The notes beneath the pieces are model-generated. The model had not been told where the DNA came from. It saw only the letters and a program-made list of their open reading frames with translations, and ran no database searches. From Clostridiaceae bacterium (GTDB taxonomy: Bacteria; Bacillota; Clostridia; Peptostreptococcales; Tindalliaceae): DNA of 64,000 bases. Where the stretch lies: positions 1 to 64,000 of the forward strand of contig JAABSW010000011.1 in the NCBI GenBank assembly GCA_011390155.1, given 5' to 3'. The position numbers were made by a program, and so were the translations under genes. Below are positions 1 through 64,000 of this stretch, piece after piece. Numbering within the stretch: the stretch's first letter is position 1; every line of letters starts with the position of its first letter.

Positions 1-1078
1 AGTTCCATGGACAGGCACAGATTATCTGCAGCAGCCGGCCGGCAGCTGGGAACCCTTTTCAATCCACCGGGAAGTGAAAGGGATTTATATGACTGGCAAC
101 ACCGCTGGGCTTCAATGGCGGTTTGAAGAAATACTCAACGAGACCAACAACTCCATTATCAATGGCTGGGTGGTGGATGTAAAGGACGATCATGGCACCA
201 TGACCTATGATTCACAGATACCCATGGTCAACGACCTGGGGCAGGATGCACGTGTTAAAGTAAGGGACTTTCAGGCTGTTATCGACACCATGCATGACAA
301 CGATATATATCCCATCGCCAGAATTGTTACGTTTAAAGATGTGATTGCCGCCGGCGGCAACCCGGAGTGGGCCATTCAAACCCATGAGGGTGAAGTGTGG
401 CGTGATCGAAAAAAAGATGCTTGGCTGAACCCTTATAACCGGGATGCATGGGACTACCTGGTGGCCATTGCCATTGAAGCGGCGGAAAAAGGGTTTTATG
501 AAATTCAGTTTGACTATGTTCGTTTTCCAACGGATGGCCCCCGGGAGCAAATTGATTACGGTGAAGCCGGTGAACAGGAAACCATGGCAGAAGCCATCGC
601 AGCATTCCTTTCCTACGCCAGGGAAGAATTAAAACCCTATGGAGTACTTGTGTCTGCTGACATATTTGGCCTGGTGCCCATTGTGGTGGATGACATGCGC
701 CTGGGACAACATTTGGAAACCCTGTCAACCGCTGCCGATGTTTTATGTCCAATGGCCTACCCTTCTCATTATGCATTGGGGACTTTTGGCGTCAGCATTC
801 CTGACAAAGCACCTTATCCCATCATTTATGAGACAATGCTAAAAGCAAGAGAACGAATAGAAGCCGTCGATACGGTTCAAAGAAAAGCGGTGTTACGACC
901 ATGGTTGCAGGATTTTACCGCCAGTTACTTAGGCAGCGGGTACTACCAACGCTATGGTGTTGAGCAAATTCGAGAGCAGATCAAAGGCACTTACGACAGC
1001 GGTACCAATGAATGGCTTCTGTGGAATGCAGGCAATAACTATACCTGGGAGGCACTCAGGGAAGATGTGACACAATAA
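1..1078 (+). CDS. DUF4015 / glycoside-hydrolase-like protein, 5' truncated
   Basis: The reading frame is open from base 2, so the start lies outside the window; the GTG at 74 has no SD and is not a credible start. The visible part (about 358 residues) is a TIM-barrel-like domain of the putative glycoside hydrolase family DUF4015. Family-like features are an early NGWVVDVKDD strand, the segment PIARIVTFKD, a central FDYVRFPTDG motif carrying likely active-site acids, and CPMAYPSHY near the C-terminus. The substrate is unknown; many relatives are exported cell-wall-associated proteins, but the N-terminus that would show a signal peptide is missing. A terminator follows directly, so it ends its transcript. 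The family call is by motif recognition; enzymatic activity is inference. Confidence 0.75.
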   Translation, partial: VPWTGTDYLQQPAGSWEPFSIHREVKGIYMTGNTAGLQWRFEEILNETNNSIINGWVVDVKDDHGTMTYDSQIPMVNDLGQDARVKVRDFQAVIDTMHDNDIYPIARIVTFKDVIAAGGNPEWAIQTHEGEVWRDRKKDAWLNPYNRDAWDYLVAIAIEAAEKGFYEIQFDYVRFPTDGPREQIDYGEAGEQETMAEAIAAFLSYAREELKPYGVLVSADIFGLVPIVVDDMRLGQHLETLSTAADVLCPMAYPSHYALGTFGVSIPDKAPYPIIYETMLKARERIEAVDTVQRKAVLRPWLQDFTASYLGSGYYQRYGVEQIREQIKGTYDSGTNEWLLWNAGNNYTWEALREDVTQ

Positions 1079-1128
1079 CATCATTCGTCAAACACCCTGT
1101 CCTTCAACACCTTTCATACTATCTAAAG

Positions 1129-1164
1129 CTGCCAAGATTATATTTGGCGGTTTTTTTCTTTTTT
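1129..1164 (+). terminator. Intrinsic terminator after the DUF4015 gene
   Basis: An 8-bp stem (1129-1136 with 1143-1150, core GCCAA/TTGGC plus G-T closing pairs) with a six-base loop is followed by a run of T broken by a single C. Confidence 0.8.
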
Positions 1165-1166
1165 AA

Positions 1167-1195
1167 TGTTTATGATCACCAATATATGGTATAAT
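1167..1195 (+). promoter_or_regulatory. Promoter of nrdJ (extended -10)
   Basis: TATAAT at 1190-1195 is preceded by TG at 1187-1188, giving an extended -10; the -35 region 17 bases upstream (TGTTTA) is weak. The untranslated leader is about 65 nt and holds a small hairpin (GGTCT 1234-1238 with AGACC 1248-1252) just before the SD. It is too short for a cobalamin riboswitch. Confidence 0.6.
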
Positions 1196-1267
1196 CATAC
1201 CTGCACAATAAAAATGAAGCACAACATATAGACGGTCTAATTACATAAGACCAGAGGAGGCGCATGG

Positions 1268-3619
1268 ATGAACATTCGTAAACGTGATGGGCGGTTAATG
1301 GTATTTGATGTGAACAAAATCAGCAGTGCCATTGAAAAAGCAATGACAGAAACCAAAGATGGTGTGGACAAGGAATTGAGTACTCGCATAGCCAAACAGG
1401 TGGCTGAAGCGGTGAGCCAGGAAAAACAATCGGTTCATGTGGAAACCATCCAGGACATGGTTGAGTTTTTTCTCATGGACAGTAAACGTAAAGATGTGGC
1501 GAAAAACTATATCATTTATCGAAATGAACGCAACAAGAGCCGTGCCCTTCGCCAGGAGACAGATTACCGGGTCATCAGTGATGGCTTTGCCAGCCGGTAT
1601 AAACACCGGGCAAACCCCATGGCACAGTTGGGTAGTTTTGTCTACTATCGCACCTACTCAAGATGGCTGCCGCAGGAAAATCGACGGGAATATTGGTGGG
1701 AAACAGTGCGTCGTGCGGTGGAATATAACTGTTCATTGGTGCAAACCACCCGGGAAGAAGCCGAAAAACTATATGACAATATTTTTAACCTGAAACAGTT
1801 TCTGTCAGGCCGTACTTTCTGGGTTGGACACACACCGGTTGCGGAGCATTACCCCATGGCCAACTACAACTGTGCCTTCATTATTATCGATTCCATTGCG
1901 GCTTTAAAAGAACTCTTCTATCTACTGATGCTGGGAAGTGGTGTGGGGGCAAGAATTCTCCGTTCTGACATAAGACGGATCCCAAAAGTGCGTACAAATT
2001 ATGAATTGATTCATAAAGATTATACCCCAGTGCCTGCCACCTTACGGGAAGATAATTCCAGCCTGCAGTTCATGCACAACAACACGGTTAAAATAACAGT
2101 GGGTGACAGTAAAGAAGGTTGGACCCAGTCGCTGGATCATTTCTTCCAACTGGTTTCCAACAGTGAATACAAGAACATTAAAACCATCATCGTGGATTAT
2201 GATCACGTGAGACCTAAAGGTGAAAAACTGAAGAATTTTGGTGGCACCGCCAGTGGGCACACTAGTCTAAAAAACATGTTTGCCAAAATTGACACGGTTG
2301 TTCGGAAACGTGGATGGCTTGAAGGAAGTCACAGGGTCAAATTATTGCCTGTTGACCTGCTGGATGTGGTGAATATCATTGGCGAAAATGTGGTTGTGGG
2401 GGGCGTTCGCAGGACAGCAGAAATGGTCTTGGTAGACCCTGAAGACATGACCAGTATCAAAGCTAAATCTGAACTGTACAAGAAAATTGACGGTCAGTGG
2501 ATCGTTGACCAGGAACTGATTCATCGTCAAATGAGCAATAACTCAATATACTACGAATCAAAACCTGACAGGGAGACACTCCATTGGCTTCTGGAACAAA
2601 TGCGGTATTCGGGTGAGCCTGGTTTTGTGAACGCAGAAGCTGCAGCCAAACGTCGTCCTGATATGAACGGGGTAAATCCCTGCGGTGAAATTTTACTGGA
2701 TTCAAAAGGTGTGTGTAACCTGACCACCATCAATGTGTATGCCTTTGTTAAGCCTGATGGAACCCTTGACCTAAAAGGTCTGCTAGAAGCACAGAGATTA
2801 TCTGCCCGGGCGGCCTATCGCATGACGTGTGTCGAATTGGAACTACCAGGATGGGATGCCGTGCAACAACGCGACAAACTGGTGGGCTGTAGCTTAACTG
2901 GATGGCAGGACATGGTTAATGCGCTGCAGCTGGATAATGAGCAGCAGGCAGAATTGTTGTCAAAGCTGCGACAACAGGCTCGGGAAGCAGTGGATGTTTA
3001 CGCTGAGGAAATTGGTGAAAACAAACCCTTACTGGTCACCACTGTTAAACCGGAAGGTACGCTGAGTCAACTGCCAACGGTTTCAAGTGGCGTTCATCAT
3101 TCCCATTCACCTTATTATGTGCGGCGTATCAGGGTCAGTGCCCAGGATCCGTTGGTGAAAGTGTGTGAAGAACTGGAATATCCTGTGTTCCCTGAAGTGG
3201 GGCAGGACATGGAGAACTGCACTACGAAAGTGGTTGAATTCCCAGTGAAAGCTCCGGAAGGGAAAACAAAATCTGATGTCAGCGCGATTGAACAACTGGA
3301 GACATACCTGATGTTTATGAAACACTACGTCGACCATAATGCTTCCATCACCATTCACGTAAGGGACGATGAATGGGAAGCGGTTGAAGAATGGCTCTGG
3401 AACCATTGGGATGAAGTGGTGGCGGTCAGCTTCCTATCCCTTAGTGAAAGTTTCTATCAATTGATGCCCTATGAAAGCATTAGCAAGGAAGACTATGAAC
3501 GGCGACAGACTGCGATGAAACCCTTTATCGCTTCCCTGGTAAACCGCTACGAAAATCCAAACCTGCGATTTGATCCCACAGACAGCAGCTGCGAAAATGG
3601 CGTTTGTCCCATTCGATAA
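1268..3619 (+). CDS. nrdJ: Adenosylcobalamin-dependent ribonucleoside-triphosphate reductase (class II)
   Basis: Reduces ribonucleoside triphosphates to deoxyribonucleotides using a thiyl radical generated from adenosylcobalamin; works with or without oxygen. The 783-residue protein starts with an ATP-cone (about residues 1-90) followed by the monomeric RTPR-type barrel. The radical site motif NPCGEI places the thiyl cysteine at Cys472, with Glu474 two residues on. The C-terminal redox pair is Cys775/Cys780 in CENGVCPIR. The ATG at 1268 has AGAGGAGG seven bases upstream; an out-of-frame ATG at 1264 is not used. It is a single-gene unit between two terminators. Its cofactor would be completed by the corrinoid adenosyltransferase at 62190-62708. 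Confident call. Confidence 0.95.
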   Translation: MNIRKRDGRLMVFDVNKISSAIEKAMTETKDGVDKELSTRIAKQVAEAVSQEKQSVHVETIQDMVEFFLMDSKRKDVAKNYIIYRNERNKSRALRQETDYRVISDGFASRYKHRANPMAQLGSFVYYRTYSRWLPQENRREYWWETVRRAVEYNCSLVQTTREEAEKLYDNIFNLKQFLSGRTFWVGHTPVAEHYPMANYNCAFIIIDSIAALKELFYLLMLGSGVGARILRSDIRRIPKVRTNYELIHKDYTPVPATLREDNSSLQFMHNNTVKITVGDSKEGWTQSLDHFFQLVSNSEYKNIKTIIVDYDHVRPKGEKLKNFGGTASGHTSLKNMFAKIDTVVRKRGWLEGSHRVKLLPVDLLDVVNIIGENVVVGGVRRTAEMVLVDPEDMTSIKAKSELYKKIDGQWIVDQELIHRQMSNNSIYYESKPDRETLHWLLEQMRYSGEPGFVNAEAAAKRRPDMNGVNPCGEILLDSKGVCNLTTINVYAFVKPDGTLDLKGLLEAQRLSARAAYRMTCVELELPGWDAVQQRDKLVGCSLTGWQDMVNALQLDNEQQAELLSKLRQQAREAVDVYAEEIGENKPLLVTTVKPEGTLSQLPTVSSGVHHSHSPYYVRRIRVSAQDPLVKVCEELEYPVFPEVGQDMENCTTKVVEFPVKAPEGKTKSDVSAIEQLETYLMFMKHYVDHNASITIHVRDDEWEAVEEWLWNHWDEVVAVSFLSLSESFYQLMPYESISKEDYERRQTAMKPFIASLVNRYENPNLRFDPTDSSCENGVCPIR

Positions 3620-3635
3620 GGAAATAGCCATAATG

Positions 3636-3676
3636 ACCGAAACCAAGTCAAAAGAAAGACGGGGTTTCGGTTTTTC
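3636..3676 (+). terminator. Intrinsic terminator after nrdJ
   Basis: Perfect 9-bp stem ACCGAAACC (3636-3644) with GGTTTCGGT (3663-3671), followed by TTTT. Confidence 0.85.
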
Positions 3677-3713
3677 TGTATAAATGTTCTTTATACGGTG
3701 TAACGTTTTCCTC

Positions 3714-3742
3714 TTCATCTTTTATGGACAATCTGATAGAAT
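3714..3742 (+). promoter_or_regulatory. Candidate promoter of the chemoreceptor gene
   Basis: TAGAAT at 3737-3742 preceded by TGA (extended -10); the -35 (TTCATC, 17 bases upstream) is poor. Leader of about 60 nt. Confidence 0.4.
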
Positions 3743-3810
3743 AGAGCATGTGGCGAATACGTTGAATACATAAAAAAGCATTAATATAACATTGGATGGG
3801 GGGAAGAATT

Positions 3811-4608
3811 TTGAAAATAGGCATTATTGGCGGTGGAGCAGGGGGATCTTCAATTTTAAAAACCCTCATGAAGATGGAAGAAGTTGACATTATAGGTATT
3901 TCTGACATTGATCCGGAAGCACCGGGCATTCAGATTGCCAGGGACAATCAACTGTTTTATACCACAGAAATGAATGAGTTGTTCAGGAAAAACCCTAATA
4001 TTATGATTGAAGCCACAGGCGTGCCCCAGGTCAAGAAAATGGTGGAAGAGCTTAACGCTGAGCAGATTACCATCATGGACAGTGAAGCGGCTAAACTGAT
4101 GATGTTATTAGTGGACAACGAAGAAAGGCTCATGGAAAAAATCCACAACCAGATGAAAGAAGTTAATGAAGTGCGGTTAATGACCCAGGAGAGCATCGAT
4201 GAAATGAATGGCAGTGTACAACAGACTGCGGCCATGAGTGAAACACTCAGTGAATTTGCAACCAAAACCATTCAGCTGGTGCAGCAGACAGATGAAACCA
4301 TTCGCACAATGTCGCAAATCACCAGACAGACCAATATTCTGGGACTGAATGCATCCATCGAAGCGGCCCGGGCTGGGGAACAGGGCAAAGGATTTGCAGT
4401 GGTGGCAAAAGAAGTGCAAAAACTGGCTGGTAACAGTGAAACCTTTGCCAGACAGATTAGTGAAATCCTTGGGACGATAAAGGACGAAGTCAACCAGGTT
4501 TTTCAACAGATACAGATTCTTAAGCAAGCCACGAATGAGCAACTGGAGACCGGTGATCGCCTTCAGGAAGTTGTGCGAAGATTAACCAGGAACATTGAAG
4601 AGATTTAG
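3811..4608 (+). CDS. Soluble methyl-accepting chemotaxis protein with Rossmann-type N-terminal domain
   Basis: A 265-residue cytosolic chemoreceptor-like protein with no membrane segment. Residues 1-95 look like a dinucleotide-binding Rossmann half: a GIIGGGAGG loop directly after the first strand, then a second strand and the segment MIEATGVP, as in homoserine or aspartate dehydrogenase N-termini. The rest is an MCP signalling domain with the conserved hairpin tip ([10 protein letters not shown], then [13 protein letters not shown]), which contacts CheA/CheW. The TTG at 3811 is chosen because GGGGGG lies just upstream (3798-3803) and it yields KIGIIGG at the N-terminus; the ATG at 3796 lacks an SD. 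No che genes are nearby. Sensing of NAD(H) or redox state is inference. Confidence 0.8.
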
Positions 4609-4739
4609 AGATAAGTGTAAGAAAGGTCAATAAAGTGTAAATAATTTAAATTTCCTGTTAATAAAAGAAGGAATTGTGTTTTTTATCTCGAATAATATAC
4701 ATTGAGTAAAATTCTGGAAATAGACGGGGAGGAAATAGG

Positions 4740-6821
4740 ATGAAAGCATATGAAGCCGGAAAAATCAGAAACATCGCTTTGTTGGGACATGGTGGCAGTG
4801 GAAAGACTACATTCTGTGAGGCAGCACTCTATGCTGCAAACGTCTCAAAAAGAATGGGTAAAGTGGAAGATGGCAATACATTTTCCGATTTTGATAAAGA
4901 AGAGATCAGTCGTAAAACCTCCATTAACACAACAGTAATTCCAGTCGAGTGGAATGATTATAAAGTCAACCTGATCGATACACCGGGTTATTTTGATTTT
5001 GTCGGTGAGGTTCAGGGCGCCATCAAAGCTGCCGGGGGTGTGGTCATCTTTGTCGATGCCACCAGCGGCATTCAGGTAGGTACGGAAAAAGCATGGAAAA
5101 TTGCCATGGATAAGAAAAAACCTACTTTCATTGTGGTTAATAAAATGGATCGTGAAAACGTTGATTATGATAAAATCATCAATGAATTGCGAGAAACCTT
5201 TGGGAAAAAAGTGGCTCCTTTCCAGATTCCAGTGGGGATAGAAGATAGCTTCATCGGAAATGTCAATGTGGCCAAAATGAACGCCAGGGAATACACAGGT
5301 CAAACCTGCGTTGAAAAACCCATACCTGATGAATTGATGGCCCAGGCTGAAGAAATGAGAGAATTGTTGCTTGAATCTGTTGCTGAAAGCGATGAAGTAT
5401 TGCTGGAAAAATATTTTGCAGGCGAAGCTTTCTCAGAGGAAGAAATTCAAACCGGGCTGCGCAAAGGCGTACTGAGTGGTGAAGTGGTTCCTGTTGTCTG
5501 TGCTTCTTTTCCAAACAATGTAGGCACCCATACATTAATGGACATGTTGTGCGATTATTCACCTTCACCCGTTGACATGCCTCCCAAAACAGGTATTGAC
5601 CCAAAAACAAACCAGGAAGTGGAGCGAAGTCTGGAAGACGATGAGCCTTTCTCCGCCCAGGTTTTTAAAACCATTGCGGACCCCTTTATCGGAAAGATTT
5701 CCATCTTGAAGGTTATATCTGGTAAGTTAACATCAGATATGGAAATCCTGAACAGCAACAAGGGCGAAAAGGAAAAGGTGGGATCTCTGTTCTTTCTGAG
5801 AGGTAAGAACCAGTTGGAAACAAAAGAGGTCAATGCAGGTGACATTGCCGCTATTGCAAAGCTCCAGCACACAGTGACAGGAGATACTCTCTGCAGCATC
5901 AATGAACCTGTTGTGTTCAGTGGTATTGACGTTCCAGAGCCTCAACTGTACCTGGCCCTGGAACCAAAGGCCAGGGGTGACGAAGAAAAGATTGGAACCG
6001 GTTTGCAGAGACTGGCAGAAGAAGATCCATCCTTTGCTTTCCACAGGAATGCTGAAACCAAGCAAACCCTGATCCGAGGACAGGGAGAATTACACATTAA
6101 AGTCATCACCAGTAAATTGAAGAATAAATTTGGTGTAGAGGTTGAATTGAGTGATGCCATTGTGCCATACAGGGAAACCATCAAAGGTAAAGCAGACGTT
6201 CAGGGTAAGCACAAGAAGCAATCCGGTGGCCGCGGTCAATACGGCGATGTAAAAATGAGGTTTGAACCATCAACGGAAGAGTTTGAGTTTGAAGAAGTCA
6301 TTTTTGGTGGATCTGTACCCAGAAACTTCATACCTGCAGTGGAAAAAGGTATACGAGAGGCCATGGTTAACGGTGTGCTGGCCGGTTACCCGGTGGTGAA
6401 CTTTAAAGCACAATTGTATGACGGTTCATACCATGACGTTGATTCTTCAGAAATGGCTTTTAAAATCGCAGCTTCCCTTGCTTTTAAAAAAGGAATAGAA
6501 GAGGCCAAACCGGTTCTCTTGGAACCCATCGCGAAGGTGGAAGTCTTTGTACCGGAAGACAACATGGGTGACATTATGGGTGATTTGAACAAACGAAGAG
6601 GACGAATTCTAGGCATGGAACCTCAGGATGACGGTACTCAGAAAGTAACAGCAGAAGTACCTCAATCAGAAATGTTCAAATATGCCATTGATCTGCGGTC
6701 CATGACCCAGGCCCGGGGCGAGTTTACCATGGAATTTGTACGCTATGAGGAAGTACCACAAAATATCAGCGAAAAAGTGATCGAAGCGGCAAAAGCAGCA
6801 CGGGAAGAACAAAACGCATAA
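4740..6821 (+). CDS. Elongation factor G-like GTPase (EF-G paralogue)
   Basis: A 693-residue translational GTPase with the full EF-G domain order: G domain with P-loop GHGGSGKT (16-23) and NKMD (134-137), domain II, and domains III-V ending in a typical EF-G C-terminus. It differs clearly from the canonical FusA at 38467. In the G3 motif it reads DTPGY (Tyr84) where EF-G has DTPGH, so the catalytic histidine is replaced. This belongs to the EF-G-2/FusA2-like group seen in Clostridia and thermophiles. Ribosome binding is expected; the physiological step is not known from sequence. The ATG has GGGAGG upstream. A strong terminator follows, so it is monocistronic. Confidence 0.85.
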   Translation: MKAYEAGKIRNIALLGHGGSGKTTFCEAALYAANVSKRMGKVEDGNTFSDFDKEEISRKTSINTTVIPVEWNDYKVNLIDTPGYFDFVGEVQGAIKAAGGVVIFVDATSGIQVGTEKAWKIAMDKKKPTFIVVNKMDRENVDYDKIINELRETFGKKVAPFQIPVGIEDSFIGNVNVAKMNAREYTGQTCVEKPIPDELMAQAEEMRELLLESVAESDEVLLEKYFAGEAFSEEEIQTGLRKGVLSGEVVPVVCASFPNNVGTHTLMDMLCDYSPSPVDMPPKTGIDPKTNQEVERSLEDDEPFSAQVFKTIADPFIGKISILKVISGKLTSDMEILNSNKGEKEKVGSLFFLRGKNQLETKEVNAGDIAAIAKLQHTVTGDTLCSINEPVVFSGIDVPEPQLYLALEPKARGDEEKIGTGLQRLAEEDPSFAFHRNAETKQTLIRGQGELHIKVITSKLKNKFGVEVELSDAIVPYRETIKGKADVQGKHKKQSGGRGQYGDVKMRFEPSTEEFEFEEVIFGGSVPRNFIPAVEKGIREAMVNGVLAGYPVVNFKAQLYDGSYHDVDSSEMAFKIAASLAFKKGIEEAKPVLLEPIAKVEVFVPEDNMGDIMGDLNKRRGRILGMEPQDDGTQKVTAEVPQSEMFKYAIDLRSMTQARGEFTMEFVRYEEVPQNISEKVIEAAKAAREEQNA

Positions 6822-6857
6822 ACGTCTGTTATCAACACCAGTTTAATGGAATGTTTA

Positions 6858-6894
6858 AAAGCCTCTGGAAAGATTGATTTCCGGAGGCTTTTCT
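6858..6894 (+). terminator. Intrinsic terminator after the EF-G paralogue
   Basis: Stem AGCCTC-T-GGAAA (from 6860) with TTTCC-G-GAGGCT, closed by flanking A/T pairs and followed by TTTTCTGTT. The ctsR promoter -35 lies inside it. Confidence 0.9.
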
Positions 6895-6902
6895 GTTATT
6901 AT
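6874..6902 (+). promoter_or_regulatory. Candidate promoter of the ctsR operon
   Basis: TTGATT (6874-6879), 17-base spacer, TATTAT (6897-6902) with TG one base upstream of the -10. It overlaps the preceding terminator, and its predicted start point falls inside the CtsR operator. Confidence 0.5.
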
Positions 6903-6905
6903 TAA

Positions 6906-6922
6906 AGTCAAAGATAGTCAAA
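6906..6922 (+). promoter_or_regulatory. CtsR operator
   Basis: The sequence AGTCAAAGATAGTCAAA is an exact match to the CtsR direct-repeat box (RGTCAAA, NAN spacer, RGTCAAA). It sits 25 bases before the ctsR start, so the operon is expected to be autorepressed and induced on heat or protein stress. Confidence 0.92.
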
Positions 6923-6947
6923 CACATAAAGCGAAGGAGAGGATCAC

Positions 6948-7406
6948 ATGGCTACCATCAGTGATGTCATTGAAAGTTTTATCAAGGAGCTGATAAGGCA
7001 AAGTCAGGGCCATCCCATTGAAATACAGCGCAACGAAATTGCCAAGCATTTTGATTGTGCCCCTTCCCAGATAAACTATGTGCTGACAACCAGGTTTGGC
7101 ACACAACACGGTTATTACATTGAAAGCCGCCGTGGTGGTGGGGGATACATTAAAATCATGAGACTTAAACCGGATCGTAACCGGCCTTTGCACCAAATGT
7201 TGATGGAAGAAATTGGCAATGAAACAACTAAAACCCAGGCAAATAGATTAATAGAAGCCATGGAAGAGCAAAAAATGATTACGAAGCGGGAGGCTGTTCT
7301 GATGAAAGCAGCCACCAGCGATGGTGTTCTTTCATCACCCATCAACAACCGGGACCAGCTGAGGGCAAATATTTTAAAGGGCATGTTGTCTGCCATGCTG
7401 CACTAG
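6948..7406 (+). CDS. ctsR: Transcriptional repressor of class III stress genes
   Basis: CtsR represses clp and mcs genes by binding heptamer direct repeats. The 152-residue length is normal. The N-terminal winged helix-turn-helix includes the glycine-rich wing ESRRGGGGYIKI (about residues 60-71), the heat-sensing and DNA-contacting loop of the family. The helical C-terminal half is the dimer/McsB-responsive part. It is the first gene of ctsR-mcsA-mcsB-clpC and has its own operator 25 bases upstream. AAGGAGAGG precedes the ATG. Confidence 0.96.
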   Translation: MATISDVIESFIKELIRQSQGHPIEIQRNEIAKHFDCAPSQINYVLTTRFGTQHGYYIESRRGGGGYIKIMRLKPDRNRPLHQMLMEEIGNETTKTQANRLIEAMEEQKMITKREAVLMKAATSDGVLSSPINNRDQLRANILKGMLSAMLH

Positions 7407-7422
7407 GAGAGGGGTGGAAAAG

Positions 7423-7947
7423 ATGTTATGTGACCAATGTAAAAATAGAAAAGCTCATGTGCATGTGGTGCAAGAATCCAATGGTACAACCATTGAAAAG
7501 TATTTATGCGAGATTTGCGCTGTGGAGTTTCCTCCAGAGGATTCCCCCTTTTCATTCAGCGTGCATGAGTTTCTGAAGGGAATCTACAACGATCATACCC
7601 AGGTCAGTCAACAGGACCGGGACATGTCGTCAAAAATATGTTCTGGCTGTGGCCAAACCTACAGAGATTATCAGCGTTCAGGATTGTTCGGTTGTCCTGA
7701 ATGCTACCGCACCTTTCGACTGGTGATGATACCGCTGACAAAGAGGATACAGGGAAGTGTGCAACATGTGGGGAAAATTCCGCTGAAATTGGAGCGGGTG
7801 CACCGCTTTGAAGGGAAAAAACAACAATTACAGAGTGCCCTGAAAGACGCTGTACAAAAAGAAGCCTATGAAAAGGCAGCAGAACTCAGGGACCAGATCG
7901 GACTGCTCAGCAGGAAAATTGAGCAGCTGAAGGAGGGGGAACAATGA
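7423..7947 (+). CDS. mcsA: McsA, activator of the protein arginine kinase
   Basis: McsA stimulates McsB and helps mark proteins or CtsR for ClpC. Two zinc-binding regions are visible: CDQC near the N-terminus with a paired CEIC, and CSGC with CPEC around residues 75-95. A UVR motif (KEAYEKAAELRDQI) is near the C-terminus. The ATG at 7423 gives MLCDQC, the family-typical start, with AGGAGAGGGG upstream; a GTG at 7414 would overlap that SD. The stop overlaps the mcsB start by 4 bases, implying coupled translation. Confidence 0.93.
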   Translation: MLCDQCKNRKAHVHVVQESNGTTIEKYLCEICAVEFPPEDSPFSFSVHEFLKGIYNDHTQVSQQDRDMSSKICSGCGQTYRDYQRSGLFGCPECYRTFRLVMIPLTKRIQGSVQHVGKIPLKLERVHRFEGKKQQLQSALKDAVQKEAYEKAAELRDQIGLLSRKIEQLKEGEQ

Positions 7948-8996
7948 GCACGCCTCTCACACACATAGGCCCTCACAACGATATCGTTATCAGTACACGG
8001 GTGCGCATTGCCCGCAATGTGGTGGGATATTCTTTTCCACATAAATTGAATCTCCATCGATCCCGGGCGTTGATGGATGATATACAGTCGGCCGTTAAGA
8101 CTTTTCCAGAGCATCAGGGCGAACAGTATACTTTTACCAGTTTAGATCAATTGGGGGAATTAGAAAGACAAGCCCTTGTTGAAGAACATGTCATCAGTCC
8201 TGCCCTGTTGGCCAATACAGACAAAAGTGGTTTTTTTTACAATCAGGTAAAAGGAACCAGCATCATGGTCAATGAAGAGGATCACATCAGGATTCAAAAC
8301 ATGCAGCAAGGGTTTCAGCTGGAGGAAGCCTGGAATGAAGCTGATCAAATAGACAATTGGCTGGGGAAGAAGTTGCCCTATGCCTTTGATGAAACATTTG
8401 GGTATCTGACAGCGTGTCCAACTAATCTGGGAACAGGTACCCGGGTTTCCATCATGCTTCATTTACCGGCACTTACGCTGATGGGGCATATCGATGGATT
8501 TATTAAGGCAGTAGGTCAACTGGGTTTTGCAGTCAGGGGGCTTTTTGGCGAAGGCTCAGAACACATGGGCAATCTTTACCAAATATCCAATCAAATAACA
8601 CTGGGGCTGGAAGAACATGAAATTATTTCGAGGCTAAAAGACGTGGTGATTCAGGTGATCCAAAAGGAACGGCTGGCCAGAAGAAATTTCTTTGATAATA
8701 AAAAAATCGATTTGGAAGACCGTATTTTCAGATCCCTGGGTATTTTGTCTTATGCCCGGAGGTTAACAGGAAGAGAAGCCATGCAGTACTTATCTGATTT
8801 GAAACTGGGCACCTCCATGGGCATGATCAACACCTGCACATTGGCAGAGTTACAGACATTGATGGAACTTATACAACCTGCAAAATTACAGCAGTATTGC
8901 GGCAAACAGATGGATGAAACAGAACGTGACCGACAACGGGCGGAATTAATAAGAAGCAAATTAAGCGAAGGAGGAAGGCAACATGTCTATGAATGA
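7944..8996 (+). CDS. mcsB: Protein-arginine kinase
   Basis: McsB phosphorylates arginines, targeting proteins to ClpCP and inactivating CtsR. The 350-residue protein belongs to the ATP:guanido phosphotransferase family: STRVRIARN near the N-terminus, NEEDHIRI in the middle and TACPTNLGTG with the catalytic-loop cysteine. Length is normal. The ATG overlaps the mcsA stop (ATGA), and its own 3' end overlaps clpC by 14 bases. Confidence 0.95.
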   Translation: MSTPLTHIGPHNDIVISTRVRIARNVVGYSFPHKLNLHRSRALMDDIQSAVKTFPEHQGEQYTFTSLDQLGELERQALVEEHVISPALLANTDKSGFFYNQVKGTSIMVNEEDHIRIQNMQQGFQLEEAWNEADQIDNWLGKKLPYAFDETFGYLTACPTNLGTGTRVSIMLHLPALTLMGHIDGFIKAVGQLGFAVRGLFGEGSEHMGNLYQISNQITLGLEEHEIISRLKDVVIQVIQKERLARRNFFDNKKIDLEDRIFRSLGILSYARRLTGREAMQYLSDLKLGTSMGMINTCTLAELQTLMELIQPAKLQQYCGKQMDETERDRQRAELIRSKLSEGGRQHVYE

Positions 8997-11424
8997 ACGG
9001 TTCACTGAACGGGCACAGAAAGTGATTTTGTTATCACAGGAATTTGCTCAGCAATTTGGCCATAATTATGTGGGAACAGAGCATTTATTGCTGGGCCTTT
9101 TACAGGAAGGAGAAGGCGTAGCAGCAGAAAGCCTTAAAAAGCTTGGTGTGGAAGTGGAAGCACTACAAAACAAAGTGATGCGTTCAGTTGGTGCCGGCCA
9201 AGAAAAAAGCCAGTTGTTGGGCTTTACCCCTCGTACCAAGCGTATTTTTGAGTTGAGTTTTACTGAGGCGAGAAACCTGGGACACAATTACATTGGCACA
9301 GAGCATTTGCTTTTGGGGTTGATTCGTGAAGGTGAGGGTGTTGCCAGTAAAATTTTGTTGGAAATGGGCATAAAACCTGAACAAATAAGAGAACAAATCC
9401 TAAAACTCCTGAACACGGTGGATGAGAAGAAGGAGGTTCCTGAAAAGGAAAAGGAAAAAAAAGAGACAACTGTCTTGAATCAATACAGCCGTAACCTTAA
9501 CCAAATGGCAAGGGAAGAGAGAATTGACCCCGTCATTGGTCGTAACGACGAAATTAATCGGGTGATACAGATCCTCAGCCGACGCACAAAAAACAACCCA
9601 TGCGTCATCGGTGAGACAGGTGTGGGAAAAACCGCCATTGCAGAAGGTCTTGCTCAGAAAATCGTCGCTGGTGATGTTCCGCAAAACCTGAAGGACAAAC
9701 TGATAATTACCCTGGACCTGGCCGGGATGGTGGCGGGGGCAAAATACAGGGGAGAGTTCGAAGACCGCTTGAAAAAAGCCATGGAGGAAATCAGGCAAGC
9801 TGGGAACATCATCTTGTTTATTGACGAAATACACACCATCATCGGTGCAGGAGCTGCTGAAGGGGCAATTGATGCTTCCAATATATTAAAACCATCCCTG
9901 GCAAGGGGAGAAATACAGGCCATTGGGGCGACAACACTGGATGAATATAAAAAGCACATTGAGAAAGATGCCGCCTTGGAACGTCGGTTTATGCCCATCA
10001 TCATCCAGGAACCTTCACCAGAAGATGCTGTAAAAATCCTGAAGGGGCTTAGGGATAAGTACGAAGCGCATCATCGTGTCAAAATTACAGACGAAGCCAT
10101 CACTGCTGCAGTAACCCTGTCGCACCGGTACATTTCTGACCGCTTTTTACCAGATAAAGCCATTGACCTGGTTGATGAAGCCGCTTCAAAAATTCGATTG
10201 CAGACCATTACCACACCTCCTAATGTGAAAGACCTGGAAGAAAAACTTCAGAATCTCCAAAAAGAAAAAGAGGAAGCCATCAGCGTCCAGGATTTTGAAC
10301 GTGCTGCAGTGTTGCGGGACGAAGAGAAAGAAGCCCAGGAAACCATCAAACAACATAAGAACCAATGGTACCAGATGAAAGAAAGTCATAAACCCATCGT
10401 GGGAGAAGAAGAAATTGCCGATATCGTGGCTTCCTGGACAGGCATTCCCGTTAAAAAGCTTCAACAGGAAGAAACGGAACGGTTGCTGCACATGGAAGAA
10501 ATTCTTCACCAACGGGTTGTGGGACAGCATGAAGCCATTGAGTCAGTGGCAAAAGCCATTCGACGTGCAAGGGTTGGATTAAAAGATCCAAAACGACCTG
10601 TGGGATCCTTCATTTTCCTGGGACCTACAGGGGTTGGTAAAACTGAACTTTCCCGGGCTTTGGCAGAAGCCATCTTTGGCGATGAACAGGCCATGATTCG
10701 AGTGGACATGTCTGAATACATGGAAAAACACACGGTCTCAAAGCTTATCGGCTCACCCCCGGGTTATGTGGGGTATGATGAAGGCGGACAGCTTACGGAA
10801 AAAGTCAGAAGAAAACCCTATGCTGTGATCCTCTTTGATGAGATTGAAAAAGCACACCCGGAAGTGTTCAACGCTTTGCTCCAAATACTGGAGGATGGCA
10901 GACTGACTGACAGCAAGGGGCGGGTGGTAAATTTTAAAAACACCATCATTATCATGACATCTAATGTGGGGGCGCATAACATTAAAAAGCAAAAAACCTT
11001 GGGATTTGCAGCCAATGAAGTTCAGGAAAAGAAGAACAGTTATGAAAATATGAAAGACAATGTGATGAGTGACCTGAAAAAGTCATTTAAACCTGAGTTT
11101 CTCAATCGCATTGATGACATCATCGTGTTTCATCACCTGGATGAGGAAGACATCGCTCAAATTGTTGATCTGATGGTGGAGGAACTGACGAAAAGATTGA
11201 TGAGCCTGGGCATAGAGATACAACTGTCCAAGGAGGCCAAAAACCTTATCGGAAGAAAGGGGTTCGATGCCATGTACGGAGCCCGGCCTTTAAAACGAAC
11301 AATACAGAAAATGCTGGAGGACAGACTGACAGAAGAAATTCTCAAGGGCAACCTGCTTCAGGGTTCCACCATTCTTGTGGAGGAAGAAGATGATCAGCTT
11401 TTGTTTCAACGTCAAACACCTTAA
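8983..11424 (+). CDS. clpC: ClpC ATPase, ClpP unfoldase partner
   Basis: Hsp100 unfoldase feeding ClpP. In order: two Clp-N repeats (about 1-145, each with [13 protein letters not shown] or [13 protein letters not shown]), AAA1 with GETGVGKT and FIDEIHT, a middle coiled-coil carrying a UVR motif ([13 protein letters not shown]), and AAA2 with GPTGVGKT and [10 protein letters not shown]. The tripeptide LGF (673-675) is the ClpP-docking loop. The 813-residue length is typical. ATG 8983 is eight bases after AAGGAGG; ATG 8989 is further away. Last gene of the CtsR-controlled block; radA follows after 11 bases. Confidence 0.97.
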
Positions 11425-11435
11425 GGGAGGTATCA

Positions 11436-12809
11436 ATGAAAAAATCTAAAAAAATATTTGTATGCAGGGAATGCGGGCATGAGAGTCCCAAGTGGCTTGG
11501 CCAGTGTCCAGGATGCCAGGAGTGGGCCACCCTGGAAGAATTTCAGGAAGCCGCTTCATCTAAAAACAGAATCACTGGGTTGAAGCGTGAGAGAAGAAAA
11601 CCTCAATCCATTGGCAAAATCCCACTAGGCACTGAAAAAAGATACATGACTGGCATTGGTGAGTTTGACAGGGTACTGGGGGGAGGACTGACCCAGGGTT
11701 CCCTGGTTTTGATCTCTGGTGAACCAGGGGTTGGAAAGTCTACCCTAATTCTTCAGGCAGGCAGCGAGATTGCCAGAAATTCAGGCACTGTGCTCTATGT
11801 GACGGGAGAAGAATCAGAAGAGCAAATCCATTTCAGAGCTGCCCGAACAGGGGCAATGGCAGAAAAATTACTGGTGGTTTCTGAGACGGATGTAATTAAC
11901 ATTTTGGACGACATACAACGCATTAATCCTGTTTTTGTCATCATTGACAGTGTTCAAACCCTTTTTCACCCAGAGCTGACCTCAGCCCCGGGTACTGTCT
12001 CTCAGATCAAGGAATGTGTTAATGGATTGATGCGCAAAGCAAAAGAAGCCAACATTTCCATGATGCTGGTGGCTCATGTGACGAAACAGGGAGATTTGGC
12101 AGGGCCAAGGGTGATTGAGCATATTGTTGATACCGTACTTCATTTTGAAGGTGAACGCACCCAGGAATACAGGATTCTTCGTTCTGTAAAAAATCGATTT
12201 GGCACCACCAGTGAAATTGGTGTTTTCGAAATGAGACAGGAAGGTTTAATGGAAGTGGGCAATCCTTCTGCGCTGTTCCTGGAATCTTTGAACATGGAGG
12301 AAGAAGGAGCCATGGTGGCTGCTGTCATGGAAGGAACAAGGCCCCTGCTGGTGGAACTTCAGGCCCTGGTGGCACCCTGTAATGCAGGATTTCCCCGGCG
12401 CACCACTGTGGGGGCTGACGGCAATCGCTTAGGATTAATGATTGCTGTGTTGGAAAAGAAAATTGGTATACCATTGATGGAACAGGACGTTTATTTGAAT
12501 GTCATCGGTGGATTGAGGCTGGAAGGGACGGCAGCCGACCTGGCCATGTCCCTTGCCATGTATTCCAGTTTCAGGGGGAAGCCGCTTCCGGTGAAAACCA
12601 CTGCGGCCATCGGGGAAATTAGTTTGACCGGAGAAGTGAGGCCAGTGGCACAAATTGAAAAAATGTTAAAAGAAGCTCAAAAACTTGGATTTACCAAGTG
12701 TTTAATTCCACAGCGTAATTTAGCCAAATTGTCGCCTGTAAAAGGCATCCAGATGATTGGTGTGAGTACCCTCAGTGAAGCTATTAAAAAGGTGTTTGAC
12801 CTGCATTGA
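11436..12809 (+). CDS. radA: DNA repair protein RadA
   Basis: RadA/Sms is a RecA-like ATPase and branch-migration helicase in homologous recombination. The N-terminal C4 zinc finger (CRECG and CPGCQ) is intact, followed by Walker A GEPGVGKST, the RadA signature KNRFG, and a C-terminal Lon-protease-like domain. The 457-residue length fits. GGGAGG precedes the ATG; clpC ends 11 bases upstream. In many Firmicutes disA follows radA, but here carD does. Confidence 0.96.
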   Translation: MKKSKKIFVCRECGHESPKWLGQCPGCQEWATLEEFQEAASSKNRITGLKRERRKPQSIGKIPLGTEKRYMTGIGEFDRVLGGGLTQGSLVLISGEPGVGKSTLILQAGSEIARNSGTVLYVTGEESEEQIHFRAARTGAMAEKLLVVSETDVINILDDIQRINPVFVIIDSVQTLFHPELTSAPGTVSQIKECVNGLMRKAKEANISMMLVAHVTKQGDLAGPRVIEHIVDTVLHFEGERTQEYRILRSVKNRFGTTSEIGVFEMRQEGLMEVGNPSALFLESLNMEEEGAMVAAVMEGTRPLLVELQALVAPCNAGFPRRTTVGADGNRLGLMIAVLEKKIGIPLMEQDVYLNVIGGLRLEGTAADLAMSLAMYSSFRGKPLPVKTTAAIGEISLTGEVRPVAQIEKMLKEAQKLGFTKCLIPQRNLAKLSPVKGIQMIGVSTLSEAIKKVFDLH

Positions 12810-12851
12810 TTCAAAGAACACACTGGAGATGGCCGAATCAACGGAGAAATG

Positions 12852-12880
12852 TTGACAGATGGTTTTACCTGTGATAGTAT
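12852..12880 (+). promoter_or_regulatory. carD promoter P1
   Basis: Consensus TTGACA (12852-12857), 17-base spacer, TAGTAT (12875-12880). Confidence 0.75.
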
Positions 12881-12897
12881 TCTATGTTTGCGCTTTG

Positions 12898-12926
12898 TTG
12901 ACAGCCGGAGGCCTCTGGGTTATACT
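12898..12926 (+). promoter_or_regulatory. carD promoter P2
   Basis: Consensus TTGACA (12898-12903), 17-base spacer, TATACT (12921-12926), predicting a start about 35 bases before carD. It is the second of two tandem near-consensus sites. Confidence 0.8.
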
Positions 12927-12968
12927 TATAAGGGAGTGTTAGGATTTGCAGAATCTGGAGGGTTGGTC

Positions 12969-13445
12969 ATGTTTAAAATTGGAGATCGAATTGCGTACCC
13001 GGTTCATGGCGCAGGTGTCATCGAAGCAATTGAAGAAAGAAATATCTTGGGAGAAGACAGACGGTATTATGTGATGCGCATGCCGCTGAATGACATGAAA
13101 GTCATGATTCCTCTGGAGAATGTGGAAGAAATTGGCGTAAGGCCCATCATCAGTTTTGAAGAACTGAGCCGTGTTTTTGCTGTGCTTTCAGCGGATGTTA
13201 CAAAAATGCCGCAAAATTGGAACAGAAGGTACCGGGCCAACATGGATCGTATTAAAAGCGGTGATATTTACGAGGTGGCAGAGGTGGTGCGAAACCTGGT
13301 TTTACGCGATCGGGAAAAATCACTGTCCACAGGTGAACGAAAAATTTTAAACAATGCACGCCAAATTCTATTGAGCGAAATTATTTTAGCTGGTAATTTA
13401 CCAGAAAGCGAAGCAACTGACATGATTGATAATGTAATTAAGTAA
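12969..13445 (+). CDS. carD: CarD/CdnL-family transcriptional regulator
   Basis: Binds the RNA polymerase beta subunit and stabilises open promoter complexes, often at rRNA promoters. The 158-residue protein has the N-terminal RNAP-interaction Tudor-like domain (FKIGDRIAYPVHGAGVI start) and a helical C-terminal DNA-binding domain. ATG 12969 has GGAGG six bases upstream. An in-frame extension to 12849 is rejected because two strong promoters lie inside it. The regulatory role is from family knowledge. Confidence 0.9.
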   Translation: MFKIGDRIAYPVHGAGVIEAIEERNILGEDRRYYVMRMPLNDMKVMIPLENVEEIGVRPIISFEELSRVFAVLSADVTKMPQNWNRRYRANMDRIKSGDIYEVAEVVRNLVLRDREKSLSTGERKILNNARQILLSEIILAGNLPESEATDMIDNVIK

Positions 13446-13477
13446 AAGTTGCAGAATCAGGAACATCAACGAAAACA

Positions 13478-13506
13478 TTTCCGAAAAACCCATTTTCTGA
13501 TATACT
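13478..13506 (+). promoter_or_regulatory. Candidate promoter of the PIN/TRAM-ispD-ispF genes
   Basis: TATACT at 13501-13506 preceded by TGA (extended -10); the -35 (TTTCCG) is poor. Leader about 100 nt. Confidence 0.4.
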
Positions 13507-13607
13507 CAGAGAGTGCGTTGAGGAGTGTTTTTCTGTTGGATGTTTCTTTTTTTGGGTAACGAATCAGTAAGGATGAAGAACATTACTGGCAAAGGAGGTG
13601 AAATGAA

Positions 13608-14699
13608 ATGAATCGGATGTTGAAATGGGTCGTGACAATTCTGGGAAGTCTGTCAGGCGTGGCAGGATATGTTTTTTTGACCCGTCACAGTGAAATGATT
13701 GTGATCCAGGGGTTGGCGCTTTTTTTATTCGGACTTATAGCAGCTGCTATCATTAGCGGCGGTATTTTTTTTGTTTTGTCCCCTTGGCTTATCAACCTGG
13801 GGAGAAATTTTGCCAACTGGATTATTAATGAACTGTCCGGAGTACCTGTGGAAAAACTTGTTGCTGGTTCAGGAGGGTTAATTGGAGGTTTGATTGTGGC
13901 ATACCTCATCAGCGGATTGTTGAACAACATTCCCATACCCTTTATCGGCGCCATTCTGTCTGTCGTTGTCTATCTTTTTATGGGATACCTGGGCATTAAC
14001 CTGGCCACAAAAGCAGGAGAGTATGTGAACCTGGGCAATGTGTTAAAAAAGAATGTGCTGAGAAGTGAAGATCAGCCCAAGCCTGTGGAGCAAGTACAGG
14101 AAGGGGTTCCCAAAATATTGGACACCAGTGTCATCATCGATGGACGTATTGCAGATATTTGCCGAACCGGGTTTGTGGAAGGACCATTAGTCATACCGGA
14201 ATTCGTCCTGGAAGAACTAAGGCATATTGCGGACTCTTCTGCGGCACTTAAACGCAACAGAGGGCGCCGGGGCCTGGATGTTTTGGCAATGATCCAAAAG
14301 GATTTGCAGGTTGAAGTGCAAATTGTATCCACAGATTTTCCAGAAGTTCATGAAGTGGACATAAAACTTTTAAAGCTGGCACAAAGCATCCATGGAAAAG
14401 TGGTGACCAATGATTACAATCTGAATAAAGTGGCTTCACTGCAGGGGGTGGAAGTCTTAAACATTAACGAGCTGGCAAATGCGGTCAAGCCGGTGGTGCT
14501 CCCTGGAGAAGAGATGCAGATAGAAGTGATCAAAGACGGGAAGGAAGCTGGACAGGGTTTAGCTTACCTGGATGATGGCACCATGATCGTTGTTGAAAAT
14601 GGTCGGCGTTATATAGGAGAATCCATCGATGTACAAGTCACAAGTGTTTTGCAAACAGCTGCTGGCAGGATGATCTTTGCCAGACCGAACAGTAAATAA
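13608..14699 (+). CDS. YacL-like PIN/TRAM domain membrane protein
   Basis: A 363-residue protein with about four N-terminal membrane segments (residues 5-135), then a PIN nuclease-like domain starting at ILDTSVIIDGRIADI with acidic metal ligands (also EELRHIAD, TNDYN), and a C-terminal TRAM RNA-binding domain after residue 300. The PIN and TRAM folds suggest a membrane-tethered RNase, but the substrate is unknown. AAGGAGGTG precedes the ATG. It sits in its usual place before ispD. Confidence 0.88.
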   Translation: MNRMLKWVVTILGSLSGVAGYVFLTRHSEMIVIQGLALFLFGLIAAAIISGGIFFVLSPWLINLGRNFANWIINELSGVPVEKLVAGSGGLIGGLIVAYLISGLLNNIPIPFIGAILSVVVYLFMGYLGINLATKAGEYVNLGNVLKKNVLRSEDQPKPVEQVQEGVPKILDTSVIIDGRIADICRTGFVEGPLVIPEFVLEELRHIADSSAALKRNRGRRGLDVLAMIQKDLQVEVQIVSTDFPEVHEVDIKLLKLAQSIHGKVVTNDYNLNKVASLQGVEVLNINELANAVKPVVLPGEEMQIEVIKDGKEAGQGLAYLDDGTMIVVENGRRYIGESIDVQVTSVLQTAAGRMIFARPNSK

Positions 14700-14717
14700 T
14701 GGATAGAGGGATTTGTC

Positions 14718-15434
14718 ATGATTGGACAAAGTGGAGAGAGAGAATCATTCTTGTCGATCATCATTGTGGCAGCCGGTACGGGCAGCCGCATGAAAGCTGC
14801 AGAACATAAGCAGTTTCTGCAGCTAGACGGAAAACCCGTATTGGACATCACCATCAGGGCGTTTGAGCAGCACCCCATGGTGCGGGAGATCATTCTTGTT
14901 TCTCATAGAACAGAAGTGTTGCGGGTGATGGAAGAGATCATCAAGCCGGGTGGCTTTAAGAAGGTGAAAAAAGTTGTTCCGGGGGGAACCACACGGACTG
15001 ATTCAGTCAAAGCAGGCCTTCAAGTGATATCAGGAGAGGCAACCCATGTGGCTGTTCACGACGGGGCAAGACCATTGATCACCCAGGCCATGCTTGACAA
15101 TGTTTTTAAAAAGGGGATTGTCACTGGGGCTGCCATTCTGGCTACGAAGGTGACAGACACCATAAAAGAAACCGATGAAAAAGGCAGGGTGATCACCACT
15201 ATTCCCCGGAGTGGATTGTGGGCGGTACAAACACCCCAGGTTTTTGTCAGGGAGTGGTTGGAAGCTGCCTATGAAAAACTGGACTCGGACGCCTCCGCCA
15301 CTGATGATGCTGCTGTTCTTGAAGCTGCCGGGTATACAGTGTATACTGTTGAGTGCAGTAAAGAGAACATGAAGATAACGGTTCCCCTGGATTTAGCACA
15401 GGCAGAGATGATTTTAGAGAGCAGGAGGCAGTGA
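14718..15434 (+). CDS. ispD: 2-C-methyl-D-erythritol 4-phosphate cytidylyltransferase
   Basis: Third step of the MEP isoprenoid pathway: transfers CMP to methylerythritol phosphate. The 238-residue protein has the nucleotide-binding loop AAGTGSRM near residue 20 and the family segments VAVHDGARPL and AVQTPQVF. A short N-terminal extension (about 12 residues) precedes the first strand; AGAGGG is placed for ATG 14718. One base separates its stop from ispF. Confidence 0.96.
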   Translation: MIGQSGERESFLSIIIVAAGTGSRMKAAEHKQFLQLDGKPVLDITIRAFEQHPMVREIILVSHRTEVLRVMEEIIKPGGFKKVKKVVPGGTTRTDSVKAGLQVISGEATHVAVHDGARPLITQAMLDNVFKKGIVTGAAILATKVTDTIKETDEKGRVITTIPRSGLWAVQTPQVFVREWLEAAYEKLDSDASATDDAAVLEAAGYTVYTVECSKENMKITVPLDLAQAEMILESRRQ

Positions 15435-15435
15435 C

Positions 15436-15906
15436 ATGCGGATAGGCACAGGTTACGATGTGCATGCGTTGGTGATTGACCGAAAGTTGATCATGGGTGG
15501 CGTGGAAATACCTCATCATAAAGGCCTTGCAGGACATTCTGATGCTGATGTGCTCACCCATGCCATCATGGACGCATTGTTGGGGGCTGCAGGTTTGGGA
15601 GACATTGGCACTTTGTTTCCTGATTCAGATCCGTCCTATGAGGGAATAAACAGTATGAATTTATTGCGGCAAGTGGTAGACTTGATAAAAGATCATCACT
15701 ACCGAATTGAATACATGGATACTGTGATTATTGCCCAGCATCCCAAGATGGCACCGTATATCCCTGGGATGAAAAAAAACCTTTCTTCAATGATGGGCAT
15801 AGAAGAAAACCGTATTAACATAAAAGCAACAACAACGGAAAACCTGGGATTTGAAGGCAGAGGGGAAGGCATTGCTGCCCAGGCAATGGTTTTGTTGCAG
15901 GAATGA
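15436..15906 (+). CDS. ispF: 2-C-methyl-D-erythritol 2,4-cyclodiphosphate synthase
   Basis: Closes the cyclodiphosphate ring in the MEP pathway. The 156-residue length is standard. Metal ligands are in TGYDVHAL (Asp8, His10) and GHSDADVLTHA; GDIGTLFPD and GFEGRGEGI are also present. It starts one base after the ispD stop, with GGAGG inside the ispD end. Neighbouring ispD/ispF indicate isoprenoid synthesis through MEP. Confidence 0.97.
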   Translation: MRIGTGYDVHALVIDRKLIMGGVEIPHHKGLAGHSDADVLTHAIMDALLGAAGLGDIGTLFPDSDPSYEGINSMNLLRQVVDLIKDHHYRIEYMDTVIIAQHPKMAPYIPGMKKNLSSMMGIEENRINIKATTTENLGFEGRGEGIAAQAMVLLQE

Positions 15907-15964
15907 CTGTTCAGGTAATTATGGTTGGGAATAAAACAAACAAAAGGGAGAGGAGCAAAAAAGC

Positions 15965-17407
15965 ATGGCAAAGAATCAAAAACAGTTTGTTGAAGAAATC
16001 ACACCAATGGAGACGGATTTTGCTCAATGGTATACAGATGTCATTAAAAAGACAGACATGGTTGATTACTCCCCTGTAAAAGGGTTCATGGTCATTAAGC
16101 ACTATGGGTATGCCATCTGGGAAAACATTCAGTCATATATGGACAAGCGGTTCAAGGAAACAGGACACAAGAACTGTTACTTTCCCCTGCTGATTCCCGA
16201 AAGCTTGCTGCAAAAAGAAGCTGAACATGTGGAAGGTTTTGCGCCTGAAGTGGCATGGGTAACCCATGGAGGAGACGAAGAACTGGCAGAACGCTTATGT
16301 GTGCGGCCCACATCGGAAACCATTATTTGTTACATGTATTCAAAATGGTTGAGCTCTTACCGGGACCTGCCATTTTTGTATAATCAATGGTGTAACGTTG
16401 TACGATGGGAGAAGAGTACACGTCCCTTTTTAAGAACCTCCGAGTTTCTTTGGCAGGAAGGCCACACCCTGCATGAAACTTATGATGAAGCCCAGGCAGA
16501 AACCTTGCAGATGCTGAACGTATATAAAGAAACCGCTGAAAACCTGCTGGCGATGCCGGTGATCATTGGCCAGAAAACTGATCGGGAAAAATTTGCCGGT
16601 GCCTACGCCACCTACACCATGGAAGCCCTGATGCACGATGGAAAAGCCTTGCAGGCAGGCACTTCCCATAATTTAGGACAACATTTTACGAAAGCCTTTG
16701 ACATTGAATACCTGGACAGAGACGGGGCGCTGAAAAATCCGTACCATACCTCCTGGGGTGTTTCAACCAGACTCATCGGCGGCATTATCATGGTACACGG
16801 CGATAACCGGGGACTTTCACTGCCGCCGGGCATTGCGCCAGTACAAGTGGTCATCGTACCCATTGCGGCCCATAAGGGTGGCGTTAACGAAGCTGCTCAG
16901 GGATTGTTTGATGAACTGAAATCCTTGTACCGTATGGAAATGGATGACAGGGATCAATACTCTCCAGGATGGAAATTCAATGAATGGGAAATGAAAGGGG
17001 TTCCGGTACGAATTGAAATCGGCCCCCGGGATCTTGAGCAAAACCAGGTGGTGTTGTTCAGAAGAGACACCCTGGAAAAAGAAGTCTGCCCTCTTGATCA
17101 AGTGAAAGAAAGGGTGGGCCTTCTCCTGGAGGAAATTCAGAAAAACCTGTTGGTGAAGGCACGGGAAATGCGTGACCAAAAGACCTATACTGTACAGGAT
17201 GAAGCAGAATTCAAACGAATCATGAAGGAGTCCCCAGGGTTTGTAAAAGCTATGTGGTGCGGTGATGAAGCCTGTGAAGAAAAGGTTAAATCTGAGACAG
17301 GTGCCACCATTAGGTGTATTCCTTTTGAACAGGAAAAACTGGGCGACACATGTCCCTTCTGCAACGAGCCAGCAGATAAAATGGTTTACTATGCAAAAGC
17401 CTACTAG
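15965..17407 (+). CDS. proS: Prolyl-tRNA synthetase (short, archaeal/eukaryal-like type)
   Basis: Charges tRNA-Pro. The 480-residue protein lacks the large editing insertion of the long bacterial form and matches the ProS type 3 architecture: class II core (motif 2 near [12 protein letters not shown]), anticodon-binding domain, and a C-terminal zinc-like domain with WCGDEAC and CPFC cysteines ending in Tyr. GGGAGAGG precedes the ATG. No T-box was found before it. Confidence 0.95.
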
Positions 17408-17436
17408 TAAAAAGTATAAGGAAAGGAGGCCGCTGG

Positions 17437-18900
17437 ATGAGTGTTCGCGTTAGATTTGCACCAAGTCCCACGGGTTTTGTACACGTGGGAGGTTTACGAA
17501 CAGCATTGTATAACTACCTGTTTGCGAAAGCCCATGGGGGCACCTATTTGCTGCGCATTGAGGATACCGACCAGGAACGTTTCGTTGAAGGGGCCATTGA
17601 AAACATGCTGACCTCTTTAAATTGGGCTGGTATACATCATACAGAAGGAGTTGTACTGAATGAACAGGGTCATGTGACAGAAGTGGGGTCCAAAGGTCCC
17701 TATATCCAGTCACAACGATTGGACATCTACAGGTCTCACATCGAGCCTTTATTGGCATCAGGGCATGCCTACCCATGTTTTTGCAGCAAAGAAAGACTGG
17801 AAGCTGTCAGGGAAAAAGAACGACTGGAAAAAGGAACGCCCGGCTATGATGGTCACTGTCGACATTTGAACAGTGACGAGGCAGAAAAAAGGGTCCAGGC
17901 AGGTGAACCTCACGTGATTCGCTTAAAGCTGCCGGAAAACACAGACATCCAGTTTGATGATTTGGTGCGGGGGAATGTTTCCATGAACACCAACGACTTG
18001 GATGATCAGGTGCTGATTAAGTCAGACGGTTTCCCAACCTATCACTTTGCTGTGGTGGTGGACGATCATTTGATGGAGATTACACATGTGATCCGCGGTG
18101 AAGAATGGTTGGCTTCCACACCAAAACACGTTTACCTGTACCAGGTGATGGGGTGGAAAGCCCCCACCTATGTACACCTACCCAACATCCTGAACACAGA
18201 CAGAAAGAAGTTGAGTAAACGTCATGGAGACGTTTCGGCTGAAGATTTCCGGCGCAAAGGGTATTTGCCTGAAGCCTTGGTAAACTTTCTGGCCTTGGTG
18301 GGATGGAGCCCTGAAGACAATACAGAGCTGTTTACCCTGGAAGAATTGGAAGAGGTCTTTTCCATTGATCGAGTGTCAAAAAGTGGTGGAGTCTTTGACC
18401 TGAAGAAACTGAACTGGATGAGTGCTCATTACATGAGAGAAGCTTCCCTTGACAGACTCACAGACCTGGCCATTCCCCATTTAACGGCCGCTGGGTTTAT
18501 GACCCCCCAGGAAGCAACAGACAAAAAGGAATGGGTCAGTCATTTGGTGGAGGTGCTGAGGGACAACCTGCATTACCTGGAAGAATTGCCGGAAAAAGCG
18601 GCTGTATTCTTCAAAGATACCATCGATGTTGAAGCGGGTGAAGCGTCTGAATGGTGGGAATCAGAAGACCTGGAAGTGTTGCGGCCAGTACTCATAAAAA
18701 AAGTTGAAGAACTTGATTCCCTGGAACAGGCAGACATTAAACAGGCTTTTAAATCCATTCAGAAAGAAACCGGGTTGAAAGGACCCCGTTTTTTCAAACC
18801 TGTCCGGGTGGCACTCACAGGCAATGTGCATGGTCCCGACCTGATGCTGGTGATGAAAGTATTGGGTAAAGAAACAATTTTGAAGAGACTTACCCTTTAA
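17437..18900 (+). CDS. gltX: Glutamyl-tRNA synthetase
   Basis: Class I synthetase for Glu. The HIGH signature appears as HVGG in [15 protein letters not shown] (about residues 8-22); KLSKR is in the Rossmann C-half. The 487-residue length is normal and the helical anticodon-binding domain is present. AAAGGAGG precedes the ATG. It follows proS by 29 bases. cysE, often between gltX and cysS, is absent here. Confidence 0.96.
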
Positions 18901-18934
18901 TGGGTATGATTAATGGGTAGCATAAATAATTGCA

Positions 18935-19179
18935 TGAATGAAGAAGTGGTCGGATTCAAGTAAGCTCCATCAAACTGACAGAGAAAGGTGCCCTGGCTGA
19001 AAGCACCTGGGATGAGAGACCAAATGCCCCCGACAATCTTATTCAAGATAACTTCAACGCGTCAGCTGCGATAAGGGCTGTAAAAGAGGACGCCGTAAAC
19101 AGGTTGTCAATCAGAGTGGAACCGCGGCGAACCAGTCGTCTCTGAACAGGTGCTTCATATTGTTCAGGGGCGGCTTTTT
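18935..19179 (+). promoter_or_regulatory. T-box leader (tRNA-Cys responsive) upstream of cysS
   Basis: The 313-base gltX-cysS gap is almost filled by a T-box. Stem I closes with GTCGG (18949-18953) and CCGAC (19030-19034); GGTGCC...GGCTGAAAGCACC forms its distal part. A TGC triplet at 19025-19027 on the 3' side of the specifier loop matches Cys. The T-box TGGAACCGCGG is at 19117-19127. Uncharged tRNA-Cys would stabilise the antiterminator and let cysS be transcribed. The specifier assignment is supported by the downstream gene. Confidence 0.92.
19135..19179 (+). terminator. T-box-controlled terminator of cysS
   Basis: A 14-bp stem, 19135-19148 with 19161-19174 (three G-T wobbles), followed by TTTTT. 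It competes with the antiterminator containing the T-box. Confidence 0.88.
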
Positions 19180-19213
19180 GTTGTCACGCTGAAAAACAGG
19201 AAAGGAGTATATT

Positions 19214-20623
19214 ATGAAATTCTACAACACTCTCACGCGTCAGAAAGAAGAATTTGTTACTGTTGAACCGGGAAAGGTAAAATTGTATGCCTGTGGACCC
19301 ACCGTATACAATTATTTCCACATTGGGAATGCACGCACCTTTATCACCTTTGACGCTCTTAGAAATTACCTTCAGTACCGGGGCTATGAAGTGAATTTTG
19401 TGCAGAACTTCACAGATGTAGACGATAAAATCATCCAGCAGGCATTAAAAGAAAACCTGTCACCAAGGGAAGTCAGTGAAAAATACATTGACGCTTATTT
19501 TAAGGACGCAGAAAGCCTGGGCATTTTAAAAGCGGATGTGCACCCACGGGTAACTGAAACCATCACTGAGATTATTGAATTTGTACAGGCGCTTGTGGAC
19601 AAGGGGTTTGCCTATGAACTGAAAGGTGATGTGTACTTTGATGTGGAGGCATACCCAGACTATGGTAAACTCTCTAAACAAAGCTTGGAAGAACTAAAAT
19701 CAGGGGCGCGGATCGAAGTGAATGAAGCGAAAAAAAATCCCCTTGATTTTGCCCTCTGGAAAACGGCAAAACCTGGAGAGCCTTCCTGGGAAAGTCCCTG
19801 GGGAAAGGGTAGACCGGGATGGCACATAGAATGCTCTGCCATGGCAAAGAAATACCTTGGAGAAACCATTGATATTCATGGTGGCGGTGGAGACCTGGTT
19901 TTTCCCCATCATGAAAATGAAGTGGCTCAAAGCCAGGCACTGACAGGAAAACCTTTTGCAAGGTATTGGATCCATGTGGGTTACCTGAACGTGGACAACC
20001 GTAAAATGTCAAAATCCCTGAATAATTTTTTCACACCAAGGGAGATCGCAGAAGAATTTGACCTGGAAGTGGTGCGGGTGTTCATGCTCTCAGCTCATTA
20101 CCGAAACCCCATCAATTTTAGCCGTGAGGGAATGGAAGCATCGAAAAATGGCCTTGAAAGACTGTACAATGCCCTGGAAAACTGGCGCTATTATAGCGAT
20201 AAAAGCGGGCACACAACCCTGGAGGGTGACGAAGAAAGGCTCAGGGAAATTGAACACCATCGAACCAGGTTTGCTGAAGAGATGGATGATGATTTTAACA
20301 CAGCCAATGGAATGGCAGTGATCTTCGAACTGGTAAAAACGGTGAATGACATGATGACTCAAAAACCAGGAAAACTGGTGTTGGATACAGCCATTGAGAT
20401 ATTAGAGGAACTCTCAGGTGTGCTGGGTCTTTTGACAAAAAGAAAAGACCAGAAAAATTCCCTTAATACAGAAATTGAAGGATTAATTAGGGAAAGACAG
20501 GAAGCAAGAAAAGAAAAAAACTATGCACGTGCCGACCAAATTAGGGAAGAATTGACTGCCCAAGGCATTGTTTTGGAAGACACACCTGAGGGTGTAAAAT
20601 GGAAACAACTTGCTAAAAAGTAA
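19214..20623 (+). CDS. cysS: Cysteinyl-tRNA synthetase
   Basis: Class I synthetase for Cys. Zinc ligands are the Cys in [13 protein letters not shown] (HIGH box), the Cys in [10 protein letters not shown] and His/Glu in FPHHENE; KMSKS is in [11 protein letters not shown]. Length 469 is typical. AAAGGAG precedes the ATG. Expression should depend on tRNA-Cys charging through the T-box directly upstream. Confidence 0.97.
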
Positions 20624-20683
20624 AAGTTCCCCTATAATCCTGAATAGATAGATTGCCATAGAAAGGGGGTCTCTGTATCACGC

Positions 20684-21160
20684 ATGGAGATGAAAAAAAT
20701 GAATGAAGTGATGGCCAACATCAAAAAAACATCAGACATCAACACGCCACAGGTTGAGTCCATGGCACCGGTTGCTTTGGCCTATATGGGTGATGTGCTT
20801 TTTGAAATGTTTGTGAGAGATCACCTGTTGCAAAGACCACAAACAAATATCAACCAGATGCATCGAAAAGCGGTGACCTACGTCAATGCATCTTCTCAGG
20901 CATGGATGGTAAGACACCTGGCAACTTTTTTAACTGATGAAGAAAAGGATGCGGTTCGCCGGGGACGCAATGGAAAAACGGGCACTGTTCCCCGGAATGC
21001 AGACGTGACAGAGTACCGCTATGCCACGGGCTTTGAGGCTTTGTTGGGATGGCTGTACTACAAAAATGCAACCACCAGGCTTGTCCAGGTGATGGAAATG
21101 GCAGTAGAACTGCTGGAAAAAGAAAGAAAAGAGGAGAAGGCCACCCATGAAGCAATATGA
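20684..21160 (+). CDS. mrnC: Mini-ribonuclease III
   Basis: Mini-III lacks the dsRNA-binding domain and matures 23S rRNA termini. The RNase III-fold signature is seen in AYMGDVLFEMFVR (catalytic acidic residues) and the second acidic helix FEALLGWLYY. The 158 residues are a little long. The N-terminus is uncertain: AAAGGGGG is 15 bases before ATG 20684, whereas ATG 20699 has GGAG nine bases upstream. It follows cysS as in many Firmicutes. Confidence 0.92.
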   Translation: MEMKKMNEVMANIKKTSDINTPQVESMAPVALAYMGDVLFEMFVRDHLLQRPQTNINQMHRKAVTYVNASSQAWMVRHLATFLTDEEKDAVRRGRNGKTGTVPRNADVTEYRYATGFEALLGWLYYKNATTRLVQVMEMAVELLEKERKEEKATHEAI

Positions 21161-21539
21161 CAAGCGAATGCTGTTGTTGGTGATTTTCGCAGCCCTGTTG
21201 TTGTCTGCAAAATCCATCTGGATGGACCCGGTGAAACTTCATGAAAAAAATGAACGACTTTACAGCCAATACGCTGAGCTGGCAGCTCCCTTCAATGACG
21301 GAGAGGTACTTCCCCCAACAGGACTATACACCTATCGAACTGTGGACGTGGAGCGACGAAGCGATGAAGGAGAAACCATTATTGTACAGGTTGATCCAAC
21401 CACCAACCAGCTGACAGAAGTAACGCTTCAGGGAGAATACCAGGCAAAGGTGAGGGCTTATATCCTCTATGTGCTGCCTGTAAAAAACATAACCGTGGAA
21501 GGAGGATTGGCAGACAATGGAAACACTTCCCAGGATTGA
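21147..21539 (+). CDS. Hypothetical membrane-anchored protein
   Basis: A 130-residue protein not matched to a known family. A short basic N-terminus and a hydrophobic segment (about residues 8-21) suggest a signal anchor with the rest outside the membrane; there is no lipobox cysteine. The remainder is hydrophilic and strand-rich (TYRTVDVERR, IIVQVDP, EVTLQGEY). It overlaps mrnC by 14 bases and thyX by 23, and GAGAAGG is correctly spaced for its ATG, so it looks like a real gene translated as part of the operon. Confidence 0.65.
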   Translation: MKQYDKRMLLLVIFAALLLSAKSIWMDPVKLHEKNERLYSQYAELAAPFNDGEVLPPTGLYTYRTVDVERRSDEGETIIVQVDPTTNQLTEVTLQGEYQAKVRAYILYVLPVKNITVEGGLADNGNTSQD

Positions 21540-22287
21540 TTTGATTGCGCATACGCCCGACCCGGAAAAAGTGGTGGCTGCTGCAGCTCGCTTGTGCTAC
21601 TCTCATCACGGCGTCAGCACATTATTGGAAGAAATGAGCGATGATGAGGTGCAAAAACTGATCCGAATTCTTAATGACATGGGGCATCAATCCCCCATGG
21701 AACACGTCAGTTTTACCTTTGCCATAGAGGGCATTTCCAGAAGTCTTACCCACCAGCTGGTACGTCATCGGATAGCCAGTTATTCCCAAAAAAGCCAGCG
21801 TTATGTAAGGGAAGGCAGTTTTGACTTTGTGGTGCCAACGGCCATCAAGGAAGATGAAAAACTGAAAAATATTTTTCTGCAGGCCATGGAAGAACAACAA
21901 AAGGCCTATGATGTTTTGGCAGAGGGACTAAAGGAAAAACACTTGCAAACCCTGTTAAACCTGGGAACACCTGGGAAGAAAGCGGAAGCTTCGGCTGAAA
22001 AAATGGCCATCGAAGACGCAAGGTATGTGTTACCCAACGCATGCGAAACAAAAATTGTGGTGACAATGAACGTACGCACATTGCTTCACTTCTTCAAAGT
22101 ACGTTGCTGTAACCGAGCGCAATGGGAAATCCGGAACATGGCCATTGAAATGCTTGCCTTATGCAAAAAAACAGCACCCCGTCTGTTTCATTTTGCCGGT
22201 CCCGATTGTGTCTACGGGTCCTGTGGAGAAGGCATCATGAGTTGTGGAAAAATGAAGGAAGTAGAAGCCTATTTTAAAAATTTGTAA
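21517..22287 (+). CDS. thyX: Flavin-dependent thymidylate synthase
   Basis: Makes dTMP from dUMP with methylene-tetrahydrofolate and FAD/NADPH. The ThyX motif RHR (83-85) followed by the conserved Ser93 in VRHRIASYSQKSQRYV is intact. Length 256. GGAGG in the upstream gene serves as SD, and the 23-base overlap suggests coupling. Together with NrdJ this is the dNTP-supply part of the window. Confidence 0.95.
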   Translation: METLPRIDLIAHTPDPEKVVAAAARLCYSHHGVSTLLEEMSDDEVQKLIRILNDMGHQSPMEHVSFTFAIEGISRSLTHQLVRHRIASYSQKSQRYVREGSFDFVVPTAIKEDEKLKNIFLQAMEEQQKAYDVLAEGLKEKHLQTLLNLGTPGKKAEASAEKMAIEDARYVLPNACETKIVVTMNVRTLLHFFKVRCCNRAQWEIRNMAIEMLALCKKTAPRLFHFAGPDCVYGSCGEGIMSCGKMKEVEAYFKNL

Positions 22288-22307
22288 GGTTGAAGGGAAC
22301 GAAGCAA

Positions 22308-23042
22308 ATGGCAGACCAACTGGAAGGCCGTAACGCAGTGCTTGAAGCATTGAAGGAAGACCGAAGAATACTGGAAATACTAGTCTTGTCCACAGGGAAA
22401 GAACATGTTCTGCAGGAAATTCAGCAACTTGCCGAATCCAGAAAAATTTCTGTTAAGGCGGTTGATCGACGTAAATTGGACCAATTGTCAAAAACCAGTC
22501 ATCACCAGGGAGTAATTGCCCTTGTGCCAGAGTATGAATATGCTCAGTTGGATGATGTGGTTGGCAAAGGCAGACAGATGAAAGACCCCTTGCTTGTGAT
22601 CCTGGACGGCATTGAAGACCCGCATAACCTGGGCTCTGTACTTAGAAGTGCAGAGGTTTTTGGCGCCATTGGTGTTGTGATTCCCAAAAAAAGAGCAGTA
22701 GGAGTAACCCCAACAGTTGCCAAGGTTGCCAGTGGTGCTTTGGAGCACATGCCTGTGGTGCAGGTATCCAATTTGACAGAAACAATTAAAAGTTTAAAAA
22801 AAGAAGGTTACTGGGTTGCAGGTGGAGTCGGGGAGAGCAACACCAGAGTCATGGAACAGTCCATGACAGGTCCCATGGTGTTGGTCATCGGCAGTGAAGG
22901 CAAGGGCATTTCCAGACTGGTAAGGGAACAATGCGATTACTTGGTGCAGATTCCCATGGCGGGTCAAACGGGTTCTTTAAATGCATCCGTCGCCACTGGG
23001 ATACTCTTGTATGAAATCTACCGACAACGTTTAGTAAAGTGA
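22308..23042 (+). CDS. rlmB: 23S rRNA 2'-O-ribose methyltransferase, TrmH/SpoU family
   Basis: SPOUT methyltransferase of the RlmB/TrmH type, expected to methylate a 23S rRNA guanosine ribose. The N-terminal substrate-binding domain (about 1-75) is followed by the knotted catalytic domain with motifs ILDGIEDPHNLGS, VIGSEGKG and SLNASVATGIL. ATG 22308 gives MADQLEGRNAV, the typical start, with GAAGGG upstream; an in-frame TTG at 22290 lacks an SD. 244 residues. The exact target base is inferred. Confidence 0.9.
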   Translation: MADQLEGRNAVLEALKEDRRILEILVLSTGKEHVLQEIQQLAESRKISVKAVDRRKLDQLSKTSHHQGVIALVPEYEYAQLDDVVGKGRQMKDPLLVILDGIEDPHNLGSVLRSAEVFGAIGVVIPKKRAVGVTPTVAKVASGALEHMPVVQVSNLTETIKSLKKEGYWVAGGVGESNTRVMEQSMTGPMVLVIGSEGKGISRLVREQCDYLVQIPMAGQTGSLNASVATGILLYEIYRQRLVK

Positions 23043-23059
23043 AGAACGGAGGATCCTGG

Positions 23060-23566
23060 TTGAAGGACATCATGATACTTGACGGCTATAACGTGACGAA
23101 TGCGCTGCCTGAATTGAAAGAACTGGCCCGCGCAGATTTTGGGGCAGCCAGGGACGGGCTCATCGAAATCATGTCAGAATACCGTACTTTTCGGGGGATT
23201 GACATCCTGATAGTCTTTGATGCACATATGTCTGCCAAGGGAAGAGAGCACCAGGAAAAAGTCAAAGGTGTCGAAGTGGTGTTTACAAAAGAAAAAATGA
23301 CTGCCGACAGCTATATCGAAAAAAAAATCAGTGTGCTGGCTGAAAAAAGAAAAGTGATTGTCGTTACAAATGACTGGACGGAGCAACTGATGGTGTTGGG
23401 AAGCGGAGCTGTGCGTGTCAGCGTGAGAGAGCTCCAACTGGATTTAACAGAAGCTCGAAGTAGAATATCGGAAACTACCTACAAACTTAACCGGGAAAAA
23501 GACTTTTTATCCAACCGCATTGATAAAGAAACACTTAAAAAGCTGGAAGAATTTCGCAGGAAATAA
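23060..23566 (+). CDS. YacP-type NYN domain ribonuclease (Rae1-like)
   Basis: A 168-residue NYN/PIN-like nuclease; the B. subtilis relative Rae1 cleaves mRNA on the ribosome. Acidic active-site positions appear in ILDGYNV, IVFDAH and VTND. TTG 23060 is chosen because CGGAGG lies seven bases upstream and the protein then begins LKDIMILDGYN; a GTG at 23039 overlapping the rlmB stop would precede that SD. The 3' end abuts a structured repeat. Confidence 0.88.
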   Translation: MKDIMILDGYNVTNALPELKELARADFGAARDGLIEIMSEYRTFRGIDILIVFDAHMSAKGREHQEKVKGVEVVFTKEKMTADSYIEKKISVLAEKRKVIVVTNDWTEQLMVLGSGAVRVSVRELQLDLTEARSRISETTYKLNREKDFLSNRIDKETLKKLEEFRRK

Positions 23567-23691
23567 CAGAATTCGCAGCTCTGGTGGAGTTGTAACTTCA
23601 TTAAAAGTTAGAATGCGTTATCCATAAGCAGATGACCCAAATATACCATTTGGTGCCAGATGCTTAGTTTGTTCACCCGGGGATAAATTGA
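23563..23691 (+). repeat. Structured repeat element, copy 1
   Basis: About 130 bases starting at the yacP stop codon, homologous to the reverse complement of 63798-63991. The core 23579-23677 is close to 85-90 percent identical by eye. Visible RNA-like helices: TGGTGGAGTT pairing with AACTTCATTA, TAAGCA (23625-23630) with TGCTTA (23661-23666), and hairpin CCAAAT (23637-23642) with ATTTGG (23648-23653). Compared with copy 2 it lacks an internal stretch of about 65 bases containing the long hairpin. It could be a non-coding RNA, a small mobile element, or the end of a TnpB-type transposon; it cannot be assigned from sequence alone. Confidence 0.75.
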
Positions 23692-23708
23692 TGGAATCCC
23701 GGAATTGG

Positions 23709-23738
23709 TTGACGAATCAAGATTCCATGCGATATAAT
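23709..23738 (+). promoter_or_regulatory. Promoter of sigH
   Basis: TTGACG (23709-23714), 18-base spacer, TATAAT (23733-23738). It is embedded in an inverted repeat: ATGGAATC (23691-23698) and GATTCCAT (23721-23728), the right arm lying in the spacer. Confidence 0.75.
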
Positions 23739-23783
23739 AGCCATAGTTTCACTAAAGCAAATTAATTCCGTCGGGGTGATGTG

Positions 23784-24437
23784 ATGGGTGTCGAATCAAA
23801 CAACACACCATGCACCAAAGCAATAAAGCACCAACCCTCAGATGAGCAGTTGGTTGGTGCGGCGAAGGACGGCGACCTAAAAGCCATTGAGCTTCTTATG
23901 AACCGGTACAAAAATTTTGTGCGGGCAAAAGCCCGATCATACTACCTGATTGGTGCCGACCGTGAAGACATTATCCAGGAAGGAATGATTGGTCTCTTTA
24001 AAGCTGTGCGGGATTACCGTGACGAACGTCCTTCCTCTTTTAAGGCATTTGCAGAATTATGCATCACACGGCAGATGATCACAGCCATTAAAACAGCCAC
24101 ACGGCAAAAACATATACCCCTTAATTCTTACATATCGCTAAACAAACCCATGTACGACGAAGAATCAGAACGAACACTGCTGGACGTTATTGCCGGAGAA
24201 AAGCTCACCAACCCTGAAGACCTGATGATTTGCCGGGAAGAGATTGGTAGTATTGAAAACAGAATGGGAGACATCCTCAGTGATCTGGAGCTAAAAGTGC
24301 TGACCCTTTACGTGAATGGCCGTTCATATCAGGAAATTGCCACCGAGATGGATAGACACGTAAAGTCAATAGACAATGCATTACAAAGGGTCAAAAGGAA
24401 ATTGGAAAGATACCTGGAAGCCAGAAAAGCCTATTAA
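23784..24437 (+). CDS. sigH: RNA polymerase sporulation sigma factor SigH
   Basis: Sigma-70-type factor for early sporulation and stationary phase. Region 2 is recognisable (SDEQLVGAAKDGD, REDIIQEGMIGLFKAVRDY, and FAELCITRQMITAIKTATR for -10 recognition), and region 4 has LSDLELKVLTLYVNGRSYQEIA. ATG 23784 is preferred over the adjacent GTG 23781, with GGGGTGAT upstream. 217 residues. It is followed by tuf copy 1 after 29 bases without an obvious promoter between them. Confidence 0.95.
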   Translation: MGVESNNTPCTKAIKHQPSDEQLVGAAKDGDLKAIELLMNRYKNFVRAKARSYYLIGADREDIIQEGMIGLFKAVRDYRDERPSSFKAFAELCITRQMITAIKTATRQKHIPLNSYISLNKPMYDEESERTLLDVIAGEKLTNPEDLMICREEIGSIENRMGDILSDLELKVLTLYVNGRSYQEIATEMDRHVKSIDNALQRVKRKLERYLEARKAY

Positions 24438-24466
24438 ATCAGGCATAAAAAAAGGGAGGAAAGAAA

Positions 24467-25660
24467 ATGGGAAAAGCAAAATTTGAAAGAACGAAACCGC
24501 ACGTAAACATAGGAACAATAGGTCACGTAGACCATGGTAAAACCACATTAACAGCCGCCATCACCATCGTGTTGAACAAGCGCTTTGGTACAGGAGCAGC
24601 CGTGGCCTTTGACCAGATTGACAAAGCACCGGAAGAAAGAGAAAGAGGTATCACCATCTCAACAGCCCACGTTGAGTACGAAACACCCAACCGCCACTAC
24701 GCCCATGTAGACTGCCCCGGCCATGCCGACTATGTCAAGAACATGATCACCGGTGCAGCGCAAATGGACGGAGCAATCCTGGTGGTATCAGCAGCAGACG
24801 GCCCAATGCCCCAAACAAGAGAGCACATCCTGTTATCAAGACAAGTAGGCGTACCATACATCGTTGTGTTCATGAACAAATGTGACATGGTGGACGACGA
24901 AGAACTGCTTGAACTGGTAGAAATGGAAATTCGGGAATTGCTGGACATTTACGAATTTCCAGGCGACGACACACCCATCTTCAAAGGCAGTGCACTGAAA
25001 GCACTGGAAGACCAAGAAGGCGAATGGGCAGACCATATCGTTAACATGTTTGAAGTCATCGACGAATACATCCCAGAACCAGAAAGAGAAGTAGACAAAC
25101 CATTCCTGATGCCAGTGGAAGACGTGTTCTCCATCACCGGCCGAGGCACAGTCGCCACCGGCAGAGTAGAGCGAGGCACCGTTAAAGTACAGGAAGAAGT
25201 ACAGTTAGTAGGCCTTTCAGAAGAGCCTCGGAAACTCATCGTCACCGGCGTGGAAATGTTCCGCAAGCTCCTTGATTTCGCCCAGGCAGGCGACAACATT
25301 TGTCTCTTGCTTCGAGGCATTCAGCGAAACGAAATCGAACGAGGACAAGTTATTGCCAAACCCGGCAGTATCCATCCACACACCAAGTTTAAAGCAGAAG
25401 TATACGTACTGAAAAAAGAAGAAGGCGGCCGACACACACCCTTCTTTGATGGCTACCGACCCCAGTTCTACTTCAGAACAACGGACGTAACCGGCAGCAT
25501 CAAATTACCAGACGGCGTAGAAATGGTTATGCCTGGCGATAACATTACCATGGACATTGAACTGATCAGCCCCATCGCGGTAGAGGAAGGCCTTCGCTTT
25601 GCCATTCGTGAAGGTGGTCGAACAGTAGGCGCCGGCGTTGTTGCCAGCATCACTGAGTAA
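24467..25660 (+). CDS. tuf: Elongation factor Tu, copy 1 (Gly279Cys variant)
   Basis: Delivers aminoacyl-tRNA to the ribosome. P-loop GHVDHGKT (19-26), DCPGH and NKCD are intact; 397 residues. At the DNA level it differs from the second tuf (40581-41774) at only five positions, four silent and one changing codon 279 from GGT to TGT (25301-25303). That Gly in domain 2 is highly conserved. Codon use (many C-ending codons) is unlike its neighbours, as expected for very high expression. The ribosome-binding region GGGAGGAAAGAAA is identical in both copies. Confidence 0.97.
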
Positions 25661-25686
25661 TAAAATGACCGGGTAAACTTTACTAA

Positions 25687-25714
25687 AAAGGACCAGGTGA
25701 ATGCCTGGTCCTTT
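25687..25714 (+). terminator. Terminator-like hairpin after tuf copy 1
   Basis: AAAGGACCAGG pairs with CCTGGTCCTTT around a six-base loop. The T-run is only TTT, so termination may be partial. Nearly the same hairpin follows tuf copy 2. Confidence 0.7.
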
Positions 25715-25749
25715 AACTGCCAAATTTATCTTTGGCATCTGATTTTTTC

Positions 25750-25778
25750 TTGACATGACATGGGATGTATGGTATATT
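25750..25778 (+). promoter_or_regulatory. Promoter of rpmG-secE-nusG
   Basis: Consensus TTGACA (25750-25755), 17-base spacer, TATATT (25773-25778). Leader of about 80 nt. Confidence 0.8.
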
Positions 25779-25866
25779 CAACCAGTTAAAGAGTTATTAT
25801 GCCCATCTAGGCTGGTAATATCACAGCAAACAGGCCTTGTGAAAGCCTGACAGGGAGGTGTGAAGG

Positions 25867-26016
25867 ATGAGGGTTAAAGTTACATTGGCGTGTACTGAAT
25901 GCAAAAGACGTAATTACCACACAACCAAGAATAAGAAAAATGATCCGGACCGCATTGAATTGCGTAAATACTGCAAGTTTGACAGGGCACATACATTGCA
26001 CCGGGAAACCAAGTAA
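25867..26016 (+). CDS. rpmG: 50S ribosomal protein L33 (bL33)
   Basis: A 49-residue protein of the large subunit. It begins [17 protein letters not shown] and ends HTLHRETK, as in the family. Zinc-ribbon ligands Cys9, Cys12 and Cys36 are present, but the fourth position is Asp39 rather than Cys. GGGAGGTG is upstream of the ATG. It is the first gene of the rpmG-secE-nusG unit. Confidence 0.95.
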
Positions 26017-26050
26017 AGAAGAGATTTTGAAAAAAAGGATGTGAAGCACC

Positions 26051-26266
26051 GTGGCAAATCAACCCGCAGTGGCTCCAACAAAGTCCAAATCAATGGGCAA
26101 ATATATCAGAAGTTCACGGGCAGAGTTAAAAAAGGTGCATTGGCCAACCCGTGATGAGCTGAAAAACCATACAGCCGTGGTTGTTGTTGTATGCGCAATG
26201 GCGACAGCTGCATTATGGGCGATGGACACCGTTTTTGGCTTTGGTTTAAATCTGGTGATTCGTTAG
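26051..26266 (+). CDS. secE: Preprotein translocase subunit SecE
   Basis: Single-helix clamp of the SecYEG channel. 71 residues with the amphipathic segment AELKKVHWPTRDEL before one membrane helix (about 42-60, rich in Val/Ala). GTG start. Its place between rpmG and nusG is conserved; the partner SecY is at 51365. Confidence 0.95.
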   Translation: MANQPAVAPTKSKSMGKYIRSSRAELKKVHWPTRDELKNHTAVVVVVCAMATAALWAMDTVFGFGLNLVIR

Positions 26267-26330
26267 ATGACCGACTTTTCCAGGCTAAAAGGGGGGAAGA
26301 GGGTATTGTAGCAAACGATATCCAGCAAAA

Positions 26331-26849
26331 ATGTCAGAAGATGCAAAATGGTATGTGGTCCATACCTATTCGGGCCATGAAAACAAGGTGAAAGTTAATA
26401 TTGAAAAAATGGTGGAGAACCGTGGCATGGAAGACCTCATTGCCGAAGTCAATGTTCCCATGGAAGAAAAAATCGAAATAAAAAACGGGAAAAAACGAAT
26501 CAAAGAGTCAAAACTTTTTCCGGGCTATGTGATTGTGAAAATGATTATGACAGATGAATCCTGGTACCTGGTTCGTAACACCCGTGGCGTTACGGGCTTC
26601 GTTGGCCCCAGTTCAAAACCGGTGCCTTTAACCGAAGAAGAAGTACGCAGCATGGGCGTTGAAATCATTCGTCAAGACATCGACTTCAAAGTTGGTGATT
26701 CAGTTCGGGTGATCAGCGGACCCTTTGAAAGCTTTATTGGCAGCATAGAAAAAATTAACATGGATAAACAAACCTTCAAAGTATTAATTTCCATGTTCGG
26801 ACGGGAAACCCCTGTGGAACTGGAGTTTCATCAGGTAGAGGCCTTATAA
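26331..26849 (+). CDS. nusG: Transcription elongation/termination factor NusG
   Basis: NusG binds the RNA polymerase clamp and affects pausing and coupling. NGN domain first (WYVVHTYSGHENKV), then a C-terminal KOW domain (GDSVRVISGPFESFIG). 172 residues. ATG 26331 is the only in-frame start nearby, and no SD stands at the usual distance; the nearest purine-rich run (GGGGGGAAGAGGG) ends 27 bases upstream. Confidence 0.96.
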   Translation: MSEDAKWYVVHTYSGHENKVKVNIEKMVENRGMEDLIAEVNVPMEEKIEIKNGKKRIKESKLFPGYVIVKMIMTDESWYLVRNTRGVTGFVGPSSKPVPLTEEEVRSMGVEIIRQDIDFKVGDSVRVISGPFESFIGSIEKINMDKQTFKVLISMFGRETPVELEFHQVEAL

Positions 26850-26910
26850 TCCGGCGATAAGAGGCAGCTGTGATGAAAAGTTTGTTTAACAAGTGAAGGA
26901 GGTGGAAAAG

Positions 26911-27336
26911 ATGGCAAAGAAGGTAGTAGGACAGATAAAGCTTCAAATACCTGCAGCTAAAGCTACACCGGCACCACCAGTTGGTCCGGCACTGGGTCAG
27001 CATGGTGTTAATATCATGGGATTCTGTAAGGAGTTTAATGCTAAAACAGCTGAGCAGGCTGGTTTGATCATTCCTGTTATCATAACAGTATATCAGGACC
27101 GTTCATATACCTTTATAACAAAGACACCACCAGCTGCAGTTCTCATCAAAAAAGCAGTGGGACTGGACAAAGCATCAGGCGAGCCTAACAAGAACAAAGT
27201 TGGAAAAATTAAAAAGGCACAGATTAAGGAAATTGCTGAACTTAAAATGCCTGATTTAAATGCAGCCAATGTTGATAGTGCAATGAACATGATTGCAGGA
27301 ACCGCCCGCAGCATGGGCATTGAAGTGGAAGAATAG
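26911..27336 (+). CDS. rplK: 50S ribosomal protein L11 (uL11)
   Basis: Forms the GTPase-associated centre with 23S rRNA. 141 residues, beginning [15 protein letters not shown], with [17 protein letters not shown], the thiopeptide-site proline helix. ATG 26911 follows AAGGAGGTG; an in-frame GTG at 26893 lies before that SD and is rejected. First gene of rplK-rplA. Confidence 0.97.
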
Positions 27337-27385
27337 TGAATAGGTGGGAGGCCAAAAGCCGAATGTACCACAAGGAGGGTAAACA

Positions 27386-28081
27386 ATGAAAAAGTTTTCT
27401 AAAAAGTTTCAGGACTCTTTTAAAGCCTTTGATAAGGCGAAATTACATGATGTGACCGAAGCAGTGGATGTTTTAAAAGAATTGCCTTCAGCTAAATTTG
27501 ACGAAACGGTAGAACTTCATATTAAGTTGGGCGTGGATTCCCGTCATGCAGACCAGTTGGTACGTGGCGCCGTGGTATTACCCCACGGAACAGGAAAAAC
27601 TAAAAAAGTACTGGTTTTTGCCAAGGGTGAAAAAGTGACTGAAGCTGAAAAAGCTGGCGCTGATTTTGTTGGCGGTGAAGACATGGTGGAAAAAATCCAA
27701 AAAGAAAACTGGTTTGATTTTGATGTTGTGGTAGCGACACCTGATATGATGGGTGTGGTTGGACGACTAGGTCGAGTGTTGGGTCCCAAGGGCCTTATGC
27801 CTAACCCGAAATCAGGAACAGTTACGTTTGAATTAGATCGAGCCATCAGCGAGATCAAAGCAGGTAAAGTAGAGTACCGATTGGATAAAACAAACATCAT
27901 TCACGTACCTGTGGGTAAAAAGTCCTTTGAATCAGAGCAATTGACTGAGAACCTGAAAGCGCTGTTGGACGCTGTTGTGAAGGCGAAACCAGCTGCCTCA
28001 AAGGGACAATACCTGAGGAGTGTAACGCTGACAAGCACGATGGGCCCTGGCATTCGTATCAACCCAGGCAAATTGATGTAA
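27386..28081 (+). CDS. rplA: 50S ribosomal protein L1 (uL1)
   Basis: L1-stalk protein and, in many bacteria, a translational repressor of its own operon. 231 residues with the signature segments [25 protein letters not shown] and GTVT. AAGGAGGG precedes the ATG. The L10 leader follows. Confidence 0.97.
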
Positions 28082-28111
28082 AGCAGCACCAAAACAACAC
28101 AACATTGAATA

Positions 28112-28220
28112 TTCTGCCGTAGACCGTAGGGACAGTTAACTGTTTAAAGAACCTACCGAGGCTTTTTCGAAATAGAGAAAAAGGCCTCGCGCTGTCTGAC
28201 AGCGATGAGGTTTTGTTTCG
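28112..28220 (+). promoter_or_regulatory. Ribosomal protein L10 leader with attenuator
   Basis: The rplA-rplJ gap holds the L10-binding leader: GTAGG (28126-28130) pairs with CCTAC (28152-28156), followed by a long arm CGAGGC-CTTTTTC / GAAAAAG-GCCTCG. The last CCTC of that arm is shared with a second hairpin, CCTCGCGCTGT / ACAGCGATGAGG (28185-28210), followed by TTTTGTTT. The two cannot form fully together, which suggests L10-(L12)4-controlled attenuation of rplJL. Confidence 0.85.
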
Positions 28221-28258
28221 TTAAAGCAGAACCAGTAAAAGAAGGAGGTGCACAGTGA

Positions 28259-28765
28259 ATGTCAAAAGCCATTGAGATGAAAAAAGCGATTGTTGAAGAA
28301 ATTGCAGATAAGTTTACCAGGTCCAGCTCTGCGATCCTGTATGATTATCGGGGTTTGACTGTGGAAGAGGTAACTGAACTTAGAAAGCAGTTTAGAGAAG
28401 CAGGCGTTGATTACAAAGTTTACAAAAACACCCTTGTGAAAAGGGCGTTGGAGAAAGCTGGTGTTGAAGGCCTTTCCGATATGATGGAAGGACCAAACGC
28501 CATTGCCTTTAGTTATGATGACCCAATTACACCGGCCAAAGTCGGAAGTGAGTTTGCCAAGACTCATAAAGCGCTGGAATTGAAGGCAGGTGTTGTTGAA
28601 GGTGAGTTCTTCGACGAAGAAAGAGTCAATGAACTGGCAGCCATTCCATCAAGAGAAGTGCTTATTGCAAAACTGCTGGGCAGCTTAAAGGCTCCTGTAA
28701 GCAATTTTGCTTACCTGATCCAGGCGATGATCGACAAGCAAGAAGCCGATGGAGAAGCAAGCTGA
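28259..28765 (+). CDS. rplJ: 50S ribosomal protein L10 (uL10)
   Basis: Base of the L7/L12 stalk. 168 residues with YRGLTVEEVTELRKQFREAG and the C-terminal helix that binds L12 dimers. AAGGAGGTG precedes the ATG. Its leader carries the expected L10-binding fold, so autogenous control is likely. Confidence 0.97.
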   Translation: MSKAIEMKKAIVEEIADKFTRSSSAILYDYRGLTVEEVTELRKQFREAGVDYKVYKNTLVKRALEKAGVEGLSDMMEGPNAIAFSYDDPITPAKVGSEFAKTHKALELKAGVVEGEFFDEERVNELAAIPSREVLIAKLLGSLKAPVSNFAYLIQAMIDKQEADGEAS

Positions 28766-28836
28766 TTTATCAATTGAAAGTAGTAGGAAACCATAAACCA
28801 AACCCTATAAGGGTAATATTAACGGAGGTGTCATGA

Positions 28837-29202
28837 ATGACGATTGAACAAATTCTTGAAGCAATTGAGAATATGAAAGTAACAGAGTTAAATGAACTGG
28901 TAAAAGCAGCAGAAGAAAAATTTGGTGTATCTGCCAGTGCTCCAGTAATGATGGCTGGTGCTGGCGGCGGCGCTGCAGCTGAAGAAGAACAAACTGAGTT
29001 TGACGTTATCCTTACGAGTGCAGGATCTTCAAAAATTGGTGTTATCAAAATTGTGCGTGAATTAACCGGTCTTGGCTTGAAAGAAGCTAAAGAATTAGTA
29101 GACAACGCACCTAAACCAGTTAAAGAAGGTGTTGACAAGGAAGAGTCAGAAGCAGTTAAAGCGAAACTTGAAGAAGCTGGTGCATCAGTTGAAGTAAAGT
29201 AA
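28837..29202 (+). CDS. rplL: 50S ribosomal protein L7/L12 (bL12)
   Basis: Multicopy stalk protein that recruits translational GTPases. 121 residues: N-terminal dimerisation helices, Ala/Gly hinge ([15 protein letters not shown]), and the C-terminal domain with [27 protein letters not shown] precedes the ATG. A strong terminator follows. Confidence 0.98.
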
Positions 29203-29225
29203 AAGTGTAAGTGATGTTTTATGAC

Positions 29226-29266
29226 AAAAGCACCGTGACAGAAAAATCTGTCTCGGTGCTTTTTTA
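29226..29266 (+). terminator. Intrinsic terminator after rplL
   Basis: AAGCACCG-T-GACAGA pairs with TCTGTC-T-CGGTGCTT around AAAA, followed by TTTTTT. Confidence 0.93.
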
Positions 29267-29268
29267 TC

Positions 29269-29298
29269 TTGACTTTTTACTATCAGCTGTGATAGTAT
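29269..29298 (+). promoter_or_regulatory. Promoter of rpoB-rpoC
   Basis: TTGACT (29269-29274), 18-base spacer, TAGTAT (29293-29298) with TG upstream (extended -10). A perfect inverted repeat ACTATCA/TGATAGT (29279-29296) covers spacer and -10. Confidence 0.75.
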
Positions 29299-29537
29299 TA
29301 TACATTGCATAAAAGTCTTTTTAACGTGGAGAAATATGACCTTACATTGGGGAACTGCCGACGATGATCAATGTAATTTCTGGACAATTATCAGAATTTC
29401 TTTTGTGAAATTGGAAGCATTACCCTGTATTCATGAAAATTCCGTAATGCATTTTGGCTGTTTTTGCCGAATGAACCAAAACGGGATTTTTCATTTAACC
29501 ATAGAATTAATTATGAACACAAGGAGTGAAGCCCGGC
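29299..29537 (+). other. rpoB leader, about 230 nt
   Basis: Part of the 335-base gap between rplL and rpoB. It holds a hairpin TTACATTG (29342-29349) with CAATGTAA (29369-29376) and a possible 85-codon reading frame from ATG 29336 (TGGAG upstream) that runs out of frame into rpoB. No known leader family was recognised. Confidence 0.45.
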
Positions 29538-32500
29538 ATGCCGCATCCCGTCAAAATTGGCAACAAAGAGAGAATGTCTTATTCAAGGATTGAAGAAATT
29601 CTTGAAGTTCCAAACCTCATTGAAATTCAGCAGGAGTCTTACCGTTGGTTTCTTGAAGAAGGACTTGGAGAGGTGTTTAATGATATTTCTCCCATTGAAG
29701 ATTACACAGGCAACTTAATCTTAGAGTTTGTGGATTACAAACTGGAAGAATCTCCCAAATATGGTGTTGAAGAATCCAAGGAACGTGACATGACTTATTC
29801 AGCACCCATTAAAGTGAAAGTAAGGCTTATAAACAAAGAGACTGGAGAAGTAAAAGAGCAGGAAGTATTTATGGGTGATTTTCCCATCATGACTGAAACG
29901 GGAACGTTTATTATCAATGGCGCTGAACGCGTCATTGTTAGTCAGCTTGTCCGTTCACCAGGTGTTTACTACAATTCTGAGTATGATAAGTCAGGGAACA
30001 AATTGTTTTCAGCAACAGTCATCCCCAACCGAGGTGCATGGCTTGAATATGAAACTGATTCCAATGGTGTGGTTTCAGTTCGTATTGACCGTACCCGAAA
30101 ACAGCCCATTACCATATTATTGAGAGCTCTTGGATATTCCAAAGACCAACAGATCATCGATTTACTGGGCGAAGATGAACGTTTGCTGGCGACCCTTGAA
30201 AAGGATAACACAACAACATCTGAAGAAGCATTGCTGGAAATATACAAAAAATTAAGGCCAGGAGAACCACCCACAGTTGAGAGTGCCACCTCCTTGATAA
30301 ATTCCCTCTTTTTTGATCCCAAGCGATATGATTTAGCAAAAGTTGGACGATATAAATTCAACAAAAAACTGGCGCTGGCGAATCGAATTATCTATCGTAA
30401 AGCGGCTGAAAACATTGTTGACCCAAATACAGGTGAAATACTGATTGAATCTGGAAAAAAAATTACCCGGCAGATAGCAGAAGCTATTCAAAACACAGGT
30501 TTAAACCAGGCGCTGGTTTATTCCGAAGAAAACCAGGTTATTAAGGTAATCGGCAACCATTTTGTTGACATTAAAAGTCATATCAGTTTCGATTTATCAG
30601 GGGTAAAGCTGAAGGGCCGTGTGTATTACCCTGTACTGAAAGAAATATTAGACGCCTATGAGACGGAAGACGAAATTCGACAGGCACTGAAAGACCGCAT
30701 TCGTGAACTTGTGCCTAAACACATTATTGTGGCAGACATCATTGCTTCCATCAGCTATGTGTTTAACCTGGCCCATGAAATTGGCCGCGTGGACGACATT
30801 GACCATCTTGGCAACCGACGTTTGCGATCAGTGGGTGAGTTGCTCCAAAATCAGTTTAGAATTGGTCTGTCAAGAATGGAGCGAGTCGTTAAAGAAAGGA
30901 TGACCATTCAAGACGTTGATCTGGTAACGCCTCAGGCGTTAATCAATATCCGGCCTGTGGTGGCATCCATCAAAGAGTTTTTTGGAAGCTCCCAATTATC
31001 ACAGTTTATGGATCAGACTAACCCACTGGCAGAATTAACACATAAAAGAAGACTGTCTGCCTTGGGACCAGGTGGTTTATCCCGTGAGCGTGCCGGCTTT
31101 GAAGTGAGAGATGTGCATCATTCTCACTACGGACGCATGTGCCCCATTGAAACCCCTGAAGGCCCAAACATTGGTCTTATCAACTCTTTAAGTACATTTG
31201 CCCGTGTTAATGAATATGGGTTCATCGAAGTGCCATACAGAAAGATTATCCAGGAAGAGGGTCGGGTTACCAAGGAAGTTGAGTACCTGACCGCAGACGA
31301 AGAAGACCTTTTAACCATTGCCCAGGCCAATGAACCATTGGATGAAGACGGACGGTTTATCAATAAACGGGTAACGGCCAGAGCACTGGAGGGCGCTATT
31401 GATGTTGTGCCCAGAGAAGAAGCTGATTACATGGACGTGTCACCCATGCAGATTGTATCTGTGGCAACAGCCATGATTCCTTTTCTGGAAAACGATGACG
31501 CCAACCGTGCCCTAATGGGTTCCAACATGCAGCGTCAGGCAGTACCACTGCTGATTGCTGAACCGCCTGTGATAGGTACTGGCATGGAGTACAAGGCTGC
31601 CAGAGATTCCGGGGTAGTTGTCATTGCTAAAAATGATGGTATTGTTGACCGCGTAACAGGCACTGAAATTTTAATTCGGCGCGATTCAGATCATCAGGTT
31701 GATCGCCATCACCTCCTTAAGTTTAAACGGTCCAACCAGGGCACTTGTGTCAACCAGAAACCCATTGTGAACAAAGGACAAAAAGTGAAGGCTGGAGAAG
31801 TCATTGCAGACGGACCTTCCACACACCAAGGTGAAATTGCCCTGGGAAGAAACTGCCTTATTGGGTTCATGACATGGGAAGGTTACAACTATGAAGATGC
31901 CATCCTCATCAACGAGCGATTGGTGAAAGACGATGTCATGACATCCATTCATATTGAAGAATATGAAGCCGATGCCCGGGACACAAAACTTGGGCCTGAG
32001 GAAATCACCCGGGATATACCCAATGTGGGTGAAGATGCTTTAAAAGACCTTGATGAAAGAGGTATTATCAGAATTGGTGCTGAGGTTCTGTCCGGCGACA
32101 TTCTTGTTGGTAAAGTAACGCCAAAAGGTGAAACCGAACTGACTGCGGAAGAACGTTTGCTGAGAGCCATCTTTGGTGAAAAAGCCAGAGAAGTGCGAGA
32201 TACATCCCTTAAAGTGCCACATGGTGAATCTGGCATCATTGTTGATGTAAAAGTATTCACCCGGGAAAATGGTGATGAGTTATCACCTGGTGTCAACGAA
32301 CTGGTGCGCGTTTACATTGCGAAGAAACGAAAGATCAGCGTTGGTGATAAAATTGCCGGCCGACATGGTAACAAAGGGGTTATTTCCCGGATTTTGCCCG
32401 AAGAAGACATGCCTTTCATGGCCGATGGCACACCCCTTGATATTGTACTAAACCCATTGGGCGTTCCATCACGTATGAACATTGGTCAGGTTTTGGAAGT

Positions 32501-33266
32501 GCATTTGGGCATGGCAGCCAAAGCGCTGGGCTGGGAAGTAGCGACACCAGTATTTGATGGTGCCAACGAGGATGATGTTATGGAAGCATTGGAAATGGCT
32601 GGTTATCCCAGATCAGGAAAGATACAGCTGCAGGATGGTCGTACAGGAGATTATTTTGACAATCCAGTCACAGTGGGATATATGTATATGTTAAAACTCC
32701 ACCATTTGGTGGACGATAAAATCCATGCCAGAAGCACCGGACCTTATTCCCTGGTGACACAACAGCCTTTGGGTGGTAAAGCTCAATTTGGAGGCCAGCG
32801 ATTTGGGGAGATGGAAGTTTGGGCATTGGAGGCTTACGGCGCTGCTCATACACTGCAGGAAATTCTTACCGTAAAATCAGATGATGTGGTGGGCCGTGTT
32901 AAAACCTATGAGTGTATTGTAAAAGGTGAAACAATACCGGAACCTGGTGTTCCTGAATCTTTCAAGGTACTGATAAAAGAACTGCAGAGTTTATGCTTAA
33001 ACATACAGGTACTGACAGAAGATAACAATGAAATCGAACTAAAAGAATCAACAGATGACGAAATGGAATCCCTGGACACAGACCGCAAAGAAATCCTGCC
33101 GGAACGTGACATAGAACCAGAACCGCTGGAAGAAGATGAAGAAGATGATGTAGCTCCAGCGATCAATGTGCCGCGTGAAGTGGATCAGGATGAACTTGAA
33201 TCTTCCATGATGTCCATTACTGGTTTTGATGAGGATGAAACCGACAATGATTCGGAAGATGAATAG
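29538..33266 (+). CDS. rpoB: DNA-directed RNA polymerase subunit beta
   Basis: Core RNA polymerase subunit, 1242 residues. The rifampicin-site region reads [20 protein letters not shown] then LSALGPGGL, the sensitive-type sequence; [13 protein letters not shown] is also typical. The C-terminus is a strongly acidic tail (32 Asp/Glu in the last 72 residues). ATG 29538 gives MPHPVKIGN, the clostridial start; a GTG at 29526 overlaps the AAGGAG SD. It has its own promoter, separate from rplJL. Confidence 0.97.
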
Positions 33267-33296
33267 GTCTTACAACTGGAAAGGGGGAGAAGCTCT

Positions 33297-36200
33297 TTGT
33301 TTGAGTTAAATAATTTTAAATCCTTACGTATATCCTTAGCTTCACCTGAAAAAATTCGACAGTGGTCACGTGGTGAGGTTAAGAAACCTGAAACCATTAA
33401 CTACAGAACGCTAAAGCCTGAAAAAGAAGGGCTCTTTTGCGAAAAAATATTCGGTCCGACAAAAGACTGGGAATGCCACTGCGGAAAATACAAACGAGTC
33501 AGATACAAAGGCGTCATTTGTGACCGGTGCGGCGTAGAAGTAACAAAATCAAAGGTTCGACGCGATCGTATGGGTCACATTGAATTGGCTGCACCTGTCT
33601 CCCATATCTGGTACTTTAAGGGAATCCCAAGTCGCATGGGATTGTTGCTGGACATGTCACCCCGCTCACTGGAAAAAGTGCTGTATTTTGCAGCTTACGT
33701 GGTGACTGACCCGGGTGAAACCAACTTGAATAGCAAGCAAATACTAACAGAAAAAGAGTATGGCGAAGCCATGGACCATGCCCGTAAAGCAGGCCAGTAT
33801 TTTAAAGCTGGTATGGGCGCTGAATCAGTCAAAGATTTGCTGACCCAAATCGACCTGGAAGAATTAAACATTGAACTACGGGAACGATTAAAGGACAGCT
33901 CCGGACAGAAACGTGTCCGGACTATTAGAAGACTGGAAGTAGTGGAAGCCTTCCGAAAATCAGGTAATCAACCCAGCTGGATGATTCTTGACGTGGTGCC
34001 TGTCATCCCGCCGGACTTACGGCCTATGGTTCAGCTGGATGGTGGACGATTTGCCACATCAGATCTGAATGACCTTTACCGCAGGGTAATTAACCGGAAC
34101 AACCGTTTAAAACGATTATTGGACCTGGGTGCACCGGATATTATTGTGCGTAATGAAAAACGCATGCTTCAGGAAGCTGTTGACGCCCTCATCGACAATG
34201 GAAGAAGAGGAAAACCCGTCACAGGACCTGGAAACCGTCCTTTAAAATCTCTTTCAGACATGCTAAAAGGGAAGCAGGGACGATTCAGGCAAAACTTGCT
34301 TGGAAAACGTGTTGATTATTCTGGCCGTTCAGTTATTGTGGTTGGCCCGGAACTAAAGTTCTACCAATGCGGTTTACCAAAGAAAATGGCTTTGGAACTT
34401 TTCAAGCCTTTTGTCATGAAAGAACTGGTTGAACAGGGACATGCTCACAACATTAAAAGTGCCAAACGAATGGTGGAGAAAGTAAGACCTGAAGTATGGG
34501 ATGTGCTGGAAGGCGTTATTAAAAACCATCCTGTATTGTTGAACAGGGCACCCACCCTTCACCGACTGGGTATCCAAGCCTTTGAACCGGTATTGGTTGA
34601 AGGTAAGGCGATCAAGCTTCACCCTCTCGTCTGCACAGCCTATAACGCCGATTTTGATGGCGACCAAATGGCCGTTCACGTTCCTTTGTCAGCACAGGCA
34701 CAGGCAGAATCCTATAACCTGATGTTGTCCGTTAATAATATTTTGGCACCCAAAGATGGTCAACCCATTACAACTCCTACCCAGGATATGGTGTTAGGCA
34801 GCTACTATCTGACGGTGGATGTGGAAGATGTCAAGGGTCAGGGCATGGCTTTTAAAGACTACGAAGAGATGCTCATGGCTTATGACACAGGAAAAGTTGA
34901 TCTTCACGCAAAGGTGAAAGTACGGATGAAAGTGGCTGAAGATGGTGAACGACACACCATTGAGAGTACAGTGGGTCGTTTCATCTTTAATGAAAAGATT
35001 CCTCAGGATTTGGGGTTTGTTGACCGAAGTATCGATAAACATTCCCTTGAAGTTGATTTTGTCTGCGACAAGAAAGCCCTGGGTAACATTATTTCAAAGT
35101 GCTTCAGAAAGCATGGCAATCAAATAACCGCTGAATTGTTGGATTATATTAAGGTGATAGGGTTTAAGTTTTCCACCCGCGGTGCCATTACCATTGCTGT
35201 GTCTGACATGGAAGTACCTGAAGAGAAAGCCATACTCATTGCAGAAGCAGAAGAACAAGTTGACCAGTATGAGCAGGTTTATCGCCGGGGTTTGATTTCA
35301 GACGATGAGCGATACGAAAAAGTTATGAATGTCTGGGAAGAGACCACTGGAAAAGTCACAGATGCATTGATGGCAGGACTTGACCCAATGAATAACGTGT
35401 TTATCATGGCCCAGTCAGGCGCCCGAGGCAGTAAAAACCAGATCAGGCAATTGGGTGGTATGCGGGGACTGATGTCCAATGCAAGTGGACACACAGTGGA
35501 AGTTCCAATTAAATCTAATTTCCGTGAAGGACTGACAGTGCTGGAGTATTTTATTTCCACACATGGTGCCAGAAAAGGTTTGGCAGATACAGCCCTTCGA
35601 ACAGCCGATTCTGGATATTTGACAAGGAGACTGGTTGATGTCGCCCAGGACGTTATCATCCGTGAAGAAGACTGCGGTACAGAAGAAGGTATGGTAGTGG
35701 AAGCCTTTAAGGATGGCAATGAATTGATTGAAGATCTTTATGACCGTCTGGTGGGTAGATACTTACTGGAAGACGCGGTTCATCCTGAAACTGGCGAAGT
35801 ACTTCTTGGAAAAAACAACATAGTTATGGAAGAAGACGCAGACCGAATCGTCAATGCCGGCGTCACAAAAGCGCAGATCCGATCAATCCTTAACTGCAAA
35901 ACAAAGTTTGGCATCTGTAAAGTCTGCTATGGGCGAAACCTGGCCACAGGCAAGCAGGTTGAAGTGGGTGAGGCTGTTGGCATCATTGCCGCCCAGTCAA
36001 TCGGTGAACCTGGTACCCAGTTAACCATGCGTACCTTCCACACCGGGGGTGTTGCTGGTGCGGATATTACACAGGGTCTTCCCCGTGTTGAAGAACTGTT
36101 TGAAGCCAGAAAACCAAAAGGTTTGGCCATCATCAGTGAAATCGATGGTACAGTGTCGGTTGAAGAAAGCAAAAAGAAACGTGAAGTACATGTTCGAAAC

Positions 36201-36833
36201 GAGGAAGAAGAAAGAGTTTATGAGATTCCTTACGGATCCAGAATTAAGGTAAAAGAAGGACAATACATCGAGGCTGCCGATGAAATTACAAACGGATCTG
36301 TTAATCCCCATGACATTTTGCGCATTAAGGATGTCATCGGCGTACAGAATTATATTATAAAAGAGGTCCAGCGCGTCTATCGTATGCAGGGTGTTGACAT
36401 TAATGATAAGCATATCGAAGTTATCGTCAGACAGATGCTGGGTAAAGTGAAAATAGAAGACGATGGTGAGACAGAACTGCTTCCGGGAAGCCTGGAAAGT
36501 GTGTACACCATTGAAGCAACAAACCAAAAAGCAATTGATGAAGGTTTCGATCCAGTTCACGGTAAGCGTGTACTTCTGGGTATCACAAAAGCGTCCCTGG
36601 CAACAGAATCTTTCCTTTCAGCAGCTTCGTTCCAGGAAACGACCAGGGTCTTAACAGAAGCCGCCATTAAAGGAAAAGAAGATTTCCTCATTGGGTTGAA
36701 AGAAAATGTGATCATTGGTAAATTGATTCCAGCTGGAACGGGTATGAAGAAATACATGGAAGTTGCCCTGGATTTGGATGAAACCACTCTGCCGGCAATG
36801 GACATTGAACCCGAAGCAGAACTTAAGCAGTAG
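33297..36833 (+). CDS. rpoC: DNA-directed RNA polymerase subunit beta'
   Basis: Catalytic RNA polymerase subunit, 1178 residues. N-terminal zinc site CHCGK...CDRCG, catalytic magnesium loop NADFDGDQM (Asp452, 454, 456), and the second zinc site CGTEEG / [16 protein letters not shown] 33297 is the start: AAGGGGGAG is eight bases upstream and it yields [10 protein letters not shown], matching the family. It is 30 bases after rpoB; no terminator is apparent before the next promoter. Confidence 0.97.
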
Positions 36834-36885
36834 GACAGACATTAAGTACTCGTTGAAGAAGCCCAACATCTTAACCAATAAGTTG

Positions 36886-36914
36886 TTGACACGCATTTTG
36901 CTAGATGTTAGAAT
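36886..36914 (+). promoter_or_regulatory. Promoter of the L7Ae-rpsL-rpsG-fusA-tuf operon
   Basis: Consensus TTGACA (36886-36891), 17-base spacer, TAGAAT (36909-36914). The leader of about 130 nt has a perfect 10-bp hairpin GGATTTCGCC (36965-36974) with GGCGAAATCC (36983-36992), not followed by a T-run. Confidence 0.8.
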
Positions 36915-37049
36915 AGTTAAGTGTGTTAACGGACCCGAAGACAGCTAAACCTATTCATAGGGCAGGATTTCGCCAGTGTTAAGGCGAAATCCGGCCTTGA
37001 GGTAGTGTTTGCTGGCACGGTAATCCGTACTCGAAGGAGGAGAACAAAG

Positions 37050-37295
37050 GTGTTGGAATTACTTCAGCATGAAAAAAAAGTCGTTGGGATTAAACAGGTA
37101 ACCCGATCCCTGGCTGAAGGTCATTCGTTGAAATGTGTTTATTTGGCAAGCGATGCGGAAGCGCATTTACAGGAAAAAATTCAGCTTTTGGCCCAGGAAA
37201 ATGACATTGAAGTGATCCCTGTAGAAAGCCGGAAAAAATTGGGAAAAGTATGTGGCATCGATGTGGGAGCAACCGTTGTAGCGGTTCTTAAATAG
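37050..37295 (+). CDS. L7Ae-family K-turn-binding protein (YbxF-like)
   Basis: An 81-residue ribosomal L7Ae/L30e-like protein. Features are GIKQVTRSLAEG near the N-terminus, the RNA-binding segment KCVYLASDAE, and IDVGATVV at the end. B. subtilis YbxF binds kink-turn RNA. GTG 37050 is about eight bases after AAGGAGGAG; an in-frame ATG at 37005 would place that SD inside the gene. The usual position just before rpsL supports the call. Confidence 0.9.
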   Translation: MLELLQHEKKVVGIKQVTRSLAEGHSLKCVYLASDAEAHLQEKIQLLAQENDIEVIPVESRKKLGKVCGIDVGATVVAVLK

Positions 37296-37338
37296 AAGCT
37301 TCTGAGAAGGAATCATCAATGAGAAGGAGGTGAAATAC

Positions 37339-37755
37339 ATGCCAACCATTAACCAACTGGTTCGAAAAGGTCGAAAAGTTGAGATGGAAAAATCAGACTC
37401 ACCAGCATTGCTGAAAGGCTTTAACTCATTAAAGAGAAAGTCTACTGATTTAAGTGCTCCTCAAAAACGAGGTGTCTGCACGTCTGTCAAAACCGTAACA
37501 CCTAAGAAACCAAATTCTGCATTGCGTAAGGTGGCCAGGGTTCGTTTAACCAACCAGATCGAGGTTTCCGCTTACATTCCAGGTATGGGACATAACTTAC
37601 AAGAACATAGTGTTGTTCTCATCAGGGGTGGAAGAGTGAAAGACCTTCCCGGTGTCAGATACCACATTGTCCGAGGTACTTTGGACACTGCAGGTGTTGC
37701 CAACAGAATGCAAGGTCGCTCTAAATACGGAGCCAAGAGACCCAAGAAGAAATAA
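37339..37755 (+). CDS. rpsL: 30S ribosomal protein S12 (uS12)
   Basis: Decoding-centre protein, 138 residues. [11 protein letters not shown] and [12 protein letters not shown] keep the lysines that give streptomycin sensitivity when unmutated. ATG 37339 begins [12 protein letters not shown], with AAGGAGGTG upstream; an ATG at 37330 overlaps the SD. First ribosomal gene of the str operon. Confidence 0.98.
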
Positions 37756-37866
37756 CAGCCTAACAGCGTTTAAGCATAGATGAACAGTAAGGGAACATTT
37801 CCTGAACACATCGAGCTGTGAACGCACAACGGCATTCGCTGGAATGTCGAGTACCGATGAATCTGA

Positions 37867-38361
<495 letters not shown>

Positions 38362-38363
38362 TA

Positions 38364-38445
38364 CCGATAACCAAATGAGCCCTGTGCATTTGCATAAAGC
38401 ATAGGAAGCGAATGCACAGATGTTTTTGGCTCATCGCATTATCGG
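38364..38445 (+). promoter_or_regulatory. Long intercistronic RNA stem between rpsG and fusA
   Basis: Three perfect nested helices: CCGATAA (38364-38370) with TTATCGG (38439-38445), ATGAGCC (38375-38381) with GGCTCAT (38428-38434), CTGTGCATT (38382-38390) with AATGCACAG (38411-38419). The apical loop is 20 nt, with an eight-base 3' bulge (ATGTTTTT) between the upper two helices. It ends nine bases before the fusA SD. It may be a binding site for S7 or another regulator, or an mRNA processing site. Confidence 0.75.
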
Positions 38446-38466
38446 GTAGTTGGAAGGAGGATCACA

Positions 38467-40536
38467 GTGCCAAGGCAGTTTTCGCTGGATAATACAAGAA
38501 ATATAGGAATTATGGCACATATCGATGCAGGCAAAACCACCACCACTGAGCGTATTCTTTATTATGCGGGCAACATTCGCAAAATCGGAGAAACCCATGA
38601 CGGTGCATCCCAAATGGACTGGATGGAACAGGAAAAGGAGCGGGGAATCACCATTACTTCCGCTGCAACAACCTGCGAATGGAACGGTCACAGAATAAAC
38701 ATTATAGATACACCAGGTCACGTTGACTTTACGGTTGAAGTGGAGCGTTCATTGCGCGTGCTGGATGGTGCTGTAGCGGTTTTCTGTGCCAAAGGCGGTG
38801 TTGAGCCTCAATCAGAAACGGTATGGCGTCAAGCTGATAAATACAAGGTTCCAAGAATGGCGTTTATCAATAAAATGGATATAATGGGAGCCGATTTTTA
38901 TCAGGCGGTTGAAATGATGAAAGATCGTTTGGGAGCCAATGCGGTTCCGATTCAGCTTCCCATTGGAACAGAAGCAGATTTTGTGGGAATCATTGACTTA
39001 ATCACCATGAAAGCCAGAATCTATGAAGATGATCTTGGCCAGAATGTGCGGGTTGAGGAAATTCCTGCAGATTTGTTGGGAAAAGCGGAAGAGTTTAGAG
39101 AAAAGATGTTGGAAGCGGTTGCGGAAACAAGTGAAGAGTTGATGATGAAATACCTTGAAGGCGAAGCCTTAACAGAGGAAGAAGTCATCGCTGGTCTTCG
39201 GTCAGGTACTGTGCACACAACCATTACGCCTGTATTATGCGGATCATCATACAAAAACAAAGGCGTACAGCTGTTATTGGATAAAGTTGTCGAGCTGATG
39301 CCTTCACCACTGGACATTGAATCCATCAGAGGCATGTCAGAAGACGGCGAAACAGAAGTTGCCCGACATTCTGATGACAGTGAACCATTCGCAGCTCTTG
39401 CTTTCAAGATTATGACAGACCCCTACGTAGGTAAATTGGCATTCTTCAGGGTATATTCCGGTGTTCTTAAATCCGGGTCCTACGTTTACAACGCAACAAA
39501 GGGTAAAAAGGAACGTATTGGACGTATCCTGCAAATGCACGCTAACACCCGTACAGAAATTGAGGCCGTTTATGCAGGTGACATTGCTGCGGCGGTAGGG
39601 TTGAAAGACACCTCAACAGGTGATACATTGTGCGATCCCGATAACGCAGTAGTGCTTGAGTCTATGGAATTCCCTGAACCGGTAATCAACGTGGCCATTG
39701 AACCAAAAACAAAAGCAGGTCAGGATAAAATGGGCATCGCATTACAAAAATTAGCTGAAGAAGACCCCACTTTCCGTACTTATACTGACCCAGAAACTGG
39801 ACAAACCATCATAGCCGGCATGGGCGAGCTTCACCTGGAAATCATTGTCGACAGAATGATGCGTGAATTCAAAGTGGAAGCCAACGTGGGCAAACCCCAG
39901 GTAGCTTATAAAGAAACCATTACCGAGGAAGTTGAAGTTGAAACTAAATATGTACGTCAGTCTGGTGGTAAAGGACAGTACGGACATGTTAAGATGAGAA
40001 TGATTCCTCAGGAACCGGGCGCAGGCTATTCCTTCGAAAGCAAAGTCGTGGGTGGCTCCATTCCCAAAGAATACATTCCGGCAGTTGATCAGGGAATCCA
40101 GGGCAGCATGTCCAATGGCATTTTGGCAGGTTATGAAGTGGTTGATTTCAGGGTGGAATTGATTGACGGTTCCTATCACGAGGTTGACTCTTCAGAAATG
40201 GCCTTTAAAATTGCTGGGTCAATGGCCTTTAAAGACGGCATGAAAAAAGCAAAGCCAGTATTACTGGAACCATACATGAGAGTGGAAGTTGTGACACCAG
40301 AAGAGTACATGGGTGATGTTATCGGAGACTTGAACTCCCGGCGGGGAAGAGTTGAAGGGATGACCCAACGAAGCAATGGTGTTCAGGTTATCAAGTCCCA
40401 GGTACCTTTGTCAGAGATGTTTGGGTACTCAACCGATCTGAGGTCAAAATCTCAGGGCAGGGCAAACTACTCAATGCATTTTGATCATTTTGAGCAAATG
40501 CCTGCAAGCATTGCTGAGAAGATCATGAAGGGTTAG
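38467..40536 (+). CDS. fusA: Elongation factor G
   Basis: Canonical translocase, 689 residues. P-loop AHIDAGKT (17-24), DTPGH with the catalytic His, NKMD and the domain IV loop region [13 protein letters not shown] are present. GTG start with AAGGAGG upstream. It lies between rpsG and tuf as in the str operon. Contrast with the divergent paralogue at 4740-6821. Confidence 0.98.
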
Positions 40537-40580
40537 TTTAATACAGGACAACAATAAACATTATTTAGGGAGGAAAGAAA

Positions 40581-41774
40581 ATGGGAAAAGCAAAATTTGA
40601 AAGAACGAAACCGCACGTAAACATAGGAACAATAGGTCACGTAGACCATGGTAAAACCACATTAACAGCCGCCATCACCATCGTGTTGAACAAGCGCTTT
40701 GGCACAGGAGCAGCCGTGGCCTTTGACCAGATTGACAAAGCACCGGAAGAAAGAGAAAGAGGTATCACCATCTCAACAGCCCACGTTGAGTACGAAACAC
40801 CCAACCGCCACTACGCCCATGTAGACTGCCCCGGCCATGCCGACTATGTCAAGAACATGATCACCGGTGCAGCGCAAATGGACGGAGCAATCCTGGTGGT
40901 ATCAGCAGCAGACGGCCCAATGCCCCAAACAAGAGAGCACATCCTGTTATCAAGACAAGTAGGCGTACCATACATCGTTGTGTTCATGAACAAATGCGAC
41001 ATGGTGGACGACGAAGAACTGCTTGAACTGGTAGAAATGGAAATTCGGGAATTGCTGGACATTTACGAATTCCCAGGCGACGACACACCCATCTTCAAAG
41101 GCAGTGCACTGAAAGCACTGGAAGACCAAGAAGGCGAATGGGCAGACCATATCGTTAACATGTTTGAAGTCATCGACGAATACATCCCAGAACCAGAAAG
41201 AGAAGTAGACAAACCATTCCTGATGCCAGTGGAAGACGTGTTCTCCATCACCGGCCGAGGCACAGTCGCCACCGGCAGAGTAGAGCGAGGCACCGTTAAA
41301 GTACAGGAAGAAGTACAGTTAGTAGGCCTTTCAGAAGAGCCTCGGAAACTCATCGTCACCGGCGTGGAAATGTTCCGCAAGCTCCTTGATTTCGCCCAGG
41401 CAGGCGACAACATTGGTCTCTTACTTCGAGGCATTCAGCGAAACGAAATCGAACGAGGACAAGTTATTGCCAAACCCGGCAGTATCCATCCACACACCAA
41501 GTTTAAAGCAGAAGTATACGTACTGAAAAAAGAAGAAGGCGGCCGACACACACCCTTCTTTGATGGCTACCGACCCCAGTTCTACTTCAGAACAACGGAC
41601 GTAACCGGCAGCATCAAATTACCAGACGGCGTAGAAATGGTTATGCCTGGCGATAACATTACCATGGACATTGAACTGATCAGCCCCATCGCGGTAGAGG
41701 AAGGCCTTCGCTTTGCCATTCGTGAAGGTGGTCGAACAGTAGGCGCCGGCGTTGTTGCCAGCATCACTGAGTAA
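40581..41774 (+). CDS. tuf: Elongation factor Tu, copy 2
   Basis: Identical in protein to copy 1 except for Gly279 (GGT at 41415-41417), the conserved residue. P-loop [13 protein letters not shown] and NKCD are intact; 397 residues. It is at the standard str-operon position after fusA. DNA identity to copy 1 is 1189 of 1194 bases, falling off abruptly just outside the gene except for the shared SD and similar 3' hairpin, which points to recent gene conversion. Confidence 0.98.
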
Positions 41775-41793
41775 TTATAGCGATTAACACCAG

Positions 41794-41820
41794 AGGACCA
41801 GGCTGATGCCTGGTCCTTTA
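41794..41820 (+). terminator. Terminator-like hairpin after tuf copy 2
   Basis: Perfect 10-bp stem AGGACCAGGC with GCCTGGTCCT around TGAT, followed by TTAAAAAA; the T-run is weak. Close homologue of the hairpin after copy 1. Confidence 0.65.
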
Positions 41821-42100
41821 AAAAAAGAATGAAATCGAAAAAAAATTATAAAATAATGAAAATAAATCAAGGATTTTTCTTGCTTTTAATCCATTTCTAT
41901 TATAAAATAACTAAGTGTCCCAATTTATGCGATGAAGTGGAAGGTGGCCCTTTCTGAAGGGGGAATTTCCATGGAGTATGTCGGATCAATGAATCGGGCG
42001 ACTTGGCAGTTAAGATGTTTCGGATTTAAAAAAATGCAACACACCCGGGACAGTGTACATGCCATGTCGCACTCAATGTGCGAATGGAGGAGGTTAGCAA
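41821..42100 (+). other. S10-operon leader region
   Basis: Most of the 326-base gap between tuf and rpsJ. It starts with AT-rich DNA, then the promoter near 41880-41908, then a leader of about 185 nt. Small hairpins seen: CCCTT-TCTG-AAGGG (about 41949-41962), and TCGCAC (42067-42072) with GTGCGA (42078-42083) just before the SD. No known leader family was recognised. Confidence 0.5.
41880..41908 (+). promoter_or_regulatory. Candidate promoter of the S10-spc-alpha superoperon
   Basis: TTGCTT (41880-41885), 17-base spacer, TAAAAT (41903-41908), in an AT-rich region just upstream of the first S10-operon gene. Confidence 0.6.
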
Positions 42101-42415
42101 ATGGCTAAAGGGAAGCAAAAAATCAGAATTAGACTAAAAGCGTACGATCACAAAGTGTTGGATCAATCAGCGGAAAAAATTGTTGAAACTGCTAAACGGA
42201 GCGGTGCGGATGTTTCGGGACCCATACCACTGCCTACGGACAGGGAAATTATTACAATTCTTCGCTCTGTACACAAACACAAAGATTCCAGAGAACAGTT
42301 TGAAATGCGTACACACAAACGTCTGATTGACATTTTAAGCCCCACACCAAAAACAGTGGATTCACTTATGAAATTGGATCTGCCAGCAGGTGTGGACATC
42401 GAAATTAAGTTATAG
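42101..42415 (+). CDS. rpsJ: 30S ribosomal protein S10 (uS10)
   Basis: 30S head protein, also NusE in transcription antitermination. 104 residues with [28 protein letters not shown] and the loop [22 protein letters not shown] precedes the ATG. First gene of the superoperon; a structured 96-base gap separates it from rplC. Confidence 0.98.
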
Positions 42416-42511
42416 GAAAACAGCGATTGTCTGATAGATCTATGAGATGGATCAATCTTAGTATGATTGCTTAAGCAATCCGCTGTAAGATCAACAGGAG
42501 GTGTCTCAATC

Positions 42512-43147
42512 GTGAGAGGATTAATGGGAAGAAAAGTTGGTATGACGCAAGTGTTTGACGAGGCAGGCAATGTGATACCGGTGACGGTGATTGCCGTAGA
42601 AACCAACCAGATTACACAAATCAAAACTATGGAAAAAGATGGTTACAAAGCAATTCAAGTAGCTTTCAGCACAACCAAGCCAAATCGTGTCATCAAGCCT
42701 TCCAAAGGTCATTTTGACAAAGCGGGAGTCGCGTACCGAAAATACCTGCGGGAAATTAAAGTACAAGACACGGCGAATTACCAGGTGGGGCAGGAATTAA
42801 ATGCAGACCTGTTTGCAGCAGGTGATAAGGTTGATGTAACAGGCACTTCAAAAGGTAAAGGATTCCAGGGCAATATTAAGCGCCATAATTACCATCGTGG
42901 CCCCATGTCACACGGTTCTCACTATCACAGACGACCAGGTTCAATGGGTGCATCTTCATCCCCAAGCCGTGTGTTTAAAGGAAAGAAACTTCCTGGGCAA
43001 ATGGGATCTGTGCGTGTTACAATGCAAAATCTGGAAGTGGTTCAAGTAGATTCTGCACGGAACGCTATTTTAGTAAAAGGTGCAGTGCCAGGGCCTAAAA
43101 AAGCCATGGTCTTCATTAAAGAAGCTAGAAAGTCGCAAGAGAAATAG
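42512..43147 (+). CDS. rplC: 50S ribosomal protein L3 (uL3)
   Basis: Early assembly protein near the peptidyl-transferase centre. 211 residues; GTG 42512 gives [15 protein letters not shown] with AGGAGGTG seven bases upstream, and an in-frame TTG at 42467 is rejected. The extended-loop region [20 protein letters not shown] is intact. Confidence 0.97.
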
Positions 43148-43168
43148 GTCGCGAAAGGAGGAGTTTAG

Positions 43169-43792
43169 ATGCCTACAGTACCCGTATTAAATGTATCTGG
43201 AGAAAAGGTCAGTGAAATAGAGCTGAAAGACAGTGTCTTCGGCATTGAGATTAATACCCATGTGATGCACGCAGTTGTAAAAAATTATTTAGCAAACCAG
43301 CGTCAGGGAACACAAGCTGCCAAAACAAGATCTGAAGTTCGTGGCGGCGGTAGAAAACCATGGCGCCAAAAAGGTACAGGAAGAGCTCGACACGGTTCAA
43401 GCCGATCCCCTATTTGGGTAGGTGGTGGTGTGATTTTTGCGCCAAAGCCAAGAGATTACAGTTACAAGCTTCCTAAAAAGGTAAGAAGACTGGCAATGAA
43501 GTCAGCCCTTTCATCAAAAGTGCAGGATGAACAAATCATTGTACTGGAGAACCTTCAGATGGAAAGACCTAAAACAAAAGAAATGACGAACATTTTAAAG
43601 AATCTAAAAGTTGATGGTAAAGCGTTAATTGTGATGGAGCAGGTTGACCAAAGCGTCATTCGTTCAGCAAGAAACATCCAGGGCGTGGAAACTGCACTGG
43701 TTAACACCTTGAACGTTTATGACATTTTAAAGTATGATCACTTCATCATTACACGCAATGCCGTTGAGAAAGTGGAGGAGGTGTACGTATAA
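43169..43792 (+). CDS. rplD: 50S ribosomal protein L4 (uL4)
   Basis: Lines the peptide exit tunnel; its loop contains the macrolide-relevant segment [20 protein letters not shown]. 207 residues. AAAGGAGGAG precedes the ATG. The stop overlaps the rplW start by one base (TAATG). Confidence 0.98.
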
Positions 43793-44082
43793 TGTTTGAT
43801 CCGTACAGTGTTATTATCAGACCTCTGGTCACTGAACAGAGCATGAGCGGCCTGGCCGATAAAAGGTATGCGTTCGTTGTTCGCAAAAACGCAAACAAAA
43901 CAGAAATCAAGAATGCCGTTGAAAAAATCTTTTCTGTCAAGGTGGATCGCGTTAACACCATGAACATGAAAGGTAAGACCAAAAGAATGGGTCGATATGT
44001 AGGGAAGCGTCCCAGCTGGAAGAAAGCATTGGTACAATTAACAGCAGAGAGCAAAGAAATTGAATTCTTTGAAGGTATGTAA
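43792..44082 (+). CDS. rplW: 50S ribosomal protein L23 (uL23)
   Basis: At the tunnel exit, docking site for trigger factor and SRP. 96 residues with [11 protein letters not shown] and the family block [20 protein letters not shown]. Start overlaps the rplD stop; GGAGGAGGTG in the rplD end is its SD. Confidence 0.97.
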
Positions 44083-44109
44083 TTAAGGCTTTGACGAGGA
44101 GGTAACGTA

Positions 44110-44940
44110 ATGGCGATTAAAAAATACAAACCCACTTCCCCGGCCAGAAGAAATATGTCCGTATCAACTTTTGAAGAGCTTTCAAAGGTAGAACCGGAGA
44201 AATCCCTTCTGGCACCCATTAAAAAAAATGGGGGGCGGAACGCACAGGGTAAAATCACCGTTCGCCACCGTGGCGGCGGTGCTTTGAGAAAATATAGAAT
44301 CATTGATTTCAAACGTAATAAAGACGGCGTGCCGGCAAAAGTGGCCACCATTGAATATGACCCTAACCGGAGCGCTAACATTGCGCTGCTCCACTACGCA
44401 GATGGTGAAAAACGATATATCCTGGCACCAAATCATTTAAAAGTTGGCGCACAGGTAGAGTCGGGTGAAGGTGCGGACATTAAAGTTGGCAACGCACTTC
44501 CACTAAAAAGCATTCCTGTGGGAACTGTGGTACACAACATTGAAATGAAACCTGGTAAAGGCGGACAAATTGCCCGTTCAGCTGGAAACTCAGCACAGTT
44601 GATGGCAAAAGAAGGAAAATATGCATTGCTACGATTACCCTCTGGTGAAATTAGGTACATCCTGATTGAATGTCGTGCAACTGTAGGACAGGTTGGAAAC
44701 CTTGATCATGAAAACATCAGCATTGGCAGCGCTGGCCGAAAGCGTCACATGGGAATCCGTCCAACTGTTCGTGGTTCTGCCATGAACCCCAACGACCATC
44801 CTCACGGCGGTGGTGAAGGAAGAGCTCCCATTGGCCGTCCAGGACCTGTAACACCTTGGGGAAAACCAACATTAGGCTATAAAACACGTCAAAAGAACAA
44901 AGCTTCCGATAAAATGATAGTAAAACGGCGTAAAAAGTAA
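44110..44940 (+). CDS. rplB: 50S ribosomal protein L2 (uL2)
   Basis: Essential for subunit association and peptidyl transfer. 276 residues with [16 protein letters not shown] and the C-terminal block [19 protein letters not shown] containing the conserved His. GGAGG precedes the ATG. Confidence 0.98.
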
Positions 44941-44974
44941 GTGGCGTACTTAGCTGCTGAAGGGAGGAACAAGC

Positions 44975-45256
44975 ATGAGCAGATCTACAAAAAAAGGACC
45001 TTTTGTTCATGAAAAATTGTTGAAACACATAGACGAGATGAACGAAAAAGGCACAAAGAAAGTGATTAAAACCTGGTCCCGTGCATCCACCATCTTTCCG
45101 CAAATGATCGGGCACACCATCGCAGTGCATGATGGACGCAAACATGTCCCCGTTTACATAACGGAAGACATGGTAGGCCACAAACTGGGAGAATTTGCCA
45201 TGACTCGTACGTACCGTGGTCATGATGATTCCGAAAAGACAAGCAAGCGCAAATAG
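44975..45256 (+). CDS. rpsS: 30S ribosomal protein S19 (uS19)
   Basis: 30S head protein contacting S13. 93 residues with [31 protein letters not shown] and [20 protein letters not shown] precedes the ATG. Confidence 0.98.
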
Positions 45257-45289
45257 AGAAATCGAAGGCGACGAAAGGAGGTTATGGCT

Positions 45290-45637
45290 ATGGAAGCAAA
45301 AGCAGTAGCCAGACATGTTAGAATTGCTCCGCGAAAAGCAAAACTGGTTGCCGATCTGATCAGAGGCAAAAAAGTGGATGAGGCACTTGCCATTTTAAAA
45401 TTCACTCCCAGAGGGGCTTCACCCATTATTGAAAAAGTAGTTAAGTCCGCAATTGCCAACGCAGAGAATAATCATGATTTAGACAAAGAAAACCTGTATG
45501 TTTCAGAAATATATGCGAACCAGGGACCCACATTGAAACGTTTCAGACCACGCGCACAGGGACGTGCTTCACAAATTTTGAAACGCACAAGCCATATTGG
45601 CGTTGTATTGCGCGAAAAACCGGGTAAGGAGGGATAG
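45290..45637 (+). CDS. rplV: 50S ribosomal protein L22 (uL22)
   Basis: Tunnel protein; 115 residues beginning [20 protein letters not shown] and ending in the beta-hairpin region [23 protein letters not shown] 45290 is seven bases after AAAGGAGGT; ATG 45284 is only one base after that SD. One base separates it from rpsC. Confidence 0.97.
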
Positions 45638-45638
45638 A

Positions 45639-46310
45639 ATGGGTCAAAAAGTAAACCCACATGGGTTGAGAGTCGGCATTATTAAAGACTGGGATACCAA
45701 ATGGTATGCAAATAAAAAAGACTTTGGCGACATTCTCATTGAAGATTGCAATATCCGAAAGTTTGTCAAAGACAAGCTGTTCACTTCCGGAATTTCAAAA
45801 ATTGAAATTGAGCGGGCAGCAAACAACCGTGTTAAGCTGAACATCCATACAGCCAAGCCAGGTATGGTTATTGGTAAAGGTGGACAAGGCGTAGATGATC
45901 TTCGCAAAGACATTGAAAAAATGACTGGCAAAACTGCCTTAATCAATGTTGTTGAAATCAAACACCCTGAAGTGGATGCGCAGTTAGTGGCCGAGAACAT
46001 TGCCTTTTCGCTGGAGCGTCGCGTCGCTTTCAGACGTGCCATGAAACAAGCTATGCAAAGAGCTTTCCGCGCAGGTGCGAAAGGTATAAAAGTATCGACT
46101 GCTGGACGTTTGGGCGGTGCAGAAATTGCACGTACCGAAGGATATAACCAGGGAAATGTGCCACTGCATACGTTGCGGGCAGACATTGACTATGGATTCC
46201 ATGAAGCAACGACTACTTATGGTAAACTGGGCGTCAAAGTCTGGATATACAAAGGTGAAGTGCTTCCGGATAAGAAAATCGAAAAGAACACAGAAGCTGC
46301 TGCAAAGTAG
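45639..46310 (+). CDS. rpsC: 30S ribosomal protein S3 (uS3)
   Basis: mRNA-entry protein with helicase function. 223 residues, beginning [13 protein letters not shown], with the KH domain loop [17 protein letters not shown] 45639 has AAGGAGGG upstream; an in-frame ATG at 45597 lies within rplV and is rejected. A hairpin of about 40 bases follows in the gap to rplP. Confidence 0.98.
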
Positions 46311-46378
46311 AGCAGACAGCGTCATAATGAACCCAGGCGTAAGCCTGTGCATTATGTGACAGGAAGGAGGAATCGTGC

Positions 46379-46822
46379 ATGTTAATGCCTAAACGTGTTA
46401 AACGTCGTCGTGTCTTCCGCGGCAAAATGGAAGGTAGAGCGACAAAAGGAAACTCTGTATCATACGGTGATTTTGGTCTGATGGCAACAGAAGCATCCTG
46501 GATCACCTCGAATCAAATTGAAGCAGCGCGTATTGCCATGACTCGATCCATCAAACGTGGTGGTAAAGTATGGATCAAGATTTTCCCACATAAACCTGTA
46601 ACAAAGAAACCTGCTGAAACCCGCATGGGTGCTGGTAAAGGTTCGCCGGAGTTTTGGGTTGCCGTTGTTAAGCCAGGACGTGTTATGTTTGAAATTGCTG
46701 GTGTATCAGAAGATAGAGCTCGGGAAGCGATGCGTCTTGCGATGCATAAATTGCCAGTAAAATGTAAAATTGTTTCAAGAAGAGAATTAGAAGGAATGGG
46801 TGGTGAAGCTGATGAAAGCTAA
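46379..46822 (+). CDS. rplP: 50S ribosomal protein L16 (uL16)
   Basis: Sits near the A site and tRNA elbow. 147 residues beginning [19 protein letters not shown], with [19 protein letters not shown] and the Arg-containing loop [20 protein letters not shown] precedes the ATG. Its end overlaps rpmC by 11 bases. Confidence 0.98.
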
Positions 46823-47009
46823 TGCGTTGAAAGATATGACAAGTTCAGAATTAACGCAGAAACTGACCGATGCCAAAGGTGAACTGTTTAACCTGCGCTT
46901 TCAGTTAGCAACTGGTCAGCTGGAGAACCCTTTGCGGATCCGCCACGTCAAAAGAGACATTGCACGTGTAAAAACTGTTTTGAGAGAGCGCGAAATCAAC
47001 AAAGGATAA
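46812..47009 (+). CDS. rpmC: 50S ribosomal protein L29 (uL29)
   Basis: Two-helix protein at the exit tunnel. 65 residues beginning MKANALKDM with the signature [19 protein letters not shown] 46812 is preferred to the in-frame ATG 46800; GGTGGTGA lies between them as SD. It overlaps the rplP end. Confidence 0.96.
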
Positions 47010-47056
47010 TCCGCTTTGATCATATCGGTCATATAAAGCGAAAGGAGGCTCTTGTC

Positions 47057-47311
47057 TTGGAAAGAAAAATGAGAAAAACCAGAGTAGGCATGGTTACAAG
47101 CGATAAAATGGATAAAACCATCACTGTGTCTGTTGTGAATATGGAAAGACATCCGCTTTATGGTAAGGCGGTTAAACGAACCAAAAAATTTAAAGCCCAT
47201 GACGAACTCAACCAGTGTCAAATTGGTGATCGCGTACGTATCATGGAAACCAGACCCTTGTCAAAGGACAAAAGATGGCGTTTGGTTCAAATTATTGAAA
47301 AAGCTAAATAA
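47057..47311 (+). CDS. rpsQ: 30S ribosomal protein S17 (uS17)
   Basis: 16S rRNA-binding OB-fold protein. 84 residues with [15 protein letters not shown] and [23 protein letters not shown] start at 47057, eight bases after AAAGGAGG, giving the typical LERKMRK N-terminus. Confidence 0.97.
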
Positions 47312-47338
47312 GATAGATTACTGGAAGGAGGGGCCGCG

Positions 47339-47707
47339 ATGATTCAACAGGAATCCAGGCTGAAAGCAGCTGATAATTCAGGTGCCAAAGAACTACTGTG
47401 CATCAGAGTACTCGGTGGAACCAGAAGAAGATACGCCAGAATTGGCGATGTAATTGTTTGTTCAGTAAAAAGTGCAACACCCGGCGGTGTTGTCAAAAAA
47501 GGTCAAGTTGTTAAAGCGGTTGTTGTGAGAACAAAAGCTACAGTACGTCGTAAAGATGGAACACATATCAGATTCGACGAGAATGCGGCTGTGATCATCA
47601 AAGACGATAAGCAACCAACGGGAACACGTATTTTCGGCCCGGTTGCCAGAGAACTCCGGGACAAAGAATTTATGAAAATCGTCTCACTGGCTCCGGAAGT
47701 ATTATAA
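47339..47707 (+). CDS. rplN: 50S ribosomal protein L14 (uL14)
   Basis: Subunit-interface protein. 122 residues with [35 protein letters not shown] and [17 protein letters not shown] precedes the ATG. Confidence 0.98.
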
Positions 47708-47722
47708 AAGGAGGTGTGCTGC

Positions 47723-48034
47723 ATGCGAGTGAAAAAAGGCGACACGGTAATTGTGATTGCTGGTAAGGACAAAGGCAAAAAAGGCCAGGTTCTTCAAGTG
47801 ATTCCTAAGACACAACGTGTCATCGTTGAAGGCGTAAATATGGTAAAAAAACACCAAAAAGCGACTCAAAAAGTACAGCAGGGCGGTATCGTGACACAGG
47901 AAGCGCCTGTGCATGTGTCCAACGTCATGTACTTTGACAAGAAAGCCAACAAAGGTGTAAGAGTTGGCTACAAAAACCTCAACAGTGGAGAAAAAGTGCG
48001 TGTAAGCAAAAAAACCGGTGAGGTATTAGATTAG
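47723..48034 (+). CDS. rplX: 50S ribosomal protein L24 (uL24)
   Basis: Assembly-initiator protein. 103 residues with an N-terminal KOW motif ([18 protein letters not shown]) and [14 protein letters not shown] 47723 follows AAAGGAGGTG; a GTG at 47714 lies inside that SD. Confidence 0.97.
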
Positions 48035-48062
48035 ATCAACAGGAAAGGAGGTACGACCACTG

Positions 48063-48602
48063 ATGGCAAGAATGAAGGATAAATATTTAAATGAAGTGAA
48101 CCCAGCCATGAGAGAAAAATTTCAATATAAATCAGTGATGGAAGTTCCAAAACTGGAAAAAATTGTGATCAATATGGGCCTAGGCGACGCTAAAGAAAAT
48201 GCAAAGGCATTGGAATCGGCTGTTGGCGAAATGGCCTTGATTGTGGGACAAAAACCAGTCATCACACGAGCTAAGAAATCCGTTTCTAACTTTAAAGTAA
48301 GAGAGGGAATGCCTGTAGGTGCTAAAGTGACTCTACGTGGACAAAAAATGTATGAGTTTGCTGACAGACTCCTCAACATTGCTTTGCCCCGTGTTCGAGA
48401 CTTCCGAGGAGTAAGTGCTAAAGCCTTTGACGGCAGAGGCAACTATTCACTGGGAATCAAGGAACACTTAATTTTTCCCGAGATCGATTACGATAAAGTT
48501 GAAACAGTCCGAGGCATGGACATCATATTCGTCACCACATCCAAGACGGATGAAGAGTGCCGTGAGCTGTTACGTCTTATGGGAATGCCGTTTGAGAAGT
48601 AG
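48063..48602 (+). CDS. rplE: 50S ribosomal protein L5 (uL5)
   Basis: Binds 5S rRNA and contacts the P-site tRNA. 179 residues with [37 protein letters not shown] and [27 protein letters not shown] is ten bases upstream of the ATG. Confidence 0.98.
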
Positions 48603-48624
48603 GATATAAAGGAGGGACAAGCCG

Positions 48625-48810
48625 GTGGCAAAAACATCGATGAAAGTTAAGCAACAACGAAAACAAAAATATTCCACACGTGAGTATACACGCTGCAAGC
48701 GTTGCGGTAGACCGCATGCAGTATTGCGCAAGTTCGGCATTTGCCGTATTTGTTTTAGAGAACTGGCATATAAAGGACAAATTCCAGGGGTGCGAAAAGC
48801 CAGCTGGTAA
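48625..48810 (+). CDS. rpsN: 30S ribosomal protein S14 type Z (uS14)
   Basis: Short zinc-binding form of S14. 61 residues; ligands Cys24, Cys27, Cys40 and Cys43 all present ([19 protein letters not shown]). GTG start with AAGGAGGG upstream. Confidence 0.98.
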
Positions 48811-48831
48811 ACCAGGAAGGAGGGTAATGCC

Positions 48832-49230
48832 ATGACAATGACTGATCCATTGGCAGATATGCTGACAAGAGTCAGAAATGCAAGTGCAGTAAAACATGAA
48901 TCGGTGGATGTTCCCGCTTCCAATATAAAAAAGGAAGTTGCCCGTATTCTTTTAGAAGAAGGGTTTGTAAAAAGCTATGACGTCATCGAAGACGGAAAGC
49001 AGGGAATCATTCGAATTCAGTTAAAATACAGCCGTGATAACGAAAAAGTAATTACCGGCATTAAGCGAATCTCAAAGCCCGGGCTGAGAGTGTTTGCGAA
49101 GAAAGATGATGTGCCAAAAGTACTGGGTGGTCTGGGTGTTGCCGTTATATCAACATCAAAAGGCCTGATTACAGACAAACAAGCCAGAGAGCAGGGAGTA
49201 GGCGGCGAAGTAATCGCTTACGTCTGGTAA
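48832..49230 (+). CDS. rpsH: 30S ribosomal protein S8 (uS8)
   Basis: Central-domain 16S rRNA-binding protein, in E. coli the spc-operon repressor. 132 residues with [15 protein letters not shown] and the C-terminal [28 protein letters not shown] precedes the ATG. Confidence 0.98.
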
Positions 49231-49259
49231 TCTCAGGTGATTGAATAGGAGGTGGAAGC

Positions 49260-49799
49260 ATGTCCAGAATTGGTAAGAAACCCATTGATCTGCCACAAGG
49301 TGTGGAAATAAAAATAGATGAAAAAAACATGGTGACTGTAAAAGGCCCAATGGGTACATTGTCACAGCAGATCAGTAAGGAAATTTCGGTAGAAATGGAA
49401 GATGGCACAATCAATATCAACCGACCATCTGACCTTAAAAAACATAAATCTCTACATGGCCTTTCCCGTTCACTAGTAGCCAACATGGTGGAAGGTGTTA
49501 CAAAAGGGTACGAGAAAAAGCTTGAAATTGTCGGTGTTGGATATCGTGCAAATAAGCAAGGTAACAATGTTGTACTAAGCTTAGGCTTTTCACATCCTGT
49601 TGAACTGACTGCTCCAGAAGGGATTACCCTGGAAGTGCCGTCACAAACAGAGATTATCGTAAAAGGAATTGACAAACAACAAGTTGGCAACTACGCTGCC
49701 AAAATAAGAGCTTACCGTAAACCAGAGCCATACAAAGGCAAAGGTGTTCGATATGCTGGTGAAATTATCAGACGCAAAGAAGGTAAAACCGGCAAATAG
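49260..49799 (+). CDS. rplF: 50S ribosomal protein L6 (uL6)
   Basis: Factor-binding-site protein made of two similar domains. 179 residues with [15 protein letters not shown] and the C-terminal [20 protein letters not shown] then [18 protein letters not shown] precedes the ATG. Confidence 0.98.
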
Positions 49800-49821
49800 T
49801 CATTGAAAGGGGTGTCACACG

Positions 49822-50190
49822 TTGCTTAAGAAGCCCAGTAAGAATAATTTACGTAAAAAACGTCATATGCGTATGCGTAACAAAATTAGCGGGACAACAG
49901 CAAGACCAAGAGTTAATGTTTACCGCAGCTCAAAGCATATTTACGCACAGGTTATTGACGATACACAAGGCGTAACACTGGTGTCCGCATCTTCATTAGA
50001 AGAAACCGTTAAAGGACAAGTTAAATCAACTGGTTCAAAAGAAGCTGCAGCGGTGGTCGGCAAATTGGTTGGTGAAAGAGCTAAGGAAAAAGGGATCGAA
50101 AGCGTTACCTTTGACCGTGGCGGATACATCTACCACGGCCGGGTTCAATCGCTGGCAGATGGCTTGAGAGAAGCCGGACTGAAGTTTTAG
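49822..50190 (+). CDS. rplR: 50S ribosomal protein L18 (uL18)
   Basis: 5S rRNA-binding protein. 122 residues with [20 protein letters not shown] and the C-terminal [23 protein letters not shown] start at 49822 with AAAGGGGTG seven bases upstream; no better start is near. Confidence 0.97.
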
Positions 50191-50205
50191 GAGGGAGGGA
50201 AAACC

Positions 50206-50712
50206 ATGCAGAAAGCTCAAATTGATGCTACTCAACTTGACATAAAAGAACAGGTTGTTGACATTCGACGAGTCACCAAGGTTGTAAAGGGCGGTCGTAA
50301 CTTTCGTTTTGCTGCCATCGTAGTTGTTGGCGACGACAATGGACACGTTGGTGTTGGATCCGGTAAAGCAATGGAAATTCCGGATGCCATTCGCAAAGGA
50401 ATTGAAGATGCTAAAAAGAACATGATCCAAGTGCCTATTCTGGGAACTTCAATCCCCCACGAAGTAAAAGGTCACTTTGGTGCAGGTAAAGTCTTGATTA
50501 TGCCTGCGGTTGAAGGTACTGGTATCATTGCTGGCGGCCCTGTACGTGCCGTATTGGAGTTAGCGGGTCTGAAAGATGTCCGCGCTAAATCTCTGGGATC
50601 AAACAACTCCCGGAACATGGTTAATGCAACCATGGAAGGGCTAAGACAGTTAAAAAGAGCAGAAGATGTTGCTCGTCTGCGGGGTAAATCCGTAGAAGAA
50701 ATTATGGGTTAG
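50206..50712 (+). CDS. rpsE: 30S ribosomal protein S5 (uS5)
   Basis: Accuracy-related protein at the mRNA entry. 168 residues with the double-stranded-RNA-like domain ([35 protein letters not shown]) and [24 protein letters not shown] precedes the ATG. Confidence 0.98.
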
Positions 50713-50723
50713 GAGTGAAAATC

Positions 50724-50903
50724 ATGGCGACAGTGAAAATCAAACTGACCAAAAGCCTGATCGGAAGACTGCCCAAACAGCGTAAAACTGTGACGGCCCT
50801 TGGACTGAAAAAAATCGGTCAGGTGGTTGAAAAAGAAATGACCCCATCATTGATGGGAATGATTGAAAAAATCAAACACATGGTTGAAGTGGAAGAGATT
50901 TAA
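50724..50903 (+). CDS. rpmD: 50S ribosomal protein L30 (uL30)
   Basis: Small 23S-binding protein. 59 residues with the family line [23 protein letters not shown] 50724 is eight bases after AGGAG; a GTG at 50715 overlaps that SD. Confidence 0.96.
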
Positions 50904-50920
50904 GCACAGGAGGTGTAACC

Positions 50921-51364
50921 ATGAAACTTCATGAACTCAAACCTGCCAAAGGCAGTGTTCATAAATCCAAGCGTAAAGGTCGGGGAACTGGATCTGGCCT
51001 TGGTAAAAGTGCCGGCCGCGGCGGTGACGGACAACGATCCAGAAGCGGCGGTGGTGTAAGAATTGGTTTTGAAGGCGGTCAAATGCCGTTGGCAAGACGA
51101 ATTCCTAAAAGGGGATTTACAAATATCTTCAGAAAGAAATACAATGTGATTAACGTTGAAGATTTGAATCGCTTTGAAGATCAAACGGAAGTAACCGCTG
51201 AACTTCTAAAAGAAATCGGCGCCATCAAAAAAATTGAAAAAGACGGTTTAAAAGTCTTGGGCGACGGTGAATTGACGAAAAAAGTAACAGTTAAGGCAGT
51301 GAAATTTACCAAATCCGCCGTAGAAAAAATCGAAAATGCTGGCGGAAAGGCTGAGGTGATTTAA
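50921..51364 (+). CDS. rplO: 50S ribosomal protein L15 (uL15)
   Basis: Late-assembly protein. 147 residues: [12 protein letters not shown], the glycine-rich extension [15 protein letters not shown], and [25 protein letters not shown] precedes the ATG. It abuts the secY start with no gap. Confidence 0.98.
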
Positions 51365-52639
51365 TTGCTCGCAACCCTGAGAAATGCCTGGAAAATCCCG
51401 GATCTGCGTAAGAAGATGACATTTACCATGCTCATGCTAATGATTTTTCGTCTGGGAGCAGTGATTCCTGTTCCTGGCGTTAACATTGACTATGTGCGCA
51501 ATATTGTTGAAAATGCAGGTCTCTTGTCAATGTTCGACATGTTTTCGGGTGGAGCTTTTGGTAACATGACCATTTTCGCTCTCAGTATTACACCGTATAT
51601 TACTGCATCCATTATCATGCAGTTGTTGACGATAGCGATTCCAGCACTGGAAGAGTTATCAAAAGAAGGTGAAGAGGGACGCAAGAAAATAGCACAGTAT
51701 ATTCGCTATGGCACTGTGGTCCTGGCGCTGATTCAAGCAACAGGGATCAGTGTAGGGTTGTTTAGGGGTGCGTTGATCCAACGTGATACCTTCAGCATTG
51801 TTGTGGTGGTGTTAACACTAACAGCCGGAACAGCTTTCCTGATGTGGCTTGGTGAGCAGATCACAGAACATGGTATTGGTAATGGTATATCACTTCTGAT
51901 TTTTACAGGTATTGTTGCAGGAATCCCTGACGGTGTCTACAGAACCTTTATGTTGACGCGGCAAGGTGAGATACACGTCATCTCCCTGTTGATCTTTGGT
52001 GTCATTGCATTGTTTATAGTTGCTGCTGTTGTAGCTATTCAGGAAGGCCAGCGTAAAATTCCGGTACAGTATGCTAAAAGAGTTGTTGGACGGAAGATGT
52101 ATGGAGGTCAGAGCACTCATATTCCCCTGAAAGTAAACCAGGCGGGTGTTATTCCGGTAATCTTTGCAATGTCCATTTTAGCTTTTCCACAAACCATCGC
52201 CTTCTTTGTTGGTGAAAACAGTGGGTTTGCACTCTTTATTGCTAAATGGTTATCACCAAGTGGAAGCCCGGGCATATACATTTATGCCTTGTTAAGCGCT
52301 CTGCTGATTATATTCTTTACGTATTTTTATACAGCAGTTACCTTTAACCCCATTGAAATTGCTTCAAACATGAAAAAAAATGGTGGCTTTATCCCTGGCA
52401 TCCGACCTGGAAAGCCCACGTCAGACTACCTTGGCAAAGTATTGAACAGAATCACCTTAGCAGGTGCAGTGTTTCTGGCAGTGATTGCCATGCTACCAAT
52501 GATCATTCTGAATTTTACCGGTATGCCTGTATCATTTGGTGGTACAGCACTTCTGATTGTCGTTGGTGTTGCACTGGAAACAGTCAAGCAAATCGAAGCT
52601 CAGATGATGATGCGCCACTACCAGGGTTTCTTAAAATAA
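51365..52639 (+). CDS. secY: Preprotein translocase subunit SecY
   Basis: Ten-helix core of the Sec channel, 424 residues. Recognisable parts are the first helix and plug region (RLGAVIPVPGVNIDY), LGEQITEHGIGNGISL, and the cytoplasmic loop FNPIEIASNMKKNGGFIPGI. TTG start directly after the rplO stop, with GAGGTGAT six bases upstream, implying translational coupling. SecE is at 26051. Confidence 0.97.
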   Translation: MLATLRNAWKIPDLRKKMTFTMLMLMIFRLGAVIPVPGVNIDYVRNIVENAGLLSMFDMFSGGAFGNMTIFALSITPYITASIIMQLLTIAIPALEELSKEGEEGRKKIAQYIRYGTVVLALIQATGISVGLFRGALIQRDTFSIVVVVLTLTAGTAFLMWLGEQITEHGIGNGISLLIFTGIVAGIPDGVYRTFMLTRQGEIHVISLLIFGVIALFIVAAVVAIQEGQRKIPVQYAKRVVGRKMYGGQSTHIPLKVNQAGVIPVIFAMSILAFPQTIAFFVGENSGFALFIAKWLSPSGSPGIYIYALLSALLIIFFTYFYTAVTFNPIEIASNMKKNGGFIPGIRPGKPTSDYLGKVLNRITLAGAVFLAVIAMLPMIILNFTGMPVSFGGTALLIVVGVALETVKQIEAQMMMRHYQGFLK

Positions 52640-52676
52640 ACAAAAACACTGAGTATAAGGTATAGGAGATGATTAG

Positions 52677-53324
52677 ATGAGACTGATTTTGCTGGGACCC
52701 CCTAATGCGGGTAAAGGAACGCAAGCCCAGTCACTCATAAATACTTATCAGATTCCGCAGATATCCACCGGTGACATCTTCCGAGCCAACATTAAACAGG
52801 AGACACCCCTTGGTAAAAAAGCAAAAGACTATTTAGACCAGGGGTTATTGGTTCCAGATGAGTTGGTGGTCGACATTGTAACAGACCGACTGCAAAAAGA
52901 TGATTGCAAATATGGCTTCTTACTGGATGGATTTCCAAGGACGGTTGTTCAGGCTGAAGCACTGGAACAATTTCTGAAAGAACATCAACAGAACCTTGAT
53001 CAAGTACTCAACATCCATGTTAGAACAGAAGTTCTAATAGAGCGTGCTGTTGGACGTCGGGTTTGCCAGCAGTGCGGCGCCACTTACCACATAAAGTTTA
53101 ATCCGCCTAAAAAAGATAATATATGTGATATTTGCGGTGGCGAAGTGATCCAACGCAAAGACGACCAGCGGGAAACCGCTGAAAAAAGAATAAAAGTATA
53201 TGAGCAAGAAACTGCGCCACTGATTGATTTTTATGAAAAGAGAAATCTGTTAGTTACCATTGATGGCGAGCAGGCAATTGATAAAGTAACAGCAGATATC
53301 TTGAATGTATTGAAGGACGCTTGA
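52677..53324 (+). CDS. adk: Adenylate kinase
   Basis: Interconverts ATP+AMP and 2 ADP. 215 residues, long-LID form: P-loop GPPNAGKGTQ, AMP-site DGFPRT, and a four-Cys zinc site in the LID (CQQC and CDIC). TAGGAG precedes the ATG. Usual place between secY and map. Confidence 0.97.
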   Translation: MRLILLGPPNAGKGTQAQSLINTYQIPQISTGDIFRANIKQETPLGKKAKDYLDQGLLVPDELVVDIVTDRLQKDDCKYGFLLDGFPRTVVQAEALEQFLKEHQQNLDQVLNIHVRTEVLIERAVGRRVCQQCGATYHIKFNPPKKDNICDICGGEVIQRKDDQRETAEKRIKVYEQETAPLIDFYEKRNLLVTIDGEQAIDKVTADILNVLKDA

Positions 53325-53326
53325 TC

Positions 53327-54082
53327 ATGATAAACATCCGATCGCGACAAGAAATTGAACAAATGCGCCAGGCAGGCATCATTGTGGCTGAAGTGCATGG
53401 ATTACTTGAAAAAATGATCCGGCCTGGAGTAACTACCATTGAACTGGACGAAGCTGCCGAAGCGCACATTAGAGCCAAAGGTGGCGAACCTGCCTTTAAA
53501 GGCTATGGTGGATTTCCGGCCTCTATCTGCAGCTCTGTTAATCAGCAGGTGGTGCATGGAATACCTGGTAATGTTCAACTTGTGGAAGGAGACATTATCA
53601 GCATTGATACAGGCGTTCAGTTGAACGGATACTATGCAGACGCTGCTAAAACCTTCCCGGTGGGTAACATCAGTGCCCAGGCACAACGACTCATTGACAT
53701 CACCAGAAAAAGTTTTTACGAGGGCATTAAGTTTGCCCGTGAGGGACAGCGGTTATCGGATATATCTCATGCCATTCAGGAATGTGCAGAAAGAGAAGGT
53801 TTCTCTGTCGTTCGGAATTATGTTGGCCATGGAATTGGAACAGCAATGCATGAAGAACCTCAAATTCCAAATTATGGTCAACCAGGAAAAGGACCACGGC
53901 TAAAAGCTGGCATGGTGTTAGCCATTGAACCAATGATCAATGAAGGTACGTATCATGTCAAAGTACTTTCTGACGGATGGACGGTTATTACCATGGATAG
54001 CAAGAATTCAGCTCACTATGAGCATACGCTTGCCATTACAGAAGGTGATCCGGAAATCCTGACGGTCAGCAATGCCGGGTAA
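53327..54082 (+). CDS. map: Methionine aminopeptidase type I
   Basis: Removes N-terminal Met. 251 residues with the five metal ligands in SIDTGVQLNGYYADAAKTF (two Asp), NYVGHGIGTAMHEEP (His), AIEPMIN (Glu) and YEHTLAI (Glu). ATG 53327 is nine bases after GAAGGA; a TTG at 53321 overlapping the adk stop is less likely. Confidence 0.96.
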   Translation: MINIRSRQEIEQMRQAGIIVAEVHGLLEKMIRPGVTTIELDEAAEAHIRAKGGEPAFKGYGGFPASICSSVNQQVVHGIPGNVQLVEGDIISIDTGVQLNGYYADAAKTFPVGNISAQAQRLIDITRKSFYEGIKFAREGQRLSDISHAIQECAEREGFSVVRNYVGHGIGTAMHEEPQIPNYGQPGKGPRLKAGMVLAIEPMINEGTYHVKVLSDGWTVITMDSKNSAHYEHTLAITEGDPEILTVSNAG

Positions 54083-54094
54083 AGAGGTGACATT

Positions 54095-54391
54095 GTGAAA
54101 CAGGAACCGATTCAAATTGGGGAAATTGTTCAATCCATCCAGGGAAGAGACCAGGGACGATTAATGGTTGTCATCGACATCATCGACGATACTTACGCTT
54201 TACTGGTGGATGGCAGTTTACGCCGATTGGATAAGCCCAAAAAGAAAAAAGTGAAACATTTTGTTTCCACAGGCCTGGTCTCGGAAGAGATTCGACAGCG
54301 GGTTTTATCAGATAAAAAAATGAACAATGCCCTGATAAGAGTTGAACTTGAACGACTGACGGACAATGAGCCGGGTGAGAATGGAGAGTGA
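54095..54391 (+). CDS. KOW-domain RNA-binding protein (L14e-like)
   Basis: A 98-residue protein with an N-terminal KOW-type motif ([15 protein letters not shown]), a basic stretch ([10 protein letters not shown]) and an acidic tail. Similar small proteins occur between map and infA in Clostridia; they are likely ribosome-associated but uncharacterised. GTG start with AGAGGTGA upstream. Function beyond RNA binding is not known. Confidence 0.8.
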
Positions 54392-54398
54392 TGGCTGC

Positions 54399-54617
54399 AT
54401 GTCAAAAAAAGATGTTATTGAAGTTGAAGGAATCGTAAAAGAAGCATTACCGAATGCCATGTTTATTGTACAGCTGGAAAATGGTCACGAAATACTGGCC
54501 CATATCTCCGGAAAATTAAGAATGCATTTTATCCGAATTCTTCCGGGAGACCAGGTGACTGTCGAATTGTCTCCATATGATTTGAAACGGGGACGAATCA
54601 CTTGGCGAAAAAAATAA
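54399..54617 (+). CDS. infA: Translation initiation factor IF-1
   Basis: OB-fold factor occupying the 30S A site. 72 residues: [37 protein letters not shown], and [20 protein letters not shown] 54399 has GGAGAG upstream; an in-frame ATG at 54366 lies within the KOW gene. Confidence 0.97.
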
Positions 54618-54659
54618 CCGGCTGCCTCACACGTGAGCGTTGAAGAAGGAGGGATTAGT

Positions 54660-54773
54660 TTGAAAGTTCGAGCTTCTGTAAAGCCAATCTGCGAAAAATG
54701 TCAGGTGATCCGCCGCAGAGGAAAAGTGATGGTGATTTGTCAAAACGCCAAGCACAAACAAAAACAAGGATAA
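54660..54773 (+). CDS. rpmJ: 50S ribosomal protein L36 (bL36)
   Basis: A 37-residue zinc-ribbon protein, [14 protein letters not shown] followed by [18 protein letters not shown]; ligands Cys11, Cys14, Cys27 and His32. TTG start with AAGGAGGG upstream. It is the zinc-containing form, placed between infA and rpsM as usual. Confidence 0.96.
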
Positions 54774-54785
54774 AAACTTGGATTT

Positions 54786-54874
54786 CAGGGAGCGGCTGTA
54801 TCAGGTTTTACCTGATTCCCTGTGACATAGAGCGGAAAATTTGATCCGCATGAACCGTCATAAAAGTTTATGAT
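54786..54874 (+). promoter_or_regulatory. Structured leader between rpmJ and rpsM
   Basis: Three inverted repeats in the 141-base gap: an outer CAGGGA/TCCCTG stem enclosing ATCAGG/CCTGAT (54786-54822), GCGG/CCGC (around 54834-54851), and TCATAAA/TTTATGA (54859-54874). This is where S4-responsive control of the alpha operon acts in E. coli; whether S4 binds here is inference. Confidence 0.55.
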
Positions 54875-54914
54875 GTAATTATTGACTGAGATGATTTAGG
54901 AGGTGTATTTGTTA

Positions 54915-55289
54915 ATGGCACGTATTGCTGGTGTAGATCTACCCAGAGACAAACGAGTGGAAATTAGTTTGACCTATATCTATGGAATTGGACGCAACAC
55001 AGCGAATAAAATATTAGCAACCTGCGGCATTAACCCGGATACCCGCATCAAGGACCTGACAGAAGAAGAAGTGAATTCACTTCGAAAAACAATTGACGCC
55101 GACTACCATGTAGAAGGTGACTTGCGCCGGGAAATTGCTCTGAACATTAAAAGACTTAAAGAAATTCGCTGCTATCGAGGCATAAGACATATCAAAGGTC
55201 TTCCTGTACATGGACAAAAAACAAAGACCAACGCACGTACAAGAAAAGGACCAAAGAAAACTGTCGGTCGTAAGAAGAAAAAGATCTAA
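54915..55289 (+). CDS. rpsM: 30S ribosomal protein S13 (uS13)
   Basis: 30S head protein forming bridge B1. 124 residues with [20 protein letters not shown] and the C-terminal RGLPVHGQ-like region [22 protein letters not shown] 54915 is nine bases after AGGAGGTG; a GTG at 54903 overlaps that SD. Confidence 0.97.
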
Positions 55290-55306
55290 AAAGGAGGGAA
55301 GCATGA

Positions 55307-55705
55307 ATGGCAAAAGCAGTTCGTAAAAAAGTTACCCGTAGAAGAAGAGAAAAAAAGAACATTGAACGTGGCCAGGCACATATCCAGTCCACTTTTAATA
55401 ACTCCATTATTACGTTGACTGATACCAGCGGTAACACCATTTCTTGGGCAAGTGCTGGTCAACTGGGCTTTAGAGGCTCAAGAAAGTCAACACCTTTTGC
55501 TGCTCAAATGGCTGCAGAGTCCGCTGCAAAAGCTGCAATGGAACATGGCCTTAAATCAGTAGAGGTATTTGTACGCGGACCCGGAGCAGGCCGTGAGGCG
55601 GCAATTCGTTCACTTCAAGCTGCAGGGCTTGAAGTCAGTATGATTAAGGACGAAACACCAATTCCTCATAACGGATGCAGACCACCGAAGCGTAGAAGAG
55701 TTTAA
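55307..55705 (+). CDS. rpsK: 30S ribosomal protein S11 (uS11)
   Basis: Platform protein near the mRNA exit. 132 residues with [30 protein letters not shown] and [23 protein letters not shown] precedes two close ATGs; 55307 gives the family-typical start. Confidence 0.98.
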
Positions 55706-55731
55706 TTAACTAAAGGAGGTGTCATTAACAG

Positions 55732-56355
55732 ATGGCAAGATATACCGAAGCGGTGTGCAGATTATGCCGCCGAGAAGGCATGAAGTTATACCTAAAAGGC
55801 GATCGATGCTATACCGATAAATGTGCGATTAATAAACGCAACATGGCTCCCGGCCAGCACGGAACAAGCAGAAAGAAACTTTCTAACTATGGTGTTCAGT
55901 TGCGCGAAAAACAAAAAGTGAAGCGCCACTATGGCGTATTAGAGACACAGTTTAGAAATTATTATGAAATGGCAGATCACCAAAAAGGAATCACTGGTGA
56001 GAACCTGTTGCGTATTTTAGAAACAAGATTGGATAATGTGGTGTTTAGACTTGGATTTGCGGCTTCACGTGCACAGGCAAGACAATTGGTGGTCCATGGA
56101 CATTTTCTGGTGAATGGTAAAAAGGTGGACATTCCGTCTTACCTGGTTTCCGTTGGCGATGAAATCGCAGCATCAGAACGTTCAAAAGGCTTACCAAAAT
56201 TTAAAGCACAGGTTGAAGAAGCAAAAGGCAACGCGCCGGAATGGCTGTCCGTTGACCTTGAAAAGCTTCAGGGAAAAGTAGTTTCCATGCCAAATCGAGA
56301 AGACATTGACCTGCCGATTTCCGAGAACCTGATTGTTGAGTTGTACTCCAAATAA
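55732..56355 (+). CDS. rpsD: 30S ribosomal protein S4 (uS4), zinc form
   Basis: Primary 16S-binding protein and possible operon regulator. 207 residues; Cys9, Cys12, Cys26 and Cys31 form the N-terminal zinc site, and the S4 RNA-binding domain is at about residues 98-160 ([15 protein letters not shown]). AAAGGAGGTG is eleven bases before the ATG. Confidence 0.98.
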
Positions 56356-56426
56356 TCTGTAAAAACGGATTCTGTCCCCTCAACAAACCAGAGTGAAATG
56401 GGAGTCAAAAGGAGGGTTATATTCGA

Positions 56427-57374
56427 ATGATCGAAATGGAAAAACCAAAAATTGAAATAGTGGAGATTAGTGAAGACAACACTTATGGCAAATTTGTTGT
56501 TGAGCCACTGGAACGAGGCTATGGCACAACACTGGGAAACTCATTGCGACGGATCATGCTTTCGTCTTTACCTGGAGCAGCAGTGACTTCAGTTCATATT
56601 GAAGGAATACTCCATGAGTTTGACAACATTGAAGGGGTTAAAGAAGATATTACTGAGATTATTCTCAACATCAAAGACCTTTCAATCAGAGTCTACAGTA
56701 ACGATCCAAAAACATTACGCATTGAAGCCGAGGGAGAAGGTAATGTAACAGCCGGTGACATCATTGCTGATGCAGATGTTGAGATTTTGAATCCGGAAAT
56801 GCACATTGCCACACTGGCGTCTGGTGCACGGCTCAACATGGAGATGAATGTACTCCAGGGTCGTGGATATGTGGCAGCGGAAAGCAACAAGACAGCATCA
56901 ATGCCCATTGGTGTAATTCCTGTGGACTCGGTCTTTACTCCCGTTAAAAAAGTGAGCTATAACGTGGGAAATACACGCGTTGGCCAAATGACAGACTACG
57001 ATAAGCTGACAATGGAAGTGTACACTGATGGCAGCATTAAACCTGAAGAAGCACTTTCTCTATCTGCTAAAGTGATGACAGAACATTTAAACCTGTTTAT
57101 TAATTTGACAGAACATGTAAGCGATGTGGAAATCATGGTTCAGAAGGAAGACGATGAGAAAGAGAAAGTGATGGAAATGACCATCGAAGAACTTGATCTT
57201 TCAGTTCGTTCCTACAACTGTCTGAAACGGGCAGGTATTAATACTGTGGAAGAATTGACACAGAAGAACGAGGAAGAAATGATGAAAGTACGTAATTTAG
57301 GGAAGAAATCCCTGGAAGAAGTACAAAAGAAACTGGAAGCTCTGGATTTAGGTTTAAAATCCAAAGACGAATAA
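56427..57374 (+). CDS. rpoA: DNA-directed RNA polymerase subunit alpha
   Basis: Assembly platform of RNA polymerase. 315 residues: N-terminal domain with [20 protein letters not shown], a short linker, and a C-terminal domain (about 245-305) with [20 protein letters not shown] and [20 protein letters not shown] precedes the ATG. Confidence 0.98.
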
Positions 57375-57418
57375 ACGGGATCGTAGATCCAATATCGCAT
57401 TGTTAGGAGGGAAACGGT

Positions 57419-57760
57419 ATGGCAGGATACAGAAAGCTGGGACGCGTAAGTGCCCACCGCGATCTTATGCTTCGTAATCAGGTAACGAGTCTTTTAAAAC
57501 ATGGTAAAATCCAAACAACGGTTACCCGTGCGAAAGAAACAAAAAGAATCGCAGAAAAAATGATTACACTGGGAAAACGTGGAAATCTTCATGCCCGTCG
57601 ACAAGCATTGGCATACATTACAGAAGAAACAGTAGTTAAAAATTTATTCGATGAAATTGCACCTAAATATCAAGAACGAAACGGCGGGTATACCCGTATA
57701 CTTCGACTAGAGCCCCGTAAGGGTGACGGCGCAGAAATGGTATTACTGGAACTGGTGTAA
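57419..57760 (+). CDS. rplQ: 50S ribosomal protein L17 (bL17)
   Basis: Large-subunit protein at the tunnel exit. 113 residues with [20 protein letters not shown] and [26 protein letters not shown] precedes the ATG. Last gene of the superoperon; terminator follows. Confidence 0.98.
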
Positions 57761-57770
57761 GAGCCTACAC

Positions 57771-57805
57771 GGGATTAAGTCATCATGCTTAGTCCCTGTT
57801 TTTTT
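57771..57805 (+). terminator. Intrinsic terminator of the ribosomal superoperon
   Basis: GGGATTAAG (57771-57779) pairs with CTTAGTCCC (57788-57796, one wobble), followed by TG and seven T. Since ecfA1 starts 30 bases later with no clear promoter, some readthrough is likely. Confidence 0.88.
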
Positions 57806-57835
57806 AATTATTTCTAACCAGTCGGGAGAATAAAC

Positions 57836-58690
57836 ATGAACAAATCACCAATGATTTCGATAACGGATGTTACGTATGAATATACGAATGTTGATGACAC
57901 TGATTTAATAGCACTTGATCATGTCGATTTAACCATAAAAAAAGGCGAACACCTGGTGATCATTGGACACAACGGATCTGGAAAATCCACCCTGGCTAAA
58001 CAAATGAATGCCTTACTGTTGCCATCCTCCGGTGTTGTAAAAGTCGCTGACATGGATACCCGTGACCCAGCTCTTCTGTGGTCAATCAGACAGACGGCAG
58101 GCATGGTGTTTCAAAATCCGGACAATCAAATTGTTGCAACGATTGTTGAGGAAGATGTTGCCTTTGGGCCTGAAAACCTTGGGATAGAACCAACGGAGAT
58201 TATGAACAGGGTAACGGCCTCACTGGAACGTGTGGACATGCTTCAGTATCGTCACAAGGCACCACACTTATTGTCGGGAGGCCAAAAACAGCGCATTGCC
58301 ATTGCTGGTGTCATTGCCATGAAACCGGATTGCATCATATTTGATGAACCGACAGCTATGTTGGACCCGTCGGGGAGGAAAGAAGTCATCAATGCCATGA
58401 AACTCCTGAACAGGGAAGAAGGCATCACAGTGGTGCATATCACACATTTTATGGAAGAAGCTGTTGGCGCACATCGTGTAGCAGTGATGGAAGATGGTAG
58501 ATTGGTAATGGTTGGAACACCCAGAGAAGTTTTCACCAGAGTGGATGAACTAAAAAAACTGGGCCTGGATGTGCCACAAATGACTGAACTGGCTTCAGAA
58601 TTACGAAAAGAAGGTATTGATATACCGGCAGATGTGTTAACAGTGGAAGAGATGGTGACTCATTTATGTCAATTAAAATTGATGGATTAA
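57836..58690 (+). CDS. ecfA1: Energy-coupling factor transporter ATPase A1
   Basis: One of two ATPases of the shared ECF vitamin/metal uptake module. 284 residues: Walker [13 protein letters not shown] signature LSGGQKQR, Walker [14 protein letters not shown], switch His in [11 protein letters not shown]. The substrate is set by separate S components, none of which is in the window. Overlaps ecfA2 by 25 bases. Confidence 0.96.
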
Positions 58691-59529
58691 CCCATACGTA
58701 CAACCCAGGCAGTCCCTTTGAAACCCATGCCTTAAAAAATGTGACCATGGAGATTGAATCAGGAGAATTTATTGGTTTGATTGGTCATACCGGCTCAGGT
58801 AAATCCACCTTGATACAACACTTAAACGGATTGCTGAAAGCGACTTCGGGCAGCATCTGGATAAACAGCGTTGAAATCACAAAACCAGGGGTTAAACTTA
58901 AAGACATTCGGAAGAAGGTAGGCCTGGTTTTTCAATACCCGGAATATCAACTTTTTGAAGAAACCATTGAAAAAGACATTGCTTTTGGGCCAACAAATCT
59001 TGGGCTGAAGGAAGAAGAAGTCCGACAAAGGGTGAAGGAAGCCATGGAAATGGTTAAATTACCTTATGATGAGCTGAAAGATCGTTCGCCTTTTGATCTG
59101 AGCGGCGGACAACGCCGTCGTGTAGCCATTGCAGGCGTATTGGCCATGCAACCTGATATTCTTATTTTGGATGAACCGACAGCCAGTCTGGACCCAAGGG
59201 GAAGAGATGAAATACTGGAGCAAATTAAGCTTTTGCACCAACAAAAGAAAATGACGGTAATCCTTGTATCTCACAGTATGGAAGACATTGGACGTCTTGT
59301 TAATAGGATTATAGTAATGCACCAGGGGACCATCGCCTTTAGCGGGACACCCCGAGAAATATTTAGCCAAGCTGAAGAATTAGAATCAATTGGTTTAGGT
59401 GTTCCACAAATCTCACACTTAATGAAAGCAATGAACCGAAATGGATGTCAGCTTCCGGAAGACGTGTTCACCGTGGAAGAAGCCAAGACAATAATCATGG
59501 ATTACCTGAGAGGGAAACATCATGCTTAA
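58666..59529 (+). CDS. ecfA2: Energy-coupling factor transporter ATPase A2
   Basis: Second ECF ATPase, 287 residues: Walker [10 protein letters not shown], signature LSGGQRRR, Walker [13 protein letters not shown], switch His in VSHSMED. The divergence from EcfA1 fits a heterodimer. Start lies within ecfA1 and its end overlaps ecfT by 8 bases. Confidence 0.96.
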
Positions 59530-60319
59530 AGACATTACAATTGGACAGCATTATCCAACGGGGTCTGTCGTACACCGTCTTGACCCACGCACAAAAATAA
59601 TTGGCACCTTTGTTTTTATGGCTGGGTTGTTTATGGTCAAAAACTTTGAGGCTTATTTCGTTGTGGTGACTTTATTAATTGTAACAATCAAGGCATCAAA
59701 AGTACCTTTCAGATATGTCTTGAAAGGGCTTAAACCTTTAATGGTGTTGATTATGGTAACCTTTTTAATCAATCTCTTTATGACAAGAGGTGATGTTTTC
59801 TTTGCGCTGGGCCCGGTAACCATGACCTGGGAAGGTTTGCGTCAAGGTATCTTCATGGCCCTTCGGCTGATGTTTCTTATTGTGGGCACCTCCATGCTGA
59901 CACTGACCACATCACCGATAACCTTAACAGATGGTATAGAACAACTGCTGAATCCGTTGAAGAAGATACATGTACCGGCACATGAACTAGCCATGATGAT
60001 GACCATTGCCCTTCGCTTTATCCCAACTTTGTTGGAAGAAACCGATAAAATCATGAAAGCGCAAATGGCCCGTGGAGCAGACTTTGAAAGTGGGAACCTG
60101 ATCAACAGGGCACAGAGCCTGGTGCCTTTATTGGTTCCATTGTTTATAAGCTCCTTTCGTAGAGCCGATGACCTGGCCATGGCCATGGAAGCTCGGTGTT
60201 ACCGGGGTGGCGAAAATCGTACGCGCATGAAAGCTTTACAATGGCATAGGATGGACGTGGTTGTGCTGCTGTTGGTATTGGGATACCTGGGTATTATGAT
60301 CTGGATGCGTGTACGTTAA
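59522..60319 (+). CDS. ecfT: Energy-coupling factor transporter transmembrane protein
   Basis: Scaffold membrane subunit linking S components to EcfA1A2. 265 residues with several membrane helices and the two coupling motifs ARG (in QMARGADFE) and ARC (in MEARCYRGG). Start overlaps ecfA2; its end precedes truA, as in other Firmicutes. Confidence 0.95.
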
Positions 60320-60341
60320 TGACGTTGTAGGAGTTGGTTCT

Positions 60342-61130
60342 TTGCGCACAATAAAAATAACCATTGAATACGAAGGCACCCATTATTGCGGCTGGCAAAT
60401 TCAACCAAACGGTGTCAGTGTACAGGAAAAAATCACAGAAGCCATCAACAAAGTGATGGGTGAACAAACAACACTTCATGGCTCGGGAAGAACCGATGCA
60501 GGAGTGCATGCCAGGGGACAATGTGCCAGCTTTAAAACCCAAGGCACGATACCCGTTCAACGAATTCCTCAGGCACTTAACTCCTATTTGCCCTCAGACA
60601 TAGCCATTGTTGCAGCTGAAGAAAGGGAAGCCGGATTTCATGCCAGGTACAGTGCGCTTGGTAAAAAATACAGCTATCAACTCAGTATCCTTCCTTACAG
60701 AAGTCCACTGAAACGGCTATATTCATGGCAACTTAGACAATTGCCTGACATGGATAAGATGAGACAGGCATTGACATTGTTTCAGGGAACCCATGATTTT
60801 ATTTCTTTCAGGGCATCAAGAAGTGACATCGCCAATACTGTAAGGACCATTTGGAAAACTGATTTAGCCTTGAAAGATGATTGTTGTTGGATTTCTTTTG
60901 AAGGCAATGGCTTTTTATATAAAATGGTCCGGATGTTGGTAGCTTCAACTGTTCAAGTGGGATTGGGCAGGAAGAAGCTGTCAGAAATCGAAGAACGTTT
61001 GAATGGAAAGGAAGTCAAGGATCATAAGTTGACAGCACCACCCCAGGGTTTATTTCTTGACAATGTGTATTACAGCAGCGAAGAACTTCCTGAGGAAGGG
61101 GTTTTTATTACAAAAATCCAAAACAGCTAA
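60342..61130 (+). CDS. truA: tRNA pseudouridine(38-40) synthase
   Basis: Makes pseudouridine at positions 38-40 of tRNA anticodon arms. 262 residues with the catalytic Asp in GSGRTDAGVHA and the family segment FLYKMVRMLV. TTG 60342 is eight bases after AGGAG and begins LRTIKITIEYEG; an in-frame GTG at 60309 overlaps ecfT and precedes the SD. Confidence 0.95.
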   Translation: MRTIKITIEYEGTHYCGWQIQPNGVSVQEKITEAINKVMGEQTTLHGSGRTDAGVHARGQCASFKTQGTIPVQRIPQALNSYLPSDIAIVAAEEREAGFHARYSALGKKYSYQLSILPYRSPLKRLYSWQLRQLPDMDKMRQALTLFQGTHDFISFRASRSDIANTVRTIWKTDLALKDDCCWISFEGNGFLYKMVRMLVASTVQVGLGRKKLSEIEERLNGKEVKDHKLTAPPQGLFLDNVYYSSEELPEEGVFITKIQNS

Positions 61131-61159
61131 AATAATCGCAGGAAACAGGCTAAAGAGTG

Positions 61160-61188
61160 TTGACACGCGTGGCTCAATGTATTAAAAT
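61160..61188 (+). promoter_or_regulatory. Promoter of rplM-rpsI
   Basis: Consensus TTGACA (61160-61165), 17-base spacer, TAAAAT (61183-61188). Confidence 0.82.
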
Positions 61189-61194
61189 ATGGGA

Positions 61195-61255
61195 GTGTGT
61201 CTATAAAGATCCCGCCCCGGGTCTATTAGAATATTTACACAGGTGAGTAGAGAAC
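61195..61255 (+). promoter_or_regulatory. Candidate L13-type leader
   Basis: The rplM leader (about 90 nt) can close TGTGT (near 61196) with ACACA (near 61238) around a GC-rich GATCCCG...CGGGTC hairpin. The position fits the L13 leader class, but the match to that family is not verified. Confidence 0.35.
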
Positions 61256-61281
61256 CAGCAGTTGATAAGGGAGGTAAAACA

Positions 61282-61710
61282 ATGAAGTCATATATGGCAA
61301 AGCCAAGTGAAGTGGATCGGAAGTGGTTTGTCGTCGACGCAGAAGGTAAAACATTGGGTCGTCTTTCAACACAAATTGCCATGATCTTAATGGGTAAACA
61401 TAAACCGGAATATACCAGTCACATTGACACAGGTGACTATGTGATTGTTGTCAATTCGGACAAAGTTGTCTTAACAGGTAAAAAATGGGATCAAGAATTT
61501 CACGTGCGACACACCGGCTACCCGGGTGGACAGAGAAAAGTTTCTTTAAGAACAGTGTTGCAGAAGCATCCGGAGCGTTTGATAGAGCATTCTGTTAAAG
61601 GTATGCTACCAAAATCCCGGCTGGGCCGGCAAATGTACAAAAAATTAAAGGTTTATGCCGGTGCAGAACACCAGCATCAGGCACAAAAGCCTGAAAAGTT
61701 GGAACTGTAG
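61282..61710 (+). CDS. rplM: 50S ribosomal protein L13 (uL13)
   Basis: Early assembly protein. 142 residues: [39 protein letters not shown] and [22 protein letters not shown] 61282 follows AAGGGAGGT; an in-frame start at 61243 has no SD. Paired with rpsI as in nearly all bacteria. Confidence 0.97.
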
Positions 61711-61737
61711 ACATTTTTCAGGAAAGGAGCGAATACT

Positions 61738-62130
61738 ATGTCAAATGTTGTTTATTGGGGAACAGGTCGTCGTAAAACATCGGTTGCCAGAGTTAGGTTA
61801 GTACCCGGTCAGGGGAAAGTCACTATTAATAATAAAGATATTGAAGAGTACCTGGACTATGAAACACTTCGCAGAGAAGTAAAAAGTCCTTTGACTATCA
61901 CCAGCACACTTAATAAGTACGATGTTTTGGCCAGGGTCCATGGTGGAGGATCAACCGGTCAATCAGGTGCATTGCGTCATGGCATTGCCCGTGCATTGGT
62001 TAAGGCAGATGGCGAATTAAAGGATACATTGAAAAAAGCCGGATTTTTAACCCGTGATGCGCGGATGGTTGAGCGTAAAAAATACGGACTTAAAAAAGCT
62101 CGTCGAGCTCCGCAATTTTCAAAACGTTAA
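61738..62130 (+). CDS. rpsI: 30S ribosomal protein S9 (uS9)
   Basis: 30S head protein whose C-terminal tail contacts P-site tRNA. 130 residues with [34 protein letters not shown] and the tail [16 protein letters not shown] precedes the ATG. Confidence 0.98.
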
Positions 62131-62147
62131 CACAACCTACAATAAGA

Positions 62148-62182
62148 ACCCCCCAATCAAAATGGCGATTGGGGGTTTTTTA
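62148..62182 (+). terminator. Intrinsic terminator after rpsI
   Basis: AACCCCCCAATC pairs with GATTGGGGGTT around eight bases, followed by TTTT. It lies between the convergent rpsI and cobO ends. Confidence 0.92.
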
Positions 62183-62189
62183 ATGGATT

Positions 62190-62708
62190 TTATTTTTCAA
62201 TGCCAGTTCTTGCGGCAACACCTTGTTGGTAATAATGCTTTATTTCTTTCATCTCTGTTACCAAATCAGCCTTTTCAATGATTGAATCGGGTGCATACCG
62301 ACCTGTCAGTACCAGCTCCACATGAGGGGGTTTTTCCTTCATTAAAGATAAAACTTCATCTTCGGTAAATAGTTTATAGAAGAGTGCAACATTGACTTCA
62401 TCTAAAATAAACAAGTCATATTCACCGGACATAAGCAACTGCTTAGCTCTTTTCAAACCAGCTGCTGCAATGGCTATGTCTTCATCGGTAGGGTCGTTTT
62501 TTATAAAGCAGTCCCGGCCAAATTGTTCAATGGTAAAATGAGGCATCCATTCTGGTGCTGCCAACTCGCTGTAGGCCATGCCTTTGATAAATTGTCCCAT
62601 AAATACTTTTTTACCAGCACAAACAGCACGAAGAGAAAGGCCCAGCGCTGCCGTTGTTTTTCCTTTTCCATTGCCTGTATATACTTGTATATAGCCCTTT
62701 GTATCCAC
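62190..62708 (-). CDS. cobO: Corrinoid (cob(I)yrinic acid a,c-diamide) adenosyltransferase
   Basis: Attaches the 5'-deoxyadenosyl group to cobalt, giving adenosylcobalamin. 172 residues of the CobA/CobO/BtuR family: P-loop TGNGKGKTTAALG (11-23), FMGQFIKG, ILDEVNVAL and LTGRYAP. The only minus-strand gene. GTG start at 62708 with AAAGGAGGG six bases upstream. It would supply the cofactor of NrdJ. No other cobalamin genes are near, so salvage of imported corrinoids is plausible. Confidence 0.93.
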   Translation of the reverse strand: MDTKGYIQVYTGNGKGKTTAALGLSLRAVCAGKKVFMGQFIKGMAYSELAAPEWMPHFTIEQFGRDCFIKNDPTDEDIAIAAAGLKRAKQLLMSGEYDLFILDEVNVALFYKLFTEDEVLSLMKEKPPHVELVLTGRYAPDSIIEKADLVTEMKEIKHYYQQGVAARTGIEK

Positions 62709-62952
62709 AAAAACCCTCCTTTAGGATCATAATAGTTCTATACTCGTCTTATCGCCAAATATTATTATAATCTTTTTCCATGAATAAATCAAAATACCAA
62801 CCATCAATCATTTGAATACAAAGCATGCAGGTTAATATCGTACAATTTATTGGTAAGCTGTTGCATGAAGTTCCATGTGGTGATAAACTCAATTAAGTTC
62901 AAAGGTTTTGAAGAAAGAAAACGAAGAAGTACGGAAATAGGGAGGACGTAAT

Positions 62953-63798
62953 GTGAATATTATCCAGGCTATTATTTTGGGTATAGTGCAAGGTTTAACA
63001 GAATTTTTACCGGTAAGCAGTTCAGGTCATTTGGCTGTGACGCAAATGCTGCTGAAAGTACCTGAAGACAGAATTTTTTTTCTAACAGTCATGTTACATA
63101 TAGGAACACTGGTCTCTGTCATTGTGGTTTATTGGAACGATCTTGTGAACATCGTCATTGAGTTCTTTAGAATGTGTGTGGACATTATCCATAAAAAAGG
63201 TGCAGGGTTGGAAAATGAATACAGACGATTAGGTGTCTTCATCATCGTGGGAACCATACCGACGGGAATCATGGGTCTTTTGCTAAAGGATATTTTTTCC
63301 AGTTTTTATACGTCTCGTCTTATCATAGGCATCTCTCTCTTAATCACCGGATCTTTGTTGTGGTTTGCTGAACGTTCGCAGCAAGAATCTGCAACACCCC
63401 TAAAATCCATTGGTAAGATGACTTGGAAGAATGCTTTTTTAGTGGGAATTTTTCAGGGATTCGCTATCACACCGGGCATTTCCAGGTCGGGTTCAACCAT
63501 CGCCGGCGCACTGTTTCAGGGGATCAACAAAGAAACGGCAACAAGGTTTTCGTTTTTGTTATCATTTCCTGCCATCACGGCAGCAACACTTCTGGAAGCC
63601 AAGGACATTGCAGAATTCGGCATGGGTGATGTGAGCATACCGATCTTGTTAGCAGGCATTATTGCCTCTTTTCTAGCAGGTATTTTTGCTATCAGAACCC
63701 TGATCAATTTGATTAAAAAAGAAAAGTTGTATTTCTTTTCATTTTATACATGGATCGCTGGCACTATCGTGATTATCACATCACTTATGAATCGTTGA
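62953..63798 (+). CDS. uppP: Undecaprenyl-diphosphatase
   Basis: Membrane enzyme recycling undecaprenyl pyrophosphate for cell-wall synthesis; overexpression gives bacitracin resistance in relatives. 281 residues with the active-site motifs GIVQGLTEFLPVSSSGHL (about 11-28) and GFAITPGISRSGSTI, and about eight helices. GTG start with GGGAGG upstream. Its stop codon abuts a structured repeat. Confidence 0.96.
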   Translation: MNIIQAIILGIVQGLTEFLPVSSSGHLAVTQMLLKVPEDRIFFLTVMLHIGTLVSVIVVYWNDLVNIVIEFFRMCVDIIHKKGAGLENEYRRLGVFIIVGTIPTGIMGLLLKDIFSSFYTSRLIIGISLLITGSLLWFAERSQQESATPLKSIGKMTWKNAFLVGIFQGFAITPGISRSGSTIAGALFQGINKETATRFSFLLSFPAITAATLLEAKDIAEFGMGDVSIPILLAGIIASFLAGIFAIRTLINLIKKEKLYFFSFYTWIAGTIVIITSLMNR

Positions 63799-63991
63799 TC
63801 CTGTTTATCCGATGACTACCACCGCTAAGACTCCCTCTTCTGTAAGAGGGAGATAAGCGGTGCTACGTCCCTAGGTGAACAAACTAAGTATCTGCCACCA
63901 AATGGGACATTTGGGCCATCTACTTATGGATAACGCATTCTAACCTTCTGATGGAGTTAAAACTCCACCAGAAGCTAAGAATCCTGTTTAT
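63798..63991 (-). repeat. Structured repeat element, copy 2
   Basis: Longer homologue, in opposite orientation, of the element at 23563-23691. It is bounded by the direct repeat ATCCTGTTTAT at 63798-63808 and 63981-63991. Helices on the minus strand: TAAGTA (63926-63921) with TACTTA (63890-63885), CCAAAT/ATTTGG, a perfect CTTCTG-bounded hairpin around 63945-63974, and a long CACCGCT...AGCGGTG hairpin enclosing CTCCCTCTT/AAGAGGGAG (63820-63862). The window ends nine bases later, so a gene or further repeat beyond cannot be excluded. Confidence 0.75.
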
Positions 63992-64000
63992 GATTGCTGG

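Follow-up and report, generated by a model that had tools for sequence, protein, structure and literature searches.

At two places in the window (the whole stretch of 64,000 nucleotides analyzed here) lie copies of one dispersed repeat without a gene, of which there are about 45 matches in this 2.72-Mb genome. Copy 1 is found at the end of yacP, where the stop codon TAA (23564-23566) comes from the left ATAA(A) of the repeat, and copy 2 sits 3' of a gene resembling uppP/bacA, which is named from sequence reading alone. The features, with H1, H2, and H3 as the hairpin modules, are:

23563-23687, plus strand: copy 1, made of H1, the guide-like word and H2, with H3 deleted
23571-23614, plus strand: H1 of copy 1, in which two pairs are kept as G.U and four are broken
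23617-23623, plus strand: guide-like GTTATCC of copy 1, complementary to AAC of the left end as well as to GGATAA of the right end
23624-23677, plus strand: optional module H2 of copy 1, containing the compensated pair C23629-G23662
23683-23687, plus strand: right-end ATAAA of copy 1
29263-29267, minus strand: empty target ATAAA; in the sister species a full copy stands at exactly this site (L086:16224-16411)
63804-63991, minus strand: copy 2, full-length, 99% identical to the family consensus
63987-63991, minus strand: left ATAAA of copy 2
63937-63982, minus strand: H1 of copy 2
63928-63934, minus strand: guide-like GTTATCC of copy 2
63874-63927, minus strand: module H2 of copy 2
63814-63869, minus strand: H3 of copy 2
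63804-63808, minus strand: right-end ATAAA of copy 2

The initial annotation had noticed that the two stretches match each other apart from one large internal gap, and this is the case: the net shortening is about 62 bases, and the gap is real and corresponds to hairpin H3, lost in copy 1. The extents given there, 23563-23691 and 63798-63991, contain the match, but the true limits are 23563-23687 (plus strand) and 63804-63991 (minus strand). Copy 1 matches the family consensus in the window with an E-value of 7e-36, far above chance. At the yacP site of the sister species (L086) H3 is present but partly deleted, and in Anoxynatronum buryatiense (L087) the site holds no element, i.e., it is empty; the yacP stop codon is an example of how gene ends get rewritten by copies of the repeat. 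Directly outside the right-end ATAAA of copy 2 is CAGGATC, which resembles the beginning of a second copy. Elsewhere in the window, two Rfam families score above gathering, the ribosomal protein L10 leader (28099-28225) and the S10-Clostridia leader (41924-42001), and a segment of about 1.25 kb (40567-41821), with a further match to L086:11414-12680 at 91%, occurs twice in the window, the duplicates probably being the two tuf genes, judged by position.

The family consensus is 188 bp long and a short form of 133 bp is frequent, giving a 133-188-bp mosaic. Searching the 2.72-Mb genome with copy 1 as the query gave 26 matching places; the 188-base consensus gave 52 match rows, which include single copies matched in two pieces and self-complementary hits. 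The best full copies reach 99% identity to the consensus. The order of parts is ATAAA, CAGG, H1, GTTATCC, optional H2, AGGGAC, H3, and GTCATCGGATAAA. ATAAA bounds the repeat at left and right, the left pentamer being ATAAA and the right end reading GGATAAA with random sequence outside both; the ends analyzed were chosen as complete, which inflates their conservation. In the 133-base form H2 is missing, always with the same exact junction. A 38-base form arose by deletion between the TCTTAGC words of H1 and H3. H2 also exists as a stand-alone small repeat, in tandem (G011 and G068), between tRNA genes (G089), and within the H3 loop (G047), at loci L068, L069, L075, and L170-L177. The repeat is thus composite in the literal sense, a mosaic that combines two or more repeat families. 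As the initial annotation had held, no protein frame explains the repeat, the consensus having stops in each of the six frames.

The copies are dispersed and near-identical, and sites filled in one species are empty in the other. At 29263-29267 the window has a single ATAAA (minus strand), and at the matching site the sister species carries a copy of 98% identity to the consensus. Insertion takes place at ATAAA. Four clear further sites are filled here and empty in the sister, as judged by matching the joined flanks of each copy to contiguous empty DNA in the sister; a fifth candidate (L053) gave a close-up alignment on one side of the junction only. Some of the empty sites show a variant of ATAAA. 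One old copy common to both species is strongly decayed in the sister. A 1.3-kb insertion near one sister site was considered as a transposase and proved to be an aminotransferase-like gene. The complete genome G007 has at least 41 copies that are 96-99% identical, two of which lie head to tail with exactly 5 bp in common. The 41 copies listed for G007 are distributed as 28 on the minus and 13 on the plus strand, alike in both chromosome halves.

A covariance model (R1) placed the family in 29 of the 148 genomes of the order and, across the class, in 22 of 291 genomes (19 of 181 genera). These genome counts are lower bounds because strict filters and sampled species were used, and the R1 E-values are rough owing to a shortened calibration. 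Several contigs of the draft genome G006 break within the 133-base form, and copy numbers in draft genomes are therefore underestimated. No close copy was seen in plasmid and phage collections, and BLAST of the subfamily consensuses against plasmids was empty.

The initial annotation had taken a compensated pair as the sign of structural selection. The two versions of the helix, TAAGCA/TGCTTA and TAAGTA/TACTTA, were read correctly and the double change at C23629-G23662 is real, but it is weak evidence: the two-sided change at this pair (70/103) occurs in one of 44 copies, copy 1 itself, and three others show a plain C.A mismatch. For the first helix it was claimed that every pair is kept through wobbles; AACTTCATTA does keep pairs as G.U, but four H1 pairs are broken in copy 1. 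Among the copies, two-sided changes number 26 against 20 expected when one subfamily marker is left out, i.e., near chance. Alignments of several lineages, as the initial annotation had proposed, tell a different story. In 19 sequences, 37 two-sided changes were observed versus 10.9 in shuffles, and in 42 rows aligned with the covariance model (33 forward matches plus weaker reverse-strand matches) there were 237 versus 69.8, with a two-sided change at 36 of the 42 pairs and none of the 500 shuffles as high. Please note that the 42-row alignment was fitted to the structure and so favors it; slid controls gave 0.03-0.09 versus 0.36. The stem of H3 differs by genus (CACCGC/GCGGTG, GAATTC/GAATTC, and CAACTC/GAGTTG). 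Covariation also links the base that follows the left pentamer to the one preceding TTATCC: they are C-G, G-C, or T-A in 37 of 41 rows, some of them from the same genome. TTATCC itself pairs with the right-end GGATAA. The genuine covariation of the repeat is between genera. The hairpins are modular and compensated between lineages, and individual copies decay in a neutral-looking manner.

Selection on RNA structure was the reading of the initial annotation, and the part about structure stands. That the repeat is a structured RNA, cis-regulatory or small, conserved at each site would fit the strong covariation, the stability of the fold predicted for copy 2 (z -8.8), and the frequent presence of bcr1-type repeats in transcripts (PMC3446304), but we consider it improbable from what follows. 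Of 104 copies, 100 are intergenic by a simple ORF caller, and relative to co-directional genes 29 are sense and 34 antisense. This even orientation, together with the turnover of sites, is not the fixed orientation and position to a gene that a cis-regulatory RNA would have; copies are not positionally conserved, and they decay. In a structured RNA, G.U is tolerated whereas A.C is not. G.U is not favored over A.C in the repeat, with 120:102 G.U to A.C mismatches among within-genome copies of the Tindallia-like group and 51:49 between lineages. An L10 leader control from the same class gave 21:9, from few pairs chosen by RNAalifold, and the repeat under the same treatment gave 40:32 or 40:25, not clearly different from the control; because this control is small and the difference unclear, the G.U contrast is suggestive only. 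No Rfam covariance model matches the repeat, neither raiA, IS605-orfB, and HEARO, which the initial annotation had named as candidates, nor any other family above threshold over a copy, the best being Srn266 with 31.8 bits versus a gathering value of 63. With G.U equal to A.C, even orientation, and decay of an old copy, it looks as if the structure is selected for mobility, and probably at the DNA level. We conclude that the moving lineage is what selection acts on, most likely through its DNA hairpins, rather than every resident copy. This is a caution for RNA-motif discovery, where very strong cross-genus covariation without a G.U excess probably means DNA hairpins of a mobile element; R-scape-type tests alone would label such a repeat an RNA.

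We hold, with good confidence, that the repeat is a mobile DNA element, non-autonomous and, broadly taken, of bcr1 type: a small hairpin repeat between genes, with ATAAA/TTTAT at its two ends, spread through Clostridia. How such copies arose may be seen differently. Modules in common with exact deletion points (the short form and the 38-bp form) point to slippage or recombination, and one could take the copies as ancient repeats that recombination or gene conversion, not transposition, has dispersed; the clean empty sites in sister species refute this reading unless every one of them is a precise deletion, and new insertions and the burst-like near-identity in G007 also speak against it, leaving it very improbable. 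A classic MITE, i.e., a deletion derivative of an insertion sequence that a DDE transposase mobilizes through terminal inverted repeats, with a 5-bp target duplication ATAAA, would agree in size and dispersal and with ATAAA flanking the copies on both sides and occurring singly in the empty site. However, the ends, ATAAACAGG versus TTTATCCGA, are not inverted repeats, and the two pentamers do not co-vary; most copies in G066 steadily have ATCAA on the left and ATAAA on the right, which speaks against a simple duplication of the target. We regard a classic MITE as unlikely.

Mobilization by a TnpA-REP protein, as for elements of REP/RAYT type, was also considered, as Y1 proteins of RAYT length occur in many relatives bearing the repeat and in G073 a copy or a right end is no farther than about 350 bp from each of two RAYT genes. 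Yet recent copies are present here in a genome without RAYT, and at 31 + 23 Y1 loci the repeat brackets 0 genes, no RAYT-type gene of the relatives being bracketed by it; this possibility is largely refuted and can be given little weight. The G073 copy near a RAYT gene, tried as the flanking repeat of that gene, does not bracket it. A different short motif, GAACCGTCCC, lies close to the RAYT-type genes of G073 and G068 (L308, L313, and L207) and may be the repeat cognate to them. The only Y1 transposase of this genome is within an IS605-like element whose ends are unrelated to the repeat, and no Y1 transposase was found in the sister assembly (75% complete). Looking for the ends of the repeat around Y1 and RAYT genes gave no match, and no autonomous relative came to light.

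For the non-autonomous bcr1-type element, our leading guess, a tentative one, is single-strand (HUH/Y1-like) insertion, which is favored by the pairing of the guide-like word and by the absence of inverted repeats. An enzyme acting in trans would recognize the folded ends. The internal XTTATCC can pair with AAX at the left junction and with GGATAA at the right end, and from this pairing the same internal word could hold either end. A single strand could in this way be cleaved after ATAAA and joined up again on the 3' side of a new ATAAA. The hairpins would persist because only foldable copies move, with resident copies left to decay. That this is a class-wide family of enzyme-less mobile hairpins, moved by a system in which one internal guide pairs in turn with the left junction and with the right end, and with DNA-level covariation that mimics a structured RNA, we put forward with considerable doubt. 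With the covariance model, the empty sites, and the target word, the mobilizing enzyme can be sought.

Among known systems, the non-autonomous derivatives of IS200/IS605 have subterminal hairpins, no terminal inverted repeats, a short left target word, and internal guide pairing, the guide sequences of IS200/IS605 elements pairing with their cleavage sites. The present repeat likewise has subterminal hairpins, no inverted repeats, a short target word at the left end, and guide-like pairing with the junction sequences; it differs in that no Y1 element sharing its ends was found. BOX elements and BIME/REP mosaics are, like the present repeat, small modular intergenic hairpin repeats. They differ in sequence, target word, and hosts, BOX being repeats of S. 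pneumoniae (PMC3049150), and no RAYT is bracketed by the present repeat. A putative bcr1 fragment used as a BLAST query gave no match. By description, the closest known element would be bcr1 of Bacillus cereus, one of the group A repeats (bcr1-bcr3), which has been called specific to the B. cereus group (PMC6542083) and some copies of which are transcribed (PMC3446304). Both are non-coding, about 150 bp, intergenic, present in tens of copies, MITE-like, folded, and mobile (PMC6542083, PMC3446304), and the terminal TTTAT of bcr1 is the reverse complement of the ATAAA at both ends of the Clostridia repeat, which is itself intergenic, dispersed, and polymorphic in insertion between relatives. In contrast to bcr1, reportedly confined to the B. 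cereus group, the present repeat is a 133-188-bp mosaic with an optional H2 and lives in Clostridia, and bcr1-like small mobile repeats would thereby extend to a broad, patchy range of this class.
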